Assembly (NCBI RefSeq): GCF_006636205.1
Contig: NZ_VIGB01000003.1
Location: 1,736,001-1,800,000, forward strand
Reading direction: 5' to 3'
Source of the DNA: Kitasatospora acidiphila
GTDB lineage: Bacteria > Actinomycetota > Actinomycetes > Streptomycetales > Streptomycetaceae
DNA: 64,000 nucleotides
Shown here: positions 1-64,000 of the stretch, piece after piece
Layout: the number at the start of each line of letters is the position of its first letter
Position numbering within the stretch: the stretch's first letter is position 1
Position numbers and translations under genes: made by a program
Notes under the pieces: model-generated
What the model saw: only the letters and a program-made list of their open reading frames with translations
Told to the model about the DNA's origin: nothing
The model's database searches: none

Positions 1-524
1 ACGAGGTGCACTCGCCCCGGCTGGTCGCCTTCCTGGGCGGCACCCTGGGCAACCTCGCGCCGGACGAGCGCGCCGCATTCCTGAGGGCGCTGCGGGACGA
101 ACTCGCCCCGGGTGACGCGCTGCTGCTCGGCACCGACCTGGTCAAGGACCCGCGGGTGCTGGTCGCCGCCTACGACGACGCGGCCGGTGTCACCGCGGAG
201 TTCGACAAGAACGTGCTCAATGTGCTCAACCGGGAGCTGGACGCGGACTTCGATCCGGCCGGATTCCAGCACCGGGCGTACTGGGACGCCGAGCACGAGT
301 GGATCGAGATGCGGCTGCGGTCCGTCAAGGCGCAGCGGGTCGCGATCCCCGGGGTGTCGCTGACCGTGGAGTTCGCGGCCGGCGAGGAGATGCGCACCGA
401 GATCTCCGCGAAGTTCCGCCAGGCCGGGGTGGCAGCCGAGTTGGCGGCGGCCGGGTTCCGGCTGAGGCACTGGTGGACCGACCCCGAGGGGCGGTTCGGG
501 CTTTCGCTGGCCGAACCGGTCTGA
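1..524 (+). CDS. egtD: L-histidine N-alpha-methyltransferase EgtD (3' part, cut by window edge)
   Basis: SAM-dependent enzyme that trimethylates histidine to hercynine, the first step of ergothioneine synthesis in the cytoplasm. The frame is open from the window edge, so the N-terminal part lies outside. Family features seen include the FLGGTLGN segment near the start, the [11 protein letters not shown] strand, the YDD..GVTAEFNKN-like stretch (here [11 protein letters not shown]) and the C-terminal [11 protein letters not shown] motif with the W.D..G.F.L ending. In actinomycetes egtD usually ends an egtABCD operon, whose other genes would lie to the left. The gene is followed by about 120 bases with no other gene. 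Confidence 0.93.
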
Positions 525-644
525 CCTGCGCCAACGGGTGGTCGGGCAACGGGAGTTCGCATGCTGTTTGCTGCACATCCCTTGTAGGGACACCGTCAAG
601 TGCGAATGATGGCAAGCATCATCCGCTTCCCCGAGGAGTCCCTC

Positions 645-2279
645 GTGCGTCTGCCACGTCCGGCCACCCGCCTGGCGGCCACCCTTGGCCTGCTCGCCGG
701 CCTGGTCGCCAGCGTCACCGGTTTCACCAGCGCCGCCACCGCCGCCTCGCCCGCCGCCGTGGCGGCGACGACCGCAACCGGCGTGCCACGCCCCGACCAT
801 GTGGTCATCGTGCTGTTCGAGAACACGTCGGAGAGTTCCATCGTCGGGAACTCCAGCGCCCCGTACTTCAACCAACTGGCCAGCACCGGTGCGAACTTCA
901 CCAACTCGTTCGCGATCGAGCACCCCAGCCAGCCGAACTACCTGGACCTCTTCTCGGGCTCCAACCAGGGCATCACCGACGACTCCTGCCCGCACACCTT
1001 CAGCACCGACAACGAGGCGGCCCAGCTGATCGCCAAGGGGCTGACCTTCACCGGCTACGCGGAGGACCTGCCGTCGCCGGCCACCACCTGCACCTCGGGC
1101 AACTACGCCCGCAAGCACGTGCCGTGGATCAACTTCACCAATGTGCCGGCGGCCGACACCAAGCCGTTCACCGCCTTCCCCACCGACTTCACCCAACTGC
1201 CCACGGTCTCCTGGGTGATCCCCAACCTCTGCAACGACATCCACAACTGCTCGATCTCCACCGGTGACACCTGGCTGAAGAACAACCTGGACGCCTACGT
1301 CCAGTGGGCGAAGACCCACAACAGCCTGCTGATCACCACCTTCGACGAGGACGACAGCACCACGTCGGCCAACCAGATCGCCACCTTCTTCAACGGGCAG
1401 CAGGTCAAGCCCGGCAACTACGGCGAGCAGATCGACCACTTCAGCGTGCTGCGCAGCGTCGAGGACATGTACGGCCTGCCGTACGCCGGTGCCGCCGCCC
1501 AGGCCACCCCGATCACCGATGTCTGGAACACCGGCGGCACCACCGGCAGCGTGTCGGTGACCAACCCCGGTGCGCAGAACGGCACGGTGGGCACCGCCGC
1601 CTCGCTGCAGCTCGCCGCCAACGACACCGCCGGCGGCACCCTCAGCTGGTCGGCCAGCGGCCTGCCGGCCGGGCTCTCGGTCAACTCCTCGACCGGTCTG
1701 ATCAGCGGCACCCCGACCACGGCCGGCACCTACAACGTCTCGGTCACCGCCACCGACTCCACCGGTCCGAGCGGCAGCGCCTCGTTCACCTGGACCGTCG
1801 GCAGCGGCTCCACCGGCGGCTGCGCCAAGCCCGGCCAGCTGCTCGGCAACCCCGGCTTCGAGACCGGCAGCGCGTCGCCGTGGACCGCCTCCTCCGGCGT
1901 GATCAACAGCGACCTGAGCTCCGAGCCGTCCCGCTCCGGCAACTACGACGCCTGGCTTGACGGTTACGGCAGCACCCACACCGACAAGCTGGCGCAGACC
2001 GTCACCGTCCCGGCCGGCTGCAAGGCGAGCCTGAGCTTCTGGCTGCACGTCGACACCGCCAACACCTCCAGTGCGGCGCAGGACACCCTGACCGTCAAGG
2101 CGGGCTCCACCACCCTCGCCACCTACTCCAACCTGAACGCCGCCAACGGCTACGTCCAGAAGACCCTCGACGTCTCCGCCCTCGCCGGCCAGAGCATCAC
2201 CGTGACGTTCACCGGCACCGAGACCGGCAACGGCCAGACCAGCTTCGTGATCGACGACACCGCGCTCAACGCGTCCTGA
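645..2279 (+). CDS. Secreted phosphoesterase (acid phosphatase/phospholipase C-like) with Ig-like and carbohydrate-binding-like C-terminal domains
   Basis: GTG at 645 is chosen because GAGGAG lies 7 bases upstream (633-638) and the product then begins with a proper signal peptide (MRLPRPATRLAATLGLLAGL..., ending near AAS). GTG 600 is an in-frame alternative. Mature residues about 40-290 carry a phosphoesterase (PF04185-like) core: HVVIVLFENTS, PYFNQLASTG, HPSQPNYLDLFSG and FDEDDS. This is followed by a putative Ig domain of about 80 residues (LPAGLSVNSSTGLISGTP, typical of He_PIG) and a C-terminal beta-rich module with GFETGSASPW, as in carbohydrate-binding modules. Likely exported to hydrolyse phosphate esters outside the cell. 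Substrate unknown. Confidence 0.9.
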   Translation: MRLPRPATRLAATLGLLAGLVASVTGFTSAATAASPAAVAATTATGVPRPDHVVIVLFENTSESSIVGNSSAPYFNQLASTGANFTNSFAIEHPSQPNYLDLFSGSNQGITDDSCPHTFSTDNEAAQLIAKGLTFTGYAEDLPSPATTCTSGNYARKHVPWINFTNVPAADTKPFTAFPTDFTQLPTVSWVIPNLCNDIHNCSISTGDTWLKNNLDAYVQWAKTHNSLLITTFDEDDSTTSANQIATFFNGQQVKPGNYGEQIDHFSVLRSVEDMYGLPYAGAAAQATPITDVWNTGGTTGSVSVTNPGAQNGTVGTAASLQLAANDTAGGTLSWSASGLPAGLSVNSSTGLISGTPTTAGTYNVSVTATDSTGPSGSASFTWTVGSGSTGGCAKPGQLLGNPGFETGSASPWTASSGVINSDLSSEPSRSGNYDAWLDGYGSTHTDKLAQTVTVPAGCKASLSFWLHVDTANTSSAAQDTLTVKAGSTTLATYSNLNAANGYVQKTLDVSALAGQSITVTFTGTETGNGQTSFVIDDTALNAS

Positions 2280-2320
2280 TCCCGGGAGGGCTGCTGCTGC
2301 TCGCAGCAGCCCCCTGCCGA

Positions 2321-2347
2321 CCCGGCTCACCCACTCGGTGAGCCGGG
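2321..2347. terminator. Hairpin after the phosphoesterase gene
   Basis: Perfect 10-bp inverted repeat (CCCGGCTCAC at 2321-2330, GTGAGCCGGG at 2338-2347) with a 7-base loop, 42 bases after the stop codon. It argues that the GTG at 2338 is part of the stem and not the start of the next gene. Confidence 0.75.
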
Positions 2348-2451
2348 TCGATCGCGCTCTGTCCGCCATCTGGCCTACCCGGGTGAACCGGGGTAGTAGT
2401 ACAGGGCGCGGTACGGCGCTGCTGGGGGCGGCAGGGAGGGGGTGGGCCGCG

Positions 2452-3957
2452 GTGTCCTCGCGGTTGCGGGCGTTCGCCCGGCTGGTCACGGCGGTCACGG
2501 TCGTCATGGTCTATGTCGCGCTGCAGTTGGCGGTCAGCGCGGGCATGGACCTTCGGGCCGCCGTCCGCTTCCACCAAGCTCCGGCGCGGGCCGCCGCGTT
2601 CACCGCCGCCCTGAACCGGTACAGCGGCGGGGACGCGTCCGCCCGCGCCGAACTCGCCCAGGACGACGCGTGGTTCGCGAAACATGCCCCTTCGGGGGGC
2701 AGCCGGTCCACGGTCTCCGCCGCAGCTGCGGACGCCGACCAGGGCCGCGTCGGCTCGGCCCGCCAGCGGGTCGCGGGGCTTGCGGAGCAGGTCGCGCGGG
2801 ATCAGGCCGGCCTCGACCGGCGGCTCGACTCCTCGGGCGCGACCGCCCTCTCCTGGGCGGCACCTGCCGCGGCGCTGCTCGTCCCGGCCCTGTGGCTGCG
2901 ACGTCGCCGCCGGTCGGGCGCGGCGGAAGTCGTCGCCCTGGTCAGCCGGTTCGCCCCGCGGCAACCGAGGTGGCGGCGGCCGCTGTTCCTGGCGGCCAGC
3001 GGTGTCGGGTCCACGTTCTTCACAGCGGGATTCTTCGCCGTGACCACGGCGCAGCGGCAGGGCTACAAGATGCCGCCGGAGGCCATGGTGCTGTTGCTGG
3101 TCGGCGGCTTGCTGGCCCTGGGGGCCGGAATTCTGATCCTGCGCTACACCCGCCCGCGTTCGGCGCGCGGCGCGGCCCAGGCCCTGCTGGCCGACGGCCG
3201 CCAACCGGTGCTGTTCCTGCGCAGCTTCGCCGACGACGGCACCGGGGCCCAGGTCGATGACATGGCGGCCGTCAACATCCACTCCCGGGAGGAGCAGCTC
3301 GCGGCGGTGCTGGGTGCCGTCGGCCCGGTGATCGCGGTAGGCGATCCAGAGGAGCCGCTGCCGCTGCTGGGAGCGGCGCGGTTCTACCTGCCGCGCGACG
3401 ACTGGCAGCCGACGGTGCTGCGGCTGATGGAGCTGTCCCAGCTCATCGTGTTGCGCCTGGGCTTCGGCGAGGGCCTGTGGTGGGAGGTCGAGCGGGCCCG
3501 CGCCACGCAGCCCGCGCGAAAGCTGATCCTGCTGGTGCCGGGCGGCGTACCGGGCCTGGCGGAGCGGCTGGACGAGCAACTGGCGACGCTGTCCCGGCTG
3601 GCCTGGGTCACCCTGAGGGACGGCTGGATCTCCGCCGTCATCACCTTCGACCCCGAGTGGACACCCGTGGTGCACCCGGTGGAGGCGGTGGCCGGGACGG
3701 CGCGCGGTGTGCTCGCCCGTGCGTGGTCCCGCGTCAAGCGGGCCTCCTTGGCAATGACCCCGTACACACCCATCTACTTCGTCGGCCGCACCCTCCAGGC
3801 CGCGCTGGCATCCGTGGGGGTCCGCAAACGGAGGATGGCCTGGCGGGCCGCCTTCGCCACGCAGACGTCATTGTGGACGGGCTTCGCGCTGGTCACGGCC
3901 CTGGCCCTGCTGCTGTGGTTGGCGTACCGGACACTGCAGTTGCTCGGCCTCGCCTAG
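2452..3957 (+). CDS. Uncharacterised membrane protein with a C-terminal FLRSF-type domain
   Basis: I do not recognise a named function. Start GTG 2452 is preferred: GGGAGGGGG lies upstream and the in-frame GTG at 2338 is inside the preceding terminator stem (GTG 2383 is also possible). The protein has an N-terminal TM helix, an extracytoplasmic helical segment of about 110 residues, two TM helices (LSWAAPAAALLVPALWL; GVGSTFFTAGFFAVTT with a third after it) and then a cytosolic domain. That domain has PVLFLRSFADDG, GPVIAVGDPEEPLPLLGAARFYL, DDWQ..VLRLM and GLWWEVERA. It ends with another TM helix. I have seen this soluble block in many bacterial membrane proteins of unknown role. A nucleotide- or TIR-like fold is possible but only a guess. 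Confidence 0.8.
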   Translation: MSSRLRAFARLVTAVTVVMVYVALQLAVSAGMDLRAAVRFHQAPARAAAFTAALNRYSGGDASARAELAQDDAWFAKHAPSGGSRSTVSAAAADADQGRVGSARQRVAGLAEQVARDQAGLDRRLDSSGATALSWAAPAAALLVPALWLRRRRRSGAAEVVALVSRFAPRQPRWRRPLFLAASGVGSTFFTAGFFAVTTAQRQGYKMPPEAMVLLLVGGLLALGAGILILRYTRPRSARGAAQALLADGRQPVLFLRSFADDGTGAQVDDMAAVNIHSREEQLAAVLGAVGPVIAVGDPEEPLPLLGAARFYLPRDDWQPTVLRLMELSQLIVLRLGFGEGLWWEVERARATQPARKLILLVPGGVPGLAERLDEQLATLSRLAWVTLRDGWISAVITFDPEWTPVVHPVEAVAGTARGVLARAWSRVKRASLAMTPYTPIYFVGRTLQAALASVGVRKRRMAWRAAFATQTSLWTGFALVTALALLLWLAYRTLQLLGLA

Positions 3958-4066
3958 CGCCCGCAAATCGAGTCCGCCACAACCGGGGACACGACGGCGC
4001 GACGCACAGTAGCATCCCCTCAACCTCACGTGTACGTCCGGCCGTTGTACGATTCCGGGGGGAAGC

Positions 4067-4771
4067 ATGGACGGTCCACAGCAGGGCGTGCCCACGGGCG
4101 TGAGCCTGGTCGGCGCAGAGCAGTACCGCAAGGTGACCGGTCTGGCTGCCGCAGCCTCGACGCTGATCTTGTTGACGCTGGTGGGCTCGGTACTGAACAC
4201 AGTGTCCGACTGGCGCAACTACTTCGTCGTGCATGACTACCTGGCCGGTTCCGCGACGGCTGCGGACCTCGACGCGGCCGACACCTTCTCGAGGGCCGTG
4301 GCGATACCGGCGTTTGTGGTGTACCTCGCGGCCGGCGTGGTGTTCCTGGTCTGGCTGTGGCGGGCGCGGATCAACTCCGAGCTGTCGGGCGGTCCCGCCG
4401 CGCACCGCCGGGCCCGGGGCTGGGTGCTCGGCGGATGGATGACCCCGGTGGCCAACCTGTGGATCCCGTACCAGGTGGTGTCGGACATCTGGCGGGCCAG
4501 CGACCCCCGGCGACCGGTCCCACGCGGCCTGATCGCCACCTGGTGGGTGTTGTTCGTCGTCGACGACCTGATCGGCCGGTCGCTCACGGGGATCTACCTG
4601 AACAAGAAGGTCACCGAGTCGGGGCTGCGCGGCACCGCGGAGCTGTCCTCCGTGAGCGCGTTGCTCGAAGTGGTCTCGGGCATCCTGGTCATCCTCATCA
4701 TCAACCGGATCACCGGCTTCCAGACCGGGACACTGCCCGGAACGCTGTCACCCGCCGGAAGACACCGATAG
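4067..4771 (+). CDS. DUF4328 domain membrane protein
   Basis: ATG 4067 follows GGGGGGAAGC closely. The 234-residue product has a TM helix near residues 25-45 (AAASTLILLTLVGSVL), another near 80-105 (IPAFVVYLAAGVVFLVWLW), and the DUF4328 signature RAR....L......R...GWVLGGWMTPVANLWIPYQVVSDIWRAS. After this come a further helix (WWVLFVVDDLIG) and a last one (LLEVVSGILVILIIN). DUF4328 proteins are multi-pass membrane proteins of unknown function common in Streptomyces. Stands alone between two opposed or unrelated genes. Confidence 0.88.
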   Translation: MDGPQQGVPTGVSLVGAEQYRKVTGLAAAASTLILLTLVGSVLNTVSDWRNYFVVHDYLAGSATAADLDAADTFSRAVAIPAFVVYLAAGVVFLVWLWRARINSELSGGPAAHRRARGWVLGGWMTPVANLWIPYQVVSDIWRASDPRRPVPRGLIATWWVLFVVDDLIGRSLTGIYLNKKVTESGLRGTAELSSVSALLEVVSGILVILIINRITGFQTGTLPGTLSPAGRHR

Positions 4772-4814
4772 GCCTGACGACCGAGCGCGCCGGAGCACCC
4801 GGCACGCGGCGTGA

Positions 4815-5297
4815 TCAGCCGCGCGCCGCGTGCTCCGGCCAGACCACCCGGACCTGTACCCCCGCGTCCCAGGCATCCTGAACGGCGTCGGCCGTCCCGC
4901 CGCCGTTGCCCGACGGCGCGCTGCCGTCCCAGACGGCGACCAGCAGGTCCGCACGCCGGATCAGCTCCTTGTTGGCGGCCTCGTACGCCTCCCGGCCGGC
5001 CGTCTCGAACGGCAGCACGACGACCTCCTCGGCCGCTGCCAGGAGCCGGTCGAAGTCCTGGGCGTGCGCCGACCGCACCTGAGCCGCACGGTAGTCCCGC
5101 GACGGCAGCACGACCAGCAGCGACCCGTGCGCCTCCAGCACCGCATCGGCGAACAGGCTGTCAGCTCCCGGGGCGAGGCAGGAGATCCCGACGAGCGGCC
5201 CCCGCTGTTCGGCCAGCACCTCGCGCAGCGCGGCCCGCACCAGGGAGGCCGTCCGCTCGGCCAGGTCCATGTGCCCGGTCACCGCCACGGTCGGCAT
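4815..5297 (-). CDS. SLOG/LOG-like nucleotide-binding protein
   Basis: ATG 5297 is chosen because GGAGGG lies just upstream and homologous sequence begins at MPTVAVTGHMDL. The 160-residue product shows a Rossmann-like pattern: TVAVTGHMDL at the start, a central ISCLAPGADSLFADAVLE (the SLAPGAD motif seen in SLOG/TIR-adjacent small proteins), LLVVLPSRDY, and LIRRADLLVAVWDGSAPSGNGGGTADAVQDA at the end, where a glycine-rich loop would hold a nucleotide or phospho-sugar. Members of this family are often found with membrane effectors, and a RipA/2TM-type protein is encoded about 500 bases away. The biochemical role is unknown. Confidence 0.85.
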   Translation of the reverse strand: MPTVAVTGHMDLAERTASLVRAALREVLAEQRGPLVGISCLAPGADSLFADAVLEAHGSLLVVLPSRDYRAAQVRSAHAQDFDRLLAAAEEVVVLPFETAGREAYEAANKELIRRADLLVAVWDGSAPSGNGGGTADAVQDAWDAGVQVRVVWPEHAARG

Positions 5298-5372
5298 CGT
5301 GCCCTCCCTCGCGGTCGGTGTCCGTGTGCAGGATGTGCAGACGGCAAGCCTACCGGCGATCAAGCGTTCGGG

Positions 5373-5690
5373 TCAGCCCCCGACAACCCCGGTGATCTGG
5401 AGCACCAGGAGGCCCAACACCACCACCGGCAACGCGAAGACGGCACAGAAGAGGGGCACTTGGCGGCGGGTCGGCCGGGCGTGCGTCGGCAGCCGCAGCG
5501 TCACGCCGGGCCGGCGAACCCCGAGCCGCTCGTACACCGGGCGCAGCCCGTAGACGAACCTGGACCAACCCGAAGAACTCGAACAGGAGCCGGGCGGGAG
5601 AAGCACGTACCCGAGCACCAGCAGCACGGCGCCTCGCACACGTGACTGGTGGCGCGGCCCGGGATCGCGGTGCTCGACGGCTTCCGGCAT
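5373..5690 (-). CDS. Small membrane protein, possibly with two compensating frame errors
   Basis: ATG 5690 has GGGAG with 6-base spacing. The 105-residue product has TM helices at AVLLVLGYVLL and at LFCAVFALPVVVLGLLVLQITGV. Between them the present frame reads PPGSCSSSSGWS, which looks unnatural. The neighbouring frame over the same bases (about 5555-5600) reads ARLLFEFFGLVQ, a plausible amphipathic helix, and then returns to FVYGLRPVYERLGV. One missing and one extra base would explain this. No function can be assigned. Confidence 0.55.
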   Translation of the reverse strand: MPEAVEHRDPGPRHQSRVRGAVLLVLGYVLLPPGSCSSSSGWSRFVYGLRPVYERLGVRRPGVTLRLPTHARPTRRQVPLFCAVFALPVVVLGLLVLQITGVVGG

Positions 5691-5795
5691 CGACATCTCC
5701 CACGTCGGCAGCAATAGCTGATGGTTCATCAGCGCGCCCGCCGTCAGGGAAGAACAGCAACCCGTTCGGGGAAAACACTGCACATCAGCCGCCCG

Positions 5796-6323
5796 ATGAC
5801 TCATCATGTGCGCATGACGGCCATCCGTGACTCGCTCTGGAACGAAACCGTTGGCCCTGCCAACTATTCTTCTGCGACGGACAGTTACCAGCGAGCGGTA
5901 CTCGACCAGTACAAGATCTGCGTGGAGATGGCCGATCGGGTCAGCGCCCGGCGGAACCTCACCAACACCTTCTTCCTCTCCCTCAACAGCACCGTGGTCG
6001 CGGTGATCGCCGGCATCGCGGGCGACAAGCTCGCCTCCACCTCGGTCTGGCTGCTCCTGGCCGGGCTGGCGATCCTGCTCACCCAGTGCCTGGCCTGGTC
6101 CGCCACCGTGCGGTCCTACCGCCAGCTCAACGCCGCCAAGTACGAGGTGATCGGCGCCCTTGAGGAGCGGCTTCCCGCCTACGCGTACTCCCGGGCCGAG
6201 TGGGTCGCGCTCGGGGAGGGCCACGACTGGCGCAAGTACCTGCCCCTGACCAAGGTCGAGCAGTGGATCCCGCTCACCTTCGCGGTGGCCTATCTGGTCG
6301 GCTTCCTCGCCGTGGCGGCCTGA
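5796..6323 (+). CDS. RipA-family octameric membrane protein
   Basis: Recognised from the family pattern SYQRAVLDQYKICVEMADRVSARRNLTNTFFLSLN, two TM helices (TVVAVIAGIAGDKLA and VWLLLAGLAILLTQCLAW), then SYRQLNAAKYEVIGALEERLPAYAYSRAEWVALGEG and the closing motif YLPLTKVEQWIPLTFAVAYLVGF. The family, named after Francisella RipA, forms membrane oligomers of unclear function and is related to small effectors associated with SLOG proteins. The start is uncertain: ATG 5796 and ATG 5814 are both possible and neither has a clear ribosome site. The stop codon lies inside the first unit of a 55-bp tandem duplication. Confidence 0.85.
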   Translation: MTHHVRMTAIRDSLWNETVGPANYSSATDSYQRAVLDQYKICVEMADRVSARRNLTNTFFLSLNSTVVAVIAGIAGDKLASTSVWLLLAGLAILLTQCLAWSATVRSYRQLNAAKYEVIGALEERLPAYAYSRAEWVALGEGHDWRKYLPLTKVEQWIPLTFAVAYLVGFLAVAA

Positions 6324-6429
6324 GCCACCCTGGTGCCGCTGCGGCCCCATCGGCGTCTTCACCCCTGGGTATTCCTGAGCCACCCCGGTGCCGCTGCCAC
6401 CCCGTTGACGTCTTCACCCCTGGGTATTG
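6320..6429. repeat. 55-bp tandem duplication at the end of the RipA-family gene
   Basis: Two imperfect copies (6320-6374 and 6375-6429) both begin CTGAGCCACC and end CACCCCTGGGTATT. The first copy contains the stop codon of the upstream gene. A third copy begins (CTGA) and runs straight into the TetR operator. Confidence 0.85.
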
Positions 6430-6430
6430 C

Positions 6431-6453
6431 TGAAGCACTGAATCACTGCTTCA
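6431..6453. promoter_or_regulatory. Probable TetR operator
   Basis: A 23-bp near-perfect palindrome: arms TGAAGCA (6431-6437) and TGCTTCA (6447-6453), with an inner TGA/TCA pair around the central A-T and only one mismatched pair. It lies 9 bases before the GTG start of the TetR gene. It is a good candidate for autoregulation of the TetR-oxygenase operon. Confidence 0.7.
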
Positions 6454-6462
6454 CTTCTTGCC

Positions 6463-7116
6463 GTGGCCTACCGGAAGACCCCTGCCGTCCAAGCCCGGCT
6501 CGACGCCCAGCGCGGTGCCGTGCTCGCCGCCGCCACCGAGCTGCTGGCCGAACGCGGTTATGCCGCCTGCTCGGTGGCGGCCGTCGCGGAGCGCGCCGGG
6601 ATTGCGACCGGCAGCGTGTACCGGTCGTTCCCCAGCAAGGCCGAGCTGGTGGCCGAGCTGTTCCGCACCGTGGTCGGCCGGGAGGTGGAGGCCGTGCGGG
6701 CCGCCGCCGCCCGCGACTACCGGGGCGATCAGCATGCCCAAGTCGCCACGGTGATCGGGGTCTTCGCGGGACGCGCGCTCGGCGCACCGCGGCTGGCCTA
6801 CGCCCTGCTCGCCGAGCCGGTCGACCCCGAGGTGGAGGCGGAGCGCCTGGTGTTCCGCAGCGCGTTCCGGGATGTGATCGCGGCGGCGATCACCTCGGGC
6901 GTCGAAGCCGGCCGACTGCCGTGCCAGGACCCGGAGTTGACCGCCGCACTGCTGGTCGGCGGGATCGGCGAGGCGCTGGTCGGCCCGCTCGCCGACGGCC
7001 GGGCGCCCGACGACCTGATCCCCGCCCTGATCACCTTCTCACTGCGCGCCCTCGGCTCCGCGACCGCCGAGGACACCTCCCCCACCCGCCTCGCACCGAC
7101 CGGAGCGACCCCGTGA
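6463..7116 (+). CDS. TetR/AcrR family transcriptional regulator
   Basis: The 217-residue repressor has an N-terminal helix-turn-helix: RGAVLAAATELLAERGYAACSVAAVAERAGIATGSVYRSFPSKAELVAELF (about residues 17-67). The variable C-terminal ligand domain starts near residue 70. GTG 6463 is the only sensible start, placed immediately after the 6431-6453 palindrome, so transcription probably begins inside or next to the operator. It overlaps the AurF-like oxygenase gene by four bases (GTGA), so the two are co-transcribed and translationally coupled. The regulator probably senses a substrate or product of that enzyme. Confidence 0.92.
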   Translation: MAYRKTPAVQARLDAQRGAVLAAATELLAERGYAACSVAAVAERAGIATGSVYRSFPSKAELVAELFRTVVGREVEAVRAAAARDYRGDQHAQVATVIGVFAGRALGAPRLAYALLAEPVDPEVEAERLVFRSAFRDVIAAAITSGVEAGRLPCQDPELTAALLVGGIGEALVGPLADGRAPDDLIPALITFSLRALGSATAEDTSPTRLAPTGATP

Positions 7117-8015
7117 CCACGGACTCCCAAGCCCTTTCGGACCGCGAACGCAACGCCGAGCGCCTGCTGCGCACCTCGGCCAAGCACTCCTACGACCCGA
7201 TGACGGAGATCGACTGGTCGGCGCCCATCGATCCGGACCAGTTCGCCCTGCCGCCGCACCGGGTCACGCTCTACGGCACCGAGCTGTGGCGGCAGTTGAC
7301 GCCACGCCAGCAGGCCGAGCTGAGCACCCGGCAGCTGGCCGGCACCATGACGGCCGGGATCTGGTTCGAGATCCTGCTGATGAACGGCCTGATCCGGCAC
7401 GTCTACGGCCAGGACCTCACCACCCGGCACGCGCAGTACGCGCTCACCGAGGTGGCCGACGAGTGCCGGCACTCCACCATGTTCGCCGAGTACATCAGGA
7501 AGACCGGGTACCCCACCGCCCGGCCGTCCCGCCGGGCCGACCTGCGCGGGCGGTTCTACCTGCAGCTCAACGACATCACGCTGACGCTGGCCGGCGCGAT
7601 ATTCGTCGAGGAGTTCACCGACGCCATGCAGCGGGAGATGATGCGGGACGAGAGCCTGCAGCCGCTGGCCCGCGCGACGGCCCGGATCCATGTGGTCGAG
7701 GAGGCCCGGCACATCGGCTTTGCCAAGCCCGAACTGGCCCGCCGCTGGGGGCGGATGACCCCGGCCCGGCGGGCGCTGTTCCGCCGGGTGCTGGCCTTCC
7801 TGGCGAGCGAGGCGGTGCGCGAGTGCGTGCACCCCCGCATCTACACGCTGACCGGCCTCGACGCGGTGGCCGCCAAGCGGGCCGCCCGCGACAACCCGCA
7901 CTGGCAGCAGGCCCGGGTGGACTGGGCGCGCAAGGCGGTCGACTACTTCACCGACTTGGGCATCATCGACGCGAGCACCGCCCCCGCCTGGCGGCGCGCC
8001 CATCTGCTGCGCTGA
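7113..8015 (+). CDS. AurF-like diiron N-oxygenase family protein
   Basis: A 300-residue helical protein with the iron-binding pattern of the AurF/diiron oxygenase family (PF11583): WFE near residue 86, EVADECRHSTMF (E113, E117, H120), FVEEF (E166/E167) and HVVEEARHIGFA (E196/E197, H200). The best-known member, AurF of Streptomyces thioluteus, oxidises an aryl amine to a nitro group. The substrate here is not predictable because no biosynthetic cluster surrounds it. GTG 7113 overlaps the TetR stop codon. The gene is followed closely by the opposed ion-channel pseudogene. Confidence 0.88.
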   Translation: MTTDSQALSDRERNAERLLRTSAKHSYDPMTEIDWSAPIDPDQFALPPHRVTLYGTELWRQLTPRQQAELSTRQLAGTMTAGIWFEILLMNGLIRHVYGQDLTTRHAQYALTEVADECRHSTMFAEYIRKTGYPTARPSRRADLRGRFYLQLNDITLTLAGAIFVEEFTDAMQREMMRDESLQPLARATARIHVVEEARHIGFAKPELARRWGRMTPARRALFRRVLAFLASEAVRECVHPRIYTLTGLDAVAAKRAARDNPHWQQARVDWARKAVDYFTDLGIIDASTAPAWRRAHLLR

Positions 8016-8024
8016 CCCGCATCG

Positions 8025-9935
8025 TCACGCGTCCAGCGAAACCGGCTCCGGGGCGGCCCGGTTGAGCTGGGCCAGGCCGTTGCGGGTGGCGACCACCACC
8101 ACCCGGTCGCCGGTGGCCAGGCCCCGGCTGCGGTCGGCGTAGCCCCACTGGTAGGTGTCCGGCGACCGGGCCAGCCGGACCGCGATCACCCGCAGGCCGC
8201 CGAGTGCCTCGATGTCGTTGCGGCTCATGCCGACGAGGGCACCGCCGGGCTCCGCGGTCAACTCGGCGATCAGCAGCACATGGCGGAAGACCGACAGGGT
8301 GCCCAGCACCTCCCGCCCCATCAGCGCCGCGGCGAAGGCCGGAGCCGCCAGGTAGGAGACCGAGCGGGAGGCCACATTGCCCAGGGTGGCGTAGACGTGC
8401 CTGGCGAAGTCGTCGTCGAAGAGGCGCACGACGATCCGGACGCCCTCCCGCAGCGCCCGGGCCTCCAGCGCGGCCTCCAGGTTGACCGCGTCGTCGTTGG
8501 TGACCGCGACCACGGCGCGGGCGTGCTTGGCGCGGGCGACGCGCAGCCGGTCGGCCAGCGGGCCGTCGCCGACCACCACGGGAACCCCGAGGGCGCGCAT
8601 CGCCGCCACCCCGGCGGCCTGCGGGTCCAGTTCCACGCCCGCCACCGGCACGCCGAGTTCGGCCAGCAGCGTGGCCACCCGGGTGCCGACGTTGCCCAGC
8701 CCGACCACGATCACATGCCCGCGCAGACCCGCGCTCGGACTGCGCGGCACTCCGCGCCGCCCGGAGGCCAGCACGTCCACCACGATCGCGGTCAGCACCG
8801 GCAGCAGCGCGATCCCGCTGAAGGTGATCACGACCTGGGCCAGTCGCTGCACCGGGCCGCCGGTGCCGCCGGTCGGGTCGTTCGTCTGGTCCGGTTGGGC
8901 GGAGCCGGCCGCGTCCAGCAGGGAGAGGTAGGCCGTCCAGCCGAGGCTGCGGTTGTAGTGGTAGATCACCACCGAGGAGGCCAGGATCGCGGCGAACGCG
9001 GTGCAGAGCACCAGGCGGATCCGGGCGCTGGTGAAGAACCGCAGGGTGTCCAGGAACCGGTAGCGCAGCCGGGACAGCAGCGGGACCCGCAGCCGTGGCT
9101 CGGTGGGCAGGGTCTGCAGCACCGCCAGGCCGTCCTGCTCCGGCTCAGACTGACCCGCTGTGCCGTCGACCGCCTCGCCCGGCCCGGGCGCCGCTCCCAC
9201 CATGCCCTCGACGGCTTCGGCCAGATCGATGAACGGCCGGGCGGCGGACGGGGTTTCGGGCAGCAGCCGCAGCCGGTCGAGGTTCTGCCGGTCGATCCGG
9301 TCGGCGGCCACGCACAGGTGCCCGGCACCGGCGGCCGGGTCGTAGTCGTAGGCCACGTAGAGGTAGCGGTCGCCGACCAGCACCGAGTTCGGGCGGCTCA
9401 GCGCGCCGTTGGCGAAGGCCGGGGCCGCGGTGGCCGAGCCGGACAGCGCCGCGATGGGGGCACCTCCCGGCCGAAGGCTGGGGGATGGTCAGCAGCGACT
9501 GGATCTGCTCGCCGAGGCGCTGGTTGAACATCCGCAGCACGATCCGGATCTCCCGGTTCATGCCCTGCGCGCTCAGTGCGGCGTGGATGTTGGCCTGGTC
9601 GTCGCCGTCCACCAGGGCTATCCCGCGGGCGGTGGCGGCGCCGGCGGCGACCAGTGCCTCCTGGGTGACGCTGGTGTGCTCCAGCACCGCCGTCACCCCG
9701 TCGATCCGTTCGATGCGCGGTCCGTGGTCCCTGCCGAGGTCCGGCACGATCGCCACCACCGGGACCTGGTAGTGCTCGATGAGTTCCAGGATCAGCCGGT
9801 GGGCCAGGGCGTTGCCCCGCAGACGATGTAGTGGTCGGCGAACGAGAACGCTCCCGGTGCCACCCCCGGCAGTTCGGTGAGCGGGTCGGGTGGCGGTTCG
9901 GGCAGCGGCTCGGTCCCCCCGTGGGCCTCGGTCAT
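8025..9935 (-). pseudogene. CASTOR/POLLUX-type putative ion channel with two NAD-binding (RCK-like) domains, broken twice
   Basis: Read on the minus strand the parts in order are: MTEAHGGTEPL... through FADHYIVCG (9935 to about 9822); ALAHRLILELIEHYQVPVVAIVPDLG... through RLGEQIQSLLTI (to about 9487); and AALSGSATAAPAFANGALSRPNSVLVGDRYLYVAYDYD through the second Rossmann domain GHVIVVGLGNVGTRVATLLAELG to the stop at 8025. The last part holds the channel TM segments (LVLCTAFAAILASSVVIYHY; VVITFSGIALLPVLTAIVVDVL). The first join needs one extra G in a G4 run near 9822. The second is caused by a 31-bp insertion at 9456-9486, whose exact removal restores the frame. An intact protein would be about 625 residues. 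Probably inactive unless the sequence is wrong at 9822 and the insertion is tolerated. Confidence 0.82.
9456..9486. repeat. 31-bp G-flanked insertion inside the ion channel gene
   Basis: The element starts GGGGGCACCTCCCGGCC and ends GGCTGGGGAT, with GAT on both sides (9453-9455 and 9484-9486) as if duplicated on insertion. Deleting exactly 31 bases rejoins LLTI to AALSG in one frame. From memory this motif is a frequent short dispersed repeat in Streptomyces-type genomes. Only one copy is seen in this window. Confidence 0.7.
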
Positions 9936-10152
9936 GGCTCGGATGGTAACGCCTGGCCCCGCCTGCGCCGACCGATCGAATCCAGCCATTGGGTTAACAA
10001 ATGGATCGTCAAGTGACAGTCTGATGCGTACTTCTGACATTCAGTCGTCAATATGGTTGGATGAACGGAACTTCGAGCTCAGCAGCCAGTGCCCGTTCGC
10101 TCCGGTGTTACGTCGGTAGGGCAGTGAACCGTCCGCCCGTGCAAGGAACTTG

Positions 10153-11483
10153 ATGTCGCAGATACCGCAGGCGGTGACCTGGTGCCTGGGCGCCGGGTTG
10201 CTGCTGGCCCTCCTGATGCTCGTTCGACAGTGGCGGCTGGCCCGCAACCGGGCTACCGCACTGGCCGGGCTGGAGGCCGCGGTGCGGGCCCGGGACGAGG
10301 AGGCGCACCGGCTGGCGACCGTCCGGCTGCCAGCCCTGATGCACTCCGCCGTCGCCCACCCGGCCGCCACCGACCCGCTGCTGGCCGGAACCGGCTATGA
10401 GCAGAGCCTGCGGCAGGTGGCCGACCAGTTCGGCAGCGCCGTCGAGCGGGCCGAGCTGCGCGCCGACCAGAACGCCAAGGCCGCGCTGAAGGGCGCCATG
10501 CGGGCCCTGCAGGGGCTGGCGAACGAGCAGCAGGTGGCGATCTCCGAGATGCAGGAGCGCCACGACCACCCCGCGGTGCTGCGCGACCTGTTGGAGATCG
10601 ACCACACCAACTCCCAGTTCGGCCGCCGCGCCCAGGCCATCGCGGTGCTCTGCGGCTCCTGGCCCGGCCGGCAGCGGGCCGCCTCCTCGCTGAGCGACGT
10701 GGTGCGCGGCGCCAAGTCCCGGGTCCGCGACTACAAGCGGATCGAGATCCGCACCCAGGTCGAACTGGCAGTGACCAGCCGGGCGGTGGAGCCGGTGGTG
10801 CTCGCGGTGGCGGAGCTGCTGGACAACGCGGCCCGGCACTCGCAGCCCAACACCCAGGTCGAGGTCAATCTGCAGCCGGCCCACCACGGCGCCTGCGTCG
10901 TGATCGACGACGCGGGTGTCGGCATGGATCCGCGCGAGATCGAGCTGGCCGGCCAACTGCTCAGCGGGCAGCGCTCGGTGGACGTCACCCGGCTCGGCGA
11001 TCCGCCGCAGTTCGGCTTCGCGGTGATCGGCGTGCTGGCGGCGCGGTACGGCTTCAGCGTCTCGGTGGACACCCGCTCGCCGTACGGCGGCGTGCGCGCG
11101 GTGCTCTTCCTGCCGACCGACCTGCTCACCCAGATCACCCCCGACGTCGAGCCGAGCACCGCCCGGGAGCTGCTGGACGTCCGCGAGCCGGCCCCGAGCG
11201 GGCGCCCCGCGGTGCCGTTCCGCAGCCCGCCGCCCCGCAGTCCACCGCCCCGCCCACCACTGCCGCCCCGCGCACCGCCGGCGGGCTGCCCAAGCGCCGC
11301 CGCCGCGAGCCGCTCCCGGAGGCCGCCCTCGCCCAGGACGCCACCGCCACCCCGGCCGACCGGTCCCCCGACCAGTCCCCCGCCGACTGGGCCCGGGACG
11401 CCGAGGCCACCGCCCAGCGGCTCGGCGCCTTCGCCCGCGGCACCCGGGCCGGACGCGCGCCCGAATCCGACACGCACAGCTGA
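10153..11483 (+). CDS. cvnA: Conservon protein CvnA, sensor histidine kinase-like ATPase (frameshift near 11220)
   Basis: First gene of a conservon. The product has one N-terminal TM helix (VTWCLGAGLLLALLMLV), a helical linker, and an HATPase domain with ELLDNAARHS (N box), VVIDDAGVGMD (G1) and FGFAVIGVLAARYGFSVSV. There is no phospho-acceptor His motif, as usual for CvnA. ATG 10153 follows AAGGAA. The initial frame would run to 11532 through meaningless proline-rich sequence. In the +1-shifted frame after about 11220, high GC3 coding resumes with GGLPKRRRRE, a typical CvnA tail, ending at TGA 11481-11483, 58 bases before cvnB. One missing base around 11210-11235 is the simplest explanation. 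In S. coelicolor, Cvn proteins assemble at the membrane in a G-protein-like relay. Confidence 0.88.
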
Positions 11484-11541
11484 TCCCCCGCGGCTGCCCC
11501 GAACGCCCGGCCGCTGCCCGTACCGCTGCTAGGAGAGCTCG

Positions 11542-11958
11542 ATGAACAGCCACCCCGCCGCCAACGACCTGGGCTGGATGCTCGATGACGTGCTGATGGT
11601 CCCGCACGCCCGGCACGCCATCCTGCTCTCGGCCGACGGCCTGCTGCGCGCCCACTCCGCCGGCATCACCCGCGACGAGGCGGACCGGCAGGCCGCCGCG
11701 CTCGCCGGTGTGCAGTCGATCAGCCGCAGCACCTCCGGGTTCCTCGGCGGCGAGTCCGGCCCCTGGCGGCAGAGCCTGATCGAGTTCGCCGGCGGCTACG
11801 TCTTCCTGGTGGCGGCCGGTCCGGGCGCCTATCTCGCCGTCTCCGCCGGGGAGTCGGTGGACATGGAGGCGGTCAGCTACCGGATGCAGAAGCTGGTCGA
11901 CCGGCTGGGCAAGGAACTCGGCACGCCGCCGCGGCAGGACGCGGGGGCAGTGCGGTGA
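11542..11958 (+). CDS. cvnB: Conservon protein CvnB, roadblock/LC7 domain
   Basis: The 138-residue protein has a single roadblock/LC7 fold (DLGWMLDDVLMVPHARHAILLSADGLLRAHSAGI..., GGYVFLVAAGPGAYLAVSA). Such proteins regulate small GTPases and here presumably act with CvnD. ATG 11542 has GGAGAG upstream. It overlaps cvnC by four bases (GTGA), which indicates translational coupling within the conservon. Confidence 0.95.
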   Translation: MNSHPAANDLGWMLDDVLMVPHARHAILLSADGLLRAHSAGITRDEADRQAAALAGVQSISRSTSGFLGGESGPWRQSLIEFAGGYVFLVAAGPGAYLAVSAGESVDMEAVSYRMQKLVDRLGKELGTPPRQDAGAVR

Positions 11959-12308
11959 GCCCGCGCCGGGAGCAGGGTCTGGTCCGGCCGTACGTGGTCA
12001 CCAACGGCCGTTCGGAGCCGTCCCGCAACACCTTCGACCTGGTCACCCTGGTCAGCGGGGTGCCCGGCCGGCCGTTGCAGGGGCTGAATCCCGAACAGCG
12101 GCGGCTGGTGGCCCTGGTGAGCCGCGGCTCGCTGTCGCTGGCCGAGGTCGCCGCGCACCTGCGGCTGCCGGTCAGCGTCACCAAGGTGCTGCTCGGCGAT
12201 CTGGTCGACAGCGGCCACATCCTCACCCGGGCCGCCATTCCGCGAGCCCAACTCCCCGCGTCCCAGCTGCTGCAGGAGGTTCTGGATGGGCTCCGTGCCC
12301 GGCTCTGA
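11955..12308 (+). CDS. cvnC: Conservon protein CvnC, DUF742
   Basis: The 117-residue DUF742 protein has RPYVVTNGRSEPSR at the start, then LNPEQRRLVALVSRGSLSLAEVAAHLRLPVSVTKVLLGDLVDSGHI, a winged-helix-like segment. The third conserved member of the conservon operon. GTG 11955 overlaps the cvnB stop, and its own 3' end overlaps the cvnD start by 23 bases. Confidence 0.95.
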   Translation: MSPRREQGLVRPYVVTNGRSEPSRNTFDLVTLVSGVPGRPLQGLNPEQRRLVALVSRGSLSLAEVAAHLRLPVSVTKVLLGDLVDSGHILTRAAIPRAQLPASQLLQEVLDGLRARL

Positions 12309-12912
12309 GGTCGGCGGCCTCGAAACGGCACAGGTCAGCTACCTCGGCGAGGGGGTGCAGACCGCCGTCAAACTGCTGGTCACCGGCCACTTCGCGGTCG
12401 GCAAGACCACCTTCGTCGGTACCCTGTCGGAGATCGAGCCGCTGCGCACCGAGGAGCCGATGACCGAGGCGAGCGTGCTGGTGGACGACCTGACCGGGGT
12501 GCCGAACAAGCAGACCACCACGGTCGCGATGGACTTCGGCCGCCTGACGCTCAGTCAGTCCCTGGTCCTCTACCTGTTCGGGGCACCCGGGCAGCAGCGG
12601 TTCACCCCGCTCTGGCGGGACATGGCACTGGGTGCGCTGGGCGCGCTGGTGCTGGCCGACACCCGGCGGCTGGAGCACTCGTTCCCGGTGATGGACCTGC
12701 TGGAGGAGCACGGGCTGCCGTACGCGGTGGCGGTCAACCGGTTCGACGGCGCACCCGAGTTCGCCGAGGAGGAGCTGCGCGAGGCCCTCGACCTGCTGCC
12801 CAGCACGCCGTTGGTCAGCTGCGACGCCCGCGACCCGGCCTCGGCCACCCAGGCGCTGATCTCGCTCGTGGAATACCTGATCGGCACCGAAGCCCGTCTG
12901 GAGCATGCGTGA
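12286..12912 (+). CDS. cvnD: Conservon protein CvnD, Ras-like GTPase
   Basis: Small GTPase of 208 residues with P-loop GHFAVGKTT (about residues 34-42), switch region TTTVAMDFGR, G3-like LFGAPGQQRF and NRFD in place of the NKxD motif, as is usual for this family. ATG 12286 has an ideal AGGAGG placed inside the cvnC coding end, so translation is coupled. Together with CvnA-C it forms the membrane-associated switch proposed for conservons. It overlaps the P450 gene at 12909 by four bases. Confidence 0.95.
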   Translation: MGSVPGSEVGGLETAQVSYLGEGVQTAVKLLVTGHFAVGKTTFVGTLSEIEPLRTEEPMTEASVLVDDLTGVPNKQTTTVAMDFGRLTLSQSLVLYLFGAPGQQRFTPLWRDMALGALGALVLADTRRLEHSFPVMDLLEEHGLPYAVAVNRFDGAPEFAEEELREALDLLPSTPLVSCDARDPASATQALISLVEYLIGTEARLEHA

Positions 12913-14426
12913 ACGACCTCCCCTCCCCCGGCCTCACCTCGCCCGACCTCTCCCCGCCCGGCCTCACCTCGCCCGACCCGTCCCCGCCCCCCGGCTGCCC
13001 CGCGCACCGAGGCGGAACCCCGCTGTACGGGCCGGAGTTCACCGAGAACCCGACCGCGGTCTACGCCCGAATGCGGGCCACCGAGGGCCCGCTGGCCGCC
13101 GTCGAGCTCTACCCGGGCGTGACCGCGACCCTGGCGCTGGGCTACCAGGCGGCGCTGGACGTGCTGCGAACCACCGAGACCTTCACCAAGGACGCGCGCC
13201 GCTGGAAAGGCCTGGCGGACGGCCGGGTGGCTCCGGACAGCCCGGCCGTGCCCATGATGGCCTTCCGCCCCAACTGCTTCTTCGCGGAGGGCGAGCCGCA
13301 CGAGCGGCTGCGCGGCGCGGTGACCGACTCGCTGGACCGGATCGACCCCAACGCGCTGCGCGGCCAGGTCGAGCGCGTCGCCGACCGGCTGATCGACACC
13401 TTCGCCGGGCGCGGCGACGCCGACCTGGTGGCCGACTACGCCCGTCCGCTGCCGCTCCTGATCTTCAACGAACTCTTCGGCTGCCCGGCGCACTTGGGCG
13501 ATCGCCTGGTGCGCGGCATGGCCGCGATGTTCGACGGCACCGACCCGGAGTGGGCCAACCAGGAGGTCACCGACGTCCTGCTGCAGCTGGTGGCGCTCAA
13601 GCGCGCCTTCCCGGGCAGTGATGTCACCAGCTGGATGATGGCCCATCAGGCGGCCCTGAGCGACGAGGAGATGCTGCACCAGCTGGTGGTGCTGATGGGC
13701 GCCGGCACCGAGCCGGAGCTCAACCTGATCTGCAACTCGCTGCGGCTGCTGCTCACCGACGACCGGTTCGCCGGCGACCTGGCGGGCGGCAGCCTGCCGG
13801 TCGAGGACGCCCTCGACGAAGTGCTGTGGACCGACCCGCCGGTGGCCAACTTCGCGGTGCACTACCCGGTGCGCGACGTAGAACTGGCCGGCCACCTGCT
13901 GCCCGAGGGCGAGCCGGTGGTGATCAGCTTCGCGGCCGCCAACAACGACCCGGCCCTGGCAGGCAGTTCGCGCACCGGCAACCGCGCCCACCTGGCCTGG
14001 AGCGCCGGTCCGCACGCCTGCCCGGCGCAGGGCCACGCCCGGCTGATCGCCACGGTCGCCGTGGAGCGGCTGCTGGACCGCCTGCCGGACCTCGCACTCG
14101 ACGTCAAGCCGGACGAACTCGTCTGGCGCCCAGGTCCGTTCCACCGGGCGCTGACCGCGCTGCCGGTGCGGTTCCCGCCGGCCACCATGACCACCCCGCA
14201 CCTGGCACCCGCAGTCCTCACCCCTGTTGTCCCCGTTCCCGCAGTCCCCGGATCCGTTCTCCCCGGATCCGCTGATGCCTCAGGAGGCCGTACATGGAAC
14301 CCGACCGCTGCCCCTTCCGGCTCGACACCAGCGGTACCGACATCCACGGCGAGGCCCGGCGGATCCACCAGGACCGGCCGGTGGCCCAGGTGGAGCTCCC
14401 TGGTGGCGTGGTGGCGTGGTCGGTAG
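12909..14426 (+). CDS. Conservon-associated cytochrome P450, CYP157-like, lacking ExxR
   Basis: GTG 12909 overlaps the cvnD stop, so this is the fifth conservon gene. P450 hallmarks are an I-helix [14 protein letters not shown] and the haem ligand region [18 protein letters not shown] with the thiolate Cys. The K-helix reads [12 protein letters not shown]: the normally invariant arginine of ExxR is a tryptophan. Loss of ExxR is the published hallmark of CYP157 enzymes, which accompany conservons in Streptomyces. The frame continues 130 bases past the start of the next P450 gene, which is unlikely. A single missing base near the 3' end would move the stop to 14275, 18 bases before the next ATG. 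The N-terminal 25 residues are a Pro/Ser repeat ([10 protein letters not shown]). Confidence 0.88.
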
Positions 14427-15532
14427 GCAGCCTGCAGATGATCAAGCAGCTGCTGGCCGACCCCAATGTGTCCAAGAGCGCCCGGCTGCACTGGACCGCC
14501 TTCCGCGACGGTGAGATCGCCGAGGACTGGCCGCTGCGCATCTGGGTCGACACCGACAACATGTTCACCGCCTACGGCAAGGAGCACCGCCGGCTGCGCC
14601 GCCTGGTGGCCGGTGCGTTCACCGCGCGCCGCACCGAGGCGATGCGCCCGCGGATCGAGGCGCTGACCGCCGAGCTGCTGGACGGGCTGGCCAAGGCCGC
14701 CCCCGGCGAGGCCGTGGACCTGCGCGAGGGCTACGCCTATCCGGTGCCGATCCAGGTGATCTGCGAGCTGTTCGGGGTGCCGGAGCACCTGCACCCGGGT
14801 CTGCGCGAGTGCGTGGACAAGTTCTTCGACACCACCATCACGCCCGAGGCCGCGGTGGCCAACCACACCCGCGTCTTCGAGCTGCTGGCCGAGTTGGTCG
14901 CGATCAAGCGCGAGCAGCCGGGTGACGACCTGACCAGCGTGCTGATCGCGGCCCGGGACGACGAGGAGGGCGGCGACGGCAGCTCGCTCACCGAGCAGGA
15001 GCTGCTGTTCACCCTGCTGCTGGTGCTCGGCGCCGGGCACGAGACCACCGTCAACCTGCTGGACAACGCGATCCACCTGCTGCTCACCCACCCCGACCAG
15101 CTGGAGCTGGTGCGCACCGGGCAGGCGGGCTGGAACGACGTGATCGAGGAGACCCTGCGGGTGCGCGGGCCGGTCGCCAACCTGCCGCTGCGCTACGCGG
15201 TGCAGGACATCCAGGCGGGCGACGTGCTGATCCGCCAGGGCGAGCCGATCGTCGCCGCCTATGCCGCCGCGGGCCGGGACGAGTCGGTGCACGCCGACGC
15301 GGACGTCTTCGACCTGCGCCGCGCCGACAAGGACCACGTGGCCTTCGGCCATGGCGCGCACTTCTGCCTGGGCGCGCCGCTGGCCCGGCTGGAGGCGCAG
15401 GTGGCGCTGCCCGCGCTGTTCGAGCGGTTCCCGGACATGGCGCTGGCCCCGGACGCGGACCTGACGCCGGTGGAGTCGTTCATCTCCAACGGGCACCGGC
15501 ACCTCTCGGTGGTGCTGACCCCGGCGAAGTGA
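14294..15532 (+). CDS. Cytochrome P450, CYP156-like
   Basis: The 412-residue soluble P450 has all canonical motifs: I-helix [16 protein letters not shown]-helix EETLR (ExxR present) followed by [13 protein letters not shown], and haem loop [22 protein letters not shown] 14294 follows AGGAGG. Sixth and last gene of the conservon operon, ended by a strong terminator. The pairing of a CYP157-like and a CYP156-like enzyme after cvnD matches known conservons. The substrate is unknown. Confidence 0.93.
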
Positions 15533-15537
15533 CGCCA

Positions 15538-15576
15538 CGCGAAGGGTGCCTGACGGCTCGTCAGGCACTCTTCGCG
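15538..15576. terminator. Bidirectional terminator between the P450 and deacetylase genes
   Basis: An 18-bp stem (15538-15555 with 15559-15576, one G-T pair) and a 3-base loop, between two converging genes. Confidence 0.85.
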
Positions 15577-15591
15577 TTCACAGCGGGTGGT

Positions 15592-16309
15592 TCAGCCGAT
15601 GCCGTGGTCGCGCAGCGGGCCCACCGTCAGCCCTGCTCCGCGCACCGCTCCAGCAGCCGGGGCAGCGCGCCCAGGGTGGAGCGCCAGGCCTGCGGCGCCG
15701 AGGTGCAGTCGGAGTCGTGCAGCAGCAGCGTCGCCCCGGCGAGCGAGCCCCGGGTGATGGTGCGCAGCACCGAGTCGGGGGTGGCTTTGGCGGTCCAGTC
15801 CTGGCCCAGTGGGTCCAGAGCACCGGGCGCAGGTTGTTGCGCCGCGCCGCGTACAGCGCCGAGGTGTTGAGCACGCCGTAGGGCGGGCGGTACCAGCGCG
15901 GCTCCTGGCCGGTGACCGAGCCGATCAGCTCCTTGGCGCGGGTGACGTCGTTCAGGGTGGCGCGCGGGCCGCGGATCAGCAGCGGGCGGTGCGCCCAACC
16001 GTGCACCGCGACCTCGTGTCCGGCGTCGACCAGCTCGCGGCCCAACTCGGGGTCCTTGCTGAGCATCTGGCCGAGCAGGAAGAAGGTGGCCTTGGTGCCG
16101 GTCTTCTCCAGCTCCTTGAGGAAGAGCGGGGTGGAGGCGCGGTCCGGGCCGTCGTCGAAGGTGAGCGCGACGTGGCGCGGGTTGCCGGGGCCGCTCAACT
16201 TCGGTGCCAGCAGCGGCCGCAGCGGGCCGAGCGAGGTGAGCGCGGGCAGGCTGTGGCCGACCGCCAGGGCGCCGGCGGTCAGGGCCAGGGTGCGGGTCGT
16301 GGTCGTCAC
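15592..16309 (-). pseudogene. Polysaccharide deacetylase, two apparent frameshifts
   Basis: NodB-homology enzyme that would remove acetyl groups from a cell-wall or exopolysaccharide. GTG 16309 overlaps the upstream glycosyltransferase stop by four bases. The first part shows a signal-like N-terminus, HVALTFDDGPD (metal Asp), HEVAVHGWAHR (HxxxH-type) and RWYRPPYG. Near 15806 the frame must gain one base (in a GGG run) to give WTHWGQDWTAKATPDSVLRT and LLLHDSD. Near 15630 it must gain another to give EQGLTVGPLRDHGIG before TGA at 15594-15592. Both repairs yield family-like sequence, so sequencing error is as likely as true decay. Confidence 0.8.
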
Positions 16310-17415
16310 GAGGCCACCTTCAGGATCGGTGCGGACACGTCGCCGGCCATCGCGGCGACCACCCGCTCGGCGCTGGGCGCGGTCCGCTGGCGCGGGATCG
16401 CGGGCCGGGCCAGCGCCTCGGCCAGGGCGGCGCCGAGCTGCTTCTCGTCGCGTATCCAGACCGCGAGTCCGGCCTCGTCCAGTGCGGCCGCGTTGGTCAC
16501 CCCGTGGCCCGGCAGGCAACGGTAGCTGACCACGGGCAGACCGCTGGCCATCGCCTCCAGCGAGGTGAGCCCGCCGGCGTTCTGCACCACCACGTCGCTG
16601 GCCCGCAGCAGGGCGGGCATGTCGTCCACCCAGCCGAGCGCGACGCCGGTGCCGCTGGCGACGAGCTTCTCCCGCAGCGCGGTGTTGTGCCCGCAGACGG
16701 TGACCGGCACGGCCACCCCGGCGGCGGCTATCTCCTTGGCGGTCTGCTCGACCTCTCCGACGCCCCAGGAGCCGGCGGTGATCAGCGCTACCGGCTGGTC
16801 CGCGGGCAGCCCGAACCGGGCGCGCTCGCGGGCCCGTTCGGCGGCCGAGCGGGCCGGGCGGAAGGCCGGGCCGACCAGCGGCTGGCAGATCTCGATGTCC
16901 TTGGCGCCGTGCCGGGCGGCCTGGGCGGCCGCGACCGGGTCCAGCGCCAGGTGCAGGTCGACGCCGTCCGCCACCCACAGCGGGTGCACCGACATGTCGG
17001 TGAGGAAGGTGGTCACCGGCACGTCCAGCTCGCCGCGGCGGCGCAGCCGGCCGAGCGCCTGGCTGGCCAGCGGGTAGGTGGAGACCACGGCGGCGACGTC
17101 CTTGCCGATCAGCTGCCTGGTTCTGCGGGCCGCGGCCTTCGCGAACAGCGAGCTGACCATGCCCGACGAGGACTGGTTCTTCTCCAGGCCGCTCAGCAGC
17201 CAGCCCCAGGCCCACGGAGCGACCTTCAGCTCCAGCGCGTAGCTGGCGCGCAGCAGCCGACCGCAGCCCGGCGGCAGCAGGTCGAGGAAGTCGTGGCACT
17301 GGGCGTCGAAGCCGGCCGCCTTCAGGCGGCGCACCAGCTCCCGGGCGGCGCCGTCGTGCCCCGCCCCCACGCTCGCGGACACGACGGTGATCCGGCGCGG
17401 CTGACTCGACCGCAT
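16306..17415 (-). CDS. MGDG synthase-like glycosyltransferase (GT28-type)
   Basis: The 369-residue protein has the MGDG synthase N-terminal pattern ITVVSASVGAGHDGAARELVRRL and CHDFLDLLPPG, followed by the UDP-sugar binding half: ITAGSWGVGE, VTVCGHNTALREKL, LGWVDDMPALLRASDVVVQNAGGLTSLEAMASGLPVV. It probably transfers a hexose to a membrane lipid or lipid-linked acceptor at the inner membrane face. ATG 17415 has GGAAGGAG upstream. Coupled to the deacetylase gene, which suggests a joint role in modifying a surface glycolipid or glycan. Confidence 0.88.
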   Translation of the reverse strand: MRSSQPRRITVVSASVGAGHDGAARELVRRLKAAGFDAQCHDFLDLLPPGCGRLLRASYALELKVAPWAWGWLLSGLEKNQSSSGMVSSLFAKAAARRTRQLIGKDVAAVVSTYPLASQALGRLRRRGELDVPVTTFLTDMSVHPLWVADGVDLHLALDPVAAAQAARHGAKDIEICQPLVGPAFRPARSAAERARERARFGLPADQPVALITAGSWGVGEVEQTAKEIAAAGVAVPVTVCGHNTALREKLVASGTGVALGWVDDMPALLRASDVVVQNAGGLTSLEAMASGLPVVSYRCLPGHGVTNAAALDEAGLAVWIRDEKQLGAALAEALARPAIPRQRTAPSAERVVAAMAGDVSAPILKVAS

Positions 17416-17790
17416 CAGGCTCCTTCCCAGGCGGGCCCGGCCACCCGCCGACAGCGGAGCCGCACCCGCGACTCGCTGCGTCATACGGATGTACTGGGAC
17501 CCCCTGCCTGGGCTGCCCGGCCGAACCACGGGCCGGGCGGACCGGCCCCGAGATCCCTTTCGGAGCCGGCCCGAGTCGGTCGGGCCGGTCAGGCCGTGAC
17601 GGTAGGCCGCCCAGCGGGAGTCCGGGTGGATGGCGGCCGGACACCGGGTGTCCGCCCTCCGACAGCTCGGCCAACTCCTGGGCGAATTGCCCGGTTTGCC
17701 CCACCCTGTCGGTGTTGACCGAGGCCTCCGCCGGCACTCGAACCAACCCATCGCATCGAACTGCTGCGCCACAGCATGCGACGGTCTACC

Positions 17791-17826
17791 TGAAGCCAGC
17801 CTGAAGCTAGCTGAAGGGGTCTTCAG
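17791..17826 (+). promoter_or_regulatory. Direct repeats upstream of the OmpR-type regulator
   Basis: TGAAG occurs at 17791, 17802 and 17812 (steps of 11 and 10 bases, in CCAGCCTGAAGCTAGC context), followed by the inverted form CTTCA at 17821. Direct repeats one helical turn apart are the usual binding pattern of OmpR-family regulators, so autoregulation is likely. Confidence 0.55.
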
Positions 17827-17859
17827 CAAATCGTTAAGTCGGCCTGGAATCCTGGTGGC

Positions 17860-18537
17860 ATGCGGGTACTGGTGGTGGAGGACGAGCGGCGGCTGGCCGC
17901 GGCGCTGCAGCGCGGGCTGCAGGCCGAGGGGATGACGGTCGATGTGGCGCACGACGGCCCGCAGGGCCTGTGGCTGGCGGGCGAGCACGACTACGACGTG
18001 ATCGTGCTGGACATCATGCTCCCCGGCGTGAACGGCTACCGGGTCTGCGCCCGCCTCCGGGCCGCCGGCAACGAGGCCGGGATCCTGATGCTCACCGCGA
18101 AGGACGGCGAGTACGACGAGGCGGAGGCACTGGACACCGGCGCCGACGACTTCCTCTCCAAGCCGTTCTCCTTCGTGGTACTGGTGGCCCGGCTGCGCGC
18201 CCTGGCCCGGCGCACCGGCCGCCGTCGCCCGCAGAGCCTGGAGTTCGGCGACCTGCTGCTGGACCCGGCCCGGCACACCTGCACCCGGGGCGGCACCCCG
18301 ATCCGGCTGACCGCCCGCGAGTTCGCGGTGCTGGAGTACCTGGCCCGGCGGGCCGGCGAGGTGGTGCCCAAGCGGGAGATCCTGGAGCAGGTCTGGGACA
18401 GCGCCTTCGAGGGCGACCCCAATGTGGTGGAGGTGCACATCAGCGCGGTCCGCCGCAAGATCGACGCGCCGTTCGGCCGCAGTGCGCTGGAGACCGTGCG
18501 CGGTGCCGGCTACCGGCTGGCGGCCGACGGTGGCTGA
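17860..18537 (+). CDS. Two-component response regulator, OmpR family
   Basis: The 225-residue regulator has a receiver domain with acidic pocket VVEDERR, phospho-acceptor in VIVLDIMLPG (D51) and switch residues T and K in LTAKD and LSKPF. The winged-helix output domain from about residue 125 includes LTAREFAVLEYLARRAGEVV, NVVEVHISAVRRKI and VRGAGYRL. ATG 17860 is the first start after the direct repeats. Overlaps the histidine kinase gene by 8 bases. Confidence 0.95.
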   Translation: MRVLVVEDERRLAAALQRGLQAEGMTVDVAHDGPQGLWLAGEHDYDVIVLDIMLPGVNGYRVCARLRAAGNEAGILMLTAKDGEYDEAEALDTGADDFLSKPFSFVVLVARLRALARRTGRRRPQSLEFGDLLLDPARHTCTRGGTPIRLTAREFAVLEYLARRAGEVVPKREILEQVWDSAFEGDPNVVEVHISAVRRKIDAPFGRSALETVRGAGYRLAADGG

Positions 18538-19972
18538 CCGCCCGGTGCGGCGGCTCGGCACCACCACGGGCACGGCCAACGCACTGCCGCCGCGCCGCCG
18601 CGGGCTGGCCAGGCTGCGACCGCTGACCGTGCGGGCCCGGGCCACCCTGGGCGCCTGCGCGGTGGTGGCGATCGCGCTGGCCGTCGCCTCGATGGCGCTG
18701 GTGGGCCTGCTCGACGCCAACCTGCTGCACAACGCCGAGGCCGACGCCGACGCCCAGGCCGACGCGGTGGCGCAGGAGGCCGTGGCCGGCAGGCTGGACC
18801 CGCTGCTGCCGCCCACCCACGGCGCCGACTTCATCCAGGTGGTCGCCGAGAACGGCCGGGTGCTGACCTCCAGTCAGAACCTGGCGGGCCGTGCCCCGAT
18901 CTCCGCGCACCAGCCGACCAGCCCGGGCACCGTCCGCAGCACCTGGGACGTCGGAGCGCTCGGCGACCAGCACCGCCAGCAAGTGGTGCAGGTCACCACC
19001 GAGACCGGCAGCGGCCTGGTCACCGTCTACGCCGGCACCTCGCTGCGGGACGCGGACGCGGCGGACGACACCACCTCGGCCGCGCTGCTGGTCGGGGTGC
19101 CGCTGCTGCTGGTCACCGTTGCCGTGGTCACCTGGTGGGTGACCGGCCGGGCGCTGCGCCCGGTGGAGGCGATCCGGGCCGAGGTCGCCGAGATCAGCGA
19201 CCGCGACCTGCACCGCCGGGTCCCGGTGCCGCAGACCCATGACGAGATCGCCCGGCTGGCCGTCACCATGAACGCCACCCTGGACCGGCTGGAGTCCTCC
19301 GGCCTGCGTCAGCGCCAGTTCATCGCGGACGCCTCGCACGAACTGCGCAGCCCGATCACGGTGCTGCGCACCCAGCTGGAGGTGGCGCTCGCGGTCCGCG
19401 ACCCGGCCGCCTGGCCGGAGCTGATCAGCGGTGCGCTGGAGGACACCGACCGGCTCCAGCAACTCGCCGTCGACCTGCTGCTGCTGGCCCGGATCGACGC
19501 CGCCGAGCCGGTCTCCGACCAGCGGCTGAACCTCACCGAGCTGGTCCGCGAGGCCGTCGACAAGCGGCACGGCGACCGGGTGCCGGTCAGCGTGGAGCTG
19601 GTGCCGGACGTGCAGGTCACCGGCAGCGGGCTGTGGCTGACCCGGGTGGTGACCAACCTGCTGGACAACGCCCAGCGGTTCGCCGAGCACTCGATCGCCG
19701 TCCGGCTGACCGTCCCGGAGGAGGACGGCGCACAGCCGGCGGTGCTGGAGGTCACCGACGACGGCCCGGGCATCCCGCCGACCGACCGCGAGCGGATCTT
19801 CGAGCGCTTCACCCGGCTCGACGACGCCCGCAGCCGGGACCACGGCGGTGCCGGCCTTGGCCTGGCGATAGCCCGCGATCTGGCCGCGCACCACTACGGC
19901 ACGCTCACCGCCGAGGACGCGGCGTGCGGCGCCCGGCTGGTGCTGCGGCTGCCGCTGGCGCCGGCCGACTAG
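18530..19972 (+). CDS. Two-component sensor histidine kinase
   Basis: The 480-residue kinase starts at GTG 18530 inside the regulator's 3' end. It has a TM helix (GACAVVAIALAVASMALVGLL), an extracytoplasmic sensor of about 110 residues, a second TM (SAALLVGVPLLLVTVAVVTWWV), HAMP, HisKA with FIADASHELRSPITVLRTQ (phospho-His), and HATPase with NLLDNAQRF, DDGPGIPPTDRERIFERF and GGAGLGLAIARDLA. Partner of the preceding OmpR-type regulator. The signal is unknown. Confidence 0.95.
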   Translation: MADRPVRRLGTTTGTANALPPRRRGLARLRPLTVRARATLGACAVVAIALAVASMALVGLLDANLLHNAEADADAQADAVAQEAVAGRLDPLLPPTHGADFIQVVAENGRVLTSSQNLAGRAPISAHQPTSPGTVRSTWDVGALGDQHRQQVVQVTTETGSGLVTVYAGTSLRDADAADDTTSAALLVGVPLLLVTVAVVTWWVTGRALRPVEAIRAEVAEISDRDLHRRVPVPQTHDEIARLAVTMNATLDRLESSGLRQRQFIADASHELRSPITVLRTQLEVALAVRDPAAWPELISGALEDTDRLQQLAVDLLLLARIDAAEPVSDQRLNLTELVREAVDKRHGDRVPVSVELVPDVQVTGSGLWLTRVVTNLLDNAQRFAEHSIAVRLTVPEEDGAQPAVLEVTDDGPGIPPTDRERIFERFTRLDDARSRDHGGAGLGLAIARDLAAHHYGTLTAEDAACGARLVLRLPLAPAD

Positions 19973-19988
19973 GGCCGCTCCTGCCGAC

Positions 19989-20058
19989 CGGCCAGGGCCG
20001 CTCTCACGGATCATGCCCGGGCGCGCGGCGCCCTGATCCATGGGACCGGCCCTGGCCG
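19989..20058. terminator. Nested hairpin after the two-component operon
   Basis: The outer 12-bp inverted repeat (CGGCCAGGGCCG at 19989-20000, CGGCCCTGGCCG at 20047-20058) encloses an inner one (GGATCA at 20008-20013, TGATCC at 20034-20039). The remaining intergenic DNA up to 20260 shows no gene. Confidence 0.6.
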
Positions 20059-20260
20059 CCCCCGCACCCCGGCCCCTGCGCGACCCGGCTTGCGCCAATC
20101 GGCCGACCGGCAATCGGCTGGTGCTGCCCGCACCCCGGGCCCCGCTGCCCTGGCCCCGCGCACCGTTCGATTAAGGTCGGGCCCGAATTTCCGTTATCCG
20201 GCTCCACCGCGCGGATCTCCTGCTGTGGATAGGTCGGTTGGCTGGAGAAGGTGGGCACGG

Positions 20261-22008
20261 GTGGAGACGGACAGGTACCGCGACCTGGCGGTGCGGGCGC
20301 GGACGGATGACACGACGGCTCGTCAGGAGTTGCTCGGCGAGCACCTGCCGCTGGTCTACAACATCGTCGGCCGGGCGCTGAACGGGCACCCGGACACCGA
20401 CGACGTGGTGCAGGAGACGATGCTGCGCGCGGTGGACGGACTGCCCGCGCTGCGCGACCCGGCCGCCTTCCGCAGCTGGCTGGTGGCGATCGCGATGAAC
20501 CAGGTGCGCCAGCGCCACCGCGCCCAGCAGGCCCGCCAGGCCGACGGGCTGGACGAGGTGCGCGAACTTCCCGATCCGGCCGGTGACTTCGCCGAGCTGA
20601 CCATCGTGCGCCTCGGCCTGTCCGGGCAGCGCCGGGAGGTGGCCGAGGCGACCCGCTGGCTGGACGCGGCCGACCGCGAGGTGCTGGCGCTCTGGTGGCA
20701 GGAGGCGGCCGGCGAGCTGACCAGGGCCGAGCTGGCGACGGCGCTGGAGCTGAGCCCGCAGCACACCGCGGTCCGGGTGCAGCGGGTCAAGGAGCGCCTC
20801 GACGGCGCCCGGACCGCGGTGCGGGCGCTGGCCGCGCAGCCGGGCTGCCCGGCGCTGGCCGAGCTGACGGCGGGTTGGGACGGGACCCCGGTGCCGCTGT
20901 GGCGCAAGCGGATCACCCGGCACGTCCGCGACTGCGCCGACTGCCAGGAACCGGCCCGCGGCCTGGTGCCCGCCGAGGGCTGCTGGCGGGGCTGGCGCTG
21001 CTGCCGCTGCCGCGCCGGTTCCCGGCCGTGCCGACGGCGGCCCAGGTGCCGAACACGGCCGGCGCGCCGAACACGGCTGACGCGCTGAGCACGGCCCGGG
21101 TGCCGAGCGCGGCTGACGCGCCCACCACGGCGGTCCGTCCGGCGCGGCACCGGACAGGTGGCCGCGGCACCGGGTCGTCGGCTGCCGGGGGCCTCTCCCG
21201 GGTGCGGGCCCGGGCGCGGGCGCGCACCCGGCGGCGCCGCCAGGCCGCCACCGTGGTCGGCGCGCTGCTGGTGCTGGTCGCGGCCGGCATGGTCTGGGAC
21301 GGCATCGGCGGCCCGGACGGCACCGGCTCCCGGCAGGCCGACGCACGGGACCCCGGGCTCTCGGCGGCGATCCCCGGCACCGCGGGCCTGCTGCTCGACG
21401 CGCTGGCCGGCACTTCGCCGTCGCCCTCGCCCAGCACCGCGCCGCCCAGCGCCTCGCCCTCGCCGTCCGACTCCAGCTCGCCCTCCCCGTCCGACTCACC
21501 GACCCCCTCGCACTCGGCCGCGCCCACGCCGTCGCGGACCAGCGCCGCTCCCCAGCCGAGCAGCGCACCGCCCGCCCCCACGCAGCCCGGCCCGGGCGGC
21601 CTCCCGGCCCCGGCCCCCGGGCAGACGGCCTTCATCACCCAGGTGATCAAGCTTGTGAATGTGCAGCGGGCCCAGAACGGCTGCGGCCCGGTCACCGCCA
21701 ACGGCCAGTTGCAGCAGGCCGCCCAGCGCCAGTCGGACGACATGGCGGCCCGCCAGTTCTTCGACCACACCAACCCGGACGGCGCCGGCCCGCAGCAGCG
21801 GATCGAGGCGACCGGCTACCAGTGGAGCACCTGGGGCGAGAACATCGCCCGCGGCCAGTCGGATCCGGCGTCCGTGATGGACAGCTGGATGAACAGCCCG
21901 GGGCACCGCGCGAACATACTGAACTGCGCGTTCAAGCAGCTGGGCGTGGGCGTGCACATGGGCCCAAACGGCCCGTGGTGGACCCAGGACTTCGGCACTC
22001 CGGCGTAA
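20261..22008 (+). CDS. Sigma-70 (ECF-type) factor fused to a TM helix and CAP/SCP domain (frameshift near 20975)
   Basis: The first frame encodes sigma region 2 (LPLVYNIVGRALNGHPDTDDVVQETMLRAVDGL), region 4 (RAELATALELSPQHTAVRVQRVKERL) and a zinc-finger-like HVRDCADCQEPA. It then needs one extra G in a GGG run near 20975 to continue as GLLAGLALLPLP, an Ala/Pro linker, an Arg-rich stretch, a TM helix (AATVVGALLVLVAAGMVW), a Ser/Pro spacer and a CAP domain (VIKLVNVQRAQNGC, HTNPDGAGP, TWGENIARG, SPGHRANILN, VGVHMGPNGPWWTQDFG). GTG 20261 follows GGAGAAGG. The intact protein would be about 580 residues, with sigma domains inside and the CAP domain outside the membrane. The layout suggests a membrane-tethered sigma factor released by proteolysis. 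Confidence 0.85.
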
Positions 22009-22026
22009 CGGTTCTGCTGACGAAAA

Positions 22027-22063
22027 GGCGGTGCCGCCCCGGGCGCCCCGGGGCGGCACCGCC
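22027..22063. terminator. Strong terminator after the sigma-CAP gene
   Basis: A perfect 17-bp stem (22027-22043 with 22047-22063) and CGC loop, preceded by AAAA, between converging genes. Confidence 0.92.
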
Positions 22064-22069
22064 GGGTGG

Positions 22070-22432
22070 TCACTGCTGGGCCGTCACCCCGCCCGGGGGC
22101 TCGGCGGTGACCGTCGGACGGACGGATTCATCGACACCTGCCGGGCGGGCGGCTTCGGCGGCCGCGGCGGCCGACTGGGCCACCTCCGCCCGACCGAGCG
22201 CGAGGTGGGCGGCGCAGGCCACCACGACCCAGGCGAGCCCGCCGCTGTGCGTGTAGGCATGGCCGGCGGTGTGCAGCTGCTGCTGGTCGGTGCCGCAGTA
22301 GAGGCAGGCGTTGGCGTGCAGTTGCTCGCCGCTCACCAGCAGGTGCTGGGCGGGGCCCTCGATCGGGTGGTAGTCGATCGGGATCGGCGGCCGGCCGGCG
22401 GTCAGCTGGTGCGATGTCAGGTCCGAGGTCAT
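22070..22432 (-). CDS. Hypothetical protein, 120 residues
   Basis: ATG 22432 has a good GGAGAGGA upstream. The product contains LVSGEQLHANACLYCG (a CxxC pair) and HTAGHAYTHSGGLAWVVVACAAH, with a further Cys and several His residues that could bind a metal. The tail is Ala/Pro-rich. I do not recognise the family. High GC3 and the ribosome site support it being real. Confidence 0.78.
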   Translation of the reverse strand: MTSDLTSHQLTAGRPPIPIDYHPIEGPAQHLLVSGEQLHANACLYCGTDQQQLHTAGHAYTHSGGLAWVVVACAAHLALGRAEVAQSAAAAAEAARPAGVDESVRPTVTAEPPGGVTAQQ

Positions 22433-22740
22433 CGGGTCCTCTCCAGGGTGAGAACTCCAGGATCCTGGACGGCCCCAAGCTCCGGTCACCCTGAGTGGCC
22501 GCTCGACTCCGCCCATGAGTCCAGACTGGCCCTGCCGGGGCGTCACCGCACCCCGGACGGTCGGATTTTCAGTTCTTTTCGGCTGAATGCCCGTCACTTG
22601 TTGGCCACTTGGCCACCCTCGCGGCACCGGGTGTCAGGTCGGCGCCGCCTTCCCGTCCCGCAGTGCCACCCCGACCGTCCCGCAATGCCACCCTGAATTC
22701 CGGCTTCCGGGCCGACCCGTGCAGGTGGCAGAGTGTCGGA
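22433..22740. other. Intergenic region with a small 22-bp repeat
   Basis: Divergent intergenic region between the hypothetical gene and the S9 peptidase. CGTCCCGC(A)(G/A)TGCCACC occurs at 22654-22670 and again at 22676-22692. A T-rich patch (TTTTCAGTTCTTTTCGG near 22565) may hold a promoter. No gene is seen. Confidence 0.5.
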
Positions 22741-24834
22741 ATGTCGACTACCACCAGCACCACGCTGCCCGAACAGCTCATCCGCACCCAGCGGTTCACG
22801 CTCGGCGCCCCGGGCCAGTTCACCATCGCCCCGGACGGCGCCACCGTGCTCTTCGTGCGCAGCCGCGGCGGCGCCGACCCGGTCGGCTGCCTCTGGGCGC
22901 TCGACCTTGAGCCGGCCGAGGGCCGCGATGGCGTCGAGCGGCTGCTGGTCGACCCGGCCGAACTGCTCGGCGGCGCCGGCGAGCAGCTCTCCGAGGCCGA
23001 GCGGACCCGCCGGGAGCGCACCCGGCAGTTCGGCCGGGGCATCACCGGCTATGCCACCGACCGGGCCGCCGCGCTGGCCGTCTTCACACTCTCCGGTGAG
23101 CTGTGGACGGTGGACACCGCCACCGGAGCGGCCCGCCGGCTGCCGGCCGAGGCCCCGGTGGTCGACCCGCGCCCGGACCCGACCGGCCGCCGGATCGCCT
23201 ACCTGAGCGGCGACACCCTGCGGGTGATCGAGGCCGACGGCACCGGCGACCGCGCGGTGGCCGTGCCGGACGGGCCCGCCGTCTCCTTCGGGCGCCCCGA
23301 GCACGTGGCCGGCGAGTCGATGGACCGCCACTGCGGCTACTGGTGGGCTCCGGACGGTGAACGACTGCTGGTCGCCCGGGTCGACGAGTCGATGGTGGCG
23401 CTCTGGTACCTGGCCGACCCGGCCCGCCCCGAGCTGGCGCCACGCGCCGTCCGCTACCCGGCGGCCGGCACCGCCAACGCCGAGGTGACCCTCTGGCTCA
23501 CCGAGCTGGACGGCCGGCGCACCGAAGTGCGGTGGGACCGCGCCGCCTTCGAGTACCTGACCGCCGCCGGCTGGGACGCACACGGCCCGTTCGCCGCGGT
23601 GCAGACCCGCGACCAGCGCACCGTGCGGCTGCTGGCGATCGACCCGGCCGACGGTGCCACCGCCGCGCTGGACGAGCAGCACGACGACTGCTGGGTGCAG
23701 TTGGTGGGCGGCCTGCCCGCGCGGACCGCGGGTGGCGCGCTGCTCGGGTTCGCCGACCGGGGCGACACCCGGCACCTCACCGTCGACGGCGAGCCGGTCA
23801 CCGCCCCCGGGCTGCAACTGCGCGAGGTGCTGTCGGTCGACGGGGACCAGGTGCTCTTCGCGGCCTCCGAGGAGCCGACCCGGGTCGAACTGTGGAGCTG
23901 GGAGCCGGAGTCGGGCGCTCGGCGGCTGACCGACGAGCCGGGGCGGCACAGCGGCGTGCGCAGCGGGGCCACCCTGGTGCACACCGCCCGCTCGCTGGCC
24001 CGGCCCGGCAGCCGCACCCGGGTGCTGCGCCCCGGCCGGCCGGCGGTCGAGATCGCCTCGCACGCCGAGGCGCCGGCGCTGGCGCTGCGCGTCGAGTCGG
24101 CCGCGGTCGGCCCGCGCGGGCTGCGCACCCAGCTCTTCCTGCCGTCCTGGCACCGGGAGGGCGACGGCCCGCTGCCGGTGCTGCTCGACCCCTACGCAGG
24201 GCCGGCGCTGCAGAAGGTGGTGGACGACGGCGCCTGGTGGGCGCTGGTCTCCCAGTGGTTCGCCGAGCAGGGGTTCGCGGTGCTGGTGACCGACGGCGCC
24301 GGGGTGTCGGGGCGCGGGCCGGCCTGGGAGCGCGAGGTGTACGGGGACAGCGTCGGCCCGGCGCTGGACGACCAGGTCGCCGCGCTGCACGCCACCGCCG
24401 AGCGCCGGCCGGGGCTGCTGGACCTGGACCGGGTCGGCATCCGCGGCTGGTCGTTCAGCGGCACCCTGGCGGCCGCGGCGGTGCTGCGCCGCCCGGATGT
24501 CTTCCACGCGGCGGTGGCCGGCGCCGGGAACCACGACCAGCGGCTGTACGACACCCACTGGCGGGAACGTTTCCTCGGCCACCCGGACGAGCACCCCGAC
24601 TGGTACGACCGCAGCTCGCTGCTGCTGGACGCGCCGAAGCTGCGCCGCCCGCTGCTGCTGGTGCACGGGATGGTCGACGACAACGTGCTGGCCGCCAACA
24701 CGCTGCGGCTCTCGGCCGCCCTGCTCGCGGCCGGCCGCCCGCACGAGGTGCTGCCGCTCAGCGGCGCCACCCACGCGGTGACCAGCGCCGAGCTGCTGGG
24801 GCACCAGCTGGCGTTCCTGCGGCGGCACCTCTGA
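22741..24834 (+). CDS. S9 family prolyl oligopeptidase (dipeptidyl-peptidase IV-like)
   Basis: The 697-residue serine peptidase has an N-terminal DPP-IV-type beta-propeller (residues about 20-420; IAYLSGDTLRVIEADG, CGYWWAPDGERLLVARVDES) and a C-terminal alpha/beta hydrolase. Catalytic residues: Ser in GIRGWSFSGTLA, Asp in LVHGMVDDNV, His in SGATHAV. No signal peptide, so it is probably a cytoplasmic peptide-trimming enzyme. ATG 22741 is the start that gives the usual N-terminus. Confidence 0.95.
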   Translation: MSTTTSTTLPEQLIRTQRFTLGAPGQFTIAPDGATVLFVRSRGGADPVGCLWALDLEPAEGRDGVERLLVDPAELLGGAGEQLSEAERTRRERTRQFGRGITGYATDRAAALAVFTLSGELWTVDTATGAARRLPAEAPVVDPRPDPTGRRIAYLSGDTLRVIEADGTGDRAVAVPDGPAVSFGRPEHVAGESMDRHCGYWWAPDGERLLVARVDESMVALWYLADPARPELAPRAVRYPAAGTANAEVTLWLTELDGRRTEVRWDRAAFEYLTAAGWDAHGPFAAVQTRDQRTVRLLAIDPADGATAALDEQHDDCWVQLVGGLPARTAGGALLGFADRGDTRHLTVDGEPVTAPGLQLREVLSVDGDQVLFAASEEPTRVELWSWEPESGARRLTDEPGRHSGVRSGATLVHTARSLARPGSRTRVLRPGRPAVEIASHAEAPALALRVESAAVGPRGLRTQLFLPSWHREGDGPLPVLLDPYAGPALQKVVDDGAWWALVSQWFAEQGFAVLVTDGAGVSGRGPAWEREVYGDSVGPALDDQVAALHATAERRPGLLDLDRVGIRGWSFSGTLAAAAVLRRPDVFHAAVAGAGNHDQRLYDTHWRERFLGHPDEHPDWYDRSSLLLDAPKLRRPLLLVHGMVDDNVLAANTLRLSAALLAAGRPHEVLPLSGATHAVTSAELLGHQLAFLRRHL

Positions 24835-24923
24835 GTGGCCCGGTGGTCGGTTAGCGGTCGGGTAGCGGTCGCTACGGGCTGCTACGGGCTCTTGCGGGCT
24901 CCTACGGCTGAACGGACGGGCTG
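24835..24923. repeat. Short direct repeats after the S9 peptidase gene
   Basis: Imperfect repeats of GCTACGGGCT, GTAGCGGTCG and CTACGGCTGAACG crowd the space between converging genes. No clear terminator stem is formed. Confidence 0.5.
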
Positions 24924-25274
24924 CTACGGCTGAACGTCACTGCGGGCGCAGACCCAGGCCAGCGCGTCATGGACGCCCCGGGCGTACTCGCGCTGCGCCT
25001 GGTCGACCCGCAGATCGAGATGGCGGACCTGGGCGGCCTGCTGCTCGGCGCCCAACTGCGCCGGGCACGGTCCCTCGGGCCCGCTGGCCATGCTGGTGGT
25101 CACCGGCGCGAGCCGGGCCCGGCCGAGCGCCCAGCGGTAGCCGTCCAGCGAGCCGTGACGGGCGGGCGAGGGTTCGAAGGGGGTGTCGCCGATGTACTCC
25201 AGGCGCGCGAGCGCGCTCTCAACCTGCTCCCGGGATCGCGCCCCGACGCGGGACGTCAGTTCGTCGCTGGTCAT
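24924..25274 (-). CDS. Hypothetical protein, 116 residues
   Basis: Starts MTSDELTSRVGARSREQVESALARLEYIGDTPFEPSPARHGSLDGYRWALGRA and ends with a helical segment HLDLRVDQAQREYARGVHDALAWVCA. GC3 is high throughout. Family not recognised. It may be a small regulatory or toxin-neutralising helical protein, but nothing proves this. Confidence 0.72.
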   Translation of the reverse strand: MTSDELTSRVGARSREQVESALARLEYIGDTPFEPSPARHGSLDGYRWALGRARLAPVTTSMASGPEGPCPAQLGAEQQAAQVRHLDLRVDQAQREYARGVHDALAWVCARSDVQP

Positions 25275-25437
25275 GTCCGCAGACTAAGCAGCGCCGACCG
25301 CCGGGGCGCACCCGAGACGGCCAAGGGAGCGAACTGCGCTCGGTCCCCGCGTCGGGGTGCGCATCGCACCGGTTCGGGCCCACACTCGGGAGTAACGCAG
25401 GACCATCCGGCCACGCCCCGACCCACGGAGGCTTCCC

Positions 25438-25626
25438 ATGTCCGAGTCGATCGAGAGTGAGCAGCCCACTCCTGACAACCTTCTGCACACCGGAGCCGAA
25501 CATCCCGTCGACCCGGTGGACCTGGTGATGGCGTCCGGTCGGGATGTCACCCCGGAACTCGTCGAGAAGGCGCGCCAGAAGCTGGAGAAGGAGGGCCCGG
25601 CGGCAGTCGAGAAGCTGATGCCCTGA
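25438..25626 (+). CDS. Small hypothetical protein, 62 residues
   Basis: ATG 25438 is preceded by CGGAGG at good spacing. The acidic product ends with a helix, DVTPELVEKARQKLEKEGPAAVEKLMP. It resembles small conserved Streptomyces proteins of unknown function. Confidence 0.75.
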   Translation: MSESIESEQPTPDNLLHTGAEHPVDPVDLVMASGRDVTPELVEKARQKLEKEGPAAVEKLMP

Positions 25627-25741
25627 TCAGCGGGCCCGCCCTCGACGGGTGCGCACCCCGGCGCCGCCGCCTCTGACCGTGCTCAGCGGCGGCGCCCGTG
25701 CGCGACGGTGGGCCGCCCGTGCTCAGCGGTGGTACGCGTGG

Positions 25742-26392
25742 TCAGCGCTGGCGCTCGTGCGCGGCGCGGCGTCGGCGCAGCAGTCGGCGGAGCAGCCAGG
25801 CCAGCACCAGGACGACCAGGGCGATCAGCAGGAAGAGCTGGTACCGCAGCGCCTGCCGGTAGACCTCGTTGATGTTGCCGCCCGCCAGGTAGCCGGCCGT
25901 GCTCCAGGCCCCGACCCAGAGCACGGCGCCGAGCACGTTCCAGAGCATGAACCGCCGCCAGGCCATCTCGGTGGTGCCGGCGATGATCCCGTAGGTCTGG
26001 CGCAGCCCGTCGACGAACCGGGCGATCAGCACCACCTTGCCGCCGTTGCGGTTGAAGAACGCCTCCGCCTTGTGCTGCCGGTCCTCGGTCAGCGCGACGT
26101 AGCGGCCGTAGCGGTGCACCAGGGCCCGGCCGCCGTAGCGGCCGAGCAGGTAGCCGGCGCAGCCGCCGAGCACCGCCGCCAGCAGCGCGATCGCCACCAC
26201 CCCGGCCAGTGAGAGCCGCCCGGCCCCGGCGTAGACGGCGGCCAGGATCAGCACCGTCTGGCCCGGCACCGGGATCGCCGCGTTGTCCAGCAGCACCAGC
26301 AGGCCGACCGCCAGATAGCCGTAGTGCTCCAGGAACGGTGCCAGCGCGGCCAGTGGGCCGGGCAGCTCGCCGCCGGACGGGGCCGGAGTCAT
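25742..26392 (-). CDS. DedA family membrane protein
   Basis: DedA/SNARE-associated integral membrane protein (lipid flippase family, thought to move undecaprenyl phosphate or phospholipids). Features: LEHYGYLAVGLLVLLDNAAIPVPGQTVLILAAVYAG, GCAGYLLGRYGGRALVHRYGRYV, FFNRNGGKVVLIARFVDGLRQTYGIIAGTTEM, then a long C-terminal TM helix and an Arg-rich tail. ATG 26392 is preferred over GTG 26401 because GAGG lies 7 bases before it. Divergent from the penicillin-binding protein gene, which fits a cell-envelope role. Confidence 0.92.
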   Translation of the reverse strand: MTPAPSGGELPGPLAALAPFLEHYGYLAVGLLVLLDNAAIPVPGQTVLILAAVYAGAGRLSLAGVVAIALLAAVLGGCAGYLLGRYGGRALVHRYGRYVALTEDRQHKAEAFFNRNGGKVVLIARFVDGLRQTYGIIAGTTEMAWRRFMLWNVLGAVLWVGAWSTAGYLAGGNINEVYRQALRYQLFLLIALVVLVLAWLLRRLLRRRRAAHERQR

Positions 26393-26497
26393 GGGCAGCA
26401 CCTCGAAGGTCCGTAGGCGGACATTGTCGCAGGCTTGTGACGGACGACGCCCGCCATTTGGTCCGATTCCTCATCTTTTCTACATAGAGTGCAAGGC

Positions 26498-28549
26498 ATG
26501 TCTTCGTCGCGTTTTGGCACCTTCATCCAGAAAAGCGGCTTTGCTGCCAAGCTCGTCGGCGCAAGCGCGGCCGCCGGAGTACTCACGGCCGGGATCGCGG
26601 TCCCAGCCGTCGGCGGGCTCGGGCTGACCGCCAAGAGCGCCGTCGACGACTTCCAGAACCTGCCGGACGACTTCAAGGCGCCGCCGCTCAGCCAGGCGTC
26701 GACGATCTACGACGCCAACGGCGGCGTGATCGCCACCGTCTGGGACCGGGACCGGACCGTGGTGCCCAGTGATCAGATATCCCCGCTGATGAAGTCCGCG
26801 CTGGTGGACATCGAGGACAACCGCTTCTACCAGCACGGCGCGATCGATGTGAAGGGCGTCCTCCGCGCGGTCGGCAACAACGCGGGCGGCGGCGGCACCC
26901 AGGGTGCTTCCACACTGACCCAGCAGTACGTGAAGAACGTCTTCGTCGAGGAGGCCGGCGACGACCAGCAGGCGGTGCTGGCGGCCCAGGCCCAGACGGT
27001 CGGGCGCAAGCTCAAGGAGATGAAGTACGCGATCAAGGTCGAGGAGACCTTGAGCAAGGACCAGATCCTGACCAACTACCTGAACATCACCTTCTTCGGT
27101 GAGCAGGCCTACGGGATCGAGGCGGCGTCCGAGCGGTACTTCAGCGTCCACGCCAAGGACCTCACGCTGCCGCAGGCCGCGCTGCTGGCCGGCCTGGTGC
27201 AGTCGCCCAGCGGCTACGACCCGGTGGCCAACCCCAAGGCGGCCAAGGAACGCCGCGACACCGTGCTGAAGAAGATGGCGCAGTACGGCACCATCAGCCA
27301 GGACCAGGCCGACCAGGCGATCAACACCCCGGTCCAGCTGAACGTCAGCCGCCCGCAGCAGGGTTGCATCACCGCCCAGCAGGGCGAGGGGTTCTTCTGC
27401 GACTACGTGAAGAACCAGGTGCTCAACGACCCTGCCTTCGGCACCAGCTCGGAGGCCCGCGCCGCGCTCTGGAAGCGCGGCGGTCTGCAGATCCACACCA
27501 CCCTGGACCCGAAGGCCCAGGCGGCCCTGCAGTCCTCGGTGACCAGCCACGTCTACGCCACCGACAAGGCGGCCACCGCGACGACCGTGGTGCAGCCCGG
27601 CACCGGCAAGATCGTCGCGATGGGCCAGAGCCGCCCGTACGGCGTGAACGCCAACCAGACGCAGATCAACTACAACGTCGAGAAGTCGATGGGCGGCGGC
27701 ATCGGCTTCCCCACCGGTTCGACCTTCAAGCCGATCGTGGCGGCGGCCGCGCTGGAGAACGGCATCACGCCGTCGCAGTCCTACGCCTCGCCGTACAGCG
27801 AGCCCTGGCCGGTGATGACGGACTGCAACGGCGGCCGCTACACGCAGCCCAGCACCGGCACGGTGCACAACGACAGCACCTCGCTGGTCGGCCCGTTCAC
27901 CATGGGCCCGGCGATGGCGGCCTCGGTCAACACCTACTTCGCCTCGCTGGAGGGCGACGTGGGCCTGTGCAACGTGGCGCAGATGACCAACAAGCTCGGC
28001 ATCACCCAGCAGGCCGGCGGCGACAAGCTGGCCGTCACCCCGGCGATGGCGCTCGGCTCCAACGCGCTGACCCCGCTGGAGATGGCCAACGTCTACGCGA
28101 CCTTCGCCGCCCACGGCACCTACTGCACCCCCACCGCCATCACCGACGCGACCGGCCCCGACGGCAAGCCGATCAGCGTGCCGCAGAGCCAGTGCAGCCA
28201 GGTGATGTCGACGCAGACCGCCGACCAGATCACCACCATGCTCAAGGGCGTGGTGCAGGACGGCACCGGTAGCCCCGCCGGCCTGAGCGACCGGGACAGC
28301 GCGGGCAAGACCGGTACCACCAACGACAGCAAGCAGGTCTGGTTCGTGGGCTACACGCCCGAGCTGTCCGGTGCCACCGTGGTGACCGACACCGACAACC
28401 CGCGCCCGCTGGACGGCCAGAGCATCGGCGGTACGGTCGTCGGCCAGGCCTTCGGCGGCACCCTGGCCGGCCCGATCTGGCGCGACACCATGAGCGGTGC
28501 CCTGCAGGGCACCAGCCCGACGCCGTTCACCACCGTGCCGCTGCAGTAA
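26498..28549 (+). CDS. Class A penicillin-binding protein (transglycosylase/transpeptidase)
   Basis: Peptidoglycan polymerase and crosslinker. It has an N-terminal membrane anchor (LVGASAAAGVLTAGIAVPAVGG), a GT51 transglycosylase with catalytic Glu106 in DIEDNRFYQHGAID and TLTQQYVKN, and a transpeptidase with Ser408 in GSTFKPI, SVN in AASVNTY and K604-T-G in AGKTGTT. GTG 26489 is an in-frame alternative start. Length (683 residues) is usual for actinobacterial class A enzymes. Followed by a strong terminator. Confidence 0.95.
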   Translation: MSSSRFGTFIQKSGFAAKLVGASAAAGVLTAGIAVPAVGGLGLTAKSAVDDFQNLPDDFKAPPLSQASTIYDANGGVIATVWDRDRTVVPSDQISPLMKSALVDIEDNRFYQHGAIDVKGVLRAVGNNAGGGGTQGASTLTQQYVKNVFVEEAGDDQQAVLAAQAQTVGRKLKEMKYAIKVEETLSKDQILTNYLNITFFGEQAYGIEAASERYFSVHAKDLTLPQAALLAGLVQSPSGYDPVANPKAAKERRDTVLKKMAQYGTISQDQADQAINTPVQLNVSRPQQGCITAQQGEGFFCDYVKNQVLNDPAFGTSSEARAALWKRGGLQIHTTLDPKAQAALQSSVTSHVYATDKAATATTVVQPGTGKIVAMGQSRPYGVNANQTQINYNVEKSMGGGIGFPTGSTFKPIVAAAALENGITPSQSYASPYSEPWPVMTDCNGGRYTQPSTGTVHNDSTSLVGPFTMGPAMAASVNTYFASLEGDVGLCNVAQMTNKLGITQQAGGDKLAVTPAMALGSNALTPLEMANVYATFAAHGTYCTPTAITDATGPDGKPISVPQSQCSQVMSTQTADQITTMLKGVVQDGTGSPAGLSDRDSAGKTGTTNDSKQVWFVGYTPELSGATVVTDTDNPRPLDGQSIGGTVVGQAFGGTLAGPIWRDTMSGALQGTSPTPFTTVPLQ

Positions 28550-28575
28550 GGCCGTTGGGCGCGCCCCTGCTGATG

Positions 28576-28623
28576 CCGATGCCCCCGTGCTGCCGACCGA
28601 GGTCGGCGGCACGGGGGCATCGG
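28576..28623. terminator. Terminator after the penicillin-binding protein gene
   Basis: A stem of about 22 bp (28576-28597 with 28602-28623, one G-T pair) and a four-base loop. Confidence 0.88.
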
Positions 28624-28716
28624 TGTCATGGGTGGGGGGCCTACCGGTTCGCTCACCCGTCGGCGTGACGGGCGGCGGTGATCAGGGGCCCCTTGATGCG
28701 GGGCCCACCGGTTCGC

Positions 28717-31020
28717 CTACTCGTCGCCGTGGCGGGCGGCGGCCACGGCGGTGGCCAGGGCCTCCTTGATGCGGGGGCCCAGGCGGGCGAAGCCCAGCTC
28801 CTTCATCGCGGCGCGCAGCAACTCGTCGTCGGTGCGGGTGGTGTAGTCGCTGTCGATCCAGCGGACCAGGGCGAGCAGTTCCTCAGCGCTGTAAGCGGTG
28901 ATCGGGCGGCCCGGGGTGAGGTCCGGCCGCTGGGGGCGCCGGGGGGCGCGAGCTGCGGGCTCGGGGTCCTCGGCGACGGGCTCCTCGATGACGGGCTCCT
29001 CGGCGGCGGGGGCCTCCGCAGTGGGCTCCTCGGCGACGGGGGCGAGCTCGGCCACGGGCTCCTCGGCGACCGGGGACTCCGCGACGGGCTCCTCAGCGAC
29101 GGGGGCGAGCTCGGCCACGGGCTCCTCGGCGACCGGGGACTCCGCGACAGGCTCCTCACCGACGGGGGCGAGCTCGGCCACGGGCTCCTCGGCGACCGGG
29201 GACTCCGCGACGGGCTCCTCGGCAATGGGGGCGAGGGCCGGAGTCTCGGCGACCGGGGAGGGGTCGGGCTCGATGACGGGCTCGGGCTCCTCGGCGGCGG
29301 GGGACTCGGTGACGGGCTCCTCCGCAACTGGCGCTTCTGCGGTGGGCTCCTCGGCAACCGGCTCGGGCTCGGTGACCGGCTCCTCGGCGATCGCCACGGG
29401 AGCCGGCTCGGGCTCTTCGGTCACCTCCGGCACGGCGGCGACGGACTCCTCGGCGACCGGAGCGGCCTCGTCCTCGGTCGCGACCGGGGCCGGCGTCTCG
29501 GCCGCGACGGGCTCCACCTCGGCGACGGGGGCGGGGCCCTCGGTAGCCGCCTCCGAGGAGGGCACGACCTCGATGGTCTCCTCAACCACCGCGACGGCCG
29601 GCTCCTCGACGAGCTCCACGGCCTCAACAGCGTCAGCCGGCTCGACGATCGGTGCCTCGTCGACCGCCACGGGATCCGGCTCGGGCTCCTCGACCGCCTC
29701 CGTATCCTCGACCGTCACCTCGGCCACCACGGCCTCGGCAATCGGCTCCGGCTCGGCGGCGACCTGCTCTTCCTCCTCGACCTCGACCTCGTCGGCGGCC
29801 GGGGCGATGACCTCCAGGGCCGGTTCCGGCGAGGGCGACGGGATGACGATCAGGTCGGCAGCCGCATCCTCGCTCTCGACGACCGCCGCCACCGCGTCAA
29901 CCTCGGCCTCGACCTCGACCTCGACCGCGGACTCGGATTCCGCCGCAGCGTCGACCTCGGACGCCGTGTCAGCCTCGACCACGACCGACTCAGCGTCCGA
30001 CACGTCTACCGCGTCCACCGCGTCCGCCGCCTCCGACTCCCGCGCCAGCGCCTCGTGCGCCTCGTGCGCCTCGTGCGCCTGGTGCGCCTCGTGCGCCTCG
30101 TGCGCCTCGTGCGCCTCGTGCGCCACCCGCGCCGTCCACGCGGCCTCCGCCGCCGCGCGGTCGGCCCGAGCCGCCGTCAGCTCGGCGAGCAGCTCGGCAA
30201 GGCCCGCGCCCTCCAGCTCGGCGCGCAGGGTGCGCAGTTCGGGCAGGCGGTAGAGGGTGCCCTCGTCTGCGGCCAGTGCCTCCACCAGCTCGCCGAGCTC
30301 GTCGAACCCCAACTCGTCCAGCGCCTGACCGTCCAGCAGCCGGCCCAGCTCCCGCAGTCCGCCGGCCAGCGCATCCGCGCACTGCCCGGTGAGTTCCAGC
30401 AGTTCGGCGTCGACCGGCCGCGCCACCGTGCCGGCGACGGGGGCCAGCGCCTGCCACTCCTCGCGCTCGGCGGCGGCGGCCAGCAGGGCGGCGTGCAGCG
30501 CGTCGCGGCGCGGGCGGTCGGCGACGGCGAGTCGGCGGGCCTCGGCGCGCAGCTTGCGGCGGCGGCCCCAGGAGATCTTGAGTCCGCGTTCCTTGCGCCA
30601 ACTGCCGCTGGCGGTGGCGGCCGCGAGGGCGTCGAGGTCCGCCTCGTAGGCGCCCGAGCGGAGGGTGGCCGCGGTCTCTCCGACCCGGCGCAGCAGGCCG
30701 ACGAGGGTCACCACCTCGGCCACCGTGGTGGATTCACGCAGGGCGGCTTCGGCGGCCAGGCGGTCGGCGGCCTCGCGCAGCGCGCTGAGGTCGCCGCCGC
30801 GGACCTCGGCGAGCGCGGTGGAACCGGCCCGGGCTTCTTCGGGGTTGGTCACGGTGTCGGCGGCGGTGTACCAGGCGTGGGTGTCCACGGCCAGTGTGAA
30901 ACCGCCGAGTTCGGCGTACCTGAGCAGGTTCTCGCCCAGGTCGGCCGCGGGGTCGGGCGCAGGGTCGCCGGAGCGGTCCTGCTGCGGTACATCAGCGTTC
31001 TTGACGGGAAGCACTGTCAT
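28717..31020 (-). CDS. Very acidic repeat-rich protein with helicase-linker-like ends, function unknown
   Basis: A 767-residue cytosolic protein with no TM helix. ATG 31020 is chosen by sequence character. The ribosome site is weak. Residues about 25-300 (THAWYTAADTVTNPEEA, LLRRVGETAATLRSGAYEADLDALAAATASGSWRKERG, SWGRRRKLRAEARRL) look like the helical region found in large Streptomyces AAA/DUF4011-type helicase-like proteins. The last 55 residues (YSAEELLALVRWIDSDYTTRTDDELLRAAMKELGFARLGPRI) match the tail of the same proteins. The ATPase core is absent. The middle is (AHE)n near 30050-30121 and a Glu/Ala/Val/Pro region with nearly identical blocks of EEPVAESPVAEEPVAELAP (28970-29225). The last codons are also imperfectly duplicated just downstream (28634-28698). 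Confidence 0.8.
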   Translation of the reverse strand: MTVLPVKNADVPQQDRSGDPAPDPAADLGENLLRYAELGGFTLAVDTHAWYTAADTVTNPEEARAGSTALAEVRGGDLSALREAADRLAAEAALRESTTVAEVVTLVGLLRRVGETAATLRSGAYEADLDALAAATASGSWRKERGLKISWGRRRKLRAEARRLAVADRPRRDALHAALLAAAAEREEWQALAPVAGTVARPVDAELLELTGQCADALAGGLRELGRLLDGQALDELGFDELGELVEALAADEGTLYRLPELRTLRAELEGAGLAELLAELTAARADRAAAEAAWTARVAHEAHEAHEAHEAHQAHEAHEAHEALARESEAADAVDAVDVSDAESVVVEADTASEVDAAAESESAVEVEVEAEVDAVAAVVESEDAAADLIVIPSPSPEPALEVIAPAADEVEVEEEEQVAAEPEPIAEAVVAEVTVEDTEAVEEPEPDPVAVDEAPIVEPADAVEAVELVEEPAVAVVEETIEVVPSSEAATEGPAPVAEVEPVAAETPAPVATEDEAAPVAEESVAAVPEVTEEPEPAPVAIAEEPVTEPEPVAEEPTAEAPVAEEPVTESPAAEEPEPVIEPDPSPVAETPALAPIAEEPVAESPVAEEPVAELAPVGEEPVAESPVAEEPVAELAPVAEEPVAESPVAEEPVAELAPVAEEPTAEAPAAEEPVIEEPVAEDPEPAARAPRRPQRPDLTPGRPITAYSAEELLALVRWIDSDYTTRTDDELLRAAMKELGFARLGPRIKEALATAVAAARHGDE
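28970..29230. repeat. In-frame 66-bp repeats encoding VAEEPVAESP blocks
   Basis: At least three near-identical units of about 66 bp in the acidic protein gene, differing at a few third positions. A second simple repeat of 9-bp units encoding AHE lies at about 30050-30121. Confidence 0.85.
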
Positions 31021-31243
31021 GGGGAACGTCCGGATTCGTGGCGAGGGGCTGCGTCGGTACGGCCGTCGGGCTGCGGGTGGAGCGTGGTCGCGTCCCGGGG
31101 TCCGTGCTGGTAGGTCAGGATACGGGTGGGCGTTCGACCGTTGCACGCACCCGCCGTCGCTGCCTGCCACTGTGCCGTGCTCACGCCACCGTGTGCACCC
31201 CTGACACGCCTCTGCCCGACTGCCACCCCGTTGCCGTCTGCTC

Positions 31244-32089
31244 CTACTTCGCCGATCGCCCCCTCCTCTCGACCTTCTTACCGACCTCCCCGCCGACCTT
31301 CTTATCGGCCTTTTTCTCCGCCCGCTCGGCCGCCCTCTCCGCCACCTTCCTCACAGCCTTATTCGCCACCTTCCGGGCTTTCTGCACCGGCTTCGGCGGG
31401 GACAGCTGATCGAGCAGCAGGTCCAGACCGGCCGTCAGTTCGGCCTGGGCGTCATGGTCGGCTTGCAGGGGAACGGTGGCACGCAGGCGCGGGTACTCGG
31501 CGGCCGGGAGCCGGTGCAGACCGAGGCGGAGCAGCGGGTCGGGCTCGGCCGGGTTGTCCACCACCGGGCGCTTCTCGACCAGCAGGTAGCCGAGGACCCA
31601 GCCGACCAGTGCGCGGTACAGCCGCAGCGTGGTGCGATCGTCATACCCGGCACCGGTGATCAGGCCGAGCATGCGTTCGTTCAGCCGCAGCATCGGCGCG
31701 GGGCGTCGGGAGACCGGTACGGCGAGCGGCCGGGAGACCACCAGCGGGAAGACGTTCGGATGCACGTCGGCCACCGCGCAGAAGACCCCGGCGATCCGGT
31801 GCACCTCGCTCCGCCAGTCCCCCGGCCGCACCGGGCCGAGCCGGTCCATGACCTCGCCGTAGAAGGCCTCCACCATGCCGTCGAGCAGGGCCTCCTTGCC
31901 GGAGGCGTAGCGGTAGAGCGCCATTGGTTCCACACCCAGCTCGGCGGCCAGCCGGCGCATGGTCAGCGCGGCCAGCCCCTGACGGTCCGCCAGGTCGATC
32001 GCGGCGGCCAGCACGCGCGGCCTGGTCAGGCGCCCGCGCCCGGCCTGCGCTCCGGTCCCGTGCGCCCCGCTCTCCGCATTCGCCACCAT
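31244..32089 (-). CDS. TetR family regulator with TetR_C-type ligand domain and Lys-rich tail
   Basis: The 281-residue regulator has a helix-turn-helix at TRPRVLAAAIDLADRQGLAALTMRRLAAELGVEPMALYRYASGKEALLDGM (about 22-72). The C-terminal domain of the TetR_C/tetracycline-repressor type has LYRALVGWVLGYLLVEKRP. The last 40 residues are very rich in Lys, Arg and Ala (KVANKAVRKVAERAAERAEK), an unusual extension that could bind DNA non-specifically. Divergent from the S53 peptidase gene, so it may control it. Confidence 0.9.
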   Translation of the reverse strand: MVANAESGAHGTGAQAGRGRLTRPRVLAAAIDLADRQGLAALTMRRLAAELGVEPMALYRYASGKEALLDGMVEAFYGEVMDRLGPVRPGDWRSEVHRIAGVFCAVADVHPNVFPLVVSRPLAVPVSRRPAPMLRLNERMLGLITGAGYDDRTTLRLYRALVGWVLGYLLVEKRPVVDNPAEPDPLLRLGLHRLPAAEYPRLRATVPLQADHDAQAELTAGLDLLLDQLSPPKPVQKARKVANKAVRKVAERAAERAEKKADKKVGGEVGKKVERRGRSAK

Positions 32090-32317
32090 GGGGGTCTCCT
32101 CACTCCGTCTCCCCCTTGACTCCCTCGCCTCTCGGGGGCAATGCTAAGTATACAAAGTACATGTCTGTCGTACGCATACATCGAACGCTGCTGCTGTAGT
32201 CGCATGCTGCTTTCGTAGTCGCACGCGCCTTCTGTATGCGCGCGATGTCGCCGTACGCATCGAGTTCCTGCCGTTTCACTCCCAGGCCCCGGATTGGGGC
32301 CGGAAGCTGGTGACACC
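32090..32317. promoter_or_regulatory. Divergent promoter region of TetR and S53 peptidase
   Basis: The most A/T-rich stretch nearby (32140-32240) contains AAGTATACAAAGTACATG and CGTACGCATACATCG, plus several TAGTCGCA repeats (near 32196 and 32214). GTATAC and GTAC half-sites are candidate TetR operators. No gene is present. Confidence 0.55.
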
Positions 32318-34066
32318 ATGTCGCGCAGCCACTACCTCGCTCTGCCGGACAGCGACCGAACGCCACGCCGTGGCGCCGTGGTCGCCGGACCGGTCAGCCC
32401 GACCGAAACCCTGTCCGTCACCGTCTACCTGCGACGCGACCCCGTTGCCGCCGCCACGCCCGACCCCACCGACTACGCCTTGGTGCCGCCCACCCAGCGC
32501 GCCGCGCCCGACGAGGCGGCACTGAACGCCGCCAACCGGGCCGTGCCGCAGGACGTGGAGGCGGTCGAGCGGTTCGCCGCCCGCCACGGGCTGACGGTCA
32601 GCTCCGTCAACCAGCTGGCCCGCAGCGTCCGGCTGACCGGCACCACCGCCCAGATGTCGGAGGCCTTCCAGGTCACCCTGGCCCGCTACACCTACCGGGA
32701 CCGCGACCAGCGCCACCGCAGCTACCGCGGCCGCGAGGGCGCGGTGCACGTGCCAGCCGAGCTGCACGGGATCATCACCGCCGTGCTCGGCCTGGACGAC
32801 CGGCCGCTGGGCGCCAACCTGCTGACCCGTCAGACGGCCAGGATCCCGCTCGCCCAGCTGCCCGCGAGGGCGGGTGGCGGCCTGCCGCCCGGCGCCTTCC
32901 TGCCGACCGACCTGGCCGCCCCCTACGCCTACCCCGGCTCGCTGGACGGCACCGGCCAGACCATCGCCGTGCTCGCCTTCAACGGCCAGACGCAGCCCGG
33001 CGTGCCGTCCGGCGGCTACAGCCCGTCCGCGTTGCAGACCTACTTCACCCAGGTGCTGCACGCCCCGATGCCGCAGATCACCGACATCACGGTGCACGGC
33101 CCCGGCAACGACCCGGGCCAGGACGACGGGCAGGGCGATCCCGCCGACAGCACCGGCGAGATCATGCTCGACCTGCAGGTGGTCGGCGCGCTGGCACCCG
33201 GCGCCAAGATCGTCGTCTACTTCACCGAGTTCACCGAGCAGGGCTGGGTGGACGCGATGAACGCGATCACCACCGACACCGCCAACCGCCCCGGCATCAT
33301 CTCGTGCAGCTACGGCAACCCGGAGGACGATCCGGGCTCGGCGTGGACCAGGATGGCGATCACCGCCGTCGACCAGGCCTTCGCCCAGGCGGCGCTGCGC
33401 AACATCAGCATCTGCTGCGCGTCCGGTGACGACGGCTCCCGCGACCAGGGCAGCGACAACCGGGCGCACGCCGACTTCCCGGCGTCCAGCCCGCACGTCC
33501 TCGGCGTCGGCGGTACCCGGCTGGTGGCCGGCGGCGGGCAGGTGGTCAGCGAAACGGTCTGGGACGACGGGCCGGGCAGCGCCACCGGCGGCGGGGTCAG
33601 CCGCTGGTTCCCGGTGCCGACCTGGCAGACCTCGGCGCCGGTGCCGCCGTCGGCCAACCCACCGCATCACAAGGGCCGCGGGGTGCCGGACGTCTCCGCG
33701 CTCGCCGACCCGCAGACCGGGGTGGTGATCATCAGCGTGGACGGTCAGCACCTGGTCCAGATCGGGGGCACCAGCGCGGCCGCACCGCAGTGGTCCGCAC
33801 TACTGGCCCGGGTCAACCAGGGGCTGGGCGCGCCGGTCGGGTTCCTCAACCCGCTGCTGTACGGCAAGTTGGCGAGCGGCGTGCTGCGGGACATCACCCG
33901 GGGCAGCAACGGCGCCTACCCGGCCGGCCCGGGCTGGGACGCCTGTTCGGGCTTCGGCAGCCCCGGCGGCCAGGCCCTGCTGGACGGCCTGAAGGCGCTG
34001 GGTGCACAGCATGCCCGGATCCCGGCCCCTGCCGCACCGACCTCGAGCGAGGTGCCGACGGGCTGA
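32318..34066 (+). CDS. S53 family (sedolisin/kumamolisin-like) serine-carboxyl peptidase
   Basis: The 582-residue protein has an N-terminal activation pro-domain (residues about 1-165: FAARHGLTVSSVNQLARSVRLTGTTAQMSEAFQV) and a catalytic domain beginning near AYPGSLDGTGQTIAVLAF. The catalytic triad is visible: E281 and D285 in STGEIMLDLQVVG and S486 in GGTSAAAPQWSALLA. The oxyanion Asp is in the ASGDDGSRDQ region, and the C-terminal calcium site is RDITRGSNGAYPAGPGWDACSGFG. No classical signal peptide, which is usual for bacterial pro-kumamolisins. Acts in acid conditions after self-processing. Divergent TetR gene may control it. Confidence 0.95.
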   Translation: MSRSHYLALPDSDRTPRRGAVVAGPVSPTETLSVTVYLRRDPVAAATPDPTDYALVPPTQRAAPDEAALNAANRAVPQDVEAVERFAARHGLTVSSVNQLARSVRLTGTTAQMSEAFQVTLARYTYRDRDQRHRSYRGREGAVHVPAELHGIITAVLGLDDRPLGANLLTRQTARIPLAQLPARAGGGLPPGAFLPTDLAAPYAYPGSLDGTGQTIAVLAFNGQTQPGVPSGGYSPSALQTYFTQVLHAPMPQITDITVHGPGNDPGQDDGQGDPADSTGEIMLDLQVVGALAPGAKIVVYFTEFTEQGWVDAMNAITTDTANRPGIISCSYGNPEDDPGSAWTRMAITAVDQAFAQAALRNISICCASGDDGSRDQGSDNRAHADFPASSPHVLGVGGTRLVAGGGQVVSETVWDDGPGSATGGGVSRWFPVPTWQTSAPVPPSANPPHHKGRGVPDVSALADPQTGVVIISVDGQHLVQIGGTSAAAPQWSALLARVNQGLGAPVGFLNPLLYGKLASGVLRDITRGSNGAYPAGPGWDACSGFGSPGGQALLDGLKALGAQHARIPAPAAPTSSEVPTG

Positions 34067-34079
34067 TCAATAGCCCTTC

Positions 34080-34109
34080 CAGGGGCGGCACTTGGACCGG
34101 CCGCCCCTG
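34080..34109 (+). terminator. Terminator after the S53 peptidase gene
   Basis: A perfect 10-bp stem CAGGGGCGGC (34080-34089) and GCCGCCCCTG (34100-34109) with a 10-base loop, 14 bases after the stop codon. Confidence 0.75.
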
Positions 34110-34114
34110 AAAGC

Positions 34115-34270
34115 CCGTTGCACTGCAGGGCCGTTGCACTGCAGGGCCGTTGCACTGGAAGGCCGTTGCACTGGAAGGCCGTTGCACTGCAGGGCCGTTG
34201 CACTGGAAGGCCGTTGCACTGCAGGGCCGTTGCACTGGAAGGCCGTTGCCCGGAAATTCCGTTGCCTGCC
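34115..34270. repeat. 16-bp tandem repeat array (about 9.75 units)
   Basis: Units start CCGTTGCACTG and end either CAGGG (type A) or GAAGG (type B). Order: A A B B A B A B, followed by one diverged unit (34243-34258) and a partial one. No unique spacers lie between units, so this is a minisatellite and not a CRISPR. It fills the space between the S53 terminator and the acetyltransferase gene. Confidence 0.95.
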
Positions 34271-34298
34271 GCACCGGCCGCCACGCAGAATGCGCGCC

Positions 34299-34922
34299 AT
34301 GAGTGATGATCACGAGGACACCGACTTCGCCACCGATTTCTCTGTCAAGCCCACCCTCACCGGCGAGTTGGTGATCCTGCGCCCGTTCGAGCTGGAGCGG
34401 GACGCCCCGGTCATCCGCGAGTGGCTGACCGACCCGGAGGTGCTCCGCTTCACGGACGGCAGTCTCGACACACCGCCGCCGTGGGACGAGGAGGCCGAGC
34501 GGACCATGCGGGAGTGGTACGGCACCCGGGCCGACCAGCCCGACCGGCTCGACCTGGCGATCGTGGACCGCGCCACCGGGCACTGCGTCGGCGAGGCGGT
34601 ACTCAACCAGTGGCACCCGGCCAACCGCAGTTGCAGCTTCCGGATCCTGCTGACCGCTGCCGGGCGCGACCGGGGCCTGGGCACCGAGGCGCTGCGGCTG
34701 ATCGTCGGGTACGGCTTCGAGCGACTCGGCCTGCACCGGATCTCGCTCACCGTCTACGGCCACAACCCGCGCGGCCGCCGCAGCTATGAGAAGGCCGGCT
34801 TCGTCCTGGAGGGCACCCGGCGCCAGGTGCTGCACTTCGGCGAGGAGTGGGTGGACGACCACGACATGGCCATCCTCGCCCCGGAATGGGCCCGGCACCG
34901 GGGGTACCCCGAACTGGCCTGA
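34299..34922 (+). CDS. GNAT family N-acetyltransferase (RimJ/RimL-type)
   Basis: The 207-residue acetyltransferase has LTGELVILRPFELERDAPVIREWLTDPEVLRFT at the start, the acetyl-CoA loop region ILLTAAGRDRGLGTEALRLIVGYGFERLGLHRISL, then YGHNPRGRRSYEKAGFVLEGTRRQVLHFGEEWVDDHDMAIL, typical of RimJ/RimL enzymes that acetylate protein N-termini or small molecules. The 34-bp space between the repeat array and ATG 34299 has no clear ribosome site. ATG 34290 is the alternative. Confidence 0.92.
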   Translation: MSDDHEDTDFATDFSVKPTLTGELVILRPFELERDAPVIREWLTDPEVLRFTDGSLDTPPPWDEEAERTMREWYGTRADQPDRLDLAIVDRATGHCVGEAVLNQWHPANRSCSFRILLTAAGRDRGLGTEALRLIVGYGFERLGLHRISLTVYGHNPRGRRSYEKAGFVLEGTRRQVLHFGEEWVDDHDMAILAPEWARHRGYPELA

Positions 34923-34951
34923 CGCGGTTCGGGGCCCCCGGCAGCGGGTTG

Positions 34952-35722
34952 TCAGTCGATCGGCTTCTCCCAGACCGAGACGTGCTGGGCGCTGTCGTCC
35001 GCGAACGGCTTGCGCGTCCAGCCGTCCCAGCGTTCGCGCAGGCGCAGTCCGGCGAGTTGGGCCATCAGGTCCAGCTCGGCCGGCCAGACGTATCGGAACG
35101 GCACCTCGCGGTGCTCGCCGCGGCCGTCGGCGGTGACGCTGATGTAGTGGCAGTTCGCCGCCTGGGTGACGGTGTCGTAGTGGGAGTAGGCCCAACCGCT
35201 GCTGCTGTTGCGGGAGTTGTGGGAGTTGTGGAAGGGCACGATGTTCTGCCCGGCCGGGATCTTCCGCAGCTCCGGCACCATGGTCTCGATGACGAAGGTG
35301 CCCCCGGGTGCGAGATGCGCCGCGGCGTTGCGGAAGCAGGCGACCTGGGCCTCCTGCGTGGTCAGATTCATGATGGTGTTGTAGACCAGGAAGACGAGCG
35401 AGAACGGCCCGTCGGTGGTGGTGGCCACGGTGGTGGCCATGTCGCCGATCGTCACGCCGATGTCGTCGCCGCCGGGCTTGGCCCGCATCCGGGCCACCAT
35501 CGCCCGGGACAGCTCGATGCCGTGGACCGGGACGCCCCGCTGCGCGAGTGGCAGCGCGATCCGTCCCGTCCCGATGGCCAGTTCCAAGGCCCGTCCGCCA
35601 CCGGCCAGTCCGGCCAGGAAGTCCACGGTCGACTCGATAACATCGGCCTGGTAGGCGGGACTTGAGGGCTGGTCGTAGCGCTCTGCGATTTTCTCTCCGA
35701 AGTACCCGTCTTCATCGATCAC
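34952..35722 (-). CDS. SAM-dependent class I methyltransferase
   Basis: The 256-residue enzyme has motif I RALELAIGTGRIALPLAQRGVPVHGIELS, then FSLVFLVYNTIMNLTTQEAQVACFRNAAAHLAPGGTFVIE. GTG 35722 is chosen because DEDGYFGEKIAERYDQ is the usual N-terminus and GAGGT lies upstream. A short repeat encodes HNSHNSRNSSS (near 35205-35235). The substrate is unknown. Confidence 0.92.
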   Translation of the reverse strand: MIDEDGYFGEKIAERYDQPSSPAYQADVIESTVDFLAGLAGGGRALELAIGTGRIALPLAQRGVPVHGIELSRAMVARMRAKPGGDDIGVTIGDMATTVATTTDGPFSLVFLVYNTIMNLTTQEAQVACFRNAAAHLAPGGTFVIETMVPELRKIPAGQNIVPFHNSHNSRNSSSGWAYSHYDTVTQAANCHYISVTADGRGEHREVPFRYVWPAELDLMAQLAGLRLRERWDGWTRKPFADDSAQHVSVWEKPID

Positions 35723-35797
35723 CGGTGGACGGTACCTCGGCGGCGGCCGGGGCGCTGGGGATTTTCCCGCCGCATCTGCCGCCATGTAGCTGTGCGG

Positions 35798-36586
35798 CTA
35801 TGCGGCCTTGAGGGTGCCGCCGTCGATGACGTAGTCGGCGCCGTGGATGTTGGCGGCGCGCTCGGACAGCAGGAAGGCGACCAGGTCCGCCACCTCTTCG
35901 GGCTGCGTGAGGCGTCCCGAGGCCATGCCGAACTTCCCTGGGAGACCGGCGAGGAGGTCGCCGTGGTTGATGCCGAACGCCGCGGCCACCTGGCCGCCGA
36001 ACCCGTTCGGGTCGGTCCATATCGGGCTCGCGGTGACGCCCGGCGAGACGGTGTTGACCCGGACGCCGCGCGGCGCCAATTCCTCGCTGAGCCGCTTGCC
36101 GAACTGTGTCAGCGCGGCCTTGGCCTCGGCATATCCGACCGGGGATCCGGTGGGCACGCGGGCGTTGATCGACGAGATGTTCACGATGGCGCCCTTGCGC
36201 TCCAGGATGCTCGGCAGGGCGGCCCTGGTCGTCCAGACCGCGCTGAACAGGTTGAGGTCGAAGACGGCTTGCCACTGCTCGTCGCCGGTGTCCAGGAAGC
36301 CGGCGAGGGAGAACTTGTCCGGGTCACCGGCGCCGACGTTGTTGACGAGGAAGTCGATCCCGCCGACTTCTGCGATTGCCTGGTGGGCCACCGTCGTCGC
36401 CCCCTCCCGGGTGCTCAGGTCGGTGGCTATGACGGCGGCGGCCGCCTTCTCCAGCTCCGGGGTGATGGTGCGGGCGGCGCCCACCACCTTGACGCCCTCC
36501 GCCGCCAGCGCCTGGGCGATGGCGAGGCCGATGCCGCGGCTCGCGCCGGTCACGAGGGCGGTCTTGCCGGTGATTCCGAGGTCCAT
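35798..36586 (-). CDS. Short-chain dehydrogenase/reductase (SDR)
   Basis: The 262-residue NAD(P)-dependent oxidoreductase has cofactor motif TGASRGIG, NNVG, catalytic Ser in NISSINA and YAEAK (YxxxK), with SPGVTASPI after it. AAGGGA precedes ATG 36586. The TetR gene lies just upstream on the same strand, and both promoters carry the same TTGA-N8-TCAA motif. The SDR is therefore the likely target of that repressor. Confidence 0.94.
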   Translation of the reverse strand: MDLGITGKTALVTGASRGIGLAIAQALAAEGVKVVGAARTITPELEKAAAAVIATDLSTREGATTVAHQAIAEVGGIDFLVNNVGAGDPDKFSLAGFLDTGDEQWQAVFDLNLFSAVWTTRAALPSILERKGAIVNISSINARVPTGSPVGYAEAKAALTQFGKRLSEELAPRGVRVNTVSPGVTASPIWTDPNGFGGQVAAAFGINHGDLLAGLPGKFGMASGRLTQPEEVADLVAFLLSERAANIHGADYVIDGGTLKAA

Positions 36587-36599
36587 GAGGGTCCCTTTC

Positions 36600-36615
36600 T
36601 TGAACTACAGGTCAA
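36600..36615 (-). promoter_or_regulatory. Candidate TetR operator at the SDR promoter
   Basis: TTGAACTACAGGTCAA, a TTGA-N8-TCAA inverted repeat 14 bases before the SDR start. It matches 13 of 16 bases of the motif at 37253-37268. Confidence 0.65.
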
Positions 36616-36656
36616 AAATTGGGCCGTAGAAATGCCCCCGTCGGGGGCAGGGTGGA

Positions 36657-37232
36657 TCAGAGGCCGGCGAGAGCGGTGTCGATGATCTGGTACAGGACCG
36701 GCCCGTCGAACGTCCTGACCATGACGCGCAGGCCCACGATGGTGTTCATCAGGAACCGCGCCTGGGCGTTCGCGTCAACGTCGGCAGCAACATCGCCGTC
36801 GAGCCGGCCCTTCTCGATGCGCCCGGCGAGCAGCTGGATGCTGCATTCCACCATGCGGCGCACCGCCAGGGCAGCCTCCTCGTCCTGCGCACCGAGCTCC
36901 AGCTCGGTGTTCATGGCAAGGCAGCCGCGCCGGACCGGCCCGTTGAGGTCCGCCTCCACAAGGAGCACCAGGTAGGCGCGGATGCACTCTTTGGCGGTGC
37001 CCGGTCGCGCGAGGACCTCCTCGGTCAGCTCGGAACCGACGCGGCCGTATCGATCGAGTGCCTTGCCGAACAACTCCCGCTTGGAGCCGAAGGCGTGGTA
37101 CAGGCTGCCCTTCGCCACGCCGGTGGCCTCGGCCAAGTCGGCGGGCGAGGTGCCGGCGTAGCCGTTGGTCCAGAACGTCTCCATCGCCTGTGCGATGACG
37201 ACGTCCGGTTCGAAGCTCTTCGGCCTGCCCAT
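36657..37232 (-). CDS. TetR/AcrR family regulator of the SDR gene
   Basis: ATG 37232 (MGRPKSFEPD) is the usual start for this subfamily. The 191-residue repressor has helix-turn-helix VVIAQAMETFWTNGYAGTSPADLAEATGVAKGSLYHAFGSKRELFGKAL. A Cys sits in VRRGCLAMNTELE, as in relatives that sense electrophiles or quinones through their SDR partner. Candidate operators lie before this gene and before the SDR gene. Confidence 0.92.
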   Translation of the reverse strand: MGRPKSFEPDVVIAQAMETFWTNGYAGTSPADLAEATGVAKGSLYHAFGSKRELFGKALDRYGRVGSELTEEVLARPGTAKECIRAYLVLLVEADLNGPVRRGCLAMNTELELGAQDEEAALAVRRMVECSIQLLAGRIEKGRLDGDVAADVDANAQARFLMNTIVGLRVMVRTFDGPVLYQIIDTALAGL

Positions 37233-37252
37233 GGTTGGACGGTAGCCGGTAT

Positions 37253-37268
37253 TTGACCTAGGGGTCAA
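37253..37268 (-). promoter_or_regulatory. Candidate TetR operator at the TetR promoter
   Basis: TTGACCTAGGGGTCAA, an inverted repeat 21 bases before the TetR start. It overlaps the stop codon of the next methyltransferase gene. Confidence 0.7.
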
Positions 37269-37921
37269 CAACCATTGTTCGCCTTGTGGAAGAGCAGGCA
37301 GGCGTGGGGGACGCGGGCCTCGGGATCCTCCAGGAGCTGGGCCTGCGTCATGAATCCCGAATGGGTGGCGAGTTCGGCGATGCGGTCGGGCTGGAGGAGG
37401 TGGACGTCGAGAGCCATGGGGTGGCCGCCGTAGCCCTCGCGCTTGCGCCGGACTTCGTCGCCGACATGGAAGCCGAGCAGCAGGTGGCCGCCCGGGGCCA
37501 GGGCCCGGTGGAACTCGGCGAAGGCGGTGGGGAGTTCAGCGGGCGGGAGGTGGATGATCGAGTACCAGGCCACGATGCCGGCGAGTTGGCCGTCGGGGAG
37601 GTCGAGAGCGGTCATGGTGCCGGTGTCGAACCGCAGATGGGGGTGGTCGCGCCGAGCCACCTCGACCATCCCCGGTGAGAGGTCGATCCCGCCTACGTCC
37701 AGGCCGAGTTGATGCAGATGCGCCGTCACATGACCGGGTCCGCAACCCACATCAGCCACCGGACCGCCACCCGAGGCGAGCACGAACTCGGCAAACGCAC
37801 CGAGCATGCCGCGCCCCAACTTGTCGCGCTGGAAGGCGGGTCGCACGAAGGCGGCGTAGTCGACGGCGACGGTGTCGTAGGAGGTGCGCGTCTCGGTGAG
37901 GTAGGTGGGCTCCTCAATCAT
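37265..37921 (-). CDS. SAM-dependent methyltransferase
   Basis: The 218-residue enzyme has YDTVAVDYAAFVRPAF, motif I GPVADVGCGPGHVTAHLHQLGLDVGGIDLS, and FHRALAPGGHLLLGFHVGDEVRRKREGYGGHPMALDVHL. It resembles the trans-aconitate/ubiquinone-type class I methyltransferases. ATG 37921 is chosen by homology (MIEEPTYLTETRTSYD). ATG 37933 is in frame and neither has a clear ribosome site. The DNA upstream is a graveyard of gene fragments. Confidence 0.9.
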   Translation of the reverse strand: MIEEPTYLTETRTSYDTVAVDYAAFVRPAFQRDKLGRGMLGAFAEFVLASGGGPVADVGCGPGHVTAHLHQLGLDVGGIDLSPGMVEVARRDHPHLRFDTGTMTALDLPDGQLAGIVAWYSIIHLPPAELPTAFAEFHRALAPGGHLLLGFHVGDEVRRKREGYGGHPMALDVHLLQPDRIAELATHSGFMTQAQLLEDPEARVPHACLLFHKANNGC

Positions 37922-38012
37922 GCGAGTGACCATACCGGCGAGGTGGTGTCGGGCCGTCGGCACCCGGTGGAGGCCGGCTACTCCCCGGTGTTGTTGCCCA
38001 AGCACAGGATGT

Positions 38013-38153
38013 AAGGGCACCGCGAACACCCTGGCCTCACTAAGGTCGATCCGGGCTGCCCGACCGGACGGCGCCCCGGTCTACGTGATCCTGGACAACC
38101 TCTCCACCCACAACGGCAAAAAGATCCTCCGCTGGGCGAAGGACAACAACGTC
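38013..38153 (+). pseudogene. IS630-family transposase remnant
   Basis: An in-frame piece of 47 residues reads KGTANTLASLRSIRAARPDG, then APVYVILDNLSTHNGKKILRW. The DNLSTHN motif with the second catalytic Asp is typical of IS630 DDE transposases. Neither terminus nor inverted repeats are preserved, so the element is dead. Confidence 0.75.
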
Positions 38154-38252
38154 CACTCTGCGCCCGAATCCGCAGCGAGAAGGGCCTGCGCTGGGGCGGA
38201 CGACCGGCGAAAGTCGCGTGACTCTACCAATGGCACCGGCGACACTGACGCC

Positions 38253-38340
38253 ATGACTGGTTCTGCACTGCCTCGACTGCTTCGACCGCGTGCCCTGAGG
38301 CCCGGAGATCTGGTTGTCATCGCATCGCTGTCCGGTCCGG
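38253..38340 (+). pseudogene. 5' fragment of an S66 LD-carboxypeptidase gene
   Basis: ATG 38253 opens LPRLLRPRALRPGDLVVIASLSGP, the standard N-terminus of S66 (microcin C resistance/LD-carboxypeptidase) proteins, then breaks into an unrelated coding fragment. Only about 29 residues remain. Confidence 0.6.
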
Positions 38341-38520
38341 AGCGGCATCCGCCCGCTCGACCTGAAGGCGCTGCTCGACCTGTACAGCGTGGTGAATCCG
38401 CAGGAACGTGATGGCTGGCTCGCCCTCGCCCGGGAGGGACGCCATCAGCGATGGTGGCGGATGTTGGAGGATCAGCTTCCCCAGGACTTCTTGGACCTGA
38501 TCGGACTTGAGGAAGACGAA
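38341..38520 (+). pseudogene. Internal fragment of an XRE/DUF5753 regulator gene
   Basis: About 60 residues read SGIRPLDLKALLDLYSVVNP, QERDGWLALAREGRHQRWW and QDFLDLIGLEEDE. This spans the end of an XRE helix-turn-helix and the start of DUF5753, as in the many Scr1-type regulators of Streptomyces. Both ends are missing. Confidence 0.7.
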
Positions 38521-38688
38521 GGGATCACCCGGTCACCCGAAGCCGAGGCCACCCGTACCGGTTGGAGTCCAGCCGGCGGGTGTGCCTCACGCGTCACCGT
38601 CATCGACCTGGTCAAAGTCATCGGACGGTCGCCCGGAGCGGGGCGCTGTCGCCTGGCCGGAGCCCGGGCCGTCACCTTCGCCGGTAGG

Positions 38689-39507
38689 TCACGTGCCGGG
38701 CCGCCGCCCCCGGAGCGGCGTGAGACTCTGGGCGCGGACCCAGCCTGACCAGCCGTTCGAGCAGATGATGTTTGCCCAGCCGCTCGCCTCGTCGGAGACT
38801 TGTACTTCGAGTCCGGCGTTGAGTTGCGAGACGGGGGCCCGCGCCGGGTCGGGAGTGCTCCAGGCGGGTTCGCCTCCCTTGGCGATGCGATGAGTCGGCT
38901 GCCACGCGTGCGCGGCGTTCGGCGGTGGCGGCGGAGACGGAGGCGGAGAGGCTTCGGGGGGTGGCCCGAGGCCTTGCTTCTCCGGCGCCGCGGCCCGTGC
39001 CTCGGGGCGCGCTTCTCCCGTCCCGGCTGGCGCCGAGGCCACTTTGGACTCGGCTTCCTCCAGGGAGCGCTGGGCCTCGGCCATCAAACGTTCGGCCTCC
39101 TGGAGCTCGGATGCCTGGGTCCCGGCCTCTGCGCCGACTTCATCGAGGAACGTGACGGCGCGGGCCATCTCCGCGGCAACGCCGACGAACGACTGTCGTG
39201 AAAGCCCCTCCAGGTACAGCGTCATGCGCACCTGGATCGCCTGACTCGTGGCCGTGCAGTGCAGCAGGCCGGATCGCGCCTGGGCACACGCGTGCGCGAG
39301 CCGGTCCAGCGGAAACAGCGACGCGGCCGCATCGCCCGGCCGCCACGGTGGATGCCATTCGAGGACAAGTTCCACCTCGTCGGGGCTCTTCTCCTGTGCG
39401 GTGATCTCTGCGGGTGTCATTCCTTCAAATGTCACGCTCAAACCGCCCGGTACCCCGCGCACCGGCCCGTCCGCGCCCCACCGTGCGATCAGCTCGCTCC
39501 ATCCCAT
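38689..39507 (-). CDS. Uncharacterised protein with coiled coil and C-terminal SH3-like domain
   Basis: The 272-residue protein has an excellent GAGGAGGA before ATG 39507. The N-terminal 120 residues form a mixed domain (VTFEGMTPAEITAQ, VELVLEWHPPWRPGDAAASLFPLDRLAHACA, SQAIQVRMTLYLEGL). Residues about 120-155 are a coiled coil (ASELQEAERLMAEAQRSLEEAE), then a Pro-rich linker (PPPEASPPPSPPPPP). The last 60 residues (AWSTPDPARAPVSQLNAGLEVQVSDEASGWANIICSNGWSGWV) look like a bacterial SH3 fold. No signal peptide or TM helix. It lies 11 bases downstream of the surface protein gene on the same strand, so the two form an operon. Family not recognised. Confidence 0.82.
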   Translation of the reverse strand: MGWSELIARWGADGPVRGVPGGLSVTFEGMTPAEITAQEKSPDEVELVLEWHPPWRPGDAAASLFPLDRLAHACAQARSGLLHCTATSQAIQVRMTLYLEGLSRQSFVGVAAEMARAVTFLDEVGAEAGTQASELQEAERLMAEAQRSLEEAESKVASAPAGTGEARPEARAAAPEKQGLGPPPEASPPPSPPPPPNAAHAWQPTHRIAKGGEPAWSTPDPARAPVSQLNAGLEVQVSDEASGWANIICSNGWSGWVRAQSLTPLRGRRPGT

Positions 39508-39518
39508 CTCGTCCTCCT

Positions 39519-41312
39519 CTACTGGTCGATCCCGATGATCGACCCGTCACTGCCGTAGCTGTACGAAGGAGCTGGGCGGTGCCACGTCCCTTCCGGCAGG
39601 TTTCCTGCCGCGAGGCAGTTCTGATGGGTCCGTTCACGCCTGTCGTAGAGGCTTTGTGCGTCACGGCGCAGGTCGTCGATCTCTGCCGCCCGTCGGCCGA
39701 GGTCGTCGTCGTACCCTTTCGCAGCCCCATCGATCGCGTCGCTCAGTGCCCTGGTGAACTGCACCATGTCCAGTCCCAGTTGCCGCAGCCTTGGCAGCTT
39801 CGAGTACGGGATGCGGATGGAGTACTCCGGGAAGTCCACTTGCACGTTCGTACCCGGGATTGTCTCGGAAAACGCCGGTATGGTCACTTTCAAACCCTGG
39901 AAGTTGTTGTAGATTTTCCGGGCGAGCCCGAAGAGCCGCCATGCCCGGATCCCCCTGGCGGCCACCGTCGTCGCCAGAGTGCCCACCGCGCCGATCATCG
40001 TGGCGAGTGAGCTGTAGAACCCCATTCCCAGGAGCATATTGGTGCCACCGGCAGCCACCTCCGCGTCGTAGTGCGCAATACGCCAGCGAAGTTCCGCGGC
40101 CTTGCTTCGCATCTCCGCGGCCGTGACTTCGAAATTCGCCTTGTGCAGGCTGACGTCATTCCGTTCGTCGACCGCCTGCCGCATCTCGTTCAGCGTCCGG
40201 TTCAGGTCCTGGTCAAGCTGTAGGAGCAAGTCCCCGCACTCCCCCTGATTCCGCGGCTCGAACCCGTCGTCTCCGACCGGCGGACGGCGCCGGCGGCGGT
40301 TCAATGCGAGCAGTCCGGCGATGGCCGCCGCTGCCGCGGCTCCCAGGCCCGCCACGAGCGGCAACACGGAGGATCCACCACCCGTCGGATGGGTACCGGG
40401 TAACTCGGACCCCTGGCTGGGAGCGAGCGACGGAGACTGTGCGGTCTGGCCGGCCCCGGCCCTGGTGAACAACACGGTCGGGGAGTCCGCACTCACGTTG
40501 TTGACGGTGTCGCTCGCCTTCACGCTCACCTGGTGGTCGCCGACCGACACACCGCCAAGACTCAGGGTGTTCCCGGTCGCGCCGGGCTGTACCTGTCCGT
40601 CGACCGTCCATTCGTAGGTGATGTTGGAGTTGGCGGCTTCACCCGTCACCCCGGCCGAACAGGTCACTTGGCCGGAATCCTGAAGCACGCTGGTGTCGCA
40701 GGTCAGCCCCGCCGCCAGCCCGGCCGGGGCTGACTGCGCAGCGCTGGGTGACGGCTGACCGGATGTTGCGGGAGCAGAAGAGCCGGCTGATGGCTGGCCG
40801 GAGGTCGCGGGAGCAGAAGAACCGGCTGATGGCTGGCCGGAGGTCGCGGGAGCGGTCGGATAGACATTGACTACGAACATGCCCTGGATATTGCTGTCAT
40901 TGGCCTCGATGTTCTCGTAGGTGTGGGTGATGCCCAGTTCCAACTTCCCGTCGATCGGCGCAGTGAAGGAGCCGCCGACGCCGATATCGAAAAGCGTGTT
41001 GTTGCCGGCACCGAACCGGCCTTTGAGGTTGTAAGCAAAGAATCCGAGCTGGTAGTACCCGTCCGGGCCCCACGGTTGATTCGAGTTCGGATAATTCAGC
41101 ATGCCCGTGGCGGTGACTGCGAAGCTCTGACCCTTCTTGAGCTGAATCCCCGTGGACAGCCAGCTGCCGGGCTTGACGTCGAAGGTCTGGGCCTGCGCGC
41201 CGGCAGGTACCGGAACCGCCCAGACGAACACGGTGAGGACAGCGGCGAGCAGCGCAAGGATCCGAAAGTGCGCCGCGTGCGGAGGCGGTGCTTGTGGCGG
41301 TTGAGAAGTCAT
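39519..41312 (-). CDS. Membrane-anchored protein with LecA-like and Ig-like extracytoplasmic domains and a cytosolic coiled coil
   Basis: A 597-residue protein with a signal peptide (residues 1-41, ending GAQA). Residues about 42-150 (FDVKPGSWLSTGIQLKKGQSF, NQPWGPDGYYQLG, FDIGVGGSFTAPIDGKLELGI, IEANDSNIQGMFVVNVYP) resemble the PA-IL (LecA) galactose-lectin fold. A linker holds three copies of APATSGQPS(A/P)GSS. Then comes an Ig/PKD-like domain (LTCDTSVLQDSGQVTCSAGV...), a TM helix (VLPLVAGLGAAAAAAIAGLLAL) with RRRRR stop-transfer, and a cytosolic half that is mostly helical with hydrophobic stretches near AAGGTNMLLGMGFYSSLATMIGAVGTLATTVAA. GGAAGGG precedes ATG 41312. Orientation: lectin-like part outside, coiled coil inside. 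A sensor or adhesion role is likely but unproven. Confidence 0.82.
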   Translation of the reverse strand: MTSQPPQAPPPHAAHFRILALLAAVLTVFVWAVPVPAGAQAQTFDVKPGSWLSTGIQLKKGQSFAVTATGMLNYPNSNQPWGPDGYYQLGFFAYNLKGRFGAGNNTLFDIGVGGSFTAPIDGKLELGITHTYENIEANDSNIQGMFVVNVYPTAPATSGQPSAGSSAPATSGQPSAGSSAPATSGQPSPSAAQSAPAGLAAGLTCDTSVLQDSGQVTCSAGVTGEAANSNITYEWTVDGQVQPGATGNTLSLGGVSVGDHQVSVKASDTVNNVSADSPTVLFTRAGAGQTAQSPSLAPSQGSELPGTHPTGGGSSVLPLVAGLGAAAAAAIAGLLALNRRRRRPPVGDDGFEPRNQGECGDLLLQLDQDLNRTLNEMRQAVDERNDVSLHKANFEVTAAEMRSKAAELRWRIAHYDAEVAAGGTNMLLGMGFYSSLATMIGAVGTLATTVAARGIRAWRLFGLARKIYNNFQGLKVTIPAFSETIPGTNVQVDFPEYSIRIPYSKLPRLRQLGLDMVQFTRALSDAIDGAAKGYDDDLGRRAAEIDDLRRDAQSLYDRRERTHQNCLAAGNLPEGTWHRPAPSYSYGSDGSIIGIDQ

Positions 41313-41530
41313 GGACAAGCGCCCTTCCCGGGCTGCGCGGCCGAGGTTCTCGGAGTCGACGAAAGCAGCCGACTGACGGTCGACCGAAGCTCGATCACCG
41401 GCTCCGCGCGAGCACCGTCGGCGAACGCGCCGATCACTGCACACCCACGAGCGAGCCGCTCGATCACGCGTTGGGCGGCCACCAGGCAGGTGGTCAAACC
41501 CCCGTGCTCGGCCCCCCACAGGTCCAGCAT
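41309..41530 (-). CDS. Possible small protein or truncated gene upstream of the surface protein
   Basis: The reading frame MLDLWGAEHGGLTTCLVAAQRVIERLARGCAVIGAFADG...PVIELRSTVSRLLSS looks protein-like. It ends with an ATGA overlap with the start of the surface protein gene, as coupled genes do. Sequence upstream of ATG 41530 in the same frame also looks coding for a short way, then meets the truncated end of the opposed MmyB fragment. The gene may therefore have lost its 5' end at that junction. No family recognised. Confidence 0.4.
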   Translation of the reverse strand: MLDLWGAEHGGLTTCLVAAQRVIERLARGCAVIGAFADGARAEPVIELRSTVSRLLSSTPRTSAAQPGKGACP

Positions 41531-41587
41531 GGGCCGGGCGGCGGCGAACCGCACGCCAGCAGCCGATATCGGACGCGCGGGAGCGAG

Positions 41588-42235
41588 GTGGTGGACGCGC
41601 TGGCCCGCGCGCTGCGGCTCGACCCGGTGGAACGCGAGCACCTGAACGACCTGCTGGCCCGCCCCGGCACGGTGCGGCAGACCACCGCCGCCCCGCAGCG
41701 GGTGCGCCCGGGCCTGCACTTGATGCTGCAGACCCTGGAGCACGTCCCGGCGTTCGTCCTCGGCCGGCGCACCGATGTGCTGGCCGCCAACCGGCTGGCC
41801 CGCGAGGTGCTGACCGACTTCGACGCGCTGCCGGCCACCCAGCGCAACTTGGCCCGCTACTACCTGCTCGACCCCACCGCCCGGGAGAAGGTCGGCGACT
41901 GGGCCCGGATCGCCGCCGAGACCGTGGCGATCCTGCGACTTGAGGCCGGCCGCTATCCGAACGACCGCCGGCTGGCCGATCTGGTCGGCGAACTCACCCT
42001 GCGCTGCCCCGAGTTCACCACCTGGTGGAATGACCACAAGGTGCTGCGCCGCACCCACGGCAGCAAGTCCTACGTGCACCCCGAGGTCGGCGAGCTGCAC
42101 TTCGCCTACGAGTCCTTCCAGCCCCCGGGCGATCCCGACCAGACCCTGTGCGTCTACAACGTCGAGCCGGGCTCGCCCACCGCCGACGCGCTGCGGCTGC
42201 TGGCCAGTTGGACGGCCGATCCGGCCACTCGGTGA
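41588..42235 (+). pseudogene. MmyB-like regulator lacking its DNA-binding domain
   Basis: Encodes the C-terminal four fifths of an XRE/MmyB-like regulator: VVDALARALRLDPVEREHLNDLLARPG, PAFVLGRRTDVLAANRLAREVLTDFDALPATQRNLARYYLLDPTAREKVGDW, and the closing ligand-binding part HPEVGELHFAYESFQPPGDPDQTLCVYNVEPGSPTADALRLL. The usual N-terminal helix-turn-helix (LRREEVAQLAG...) is absent upstream. Family sequence begins abruptly near 41575. A GTG at 41588 could still start a headless protein. Confidence 0.75.
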
Positions 42236-42295
42236 CCCTTGCGAGGACGAGCACGATCGAGCTGGGGCGTGCCGGCCTGACGATTTTTGCGGGTG

Positions 42296-42904
42296 TCAGC
42301 GCCGTGCGACCTCGCCTGCGTGGAGGGCACCCATCACTCGTTCGACGGTCTCCTGGACTTCGCCGACCGGAGCCGCGTAGCCGATGGCGCCACGCGCGGC
42401 ATCCTCCCGGAGCATCCGGGTGATCGCCCAGGCGGCAAGATACTGCGATGCCAGGCAGCCGCCCGCCGTGGCGATGTTCCCCTCTGCGTGGAAAGGTGCG
42501 TCCAGTACGGTGACGTCGCAGGCCTCGACATAGGGCCGGCTCGTCATGTCCGTACAGACTGGCATCCCAGCCAGCAGCCCGAGTCGTGCGAGCACCAGCG
42601 CGCCAGAGCACTGCGAACCGATCAGCTGCCGCGACGGGTCGAGCCGCAGCATGGCGAGCAGCCGGTCATCGGCGACCACGTCGCGCGTCTTCACCCCACT
42701 GCCGATCAGCACGACGTCAGCCTCGGTGACGAACTCCATCGGACGCTGCCCGGTCACCTCGACTCCGTTCATCGACGTGACCACGGGCACGGGCGTAGTG
42801 ATGAAGGCCTCAAGGCCGTCTTTGCGACACCGGTTGATCAGCGCTGAGGCGATGAAAGTGTCGAGCTCGTTGAACCCGTCGAAGGTGACCACGGCTACCT
42901 GCAT
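42296..42904 (-). CDS. DJ-1/PfpI family protein
   Basis: The 202-residue glutamine-amidotransferase-like protein begins VAVVTFDGFNELDTFIASALINRC, with nucleophile elbow GSQCSGALVLARLGLL (Cys) and the His/Glu side in DAPFHAEGNIATAGGCLASQYLA. GGGAG precedes ATG 42904. Such single-domain proteins act in stress defence or isonitrile hydration. The exact reaction is unknown. Confidence 0.92.
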   Translation of the reverse strand: MQVAVVTFDGFNELDTFIASALINRCRKDGLEAFITTPVPVVTSMNGVEVTGQRPMEFVTEADVVLIGSGVKTRDVVADDRLLAMLRLDPSRQLIGSQCSGALVLARLGLLAGMPVCTDMTSRPYVEACDVTVLDAPFHAEGNIATAGGCLASQYLAAWAITRMLREDAARGAIGYAAPVGEVQETVERVMGALHAGEVARR

Positions 42905-43011
42905 CGCTGCTACTCCCTGAATATGACGTCGGGGCATCAAGCCTCTCCATGTGCCGAGCCCGAGTCGCGGGCCAATCGGCGGCCGGTGGCATGCCTGCCA
43001 CTGCTCTCCAC

Positions 43012-43662
43012 TCAGAGCCGCGGCGCGTCCGGCGCGGCGGCCTCCAGGTCGGCGATGCTCCCCGACATGATCCTCCGCACGTGGTCGGTGATGTGCTCCG
43101 CTGGCCAGTTCCACCAGGCCACCGCGAGCAGCCGGGCGATGTCCTCGTCGTTGTAGCGGGTGCGGATGAGGCGGGCCGGGTTGCCGCCGACGATGGCGTA
43201 GTCGGGCACGTCGCTGGTGACCACGGCGCCGGAGGCGATGATGGCGCCATGTCCGATCCGCACGCCGGGCATGATCGTGGTGCCGTGGCCGAACCAGACG
43301 TCGTTGCCGACGACGGTGTCGCCGCGGTTCGGCAGGCCGGTGAGGAGGTCGAAGTGCTCGGCCCAGGAGCCGCCCATGGTGGGGAACGGGAACGTCGAGG
43401 GGCCGTCCATCCGGTGGTTGGCGCCGTTCATGATGAACCGCACTCCCGTGCCCAGGGCGCAGTACTTGCCGATGATCAGCTTCTCCGGCCCGTAGTGGTA
43501 GAGCACATTGCGCGTCTCGAACGCGGTGGGGTCGTCCGGGTCGTCGTAGTAGGAGTACTCCCCGACCTCGATCAGCGGGGACTTCACCAGCGGCTTGAGC
43601 AGCACCACGCGCGGGTGCTCGGGCATCGGGTGGAGGACCGTCGGGTCGGCAGGCACTGGCAT
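43012..43662 (-). CDS. Vat-type xenobiotic acetyltransferase (left-handed beta-helix)
   Basis: The 216-residue enzyme of the CatB/Vat family acetylates hydroxyl groups of antibiotics such as streptogramin A or chloramphenicol in resistant strains. Diagnostic motifs: IEVGEYSYYDDPDD, VLYHYGPEKLIIGKYCALGTGVRFIMNGANHRMDG (catalytic His in the MNGANH loop), then hexapeptide turns GDTVVGNDVWFGHGTTIMPGVRIGHGAIIASGAVVTSDVPDYAIVGGNPARLI. ATG 43662 follows GAGGAA. Real resistance is not proven, since many chromosomal homologues have unknown substrates. Confidence 0.9.
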   Translation of the reverse strand: MPVPADPTVLHPMPEHPRVVLLKPLVKSPLIEVGEYSYYDDPDDPTAFETRNVLYHYGPEKLIIGKYCALGTGVRFIMNGANHRMDGPSTFPFPTMGGSWAEHFDLLTGLPNRGDTVVGNDVWFGHGTTIMPGVRIGHGAIIASGAVVTSDVPDYAIVGGNPARLIRTRYNDEDIARLLAVAWWNWPAEHITDHVRRIMSGSIADLEAAAPDAPRL

Positions 43663-43910
43663 GGGGGCGCGGTTCCTCGTCGCTAGCGGGTTCGCATCCG
43701 ATCCATGATGGCTGCGCCGCACCTTGCCGGGCCACCGGTTTCGGCGAGGACTGTGTGAGGACATGTCCCAACAACGGGCAGGGGATGAGCCGGAAGTGGT
43801 AGAAGGGAGATGCCCACGAGGCAAGGGCGGGCGGCTTCTTGGCCGCGAGAACGCCCTGCTGACAGCGGGAGCGGAGCGGGAGCAGGATGCGCCACTGAGA
43901 AGGGGGCTGA

Positions 43911-44357
43911 GTGTCTCAAACTGAGGACGAGGGCGGCGGGTCAAGGTCGGGCGGGTCGCTCGCAGGGGTTGCGCTCGTCGTTGCCGTCGCGATCATCGCG
44001 GTGTGGCTCGGGTTCCTCGTCTGGCTGGCCGTCGACACCGGTGCGAGCGAGATCACCTGGTCACGCCTGCTCGTCGTCCTTGCCTCGGTGGAGGCCGTCG
44101 CCTTTGCAGCGATCGGCGCGTTGTTCGGCACTACCGTGCAGAGACAGCGAGTTGAGGACCTGAAGGCGCGCACGGACGCCGCCGAGAGTCGCGCGGAGGC
44201 GAACCAGACGGCGGCTCTCAACGGCCACAAGCTCGCCGCGGCGGTCAAGGCGTCCCGCGGTCCCCGTGCGGACGGATCGGCCGAACGGCTCTCGGCTGAG
44301 GCTCAGCCGGGCAGTGATCCTCTACTCGCGCTGGCCGACCGGCTGTTCCCGGACTAG
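43911..44357 (+). CDS. Two-TM membrane protein with cytosolic coiled coil (first gene of the trypsin/kinase cassette)
   Basis: A 148-residue protein with GTG 43911 after AAGGGGG. It has an acidic N-terminus, TM helices at AGVALVVAVAIIAVWLGFLVWL and VVLASVEAVAFAAIGALFGTTV, then a coiled coil VEDLKARTDAAESRAEANQTAALNGHKLAAAVKA and a Pro/Ser tail. It ends 7 bases before the trypsin-FHA gene, so it is co-transcribed. Probably the membrane anchor or effector of the cassette. Family not recognised. Confidence 0.8.
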   Translation: MSQTEDEGGGSRSGGSLAGVALVVAVAIIAVWLGFLVWLAVDTGASEITWSRLLVVLASVEAVAFAAIGALFGTTVQRQRVEDLKARTDAAESRAEANQTAALNGHKLAAAVKASRGPRADGSAERLSAEAQPGSDPLLALADRLFPD

Positions 44358-44364
44358 GGCCGCC

Positions 44365-45369
44365 ATGGACGTGGTCGGGAGGCTGGTACGTGACGGTGTG
44401 GCCGTCGGCACCGCATTCATCGTCACCGCCGACGGGTTGGCCGCCACCGCCGCACACGTGATCGGTCCTCACCCGGAGGCCGAATGGACCTTCGAGCCGC
44501 TGACGGTGCCCGGGGTGTCGCTGCCGGTCGACGCCGCACTGCCGTCGGACGCGGCAGCCGACTTGGCGCTTCTGCAGGTCGGCGCGGCCGCCGAGTGGCA
44601 GCCCATGGCGCTCGTGTCACACACGAGCGCCACCCCCGGGGATCCGGTTCACCTGCGCGGTTTCGCCGCCTCGCGCGACTACGACTCCGGGGTGGGCCAC
44701 TATGTGGGCGTGACGGCGGAGACCGGCCGTGCCTGGGTGAAGGTCAGCTGCCGGCACGCTCAACCCGGTATGAGCGGCGCACCTGTGCTGCTCACCGGGA
44801 CGGGTGGCGTCATCGGTGTCGTGTCCGCCCGCCTCAACGCCGAGCGCTGGAACCGTGACACGGTTCTGCTCTCCTGCGTGGAAGATCTCGTCGCGCTCGC
44901 GCCGGAGCGTCTGCGTCTGCGTCTGCGTCCCACCGCACCGGCCGACCGGTTCATCCGCGGAACTCTCCGCCTGTCGTGGGTGCGGGGAAACCGGACGGAA
45001 CTCCTCCTGGAGACCGATGACTTCACCATCTCGTTCGGCCGCAGTTCGGCCAGCCGGGTGTACCTGCCCGACCCTCGCGACAGTCGCTTCCACGGCCATC
45101 TGAGCCTGGTCGGCACGACGCTCGTCTATCAGCACCTCGGATCCCGCCCCGCGTTCCTTGCCGGCGCCACCCGGCAGTTGAGGATCGCCAAGGGCGACTC
45201 ATGCCCGGTCGGTGACAAGGACCGCATCAGCGTCGCGAGTGGAACGATGCTGGTGGAGTTCAGCGCACCTGATCTCTACGACCCCAACGCGGCACCGACG
45301 GCGTCAGAAGATGACGATGAGACTGAGACTGAGACTGAGGCTGAGGAGGAGGCAGGCGATGGACGATGA
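44365..45369 (+). CDS. Trypsin-like peptidase fused to an FHA-like domain
   Basis: A 334-residue soluble protein. Residues 1-180 are a chymotrypsin-fold protease with His31 in ATAAHVIG, Asp66 in SDAAADLALLQV and Ser137 in HAQPGMSGAPVLLT. Residues about 195-300 form an FHA-like domain: LLLETDDFTISFGRSSASRVYLPD (GR-S), RFHGHLSL (H in the usual second motif) and DKDRISVASG. The tail is a Glu/Thr repeat coded by GAGACT units (45319-45350). FHA domains bind phosphothreonine, and the next gene is a Ser/Thr kinase. Kinase-dependent recruitment or activation of the protease is the obvious inference. ATG 44365 has no strong ribosome site. Overlaps the kinase gene by 11 bases. Confidence 0.87.
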   Translation: MDVVGRLVRDGVAVGTAFIVTADGLAATAAHVIGPHPEAEWTFEPLTVPGVSLPVDAALPSDAAADLALLQVGAAAEWQPMALVSHTSATPGDPVHLRGFAASRDYDSGVGHYVGVTAETGRAWVKVSCRHAQPGMSGAPVLLTGTGGVIGVVSARLNAERWNRDTVLLSCVEDLVALAPERLRLRLRPTAPADRFIRGTLRLSWVRGNRTELLLETDDFTISFGRSSASRVYLPDPRDSRFHGHLSLVGTTLVYQHLGSRPAFLAGATRQLRIAKGDSCPVGDKDRISVASGTMLVEFSAPDLYDPNAAPTASEDDDETETETEAEEEAGDGR

Positions 45370-46582
45370 GCTGACCGTCGACGGGCCGTGCGAGCCTCCT
45401 CGGCTCCTCGCCGGCGCACCCGCAGCCGTGGGCGAGGTGGTGGCCGGCCGCTGGTCGGTCTCGGAGATCCGTCGTGGTGGCCAGTCGTGGGTCCTGATGG
45501 TGGACGATGTCGAGCGCGGAGATCGCCGCGCGATCAAGATCCCGCGCTCCGGTTCAGCCGTCGGTGACGCCGAGCTTGCGATGCTCCTGGGACTCGAACC
45601 CCACCCTCACGTTGTCACTGCTCTTGACGAGACGTCGATCGGCGGCCGCCGGGGCATCGTGTTGGAGTACACCCCCTCGACGCTGGCCGACTTGCTGAGG
45701 CAGTTGCACGGCTCCCCCTCGTTCCCGTCTTCGATCGGCCGGCACACCGGCGCCCTCCGCCCCACGGAGGCGGCACCGGTGCCGGATCGACTCACCCAGG
45801 TACTCCAGGGTGTGTGCGCCGGCCTGGTTCACCTGTCCAAGCGCACGGAGATGGCGCACCTCGATATCAAGCCGTCGAACGTGCTCATCGACGACACCGG
45901 TAACGCCAAGATCGCCGACTTCGGCCTCGCACTGCAGGTCCGCATCCAAGGCGGACGGTTTCCGTCGGCACGCGGCGGAACCTGGGCGTACGCCGCACCC
46001 GAGGCGCTCCGGCAGGAACCGTGCGACACGCGGACGGACATCTTCTCGTTCGGCGTGCTCCTCTATCAGGCCTGTACGGGAAGGCTCCCCTACCCCTTTC
46101 CACTGGCATCGGATCCGGCCACGCAGCGCACCCAGCTGCTCGACTACTACGCGTCCGACGGACCACGGGAGCGCACCCAAGAGCTGTACTACTGGGGGCA
46201 GGGCACCCTGACCCAAGTGCCGGTCCCGCCCCCGGGTGAGGACATCAGCATCATCCTCTCCAGTTGCCTCCAAGTGCTGAGGGAGAATCGTCCATTGTCA
46301 TTCCGGCACCTCGCCCCCATGCTTGACGCGGGCCTTCGGAGACCGCCGCTGCACACCACGGCCGTTCCACTGGTCGAGGCCGACGAGCACCGCAGGGAAC
46401 TCGCGTTGTCGCACGCCCTGCTCCGGCTGGGCCGCTTCGGCGAGGCTGTGAACCACCTCAACCGGTTGCTCACCGCGCCCCTGCCCCGGGAGCTCTTCAC
46501 GGAAGTGCACCGGACGGCCGTGGATGCCTTGACCGCCGCAGGTCGTCACCTCGAAGCAGCCGCACTCAGAGAATGCCGGTGA
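45359..46582 (+). CDS. Serine/threonine protein kinase with C-terminal helical region
   Basis: A 407-residue cytosolic kinase. It has no clear glycine-rich loop (IRRGGQSWVLMV instead), Lys60 in RAIKIPRSG, Glu72 in DAELAML, catalytic loop MAHLDIKPSNVLID (D169, K171, N174), DFG at 187-189 with IADFGLAL, and AAPEAL. Residues 300-407 are helical, with ELALSHALLRLGRFGEAVNHLNRLL resembling TPR units. GGAGGAGG precedes ATG 45359, which lies inside the trypsin-FHA gene, so translation is coupled. No TM or PASTA domains, unlike the housekeeping PknB type. Likely partner of the FHA protease. Confidence 0.92.
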   Translation: MDDELTVDGPCEPPRLLAGAPAAVGEVVAGRWSVSEIRRGGQSWVLMVDDVERGDRRAIKIPRSGSAVGDAELAMLLGLEPHPHVVTALDETSIGGRRGIVLEYTPSTLADLLRQLHGSPSFPSSIGRHTGALRPTEAAPVPDRLTQVLQGVCAGLVHLSKRTEMAHLDIKPSNVLIDDTGNAKIADFGLALQVRIQGGRFPSARGGTWAYAAPEALRQEPCDTRTDIFSFGVLLYQACTGRLPYPFPLASDPATQRTQLLDYYASDGPRERTQELYYWGQGTLTQVPVPPPGEDISIILSSCLQVLRENRPLSFRHLAPMLDAGLRRPPLHTTAVPLVEADEHRRELALSHALLRLGRFGEAVNHLNRLLTAPLPRELFTEVHRTAVDALTAAGRHLEAAALRECR

Positions 46583-46586
46583 TCCC

Positions 46587-47471
46587 ATGCCGCGATTCGG
46601 ACTTCGGGAGTGGTGGAGCAAGCGGCGCAAGGGTCCGCTGGACGAGAGTCCACCGGACGCGGGGACCGAGGGGAGCCTGCTGGGGCGCGTGGAGGAGTTG
46701 CTCCGGGACGGTCGGCGCAGAACGGCGATGGATGAGGTCCTGCGGGAGTTGCGCCATCCCTCCCCCAGGGGGTTCCTGGCCCCGCAGATCGCTCGGGTGC
46801 TCCTGTCGACGAGCCGCACGGCCAATCTCGAAGCGGCTGAGCCGCTGACCGGTCAGCAACGGGCAAGCGCGCTTCTGGCAGACCTCATGACGGAGTGTTC
46901 GGCTTGCCACACCGCCTGGTGCTCGCCCCATGCTCTCGTTCCCAGCACCCAGACGATCAGGTCGATCAACCCCGCGGGGCTGCAATGCCAGCAGTGCCGG
47001 TACACGCTGTGCAAGGACTGCCTGAGCGAGTACCCTCCGCCGGGGACCGGGCCCGTCGACATGCCGCGCATTCCGTACGGTGCTTGCCCGACCCACAGCG
47101 AGCTGACCACGCCGGTGCTCCCGACCGGACGCCATGACGTCAAACCGAGGGATCCCGAAGGGATCGAAGGCGTCATCGTCGCAAGGAACGGCCCCATCCT
47201 CCCGACGATGGAGGATGCCCTCCCATTGGTGACCAGGTTCCTGCCGCTCATCGCCGATGACGCCCCCATCATTCACATCCGCCGAAGCTTTCCTGGTGCC
47301 ATGGCCAGCGAATCCACCCGCGACCAGCTGGCGCTGTCCCACATCCGCGAGTTGGAGCGCGATGGGGTGCTGCTTCCGGGAGCGTGGGAGCGCTCGGAGT
47401 GCATGTTCGTTCTCGCGGGCACCATGCCCGACACCGACTACCTGATCACCGTGGTGAACAGACCAGGGTAG
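46587..47471 (+). CDS. Cys-rich zinc-site protein of the trypsin/kinase cassette, function unknown
   Basis: A 294-residue protein 4 bases after the kinase stop. A basic, helical N-terminus (EWWSKRRKG; LLGRVEELLRDGRRRTAMDEVLREL) is followed by a double metal site: C104, C107, H108, C112, H115, then C134, C137, C142, C145 and C167, H170 (SACHTAWCSPH; LQCQQCRYTLCKDC; GACPTH). The spacing is RING- or B-box-like. The last 110 residues are an alpha/beta domain (EGIEGVIVARNGPILPTMEDALPLVTRFLPLIADDAPIIHIRR). I do not recognise the family. It could be a kinase substrate, protease target or effector. Confidence 0.8.
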   Translation: MPRFGLREWWSKRRKGPLDESPPDAGTEGSLLGRVEELLRDGRRRTAMDEVLRELRHPSPRGFLAPQIARVLLSTSRTANLEAAEPLTGQQRASALLADLMTECSACHTAWCSPHALVPSTQTIRSINPAGLQCQQCRYTLCKDCLSEYPPPGTGPVDMPRIPYGACPTHSELTTPVLPTGRHDVKPRDPEGIEGVIVARNGPILPTMEDALPLVTRFLPLIADDAPIIHIRRSFPGAMASESTRDQLALSHIRELERDGVLLPGAWERSECMFVLAGTMPDTDYLITVVNRPG

Positions 47472-47502
47472 GAGCGGCCGTTCTGGGCAAACTCACAGCG
47501 TC

Positions 47503-47618
47503 CCGCCGGAGTTGACGACGTCGGCGTTCTGGCCCTGCTGAAGCCCTCGGCCGCCTCCGACGGCCGGTTGCGGCCGGTCAGCCCGGATGTGGGCCTGGCC
47601 GCGCTGACCGAGCGCTGA
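47503..47618 (+). pseudogene. 3' remnant of an unidentified gene at the right edge of the cassette
   Basis: A short, strongly GC3-biased frame encodes VDDVGVLALLKPSAASDGRL, then RPVSPDVGLAALTER before TGA at 47616-47618. It has no start codon of its own and begins about 30 bases after the Cys-rich gene. It looks like the tail of a gene cut by insertion of the four-gene cassette. The family is not recognised. Confidence 0.4.
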
Positions 47619-47670
47619 ACTTCCGGCGTCGAACCCCGCTGCTGAGCCCCGGCGTCGAACCGGCCGGCCG

Positions 47671-48597
47671 TCAGCCGAGCGGCAGCAGCCTGGTCCCCGG
47701 CGGCAGCGCGCCGGCCTCGCCCGCCTCGCGCAGGTAGCCGAGCAGCACCTCGCGCAGGGCGGCCGCCGCACGGGTGAGGGGCAACTCGGCGCCGTGGGCG
47801 AGGGCGATGGTGCGGCCCATCGCGTGGTCGGCGAACGGGGTGACGGCCAGCCCGCTGCGGGCCGCGACCATGCCGGGGACCACGGCCGGGCCGAGGCCGG
47901 CTCGGACGAAGCCCAGCACCGCGTCCATCTCGCCGCCCTCGACGGCGAATTCGGGCTGGAAGCCGGCCGCCTGGCAGGCCGCCAGGGTGGCCTCGCGCAG
48001 GTCGTAGCCCTCGCGGAACATCACCAGCGGCCGGCCGCGCAGGTCCTCGATCCGGATCCGGCGGCGGCGCAGCGGGCGGTCGGAGACCAGCACCAGGTCC
48101 TCGTGGAGCAGTTCGGTCAGCGCCATGCCCGGCGGCCGCTCGCCGCTCGGCCGGGTGATCACCAGCGCCAGGTCGAGTTCGCCGGCGGCCAGGGTGCCCA
48201 CCAGGTCGCGGGAGCCGCCCTCGCTCACCAGCAGCTCCACGCCCGGGTGGCGGGCGCGGTAAGCGCGCAGCACGTCCGGCACCAGGCTGGTGCACAGGCT
48301 CGGCGGGGCCCCGAGGCGCACCCGGCCGCGCCGCAGCTGGACCACCTCCTGCACCGCGCTGCGGGCACTCTCGGTGTCCGCCAGGATGCGCCTGGCCAGC
48401 GGCAGCAGTGCCTGGCCGGCGTCGGTGAGCGCCGTGTCACCGCGACCGCGATGGAACAGCTCCGCACCCAACTCCCGCTCCAGGGAGCGGATCTGCTGGG
48501 AGAGCGAGGGCTGCGCGACATGCAGCCGCTCGGCCGCGCGGGTGAAGTGGTGGGTGTCGGCGACGGCGGCGAAGTAGCGCAGTTGCTGGAGCTGCAT
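47671..48597 (-). CDS. LysR family transcriptional regulator, divergent from sdhCAB
   Basis: The 308-residue regulator has the LysR helix-turn-helix LQQLRYFAAVADTHHFTRAAERLHVAQPSLSQQIRSLERELGAELFHR and a two-lobed effector domain (VRLGAPPSLCTSLVPDVLRAYRARHPGVELLVSEG..., DLALVITRP, GLGPAVVPGMVA). It is transcribed away from the succinate dehydrogenase genes with a palindrome at 48606-48622 between them. It is the likely regulator of that operon. Confidence 0.94.
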   Translation of the reverse strand: MQLQQLRYFAAVADTHHFTRAAERLHVAQPSLSQQIRSLERELGAELFHRGRGDTALTDAGQALLPLARRILADTESARSAVQEVVQLRRGRVRLGAPPSLCTSLVPDVLRAYRARHPGVELLVSEGGSRDLVGTLAAGELDLALVITRPSGERPPGMALTELLHEDLVLVSDRPLRRRRIRIEDLRGRPLVMFREGYDLREATLAACQAAGFQPEFAVEGGEMDAVLGFVRAGLGPAVVPGMVAARSGLAVTPFADHAMGRTIALAHGAELPLTRAAAALREVLLGYLREAGEAGALPPGTRLLPLG

Positions 48598-48605
48598 GGA
48601 GCCAT

Positions 48606-48622
48606 GATAGGTGCTGCCTATC
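48606..48622. promoter_or_regulatory. LysR-type operator between lysR and sdhC
   Basis: GATAGG (48606-48611) and CCTATC (48617-48622) form a perfect inverted repeat with a 5-base spacer. The whole has the T-N11-A form usual for LysR-type sites. It starts 9 bases before the lysR start codon on the other strand. Confidence 0.7.
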
Positions 48623-48680
48623 GTGATGAGCCGAAAGATGTCTTGGACGGATGATGGAGGCGCTGCCTACCGTCATGTTC

Positions 48681-49421
48681 ATGGCTCTGACGAGTGAGCG
48701 CACCGAACGCTCCGGCACCAGCAAACGCAGCACGCCCACGGTCGGCCGCGGCGCGATCGCGGCCCTGTGGGACTCGACCGTCGGCAAGAAGGCGGCCATG
48801 GCGGTGAGCGGCGCGGTGCTGCTCGGCTACCTGGTCTTCCACATGATCGGGAACCTGAAGATCTTCTTCGGCCCGGCCGACATGAACGGGTACGCGGCCT
48901 GGCTGCGCACCATCGGGCAGCCGTTCCTGGGGCACGAGTGGTTCCTCTGGATCGCCCGCCTGGTGCTGCTGGCCGCCGTGCTGGTGCACGGGACAGCCGC
49001 CTACCAGCTGAGCCGCCGCGACCTGCGGGCCCGCCCGACCGGCTACCAGCACCGGCGGGCGCGGAGCAGCTACGCGACCCGGACCATGCGCTGGGGCGGG
49101 GTGATCCTGGCGCTCTTCATCGTCTGGCACATCCTGGACCTCACCACGCTGACCGTGAACCCGAAGGCCGAGCCGGGCCACCCCTACGAGAACGTGGTGG
49201 CGTCCTTCCACACCTGGTACAGCGGCGTGGTCTACTGCCTGGCGATGCTGGCGCTCGGCCTGCACGTCCGGCACGGCTTCTGGAGCGCCGCGCAGACCCT
49301 GGGCCTCAACAACCCGCGCCGCGACCGGGCGTTGAAGGCCGGTGCCAACCTGCTGGCGTTCGCGCTGACCGCCGGCTTCCTCTCCGTGCCGATCGCCGTG
49401 ATGACGGGAGCCGTCAAGTGA
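48681..49421 (+). CDS. sdhC: Succinate dehydrogenase cytochrome b subunit
   Basis: The 246-residue five-TM haem b subunit (Sdh/Frd type B, fused C/D) has [78 protein letters not shown] and [27 protein letters not shown], with the His residues that bind haem. It anchors SdhA and SdhB to the membrane and passes electrons to menaquinone. ATG 48681 is used from homology. ATG 48651 and 48675 are in frame, and GGAGG at 48656 could serve 48675. Confidence 0.92.
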
Positions 49422-49475
49422 GCGGCGGCAATCGTCAAGTGAGCAGCGGGAGCCGTCAAGTGAGCAACGACACCC
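49413..49475. repeat. Three 21-bp tandem units at the sdhC/sdhA junction
   Basis: GTCAAGTGAGC occurs at 49413, 49434 and 49455. The first contains the sdhC stop. Each also contains an in-frame GTG that could start sdhA, but the third copy is followed by the normal start region. Confidence 0.85.
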
Positions 49476-49489
49476 ATGGGGGCCACGCG

Positions 49490-51433
49490 ATGACCAGCTA
49501 CCAGGACTACACCGTCGGCGCCCCGATCGCCGACACCAGGGCACCGGACGGGCCGATCGAAGAGCGCTGGGACCGGCGGCGGTTCGAGGCCAAGCTGGTC
49601 AACCCGGCCAACCGGCGCGGCCGCACGGTGATCGTGGTGGGCACCGGCCTGGCCGGCGGGGCGGCCGGTGCCACACTGGCCGAACAGGGCTACCACGTCG
49701 TCCAGTTCTGCTTCCAGGACTCACCGCGGCGCGCTCACTCGATCGCCGCCCAGGGCGGGATCAACGCGGCCAAGAACTACCGCAACGACGGCGACTCGAT
49801 CCGCCGGCTGTTCTACGACACCGTCAAGGGCGGGGACTTCAGGGCCCGCGAGTCCAATGTGCACCGGCTGGCCCAGGTCTCGGTGGAGATCATCGACCAG
49901 TGCGTGGCCCAGGGCGTGCCGTTCGCCCGGGAGTACGGCGGTCTGCTGGACACCCGTTCGTTCGGCGGCGTGCAGGTGTCCCGCACCTTCTACGCGCGCG
50001 GCCAGACCGGGCAGCAGCTGCTGCTGGGCGCCTACCAGGCGCTGTCCCGCCAGATCGCCGCGGGCAACGTGGAGTTGCACGCCAGGACGGAGATGCTGGA
50101 CCTGGTGGTGGTGGACGGGCGGGCGCGCGGCATCGTGGCCCGCGACCTGGTCACCGGCCGGCTGGAGACCCACCTCGCGGACGCGGTGGTACTGGCCACC
50201 GGTGGCTACGGCAACGTCTTCTACCTCTCCACCAACGCCAAGAACTCCAACGCCACGGCCATTTGGCGCGCTCACCGGCGCGGTGCCTACTTCGCCAACC
50301 CGTGCTTCACCCAGATCCACCCGACCTGCATCCCGCGCTCCGGCGACCACCAGTCCAAGCTGACCCTGATGAGCGAGTCGCTGCGCAACGACGGCCGGAT
50401 CTGGGTGCCCAGGGCAGCGGGCGACACCCGCCCGCCGAACGAGATCCCGGAGAGCGAGCGGGACTACTACCTGGAGCGGATGTATCCCGCGTTCGGCAAT
50501 CTGGTGCCCCGAGACATCGCCTCCCGGGCCGCCAAGGCGGTCTGCGACGAGGGCCGCGGGGTCGGCCCGGGCGGGCAAGGGGTCTACCTGGACTTCGCGG
50601 CCGCCATCGCCCGGCTCGGCCGGGACACCGTCGAGGCGCGGTACGGCAACCTCTTCGAGATGTACCAGCGGATCACCGCCGAGGACCCGTACCGGGTGCC
50701 GATGCGGATCTACCCGGCGATCCACTACACCATGGGCGGGCTCTGGGTCGACTACGACCTGCAGACCACCGTCCCGGGCCTGTTCGCGATCGGTGAGGCC
50801 AACTTCTCGGACCACGGCGCCAATCGGCTGGGCGCGAGCGCCCTGATGCAGGGCCTGGCCGACGGCTACTTCGTGCTGCCGCCGACCCTCAACGACTACC
50901 TGGCCCGCACCAAGGCCGAGCCGCTGACCCCGGACCACCCCGAGGTCCAGGCCGCCCGGACGCAGGCCGCCGACCGGTTGGCGGCCCTGCTCGCGGTGAA
51001 CGGCGACCGCACCCCCGACTCGTTCCACCGCGAACTCGGCGAACTGCTGTGGGACGACTGCGGCATGGCCCGCTCGGCGGCCGGCCTGCGCAAGGCGCTG
51101 GAACGGATCCCCGAGCTGCGCGCCGAGTTCTGGCGGCGGCTCAAGGTGCCCGGCACCGGCGAGGAGCTCAACCAGTCGCTGGAGAAGGCGAATCGGCTGG
51201 TCGACTACTTCGAGCTGGCCGAGCTGATGTGCCTGGACGCGCTGCACCGCGCCGAGTCCTGCGGCGGCCACTTCCGCGTCGAGAGCCAGACCCCGGAGGG
51301 CGAAGCCGCCCGCCGGGACGAGGAGTTCGGCTACTCCGCCGCCTGGGAGTTCAATCCGGACGGCCCGCCGGTGCTCCACCGTGAAGAGCTCGTCTTCGAC
51401 TACGTCCACCCCACCCAGCGGAGCTACGCATGA
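49490..51433 (+). CDS. sdhA: Succinate dehydrogenase/fumarate reductase flavoprotein subunit
   Basis: The 647-residue FAD protein oxidises succinate to fumarate. FAD-binding motif [25 protein letters not shown], the flavinylation His region [26 protein letters not shown], substrate-site residues in HPTCIP and [10 protein letters not shown], and [19 protein letters not shown] are all present. ATG 49490 (GGGGG upstream) matches the usual MTxYxxYxxG start. An upstream GTG at 49418, overlapping the sdhC stop, is possible but would add a repeat-encoded leader. Overlaps sdhB by four bases. Confidence 0.95.
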
Positions 51434-52161
51434 ACCTCACCCTGCGGATCTGGCGGCAGTCCGGACCGGACGCGCCAGGCGAGATGACGGTCTATCAGAT
51501 CAGCGGCATCACCGAGGACATGTCGTTCCTGGAGATGCTGGACATCCTCAACGAGGAGCTGATCCTGCGCAGTGAGCAGCCGGTCGCGTTCGACCACGAC
51601 TGCCGCGAGGGCATCTGCGGCGCCTGCAGCATGGTGATCAACGGGCAGCCGCACGGCCCGGAACGCACCACCACCTGCCAGTTGCACATGCGCCACTTCA
51701 AGGACGGCGACACCATCGACGTCGAGCCCTGGCGGTCCGCGGCCTTCCCGGTGATCAAGGACCTGGTGGTGGACCGCTCCGCCTTCGACCGGATCATCGG
51801 CGCGGGCGGCTACATCACCGCCCCCACCGGCAGCGCCCCGGACGCGCATGCCACGCCGGTTCCCAAGGAGGCCGCCGACCGGGCCTTCGAGCACGCCGAG
51901 TGCATCGGCTGCGGCGCCTGCGTGGCGGCCTGCCCGAACGGCTCGGCCATGCTGTTCACCGCGGCCAAGGTGGTGCACCTCAACCTGCTGCCGCAGGGCG
52001 CGCCGGAGCGGCGCTCCCGGGTGCGGTCGATGGTGAGCGCGATGGACAGCGAGGGCTTCGGCGGCTGCACCAACACCGGCGAGTGCGCCACGGCGTGCCC
52101 GAAGGGGATCGGGCTGGACGCGATCGGCGCACTCAACCGGGAGTTCCTGCGGGCCCGTTGA
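51430..52161 (+). CDS. sdhB: Succinate dehydrogenase iron-sulfur subunit
   Basis: The 243-residue protein carries three clusters: a [2Fe-2S] in [22 protein letters not shown] with TTCQLHM, and [4Fe-4S]/[3Fe-4S] sites in [15 protein letters not shown] and [15 protein letters not shown]. It transfers electrons from SdhA to the membrane subunit. ATG overlaps the sdhA stop (ATGA). The stop codon lies in the first unit of a 31-bp tandem duplication. Confidence 0.95.
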
Positions 52162-52212
52162 CGCTGGTCAGCGTCCGACGTGGGCCCGTTGACGCCGGTC
52201 AGCGTCCGAGCG
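52151..52212. repeat. 31-bp tandem duplication carrying the 3' ends of sdhB and lepB
   Basis: GGGCCCGTTGACGC(T/C)GGTC starts at 52151 and 52182. Each unit includes GACGC..GGTC..GCGTC, a small hairpin, so this is probably a doubled terminator. Unit 1 holds the sdhB stop and unit 2 the stop of the opposed signal peptidase gene. Confidence 0.85.
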
Positions 52213-53020
52213 GGCGGGTGCGGCGGCGGTACCAGAGCAGCATGGGTACCGTCGCCGCCGTGCTCGCGGCGGTCGAGGCGGCCAGCGAGTGCTGCTGGAA
52301 GGTGGCCGGGACGGGCAGGGTGGACCAGCGGGACAGCGGCCAGGCCACGGCGAAGGCCCGCCCGACCACGTCCGACTGCGGCACGAAGCCGTCGCCCGGC
52401 CCGAACTTGTGGTGGAACCGCGAGTCGGAGGAGTCGTTGCGGTGGTCCCCCATCATCCACAGCTTGCCCTTGGGCACCGTGATCGTGCCCACCGAGTAGT
52501 CGTCGCACGGCGTCGCGCCGGGGTAGATGTACGGCTCGGTCAGCGCGGTGCCGTTCACCCGGACCGGCTGGCCCGGATCGCACTGCACGGTGTCCCCGCC
52601 GACCGCGATCACCCGCTTGATCAGGTCCTGGTCCCCGGCACCCGGCATCAGCCCGATGAAGCTCAGCGCCTGCTGGAACGCATTGGGGTGGTCGACCTTC
52701 TCGCCCTCGCCCTTGAGCCAGCCGTCCGGGTCCTTGAAGACCACCACGTCGCCGCGCTCCGGCGTGGCGCCGAACCACGGGGTGAACTTGTCCACCAGCA
52801 CCCGGTCTCCCGGCTGCAGGGTGTTCTGCATCGACTCGGAGGGGATCGAGAACGCCTGGACGAAGAAGGTCTTGATGACCAGGGCCAGCACCACGGCCAC
52901 CACCACCAGGATCGGCAGCTCCTGCCAGAACGGCCGCGGCTTCCGCTTGGAGCGCGGCGCGTCGGCTCCTCTGGCCCTTCTCCATCGGCGTCGAGCGCCC
53001 TCCGCCTGAACAGCGGCCAT
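52199..53020 (-). CDS. lepB: Signal peptidase I
   Basis: The 273-residue S26 peptidase removes signal peptides after secretion. It has an N-terminal basic segment, a TM helix (LPILVVVAVVLALVIKTFFVQAF), box B FSIPSESMQNTLQPGDRV (Ser63), box D DLIKRVIAVGGDTV (Lys134) and box E GKLWMMGDHRNDSSDSR. A second hydrophobic segment lies near the C-terminus. ATG 53020 follows GGGGG. Divergent from the DUF4129 gene. Confidence 0.95.
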   Translation of the reverse strand: MAAVQAEGARRRWRRARGADAPRSKRKPRPFWQELPILVVVAVVLALVIKTFFVQAFSIPSESMQNTLQPGDRVLVDKFTPWFGATPERGDVVVFKDPDGWLKGEGEKVDHPNAFQQALSFIGLMPGAGDQDLIKRVIAVGGDTVQCDPGQPVRVNGTALTEPYIYPGATPCDDYSVGTITVPKGKLWMMGDHRNDSSDSRFHHKFGPGDGFVPQSDVVGRAFAVAWPLSRWSTLPVPATFQQHSLAASTAASTAATVPMLLWYRRRTRPLGR

Positions 53021-53248
53021 GCCCAGCCCCCAGTCATCCCAGCTGACGGTCTGTCGATATGACAGCACCCAGGTAGCTGAACGAGCGACAGTTCCCGACC
53101 TCGGCCACCAGGTGGCCCATCGTAGTTCCGCCCACCACCGCGTGTATGTTGCGGGTGCTGACAATCCAGCGTGAGCTGTGCGAAGCTGCGGTCCTGCCGG
53201 GCCGCGTTCACACATCGAAGCGGTCCCGCACGGGGGGATTCCACACGC

Positions 53249-54229
53249 ATGTCCGGACCGAACACGCCGACCGACCACGCCGGTGCGCCATCGGACACCC
53301 CGCCGAGTCCACCGGGCGCGGCAAGCCCCGGACCGGCGGAGGACAACCGCCCGGTGTTACGCGCCGTACTTGCGCTGACCGCGGTGGTCGGGCTGGCGTT
53401 CGCGGCGCTGGTGCTGCGGCCGGCCACCGGCCTGTTCAGTACGGGCAGTGCTCCGCTGGGCCGGGCGTCCGGCTGGGTGGCGCTGCTGGGCATCGGCTGG
53501 GCGATCGTGGTGGGGACGGTGAGCCGGGACTACCGTGCGGCGGTCCGCCACCTGACGGGCCTCACGCCCCGGGCCGAGCGGCTCACCAGGACAGCGGCGT
53601 GGTTGCTGCCGACCGCCGCCGTCGTACTGCCGGTCGCCGCGCTGGCCGCCGTGAACGCCCACCACCGGCCCCCGCCGACCCCGCGGCTCCCGCAGGCGAA
53701 GCTCCCGCAGGTGCCCCCGCAGGGCGGGGCCGACCACACCGCCGTCGGCAACGCGATCGTGATCGTTTTCGCCCTGCTGATCCTGGTGCTCCTGGTGCTG
53801 CTCGGCCGCCTGCTGCTCAACGCCCTGCGCAACCGCCGCCGCGGGCCACGCCGGACCCGGCGGCGGGGCCCGGTGCCGAGCCGGGCGCTCGACGAGCAGG
53901 AGCAACTGGCCGCAGCGGTCGGCTCCGGGCGGCAGGCGCTGCTCGGGGCCGACGCCCGGGCCGCGGTGATCGCCTGCTACGCGGCCATGGAGGAGTCGCT
54001 CGCGGCCTCGGGGGTCGCCCGCCGGATCGCGGACAGCCCCTCCGAGCTGCTGGCCCGCGCGGTGGCCCTCGGCACCGTGCCCACCGGGGCCGGCACCGCG
54101 CTGACCGCACTGTTCCGGGAGGCCCGCTACTCCCGCCACCCGATGGGCGCGCCGGAGCTCGACCGCGCTCGCGCTGCCCTCGACACGATCGCCCGGCACA
54201 TCGGGCAACCCGCCGAGGGGGTCTCCTGA
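53249..54229 (+). CDS. DUF4129 membrane protein
   Basis: The 326-residue protein has TM helices at VLRAVLALTAVVGLAFAALVL, ASGWVALLGIGWAIVVGTV, TAAWLLPTAAVVLPVAALAAV and AIVIVFALLILVLLVLLGRLLL. The cytosolic DUF4129 domain follows: AAVIACYAAMEESLAASGVARRIADSPSELLARAV, ALTALFREARYSRHPM. First gene of a MoxR/DUF58 operon. DUF4129 is nearly always found with these partners. ATG 53249 is preceded by GGGGGG. Confidence 0.92.
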   Translation: MSGPNTPTDHAGAPSDTPPSPPGAASPGPAEDNRPVLRAVLALTAVVGLAFAALVLRPATGLFSTGSAPLGRASGWVALLGIGWAIVVGTVSRDYRAAVRHLTGLTPRAERLTRTAAWLLPTAAVVLPVAALAAVNAHHRPPPTPRLPQAKLPQVPPQGGADHTAVGNAIVIVFALLILVLLVLLGRLLLNALRNRRRGPRRTRRRGPVPSRALDEQEQLAAAVGSGRQALLGADARAAVIACYAAMEESLAASGVARRIADSPSELLARAVALGTVPTGAGTALTALFREARYSRHPMGAPELDRARAALDTIARHIGQPAEGVS

Positions 54230-54780
54230 TGCCCGGTCGGAACCACACTGACCAGGTCGGTCGGAGCACCGCCGACCAGGACGTTCCGGACGCCACCGAC
54301 CAGGTCGGGTCGGTGCGGCACTCACTGACCGTGCTGCTGCCGGTGGCGGCCGGCGCCGAACTGGTGCTGGGCCTGGTCGGCGGCCTGCCCGGGCTCGGCC
54401 TGGGCGCGGCGGTGCTGGGCACCGTCGCACTGCTGACGGGTCGTTATGTGGCCGGCGCGGCCTCACAGGACAGCGGCTACCGACGGAACACCCGGCTGAT
54501 GACCTCCCGGCTGCCTGGCATAGGCGACTGGTACTGGATCGTCCGCGGCGGGTTGGACCCGGACGGCTACCTCAGCTCGCTCCGCCCCCAACTGCAGCGC
54601 CTGTACGCCGCCCGGCTCTCCGAGCGCCACGGCGTGTCACTGCACACCGAACCCGCCAAGGCCGCGGCCCTGGTCGGCGCGGACCTCTGGCCCTGGATCG
54701 ATCCGGCGCAGCCGCCCCCGTCCACCACCATCCCGGCCGACCGGCTCGACGCGCTGATCGACCGGCTCGACGCGCTGTGA
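54229..54780 (+). CDS. Hypothetical membrane protein of the MoxR operon
   Basis: The 183-residue protein has two TM helices (SLTVLLPVAAGAELVLGLVGG and GLGLGAAVLGTVALLTGRYVAG) and a C-terminal soluble part, GDWYWIVRGGLDPDGYLSSLRPQLQRLYAARLSERHG, seen in Streptomyces homologues in the same operon position. ATG 54229 shares a base with the preceding stop (TGATG). Function unknown. Confidence 0.87.
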   Translation: MPGRNHTDQVGRSTADQDVPDATDQVGSVRHSLTVLLPVAAGAELVLGLVGGLPGLGLGAAVLGTVALLTGRYVAGAASQDSGYRRNTRLMTSRLPGIGDWYWIVRGGLDPDGYLSSLRPQLQRLYAARLSERHGVSLHTEPAKAAALVGADLWPWIDPAQPPPSTTIPADRLDALIDRLDAL

Positions 54781-54836
54781 ACCGGCGGCCCGCCACCGCC
54801 GGCACCCGTACCACCCCTGGACCCTGTGAGGACCCT

Positions 54837-55852
<1,016 letters not shown>

Positions 55853-55853
<1 letters not shown>

Positions 55854-57181
55854 TGAGCACCACCGCGCCGGAGCGACATGAGCGGCCTGAGCAACCGCAG
55901 TTGACGCTCAGCGAGGGGCCCGCGCCGTCACCGGGCGGCTGGCGGACCGGCGAGCGCACGCTGCGCCTGCTGACCGTGGCCGTGACCGCCGCGGTCGCCG
56001 CCCTGCTGACCGGCCAGCCCTGGCTGCTCGCGCTGGCGGCCGGCCCGGTGGTGCTGGTGGTGCTGGCCGCGCCCGGACGGACCAGGCCCACCCAGGTGTC
56101 GGCCACCGCCGAGGTGACGCCGCGCCGCTGCTTCGAGGGCGAGACGGTCACCGCGCGGATCACCGTCGCCCACGACGGTGAGGTCGGGCTGCTCGACCCG
56201 GGCCTCCTCGCGGGGCCGGGGCTGACGCTGCGGGAGCAGCGGATCGGCCGTGCCGCCGTGGAGTTGGAGTTCACCGCCGCCCGCTGGGGCCGCTGGAGCG
56301 CGGGCACCGTCGATCTGGACCTCTACGACGGCGGCGCCTTGGCCCGCCGCACGGTGCGGGTGGAGCTGGGCGAGGTGGACGTCTTCCCGGTGCCCACCGC
56401 CGCCGGGCTGACCCCGATCCCGGTCCGGCTGCCCGAGCGGCTCGGCGAGCACGCCTCGCGGCAGGCGGGCGAGGGGGTGGAGGTGATCGGAGTGCGCCCG
56501 CATGTCTGGGGTGAGCGGCAGCGCCGGATCCACTGGCCGTCGACCACCCGGCGCGGCAGCATCCAGATCAACGAGTTCGGCGCGGAGCGGGCGGTGGACA
56601 CGGTGGTGCTGCTGGACGCGCTGGGCGATCTGGCCGACCCCGTCTCCGGTGCCTCCACTCTGGACGAGACGCTGCGCGCGGCCGCCGGCCTGACCAGGGC
56701 GTACCTGCGCACCCACGACCGGGTCGGCGTGGTCTCGGTCGGCGGCAAGTTGCGCTGGCTGCAGGCGGGTTCCGGGGAGCAGCAGTTCTACCGGATCGTG
56801 GAGAGCGTGCTGGAGGTGCGCAAGGACCTCGGCTACCGCACGCCGGATCTGCACCGGCTGCCGCCGCGGGCGCTGCCGGCAGGTGCGCTGGTGTACGCGT
56901 TCACGCCGCTGGCCGACCAGCGGATCCTGGACGTGCTGGGCGACTTGGCCGACCGGGGGAACCCGCTGGTGGCGGTGGAGATCCCGTTCGGCGAGCCGGA
57001 GGTGGATCCGTCGGAGCAGGCCGAGGTGCGGGCCAGGCAGCTGTGGCGCGCCGATCGCGAGGCGATCCGGTTCGCGTTGCGCAATCGGGGCGTGCCGGTG
57101 GTGACCCATCAGCCCGGCGAGACGCTGGACTTGGCGGTCGCGCCGCTGCGGCGCGGGCGGATTCAGGGGAGGCAGCGGTGA
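55853..57181 (+). CDS. DUF58 (vWA-like) protein
   Basis: The 442-residue protein has two TM helices (RLLTVAVTAAVAALLTG; LLALAAGPVVLVVLAAPG), a beta-sandwich region (ATAEVTPRRCFEGETVTARITVAHDG), and the DUF58 core GEGVEVIGVRPHVWGERQRRIHWPSTTRRGSIQINEFGAERAVDTVVLLDA, followed by vWA-like strands (RVGVVSVGGKLRWLQ). Works with the MoxR ATPase. ATG 55853 overlaps the MoxR stop (TGATG). Confidence 0.94.
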
Positions 57182-57801
57182 CTGGGCGCTGGTTTGGCGG
57201 TAGGACGGTGACCGAGCGCTCGGTCAGCGGTAAGGCGGTGACTGGGCGCTGGTTTGGCGGTAGAGCGGTGACCGAGCGCTTGCTCAGCCGCTGCCTGGGC
57301 ATGGCGCTCCTGACGGCCGCCACCAACCCGATGGGCGGGGCCATGATGGCGCTCCACCTGGTCGGGGTGGCGGCGGCAGTCGGCTTCGGATGGTGGGCCG
57401 CACCGCCGCTGAGGACCCGTCCCACCGCCCCGTCCGCCCAGCTGCACGTGCAACTGGCCCGGCACCGCAACACCGTGCTGGCCACGGCGGCCGTCCTGCT
57501 GGCCGCCCTCACCCAGCCCTCCGCCTGGCTGGCGGCGGCGATCACCGCTCTGCTGATCGGCTACCTGCTGCACATCGACGCCCGCAGCCACGCCCACCTG
57601 CCGACCAGTCCCGGCGCCGCCCTGTCCGCCTGCGCCGCATCCGCCCTGGTCCTGGCGGCATCCCTCACTCCCGCCCAGACCTCCGACGCCGCCCGCCTGC
57701 TGGCCGCCCTCGGCCTCGCGGCGGCGGCCGGTGCGGTGGGCCTGGCTCTCCACCAGCGACCGGGCGGCCGACGCGAACGGAGCGGCCACCCGGTCGACTA
57801 G
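57178..57801 (+). CDS. Hypothetical membrane protein, last gene of the MoxR/DUF58 operon
   Basis: GTG 57178 overlaps the DUF58 stop. The first 40 codons are a 60-bp direct repeat (57178-57237 and 57238-57297, each coding VTGRWFGGR), so the original start may be ATG 57301 (MALLTAATNP) or the second repeat. The body has four hydrophobic helices (ALHLVGVAAAVGFGWWAA; TVLATAAVLLAALTQPSAWL; AAAITALLIGYLL; LALGLAAAAGAVGLAL). No known family. Confidence 0.75.
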   Translation: MTGRWFGGRTVTERSVSGKAVTGRWFGGRAVTERLLSRCLGMALLTAATNPMGGAMMALHLVGVAAAVGFGWWAAPPLRTRPTAPSAQLHVQLARHRNTVLATAAVLLAALTQPSAWLAAAITALLIGYLLHIDARSHAHLPTSPGAALSACAASALVLAASLTPAQTSDAARLLAALGLAAAAGAVGLALHQRPGGRRERSGHPVD

Positions 57802-57817
57802 GGCTACGCCTTCGGGC

Positions 57818-58063
57818 TCATCGGGCCAGCCGTCCCAGCAGTGCCGAGGCCGCCGCGATACCCACGGCGGTGGCCGCGGCCAACACGCCGAAGTCCAGCG
57901 GCAGATGGGCCGGAGCGCCGATCAACAGGCCCCGCAGTGCGTCGACTTGGTAGCTGAGCGGATTCACCTTGCTGATCGCCTGCAGCCAGCCCGGCATCAG
58001 GTGCAGCGGGTAGAGGGCGTTGGAGCCGAAGAACAGCGGCATGGTGATCGCCTGGGTCAAGCC
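57818..58063 (-). pseudogene. ABC-2 type transporter permease, C-terminal fragment cut by the integrated element
   Basis: Reads GLTQAITMPLFFGSNALYPLHLMPGWLQAISKVNPLSYQVDALRGLLIGAPAHL plus a last TM helix, the end of a DrrB-like daunorubicin-type permease. Family sequence stops at about 58063. The frame meets a stop at 58079-58081 and then enters the integrative element. The missing 5' part may lie beyond the right edge if this gene is the attachment site. Confidence 0.8.
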
Positions 58064-58106
58064 CCTTCTGCAACCTATTCACTTCCCCGCGTGAGCCGAT
58101 GCAGAA

Positions 58107-58285
58107 GGCGGGGGCAGGCTTTGGGCGGTGTCCTTGCGGGGCTGGGGTCGGACATGGCCGGGGGGCCGTAAGCTGTTGCGACTCGGTCAGGGCTTTTGGG
58201 CCTGACCGCAGTTTGGCCGAGTGGCCCCCCGGTCTTGCCCGACGCGGGTCCCGGCTCGGCAAGGTGCGTAAAGCCTGCCCCCGCC
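58107..58285. other. Nested palindrome at the left end of the AICE
   Basis: Several inverted repeats sit inside each other: GGCGGGGGCAGGCTTT (58107-58122) with AAAGCCTGCCCCCGCC (58270-58285), perfect over 16 bp; CCTTGC (58132-58137) with GCAAGG (58259-58264); CCGGGGGGCC (58158-58167) with GGCCCCCCGG (58223-58232); ACTCGG (58181-58186) with CCGAGT (58217-58222); and an inner GGTCAGG/CCTGACC with a T-rich loop. No gene lies in 58064-58394. Possible roles: cis-acting transfer locus, replication origin, or a structured RNA after the GntR gene. Confidence 0.75.
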
Positions 58286-58394
58286 GGGCCGGGCCACAGC
58301 GCGGCAGCTTGGGACGGACAAGCGGAAGGCCCGGACACTCGCCTGTGGGGTGTCCGGGCCTTGGCGTGAGCGGTCAAGGCGTATCGGCGTCGGC

Positions 58395-59123
58395 TTACCG
58401 CGTCGGGCTGTACTCGTACCCGATGGTGTACCGGGCCGGAATGCACCACTCTCCGTACTCGATCACCCCGTGGTCGTCGGACCAGCGGTGCACCCCCGCC
58501 AGGATGGGCGAACCGTTGGGGATGGCCAGGGCGGACGCCTCGCGCTGGTTGGCGGCTCGGCCGTGCATGTCGTCACGGGCGTGGGTGACGGTGCGCCCGG
58601 TCGCTTCGAGGATCCGGCCGAAGAGCCCGGCATTCTTCCCAGGTGCGGTGCTGAGCAGGTCAGGCACCAGGGCCGCGAACTCGGCTGGGTAGTAGACCCC
58701 TTGGTACATCGTGCGGCTCTTTCCGTGGCCGACCACGAATTCACGGCGCACCAGTTGATCTCCGGGGTCGAGTCCGAAGATCTCTTGCACGTAGAGCGGC
58801 GGCACCCTGAGTTCTGCCAAGGTGACGATGCAGGTCTCGTAGTCCATGAGGCTGGAGCGGATGCGGTTGACCTGGAGGAGCCGATCACGCCCGGATGCGG
58901 TGATGTTGGCCTCGTCGGCCACGAAGGTTCCGCGAGGGGACGTGTAGACGTACCCCTCGACCATGAGTTGCTGGAGGGCGCGGGTCACCGTTGCAGAGGC
59001 GACGTTCCAGGTCTTGCAGATGTCCCGCTGCGAGGGGAGCTGCGTCCCGGTGGGCAGCTCTCCGGTCAGTATCGCGGAGCGGTAGTGATCGGCGATCTTC
59101 GTGAAGGTGTTGCGGGCAGCCAT
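58395..59123 (-). CDS. GntR family (KorSA/TraR-type) repressor with UTRA domain
   Basis: A 242-residue regulator. The winged helix (TFTKIADHYRSAILTGELPTGTQLPSQRDICKTWNVASATVTRALQQLMVEGYVYTSPRGTFVA) is followed by a UTRA domain (LDPGDQLVRREFVVGHGKSRTMYQGVYYP, RILEATGRTVTHARDDMHGRAANQREASALAIP). ATG 59123 has GGGGGG upstream. Such proteins (KorSA of pSAM2) repress transfer genes of AICEs. Repeated TGTCCTA boxes in the divergent promoter are its likely sites. Confidence 0.92.
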   Translation of the reverse strand: MAARNTFTKIADHYRSAILTGELPTGTQLPSQRDICKTWNVASATVTRALQQLMVEGYVYTSPRGTFVADEANITASGRDRLLQVNRIRSSLMDYETCIVTLAELRVPPLYVQEIFGLDPGDQLVRREFVVGHGKSRTMYQGVYYPAEFAALVPDLLSTAPGKNAGLFGRILEATGRTVTHARDDMHGRAANQREASALAIPNGSPILAGVHRWSDDHGVIEYGEWCIPARYTIGYEYSPTR

Positions 59124-59159
59124 AGCGGAGCCCCCCTGACGATCAGTCATGTCGTGTAC

Positions 59160-59237
59160 TAGGACACCGACAAGCGTACTCCCGTGACGCTGCGACTGCG
59201 TAGTGTTGTGTCCTACGACAGCGAGGAAGATGTCCTA
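59160..59237. promoter_or_regulatory. Candidate operators of the GntR repressor
   Basis: TAGGACA at 59160-59166 and the same box inverted, TGTCCTA, at 59209-59215 and 59231-59237, each with nearby CG(A)CA. The three boxes flank the divergent start sites of the repressor and the first small gene. Confidence 0.6.
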
Positions 59238-59251
59238 GGAGGCTGACAACC

Positions 59252-59443
59252 GTGAGCGCTGACGTCATCAACAACCCCGACTTCCGTCGCGAAAGGGGAC
59301 GGCCCGACTCCCTCCCGCCTGGCTGGAACCCCCTGGACGACTACGACCCGGCTGAGTCGAGCCGACTCCTCGGACGACGGTCGAGCAGCGAGTTCCCCCC
59401 GTGCACCTGCGGCTCGCCGACCTGCCCAAACCGGGCGACCTGA
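59252..59443 (+). CDS. Small AICE protein, 63 residues
   Basis: GTG 59252 after AGGAGG. Contains NPDFRRERGRPDSLPPGWNPLDDYDPAESS and a C-terminal CTCGSPTCPN with three Cys, perhaps a small metal site. Family not known. First gene of a plus-strand run divergent from the repressor. Confidence 0.68.
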   Translation: MSADVINNPDFRRERGRPDSLPPGWNPLDDYDPAESSRLLGRRSSSEFPPCTCGSPTCPNRAT

Positions 59444-59595
59444 TGGCCTCCGGCCCACCGACTACAGAGTGTCGGACCTGTGACGGTCTGGCTGCCCTGG
59501 ATGCACTGGAGGGTCGTTCGATTCAGGCGGTCGCTTCGGCGATCGAGCGGGCTCGGGTGATCCACGCTCCTCGGTGTCCGAGGCGGCGGCGATGA
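59443..59595 (+). CDS. Small AICE protein, 50 residues
   Basis: ATG 59443 shares a base with the previous stop (TGATG), which suggests coupling. The product contains ECRTCDGLAALDALEGRSIQAVASAIERARVIHAPRC, a CxxC and a helix. Not recognised. Confidence 0.55.
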   Translation: MASGPPTTECRTCDGLAALDALEGRSIQAVASAIERARVIHAPRCPRRRR

Positions 59596-59852
59596 CGGGC
59601 TACTCGCCGCTGGATGGCATCTCGGCGGAGGTCTTGGCGTTCTTGTGGGCTGAGCCGGATCACACGCGTAATCACCGGTCGTTCCCTCGGGAGCACCTGG
59701 CCTTGCTGATGGAGTGTGAGGAGTACCGGGGGGCCGTGCGAGACAGCGTCGTGAAGACGGCTGACTTGGTGGATCGTCATGGTCTCCCGGGTGGGCTCGG
59801 TGACGGTAGCAGTGACGGCCCGTGGGACAGCTCGGGCTGGCCGTCCGGCTGA
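59592..59852 (+). CDS. Small AICE protein, 86 residues
   Basis: ATG 59592 overlaps the previous stop (ATGA). The product reads GYSPLDGISAEVLAFLWAEPDHTRNHRSFPREHLALLMECEEYRGAVRDSVVKTADLVDRHG, then a Gly/Ser tail. Helical, no known family. About 190 bases without a clear gene follow it. Confidence 0.58.
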   Translation: MTGYSPLDGISAEVLAFLWAEPDHTRNHRSFPREHLALLMECEEYRGAVRDSVVKTADLVDRHGLPGGLGDGSSDGPWDSSGWPSG

Positions 59853-60046
59853 TGGTGTGAAGACTCCCGCGCCGCTTGGTGGATCACCACGGGTGACGCG
59901 GGTGGCCCCTGGTTCATCTGCTGGGGGCGGGTCCGGGCGTGAGTGTCAACGTGTCCGGACTGGCGGTCTCGGCGTCTGTGCACGGGTGCCGTTCCCCGGG
60001 CCGTGGCCGCCTCATTCATTGTCGTGACTTCCTCGTGAGGAGAGGT

Positions 60047-60250
60047 ATGTCCAGTTCGAAGGTTCCCAGGGATGTGCCCGGTGGTGGGTCGCGGGTGTTG
60101 GCCTCGATTGATCGGGCCGGTGTGCGGTGGTCGGGGGTGGCTGGTCGGGTCGCCTCCCGGTTGGTGGCGGAGGCTGACGCGGCTGCCAGTCGGGGTGACG
60201 ACGGTGGACCGGACGGTTCGCCGCGCGACGGTGTCAGGGAAGAGGGCTGA
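60047..60250 (+). CDS. Small AICE protein, 67 residues
   Basis: ATG 60047 follows GAGGAGAGG. The product, SKVPRDVPGGGSRVLASIDRAGVRWSGVAGRVASRLVAEADAAASRGDD, is probably a short helical protein. It ends 5 bases before the Nudix gene. Not recognised. Confidence 0.6.
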   Translation: MSSSKVPRDVPGGGSRVLASIDRAGVRWSGVAGRVASRLVAEADAAASRGDDGGPDGSPRDGVREEG

Positions 60251-60255
60251 TCTTC

Positions 60256-60756
60256 ATGGACAGGTCGAACTACGTGAGTCCGCCGCCGCGTCGGATCGGG
60301 GCTCAGGCGGTGCTGCTGCATCCGACGGAGGATCAGGTGATGGTTCTTCGGATGCGGGAGCGGCGGTGCGGGTGGCTGCCGGGTGGGCACTGCGCGCCGA
60401 ACGAGTCGGCGATCGTGGCGGTGGAGCGGATCGTGCGGTTGCAGCTGGGTATCGCGGTGCCGTTCGGTGGCGTGGATCTGGCGGTGGTGGACTACTCGCC
60501 CGCGAGCCGGGAGCCGGAGGCGCGGGAGGGGTACAACTTCGTGTTCGTGCGTCGGCTGAGCGCGGAGCACGCGGGATTGGCGCGTCCGCAGGAGGCGGCC
60601 GGTCCGGACCTGCTCGGCTACGACTGGGTGAACGTCGCGGAGCTGGAGAACGTGTGTCTGCCGTACCACGTGCGCAGGGTCACGCGGGCGGTGGAGGCGG
60701 CCTGCGAGGCGGGCTCGACGGCGGGCCGGTTCCTGGCGCAAGGCCTGGTGGCCTGA
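60256..60756 (+). CDS. Nudix-fold protein with degenerate Nudix box (Pif-like?)
   Basis: The 166-residue protein has the Nudix fold strands RRIGAQAVLLHPTEDQVMVLRMRERRCGWLPGGHCAPNESAIVAVERIVRLQLGI. In the expected Gx5Ex7REUxEExGU box the first Glu is kept but the REUxEE glutamates are replaced (RIVRLQ), so pyrophosphatase activity is doubtful. In pSAM2 the immunity protein Pif is a Nudix protein next to the korSA region, and this gene is in a similar place. GAAGAGGG precedes ATG 60256. Confidence 0.85.
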   Translation: MDRSNYVSPPPRRIGAQAVLLHPTEDQVMVLRMRERRCGWLPGGHCAPNESAIVAVERIVRLQLGIAVPFGGVDLAVVDYSPASREPEAREGYNFVFVRRLSAEHAGLARPQEAAGPDLLGYDWVNVAELENVCLPYHVRRVTRAVEAACEAGSTAGRFLAQGLVA

Positions 60757-61176
60757 TGTCGAGTGGGCGGGGCTGCCGCCCGGGTTGAGTAGGCGTTGGC
60801 GGGCCGAGTACTGGTTTGCCCACGAGTTTGGCTCCAAGGTCAGTGGGACCTGCGGGGGTGATCACTTCCATCACATCGTCGGGCACGTGGTGCGTTGCGC
60901 GGTGGGCGTCGATGACGAGGAGGGCTTGCGGGCGGCTGAGGTGGCGGCGGCGTTGATCCGCTACGCCCGTCCGGTCTGCGAGTTGGAACACCGGTGGGTG
61001 TTCGTGCACCCGGGGGCTTCGGTGACCTCAAGGTGTTCTTCGACCCCGAGGCGCCGCCGAGCTTGGAGCGGTTGACCCCCGAGGAGCGGGCTGCCGCAGA
61101 AGCGGCTCTGTGGGCCGAGGAGGAGGACGGCGAAGCGGAAGAGGAGGACGAAGGCCAGGACGACGGGGAGGAGTGA
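60756..61176 (+). CDS. AICE protein of about 140 residues with two apparent one-base deletions
   Basis: ATG 60756 overlaps the Nudix stop. Adding one G near 60770 and one in the G5 run near 61017 gives one frame: SGRGLPPGLSRRWRAEYW, then FAHEFGSKVSGTCGGDHFHHIVGHVVRCAVGVDDEEGLRAAEVAAALIRYARPVCELEHRWVFVHPG, GFGDLKVFFDPEAPPSLERLTPEERAAAEAAL and a poly-acidic tail. As given, the longest piece starts at TTG 60785. His/Cys-rich middle part; no known family. Confidence 0.6.
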
Positions 61177-61178
61177 CG

Positions 61179-61437
61179 ATGGTGCGACGGGTCCGGCTGC
61201 CTTGGTGGTGGCCGGGCTCGCGATTTCGTGCCGCGGGCGATCGGATGGTCTCCCGCGGCTTCGCGCTGGGTGATCTTGGCTGTCCGGGCGCTGTATTGGT
61301 CCCGGGTGGTCGCCTCGTCGTGCTCGTGGTGGGTGTTCGCGTGGGGCGGCCGGGCCGCCGGCCGGGACCGGCCGTCAGGCCGCATGCCCGGCCTGCGGGC
61401 CAAGGCCGCCCGGCGGCGCGAACGCGCCGCCGCTTGA
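61179..61437 (+). CDS. Small membrane protein of the AICE, possible one-base insertion
   Basis: ATG 61179 follows GAGGAG and opens VRRVRLPWWWPGSRF. GC3 then moves to the frame starting GTG 61228: PRAIGWSPAASRWVILAVRALYW, SRVVASSCSWWVFAWGGRAA and an Arg/Lys-rich tail to TGA 61437. Removing one T near 61224 joins them into 85 residues with one TM helix, like the Spd-type proteins of AICEs. If the sequence is right, the gene is 61228-61437. Confidence 0.5.
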
Positions 61438-61857
61438 GGAATGTAAAGAAGACCTACGCCACCCGGCTGCGCCGTCGTCGGCAGCCTGGGTCCTCCCAAT
61501 ATGTCGAACATGCTAGCGATTCATCATAACGTTTGAGACACTGTCAGGAGAACGACAGCACGACAGGGGACCGCCCTGCTGGGCTCGGCCAGCGAAACAC
61601 TCACTCCATGGGCGCATGCCCGGATCCGGCCGTGAGTGCCGTTGAGCCTCTCGAATAGGCGCGCGTGTCCAGCCCCCCTGGGTCCGTCAACTCACGTTTC
61701 CTGCAAGTGACTTCGCTCATCTTTTGGGTCTGTGTGGCCCGTCCGGCAGTGCCGGTGCTCTCGAAAGGACTGATCGCCATGTCGCGCATCCGACCATCTC
61801 GCGCGTTCGGCTCGCTCGTCACCCTGACCGGTTCGCATGCCTGGAGGAGGCTGCATC
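61438..61857. other. Intergenic region upstream of the replication initiator
   Basis: Contains the most A/T-rich patch of the element (61498-61545, with CATGCTAGCGATTCATCATAACG) and TGTCAGGAGAACGACAGCACGACAGG, both possible promoter or origin parts. A 39-codon frame from ATG 61779 (GAAAGGA upstream; MSRIRPSRAFGSLVTLTGS) overlaps the rep start and might be a translational leader. No larger gene is seen. Confidence 0.4.
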
Positions 61858-63329
61858 GTGTCCGTCGCCGATGGCGCGTCCACTCCTGTTCGACCTGACC
61901 CTGACCCCTCCGACCCGGCTGCCCGCCGGGACCTGCTTGCGCTGGACGCCCGACTTCGGGCCCTGTCCGAGCTGGACCGGGACGTCTTCCACGTAGCCAC
62001 CGCGCCTGGGTTCACCCGGTGGCTTGAGCAGATTCACAGCATCGGCGGGTGCGCGCAGCCGGTGTACCTGTCCGGCCACACCACGAGGGTGGATGCCGCG
62101 ACGGGTGAGATCCTGTCCGCCTACTCCACTGCAGGTGAACCGGGCGAGCGGCTTGCGGTGCGCTGCGGTAACCGCCGTGCCCGTCGCTGCCCCACCTGCT
62201 CCCGGCTCTACCAGGGAGACACCTTCTACCTCGTGCGCGCGGGACTGAGTGGCGGCAAGGGCCTGCCTGACAGTGTGGCCGGGCACACGAGATTGTTCGT
62301 GACGCTAACTGCCCCGTCCTTTGGCCGGGTCCACCGCGCGACCTCTGATGGCCGGGCATGCCGCCCGCAGCGACGGACTGCGATATGTCCGCACGGTCGT
62401 ACTACCAACTGCCAAGCGATCCATGACCCGGATGATGCGCTGGTCGGCTCGCCTCTGTGCCCGGCTTGCTACGACTACACGGGTCAGGTGCTGTGGCACG
62501 CTCACGCCGGGCGGCTGTGGAACCGCTTCACCGATCAGACCCGCCGGGCTGTGGCCACTGCGGCCGGTCTGCCCCGAAGTCGGCTGCGCGAGCACGTGAT
62601 CGTCTCGTTCGCCAAGGTGGCCGAGTACCAGAAGCGCGGCGCGGTTCACTTCCATGCCGTCGTGCGTCTGGATGGGCCGGACGGTCCTGCCTCGGCTCCG
62701 CCCGCCTGGGCGTCCGCGTTGCTGCTGGAGCATTGTGTCCGGCATGCTGCTGCGGCTGTGTGGGTGGAGGCTCCGCCGTCGGCCGCCTATGGGGATGTGG
62801 TCCTGCGCTGGGGCGAGCAACTGGATGTGCGGCCCATCGGGGCGTTCCCGGACGGTCAAGCGCTGCGGGATGACGCGGTGGCAGGGTACGTCGCCAAGTA
62901 CGTGACCAAGAGCGCCGAATTAGCCGGGGCGGTGGACTACCCGATCACGTCGGCCGGTGAGATCGCGCACTTGGCCGTGTCCGGGCATGTGCGGGCTCTG
63001 ATCGGTATGTGCTGGCGCCTGGGCGGCTTGGCGGAGTTGGAACACCTGCGGCTGCGCGCGTGGGCTCACATGCTCGGCTACGGGGGCCACTGCCTGACCA
63101 AGTCGGTTGCCTACTCGACGACTTACGGTGAGCTTCGAGCCGCCAGGGCCGGCACCGCTCGGCCGAGTTGCCCGCCGGCGTGGAGGTCGTCACCGATGGG
63201 GCCTGGCGGTACGTGGGACGCGGCTACACGCCGGGTGAGGCGCTGTTCGCGCGTGGCGTCGCCGAGGACAACGCCACCAATCGCGAGATCGCACGGTGGG
63301 AAATGGGCACGGACGGGGGGTCGCGATGA
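61858..63329 (+). CDS. RepSA-type replication initiator (frameshift near 63145)
   Basis: GTG 61858 has GGAGGAGG. The protein has the AICE initiator pattern: RCGNRRARRCPTCSRLYQGDTFYLVRAGLSGGKG, HTRLFVTLTAPSFGRVHR, ICPHGRTTNC, GSPLCPACYDYTGQVLWHAHAGRLWNRF, VAEYQKRGAVHFHAVVRLDG (HUH-like His pair), VAGYVAKYVTKSAE and LRLRAWAHMLGYGGHCLTKSVAYSTTYGELRAAR. It then needs one G in a GGG run to continue GRHRSAELPAGVEVVTDGAWRYVGRGYTPGEALFARGVAEDNATNREIARWEMG before TGA 63327. Initiates rolling-circle replication after excision. About 490 residues when repaired. Confidence 0.88.
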
Positions 63330-63637
63330 CCGGAAGGTGGGGGCGCAGCATGTCGCAGACCTCGCCCGGCACGGCCTGGTCCATGGGTGGGTGGGTGGGG
63401 CGCGGCGAGTACCCCGAGGAGCTGACAGGGTGGCCCGGCTGGTGGGGGCTGAGCATGGACGCTGATACGACTGGGTGTGCGCCGACCACCACCACAGATG
63501 AACCGGACACCGAACGCCAGAGCCGCGCTTGGCACTTGGAACGCGTCTGTGCGCGATTCCCTCGCCGGATCAGCCCTGGCAGTGCGGAGCGACTGGCACG
63601 GCTACTGACACCGTGCGAGGAGAGCGCGAGCGACTGA
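63326..63637 (+). CDS. Small AICE protein after rep, 103 residues
   Basis: ATG 63326 overlaps the rep stop (ATGA) when rep is read in its repaired frame. GC3 supports this frame throughout. The N-terminal half is rich in Gly and Trp (AWSMGGWVGRGEYPEELTGWPGWWG). The C-terminus is helical (WHLERVCARFPRRISPGSAERLARLL). It takes the place where an excisionase is often found, but no helix-turn-helix is evident. Confidence 0.6.
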   Translation: MTGRWGRSMSQTSPGTAWSMGGWVGRGEYPEELTGWPGWWGLSMDADTTGCAPTTTTDEPDTERQSRAWHLERVCARFPRRISPGSAERLARLLTPCEESASD

Positions 63638-63644
63638 CGGCCGG

Positions 63645-63681
63645 GCCGGTTGGGACCCTTCTCCGAGGGATCCCAACCGGC
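63645..63681. terminator. Terminator between the rep operon and the recombinase gene
   Basis: GCCGGTTGGGA (63645-63655) pairs with TCCCAACCGGC (63671-63681). An inner CCCT/AGGG pair extends the stem. Lies between converging genes. Confidence 0.85.
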
Positions 63682-63691
63682 TCCCGTGTGT

Positions 63692-64000
63692 TCAGAGGAT
63701 GGGATTGGGCTCGATCTCCACCCGACCGTAGTCGAATGCCCGACCGCGAGAGCTCGAAGCATCGATGATCACTGCCGAGAACAGGAACCGCATGACCGAG
63801 TTCATCCGCTGGTAGTTCTTGGCGTCCTCAAGGGCCTTCCAACTGCGTTCGGCGTGAGGACCGATCAGCCCTTCAAGCACTTCAACCACTGGCCGAACGA
63901 TCAGCTTCTTCTGCAGTGCCGCGATGCGGTCCTCAACGGTCTTGCGCATGGCTCGGTACTCACGCGTGGTCAGCTCCCGGGCCTCCCACATCTCCTTGAG
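63692..64000 (-). CDS. Large serine recombinase (integrase), C-terminal part, cut by window edge
   Basis: The reading frame is open to the right edge. The visible 100 residues (WEARELTTREYRAMRKTVEDRIAALQKKL, LEGLIGPHAERSWKALEDAKNYQRMNSVMRFLFSAVIIDASS, AFDYGRVEIEPNP) form the C-terminal coiled-coil and last helices of actinobacterial serine integrases. It would catalyse integration and excision of the element. The catalytic N-terminus lies outside. Confidence 0.85.
   Translation of the reverse strand, partial: LKEMWEARELTTREYRAMRKTVEDRIAALQKKLIVRPVVEVLEGLIGPHAERSWKALEDAKNYQRMNSVMRFLFSAVIIDASSSRGRAFDYGRVEIEPNPIL

Follow-up and report, generated by a model that had tools for sequence, protein, structure and literature searches.

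A gene pair in Kitasatospora acidiphila encoding a membrane protein with a putative LecA-like tip and a soluble SH3 partner, with a possible receptor–adaptor role

The Locus and Its Flanking Genes

The window, a stretch of 64,000 nucleotides from contig NZ_VIGB01000003.1 of Kitasatospora acidiphila, carries on its minus strand two neighbouring open reading frames at 39519-41312 (597 amino acids) and 38689-39507 (272 amino acids). Their translations give a single-pass membrane protein (protein 1, P0001) and a soluble protein in which no hydropathy window exceeds 1.4 (protein 2, P0002). The gap of 11 bases between them (39508-39518, minus strand) reads AGGAGGACGAG and is the ribosome site of protein 2, which agrees with the partner gene that the first-pass annotation of this DNA had placed at this distance downstream. 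Third-position GC is 0.78 and 0.79, values that are coding-like and lie below those of the six neighbouring genes compared (0.80-0.94). Both genes are real. A coupled short gene upstream, also suggested earlier, is not supported: the corresponding frame at 41313-41519 has a GC content by codon position of 0.78/0.70/0.65, unlike local coding DNA.

Around the pair lie a methyltransferase, a frame with a likely DDE transposase fragment (37905-38411, plus strand; Pfam DDE_3 E 0.0034 over residues 30-81, below its cut-off) and an MmyB-like regulator (41588-42235, plus strand). The latter has a full ligand-binding domain (MLTR_LBD, E 7.4e-61) and a scrap of recognisable DNA-binding domain (HTH_31 over 21 residues, E 0.077). 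The genes on both sides are likely broken, and the pair was probably acquired laterally. No FHA-ABC transporter or kinase gene is adjacent; the nearest kinase gene lies at 45212-46582 on the opposite strand, about 4 kb away. A trypsin-like/kinase cluster is found at 43911-47471, for which a link with the pair is possible.

The Membrane Protein

Protein 1 starts with a signal peptide (about residues 1-40; 41193-41312, minus strand, as are all features of the pair), recognised by its hydropathy, which peaks at 2.42 in the window of 19 residues beginning at residue 18, with the cleavage point placed by eye. The tip domain that follows (residues 41-152; 40857-41192) resembles LecA/PllA lectins. 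PllA (5odu) is the sole PDB sequence retrieved with it at E ≤ 10 (E 0.0028), and the alignment contains a PDG motif common to both; a query with longer ends returned PllA at E 0.0029 plus one unrelated match at E 0.57. The Pfam PA-IL profile (PF07828) gave no row for the whole protein at E ≤ 1 and none for the isolated tip at E ≤ 5. The single-sequence model of the tip is all-beta and poor (pLDDT 57). Its best Foldseek match is an unrelated protein (E 0.08), and in a fold comparison the N-domain of EclA came third, at Z 3.9 over 67 residues, among weak rows tied with unrelated ones.

The published calcium ligands of EclA are the side chains of Asp114, Asp121, and Asn122. The corresponding spacing, [DNE]-x6-[DN]-N, is absent from tip residues 121-152, a loop that lies past the end of the HMMER alignment and was located by eye; the nearest approach is N134-x6-N141, followed by Ile142. 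Of the LecA resemblance noted in the first-pass annotation, the sequence match to PllA stands, while the PA-IL profile and the EclA calcium-ligand spacing are not reached, and the glycan sensing derived from it is not supported by the loop. Since the tip misses both profile and spacing, "lectin" is a lead and not a function: judged by its sequence, the tip may be a distant relative of the LecA/PllA fold. In contrast to the PA-IL lectins, of which EclA is not described as such in the portions of the literature consulted, it is here the outer domain of a membrane protein.

The tip is joined by a linker of three 13-residue repeats (residues 153-191; 40740-40856) to an Ig-like stalk. The motif APATSGQPS occurs in three copies, at residues 154, 167, and 180, and in the DNA these are three 39-nucleotide repeats. 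The PKD/Ig-like domain (residues 208-276; 40485-40691) is matched by Pfam PKD (E 5.5e-4, below its cut-off), T4 Hoc (E 8e-5), a Hoc-like PHROG family (E 1e-6), and the second locus described below. Despite this likeness to phage T4 Hoc, no phage context is seen at the pair, and only a common module is shared. A phage search with protein 1 gave 323 records, of which the 10 matches listed cover only the Ig-like part, the best E among them being 3e-2.

A single strong transmembrane peak (hydropathy windows starting at residues 312-321) marks a helix at about residues 314-337 (40302-40373), followed by RRRRR. Signal peptide, repeats, Ig-like domain, and one transmembrane helix, all proposed earlier, are thus borne out by hydropathy, the repeats, and the Hoc/PKD matches. 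The remainder is an inner tail of 252 residues (346-597; 39522-40277) with no accepted relatives. It contains a Gly/Ala-rich hydrophobic stretch. Besides the transmembrane helix, protein 1 has a weaker hydrophobic stretch from residue 426 on, with a mean hydropathy of 1.42 and absent from the earlier description, so that its last part may have a different topology.

The Soluble Partner

Protein 2 consists of an N-terminal chaperone-like domain (residues 1-136; 39100-39507), a proline-rich linker, and an SH3 domain (residues 203-264; 38716-38901). The N-terminal domain produced no Pfam row at E ≤ 5 and no NCBIfam row at E ≤ 0.1, and is recognised from its predicted structure, a single-sequence model (pLDDT 67, pTM 0.60) with an alpha-beta fold whose helices flank one beta-sheet. 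In Foldseek, where neither this model nor that of the tip (both single-sequence) had a match at E ≤ 0.001, the best E was 1.2e-3; YbjN, Spa15, VecA, InvB, AmyR, and DR_1245 stand within the first 30 rows, and so do Arp2/3 and Cdc7 chains. A second fold comparison reached Z 10.5 over 124 of the 136 residues (rmsd 3.5). Its first 36 rows hold type III chaperones and YbjN-type proteins, plus four entries that carry other titles (4h5b, 3cxj, 2plg, and 8q8o), and Arp2/3 chains enter from Z 6.8, after row 36. In the fold tables, identity to protein 2 is 6-16% for the chaperone/YbjN entries.

Residues 1-136 are therefore predicted to adopt the type III secretion chaperone/YbjN fold, also called TY-chaperone fold, as in AmyR and DR_1245. 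Relatives with this fold bind stretches of a partner protein. Unlike them, the domain is joined here to an SH3 domain, and its partner would be the tail of a membrane protein. The partner had first been described as coiled-coil/SH3-like; the SH3 domain is retained, but the first half is a predicted chaperone-like domain, so the protein is not mainly coiled-coil/SH3.

A chaperone fold would also suit a purely structural role, in which protein 1 is an adhesin that attaches the cell to polymers of its surroundings or to its own wall, and protein 2 serves only for its assembly and carries no signal. Adhesins commonly combine a lectin-like tip with a Pro/Ser/Thr repeat linker and an Ig-like stalk, and protein 1 fits this layout; however, an inner tail of 252 residues and an SH3 domain of a kinase-operon family exceed an adhesin's needs, and we consider this account somewhat unlikely.

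Chaperone/YbjN-like domains have furthermore been described, in the part of the source consulted, in predicted bacterial immunity loci as TY-Chap families (PMC9503650), which would agree with a conflict-type membrane protein with a tail that attacks the membrane or a target within the cell, and with protein 2 as its chaperone or immunity partner. The Gly/Ala-rich stretch of the tail, the rarity of the pair, and the likely broken genes on either side point in the same direction. PADLOC, however, had no model match for protein 1 and only 13.6 bits to JetC for the helical part of protein 2, and no known toxin domain was found in Pfam or NCBIfam, which leaves this possibility distinctly improbable. 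An Aravind-type conflict system was considered and rejected: the portions consulted of PMC7159879 and PMC8195603 mention SH3 and lectin-fold parts, not this layout.

The isolated SH3 domain matches SH3_16 at E 2.5e-5, with 24.4 bits against a cut-off of 25.8, and its relatives also stay under the cut-off for SH3 profiles. The family is present in 57 of 70 same-genus genomes, at 62 places. Its best match elsewhere (E 8.7e-19) belongs to a second class, and the class found in kinase operons begins at 2.5e-14; by hhalign, the SH3 domain of protein 2 aligns with this latter class at a probability of 98.4. FHA-ABC-transporter and kinase motifs both lie within 1.5 kb of the SH3 domain in 25 of the best 30 of the 62 places, a neighbourhood that was checked with Pfam at one place (L071). 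This recalls the Rv1747-PknF type of operon, which in the part of the source consulted comprises an FHA-ABC transporter plus a Ser/Thr kinase (PMC3908365), with the difference that the operon of the window pair has neither ABC transporter nor kinase. An Ig motif was found near the SH3 domain at none of the 30 places, a count left out of the argument, since flanks of 1.5 kb fail to reach the Ig-like gene in the window itself. This points to an inner SH3 protein that, across most of the genus, is encoded alongside FHA-ABC transporter and kinase genes.

A Second Locus and Searches in Other Genomes

The two matches that the Ig-like module of protein 1 has in its own genome lie at the same loci as the two of the SH3 domain. 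At L035, the second of these loci, an SH3 gene, a gene of 429 amino acids, and an Ig-like transmembrane gene are contiguous on one strand. Compared with the window pair, the Ig-like part is 49% and the SH3 domain 39% identical, and the SH3 protein of L035 has further matches in six SH3 proteins of kinase operons (31-38% over 142-181 residues). The transmembrane part of its Ig-like protein approaches profiles of cell-wall anchors without reaching their cut-off (E 0.023 and 0.1), although more than 200 residues follow. The inner tails of the two loci have no similarity by hhalign, and neither SH3 copy adjoins an FHA-ABC transporter or kinase gene. The loci could share their origin by duplication, the pairing resting on these two.

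Searches for the other parts found little. Whole protein 1 gave 34 candidate stretches, none confirmed, and plasmids had no match to either protein at E 1e-3. Among 394 genomes of the family, the tip matched in its own genome and in 8 others (E 2.9e-4 to 6.6e-3). These eight were judged by eye, without a family search, and rejected: six (L007-L010, L012, and L013) are all one secreted-enzyme-like protein, one (L011) is oxidoreductase-like, and one (L014) is a short frame. PF07828 was over its cut-off in none of 396 genomes, with 11 weak rows and no match at E ≤ 0.1 in the genome of the pair. When the aligned Ig-like parts of both loci served as query, 7 of 109 stretches were hit, from distant phyla, with matches of 99-186 bases.

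Among 100 relatives, the inner tail was found in its own genome only. In the phylum it matched in 8 of 396 genomes; the seven besides its own, which cover only residues 169-246 of the 248 in the query (E 8e-4 to 8e-3), were taken as chance coiled-coil matches. With hhalign, the tail had nothing in common with the 1200-residue proteins of L066-L069, the 429-residue protein of L035, or the tail of the 562-residue protein of L035, nor did the chaperone domain with the long SH3 proteins of L066, L067, and L069. The chaperone domain was matched in 2 of 297 genomes, its own and one other; the latter match (L016, E 9.4e-4) was discarded on visual inspection as a low-complexity frame lying opposite another gene. 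Elsewhere, no orthologue of the complete pair was accepted, and protein 1 and the chaperone domain were accepted in one genome only, so there is no sign of selection on the pair. No title in the literature searches, which included the portions consulted of PMC11875179, PMC7159879, PMC8195603, and PMC9503650, describes this two-gene layout.

Acceptance in a single genome, third-position GC under that of the compared neighbours, and likely broken genes on both sides would be expected of a decaying, lineage-specific gene pair without present function. Against such decay, neither reading frame is disrupted, domains can be recognised in both, a ribosome site is present, and the composition resembles that of coding DNA; we regard it as quite unlikely.

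A Possible Receptor–Adaptor Pair

The overall layout first proposed (lectin-like outer tip, Ig-like stalk, one transmembrane helix, inner tail, and soluble SH3 partner) is upheld as sequence and prediction. Our tentative reading, to which we give slightly less than even chances, is that the pair forms a membrane receptor with an inner adaptor, in which the chaperone domain holds the receptor tail and the SH3 domain couples to kinase signalling. Protein 1 would be fixed by its one transmembrane anchor, presenting the LecA/PllA-like tip outside on the repeat linker and Ig-like stalk, and keeping its 252-residue tail inside. Protein 2 would be cytosolic, its chaperone domain binding and stabilising this tail. 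Ligand binding or clustering outside might then alter the contact between chaperone domain and tail, upon which the SH3 domain could recruit kinase/FHA machinery. In this scheme we infer the contact between the proteins, the direction of the signal, and the ligand.

In favour of the receptor–adaptor reading stand the same-strand arrangement with its short gap and ribosome site, the LecA-like tip, the predicted chaperone fold, the usual kinase context of the SH3 family, and the co-location of SH3 domain and Ig-like module at two loci. Counted against it are the lack of an FHA-ABC transporter or kinase beside either SH3 copy of the genome, the lack of accepted orthologues, the dissimilar tails, the single-sequence folds, the likeness of the second-locus protein to cell-wall anchors, the weak hydrophobic stretch from residue 426, and a pairing drawn from two loci. 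If the wiring is right, the path by which an outer lectin-like domain reaches inner kinase signalling in a high-GC bacterium becomes open to testing, and a type III chaperone fold would serve as the adaptor part of a membrane receptor.

A broader version is unlikely, but would place both loci in one modular receptor family. An Ig-like stalk/transmembrane cassette would carry exchangeable outer heads and inner tails, read by SH3 adaptors from a Ser/Thr kinase operon, with the chaperone fold gripping the tail at the window. The outer heads would then differ, LecA-like in the window pair and another at the second locus. Should this modular family exist, it would be a bacterial analogue of immunoreceptor–adaptor signalling.

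Gene Pair and Architecture of Protein 1

The pair comprises two intact genes on the minus strand that are separated by 11 bases, and both show a coding-like GC content by codon position. The gene at 39519-41312 encodes a single-pass membrane protein of 597 residues (protein 1), while the gene at 38689-39507, equipped with its own ribosome site, encodes a soluble protein of 272 residues (protein 2). A coupled short gene upstream, considered in the first-pass annotation, is unsupported, the GC of this frame being 0.78, 0.70, and 0.65 by position.

Protein 1 begins with a signal peptide, which is followed by a domain at residues 41-152 (the tip). Three 13-residue repeats and a PKD/Ig-like domain are also present, as is a transmembrane (TM) helix at about residues 314-337 with RRRRR directly behind it. 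According to the positive-inside rule, basic residues flanking a TM helix mark the inner side, and the C-terminal part, with its tail of 252 residues (346-597), is therefore placed inside. A second, weaker hydrophobic stretch starts at residue 426; because basic residues come after it, the stretch is tentatively taken to lie along the membrane or to be buried, not to span the membrane a second time. Protein 1 is probably a receptor that would carry the tip and a stalk outside.

The LecA-Like Tip

Across 177,635 distinct PDB sequences, the sole match to the tip at E ≤ 10 was the LecA homologue PllA (E 0.0028), in line with the lectin-like domain first proposed. The tip falls short of the Pfam PA-IL profile, however, and the spacing of the side-chain calcium ligands of EclA (Asp114, Asp121, and Asn122; PMC11875179) is absent from residues 121-152, where the loop was placed by eye. 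As to the fold, the single-sequence model is all-beta and poor (pLDDT 57), Foldseek returned no useful match for it, and in a second structure comparison the EclA N-domain took third place at Z 3.9, aligned across 67 residues and level with unrelated rows. Given the PllA match, the missed profile, and the missing ligand spacing, a distant LecA-like origin is likely and calcium-dependent sugar binding doubtful; membership of the PA-IL family is not claimed. EclA, too, has an N-domain whose galactose-binding residues are described as not conserved and for which no carbohydrate ligand is reported as known (PMC11875179).

Protein 2 as a Putative Chaperone-SH3 Adaptor

Protein 2 had been described as a coiled-coil protein with an SH3-like domain. 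Its first 136 residues are instead predicted to be chaperone-like (pLDDT 67, pTM 0.60); a helix, a proline-rich linker (34% proline across residues 160-200), and the SH3 domain follow. Type III secretion chaperones and YbjN-type proteins made up most of the Foldseek matches to the model of residues 1-136, with no match at E 0.001 or better; chains of Arp2/3 and Cdc7 were listed as well. The second structure comparison gave Z up to 10.5 over 124 residues, exceeding the 7 to 8 typical of this tool for models without a clear match, with Arp2/3 rows starting only at Z 6.8. Since sequence identity in the fold-match rows is only 6-14% and no family profile matched, the predicted type III chaperone/YbjN assignment is limited to the fold.

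The chaperone-like domain would hold the inner tail of protein 1. Alternatively, protein 1 might be an adhesin and protein 2 its chaperone, which we consider possible but rather unlikely. In the receptor reading, the SH3 domain would connect to a kinase/FHA network. Every single part of the system is of a known kind; among the titles listed in literature searches, none described a membrane receptor with a LecA-like tip combined with a chaperone-SH3 adaptor.

A Second Locus in the Same Genome

Protein 1 and the SH3 domain each have two matches in their own genome, at the identical two loci. The second comprises three contiguous genes on a single strand, running from an SH3 protein (C3:7125047-7125733) through a 429-residue protein with a single predicted TM helix to an Ig-like TM protein (C3:7122083-7123771), the reverse of the order in the window pair. 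Identity between the two loci is 49% for the Ig-like parts and 39% for the SH3 domains; BLAST of the two Ig-like proteins found nothing significant beyond the Ig-like part, and hhalign found no similarity between their tails. This locus (L035:7089-11734) combines a different outer head and a different inner tail with the 429-residue protein.

A post hoc calculation for random positions puts the probability of two such coincidences, each spanning no more than about 4 kb of 8.58 Mb, at very roughly one in a million. Functional coupling would account for the co-location, with shared origin by duplication as the alternative. The window pair might also encode a conflict-type membrane protein and its partner, which seems improbable.

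The SH3 Family Across the Genus

Members of the SH3 family of protein 2 turned up in 57 of the 70 genus genomes searched, at 62 places in total. Of the best 30 of these places, 25 have a protein-kinase motif as well as an ABC signature motif no further than 1.5 kb away, four represent a different locus that encodes a 1200-residue membrane protein, and one is the window. At one locus of the genus (L071:5249-9099), where genes for an FHA-ABC transporter, an SH3 protein, and a Ser/Thr kinase are consecutive, Pfam confirmed the FHA, ABC transporter, and kinase assignments. This arrangement resembles the mycobacterial Rv1747-PknF pair with the SH3 gene as an addition. It is mainly on account of this neighborhood that a kinase coupling of protein 2 is proposed; against it, both SH3 copies of the present genome lack FHA-ABC/kinase genes alongside.

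The different locus, found in four genomes (L066-L069), encodes consecutively a WD40-like protein, a multi-TM protein, the 1200-residue membrane protein, and a long SH3 protein (L067:1135-8358).

Origin and Surroundings

In searches of 100 genomes, the tail was accepted only in its own, weak rows in a further search being set aside; for the tip and the chaperone domain, no other genome was accepted. The pair is flanked by a likely transposase fragment and an MmyB-like gene with a mere scrap of recognizable DNA-binding domain. In such surroundings the pair itself could be decaying, a reading to which we give little credence. The GC content is 0.67-0.70 across 36 to 48 kb; because the GC is equally low elsewhere in the window, for example at 58-64 kb, composition by itself tells little about origin. 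Lateral acquisition of the pair is plausible, not proven.

The region directly downstream (37905-38748) holds the likely DDE transposase fragment and possibly scraps of other genes. A one-strand cluster at 43911-47471, with a third-position GC of 0.80-0.83, encodes a small TM protein, a trypsin-like protein that weakly matches FHA (E 0.086), a Ser/Thr kinase, and a protein that weakly matches zinc fingers, and is possibly a signalling or defence cassette. Between protease-like and acetyltransferase-like genes, a short repeated peptide pattern appears in the translations of both strands (33916-34284). A long protein with many Pro/Glu/Ala/Val-rich repeats is encoded at 28717-31170.
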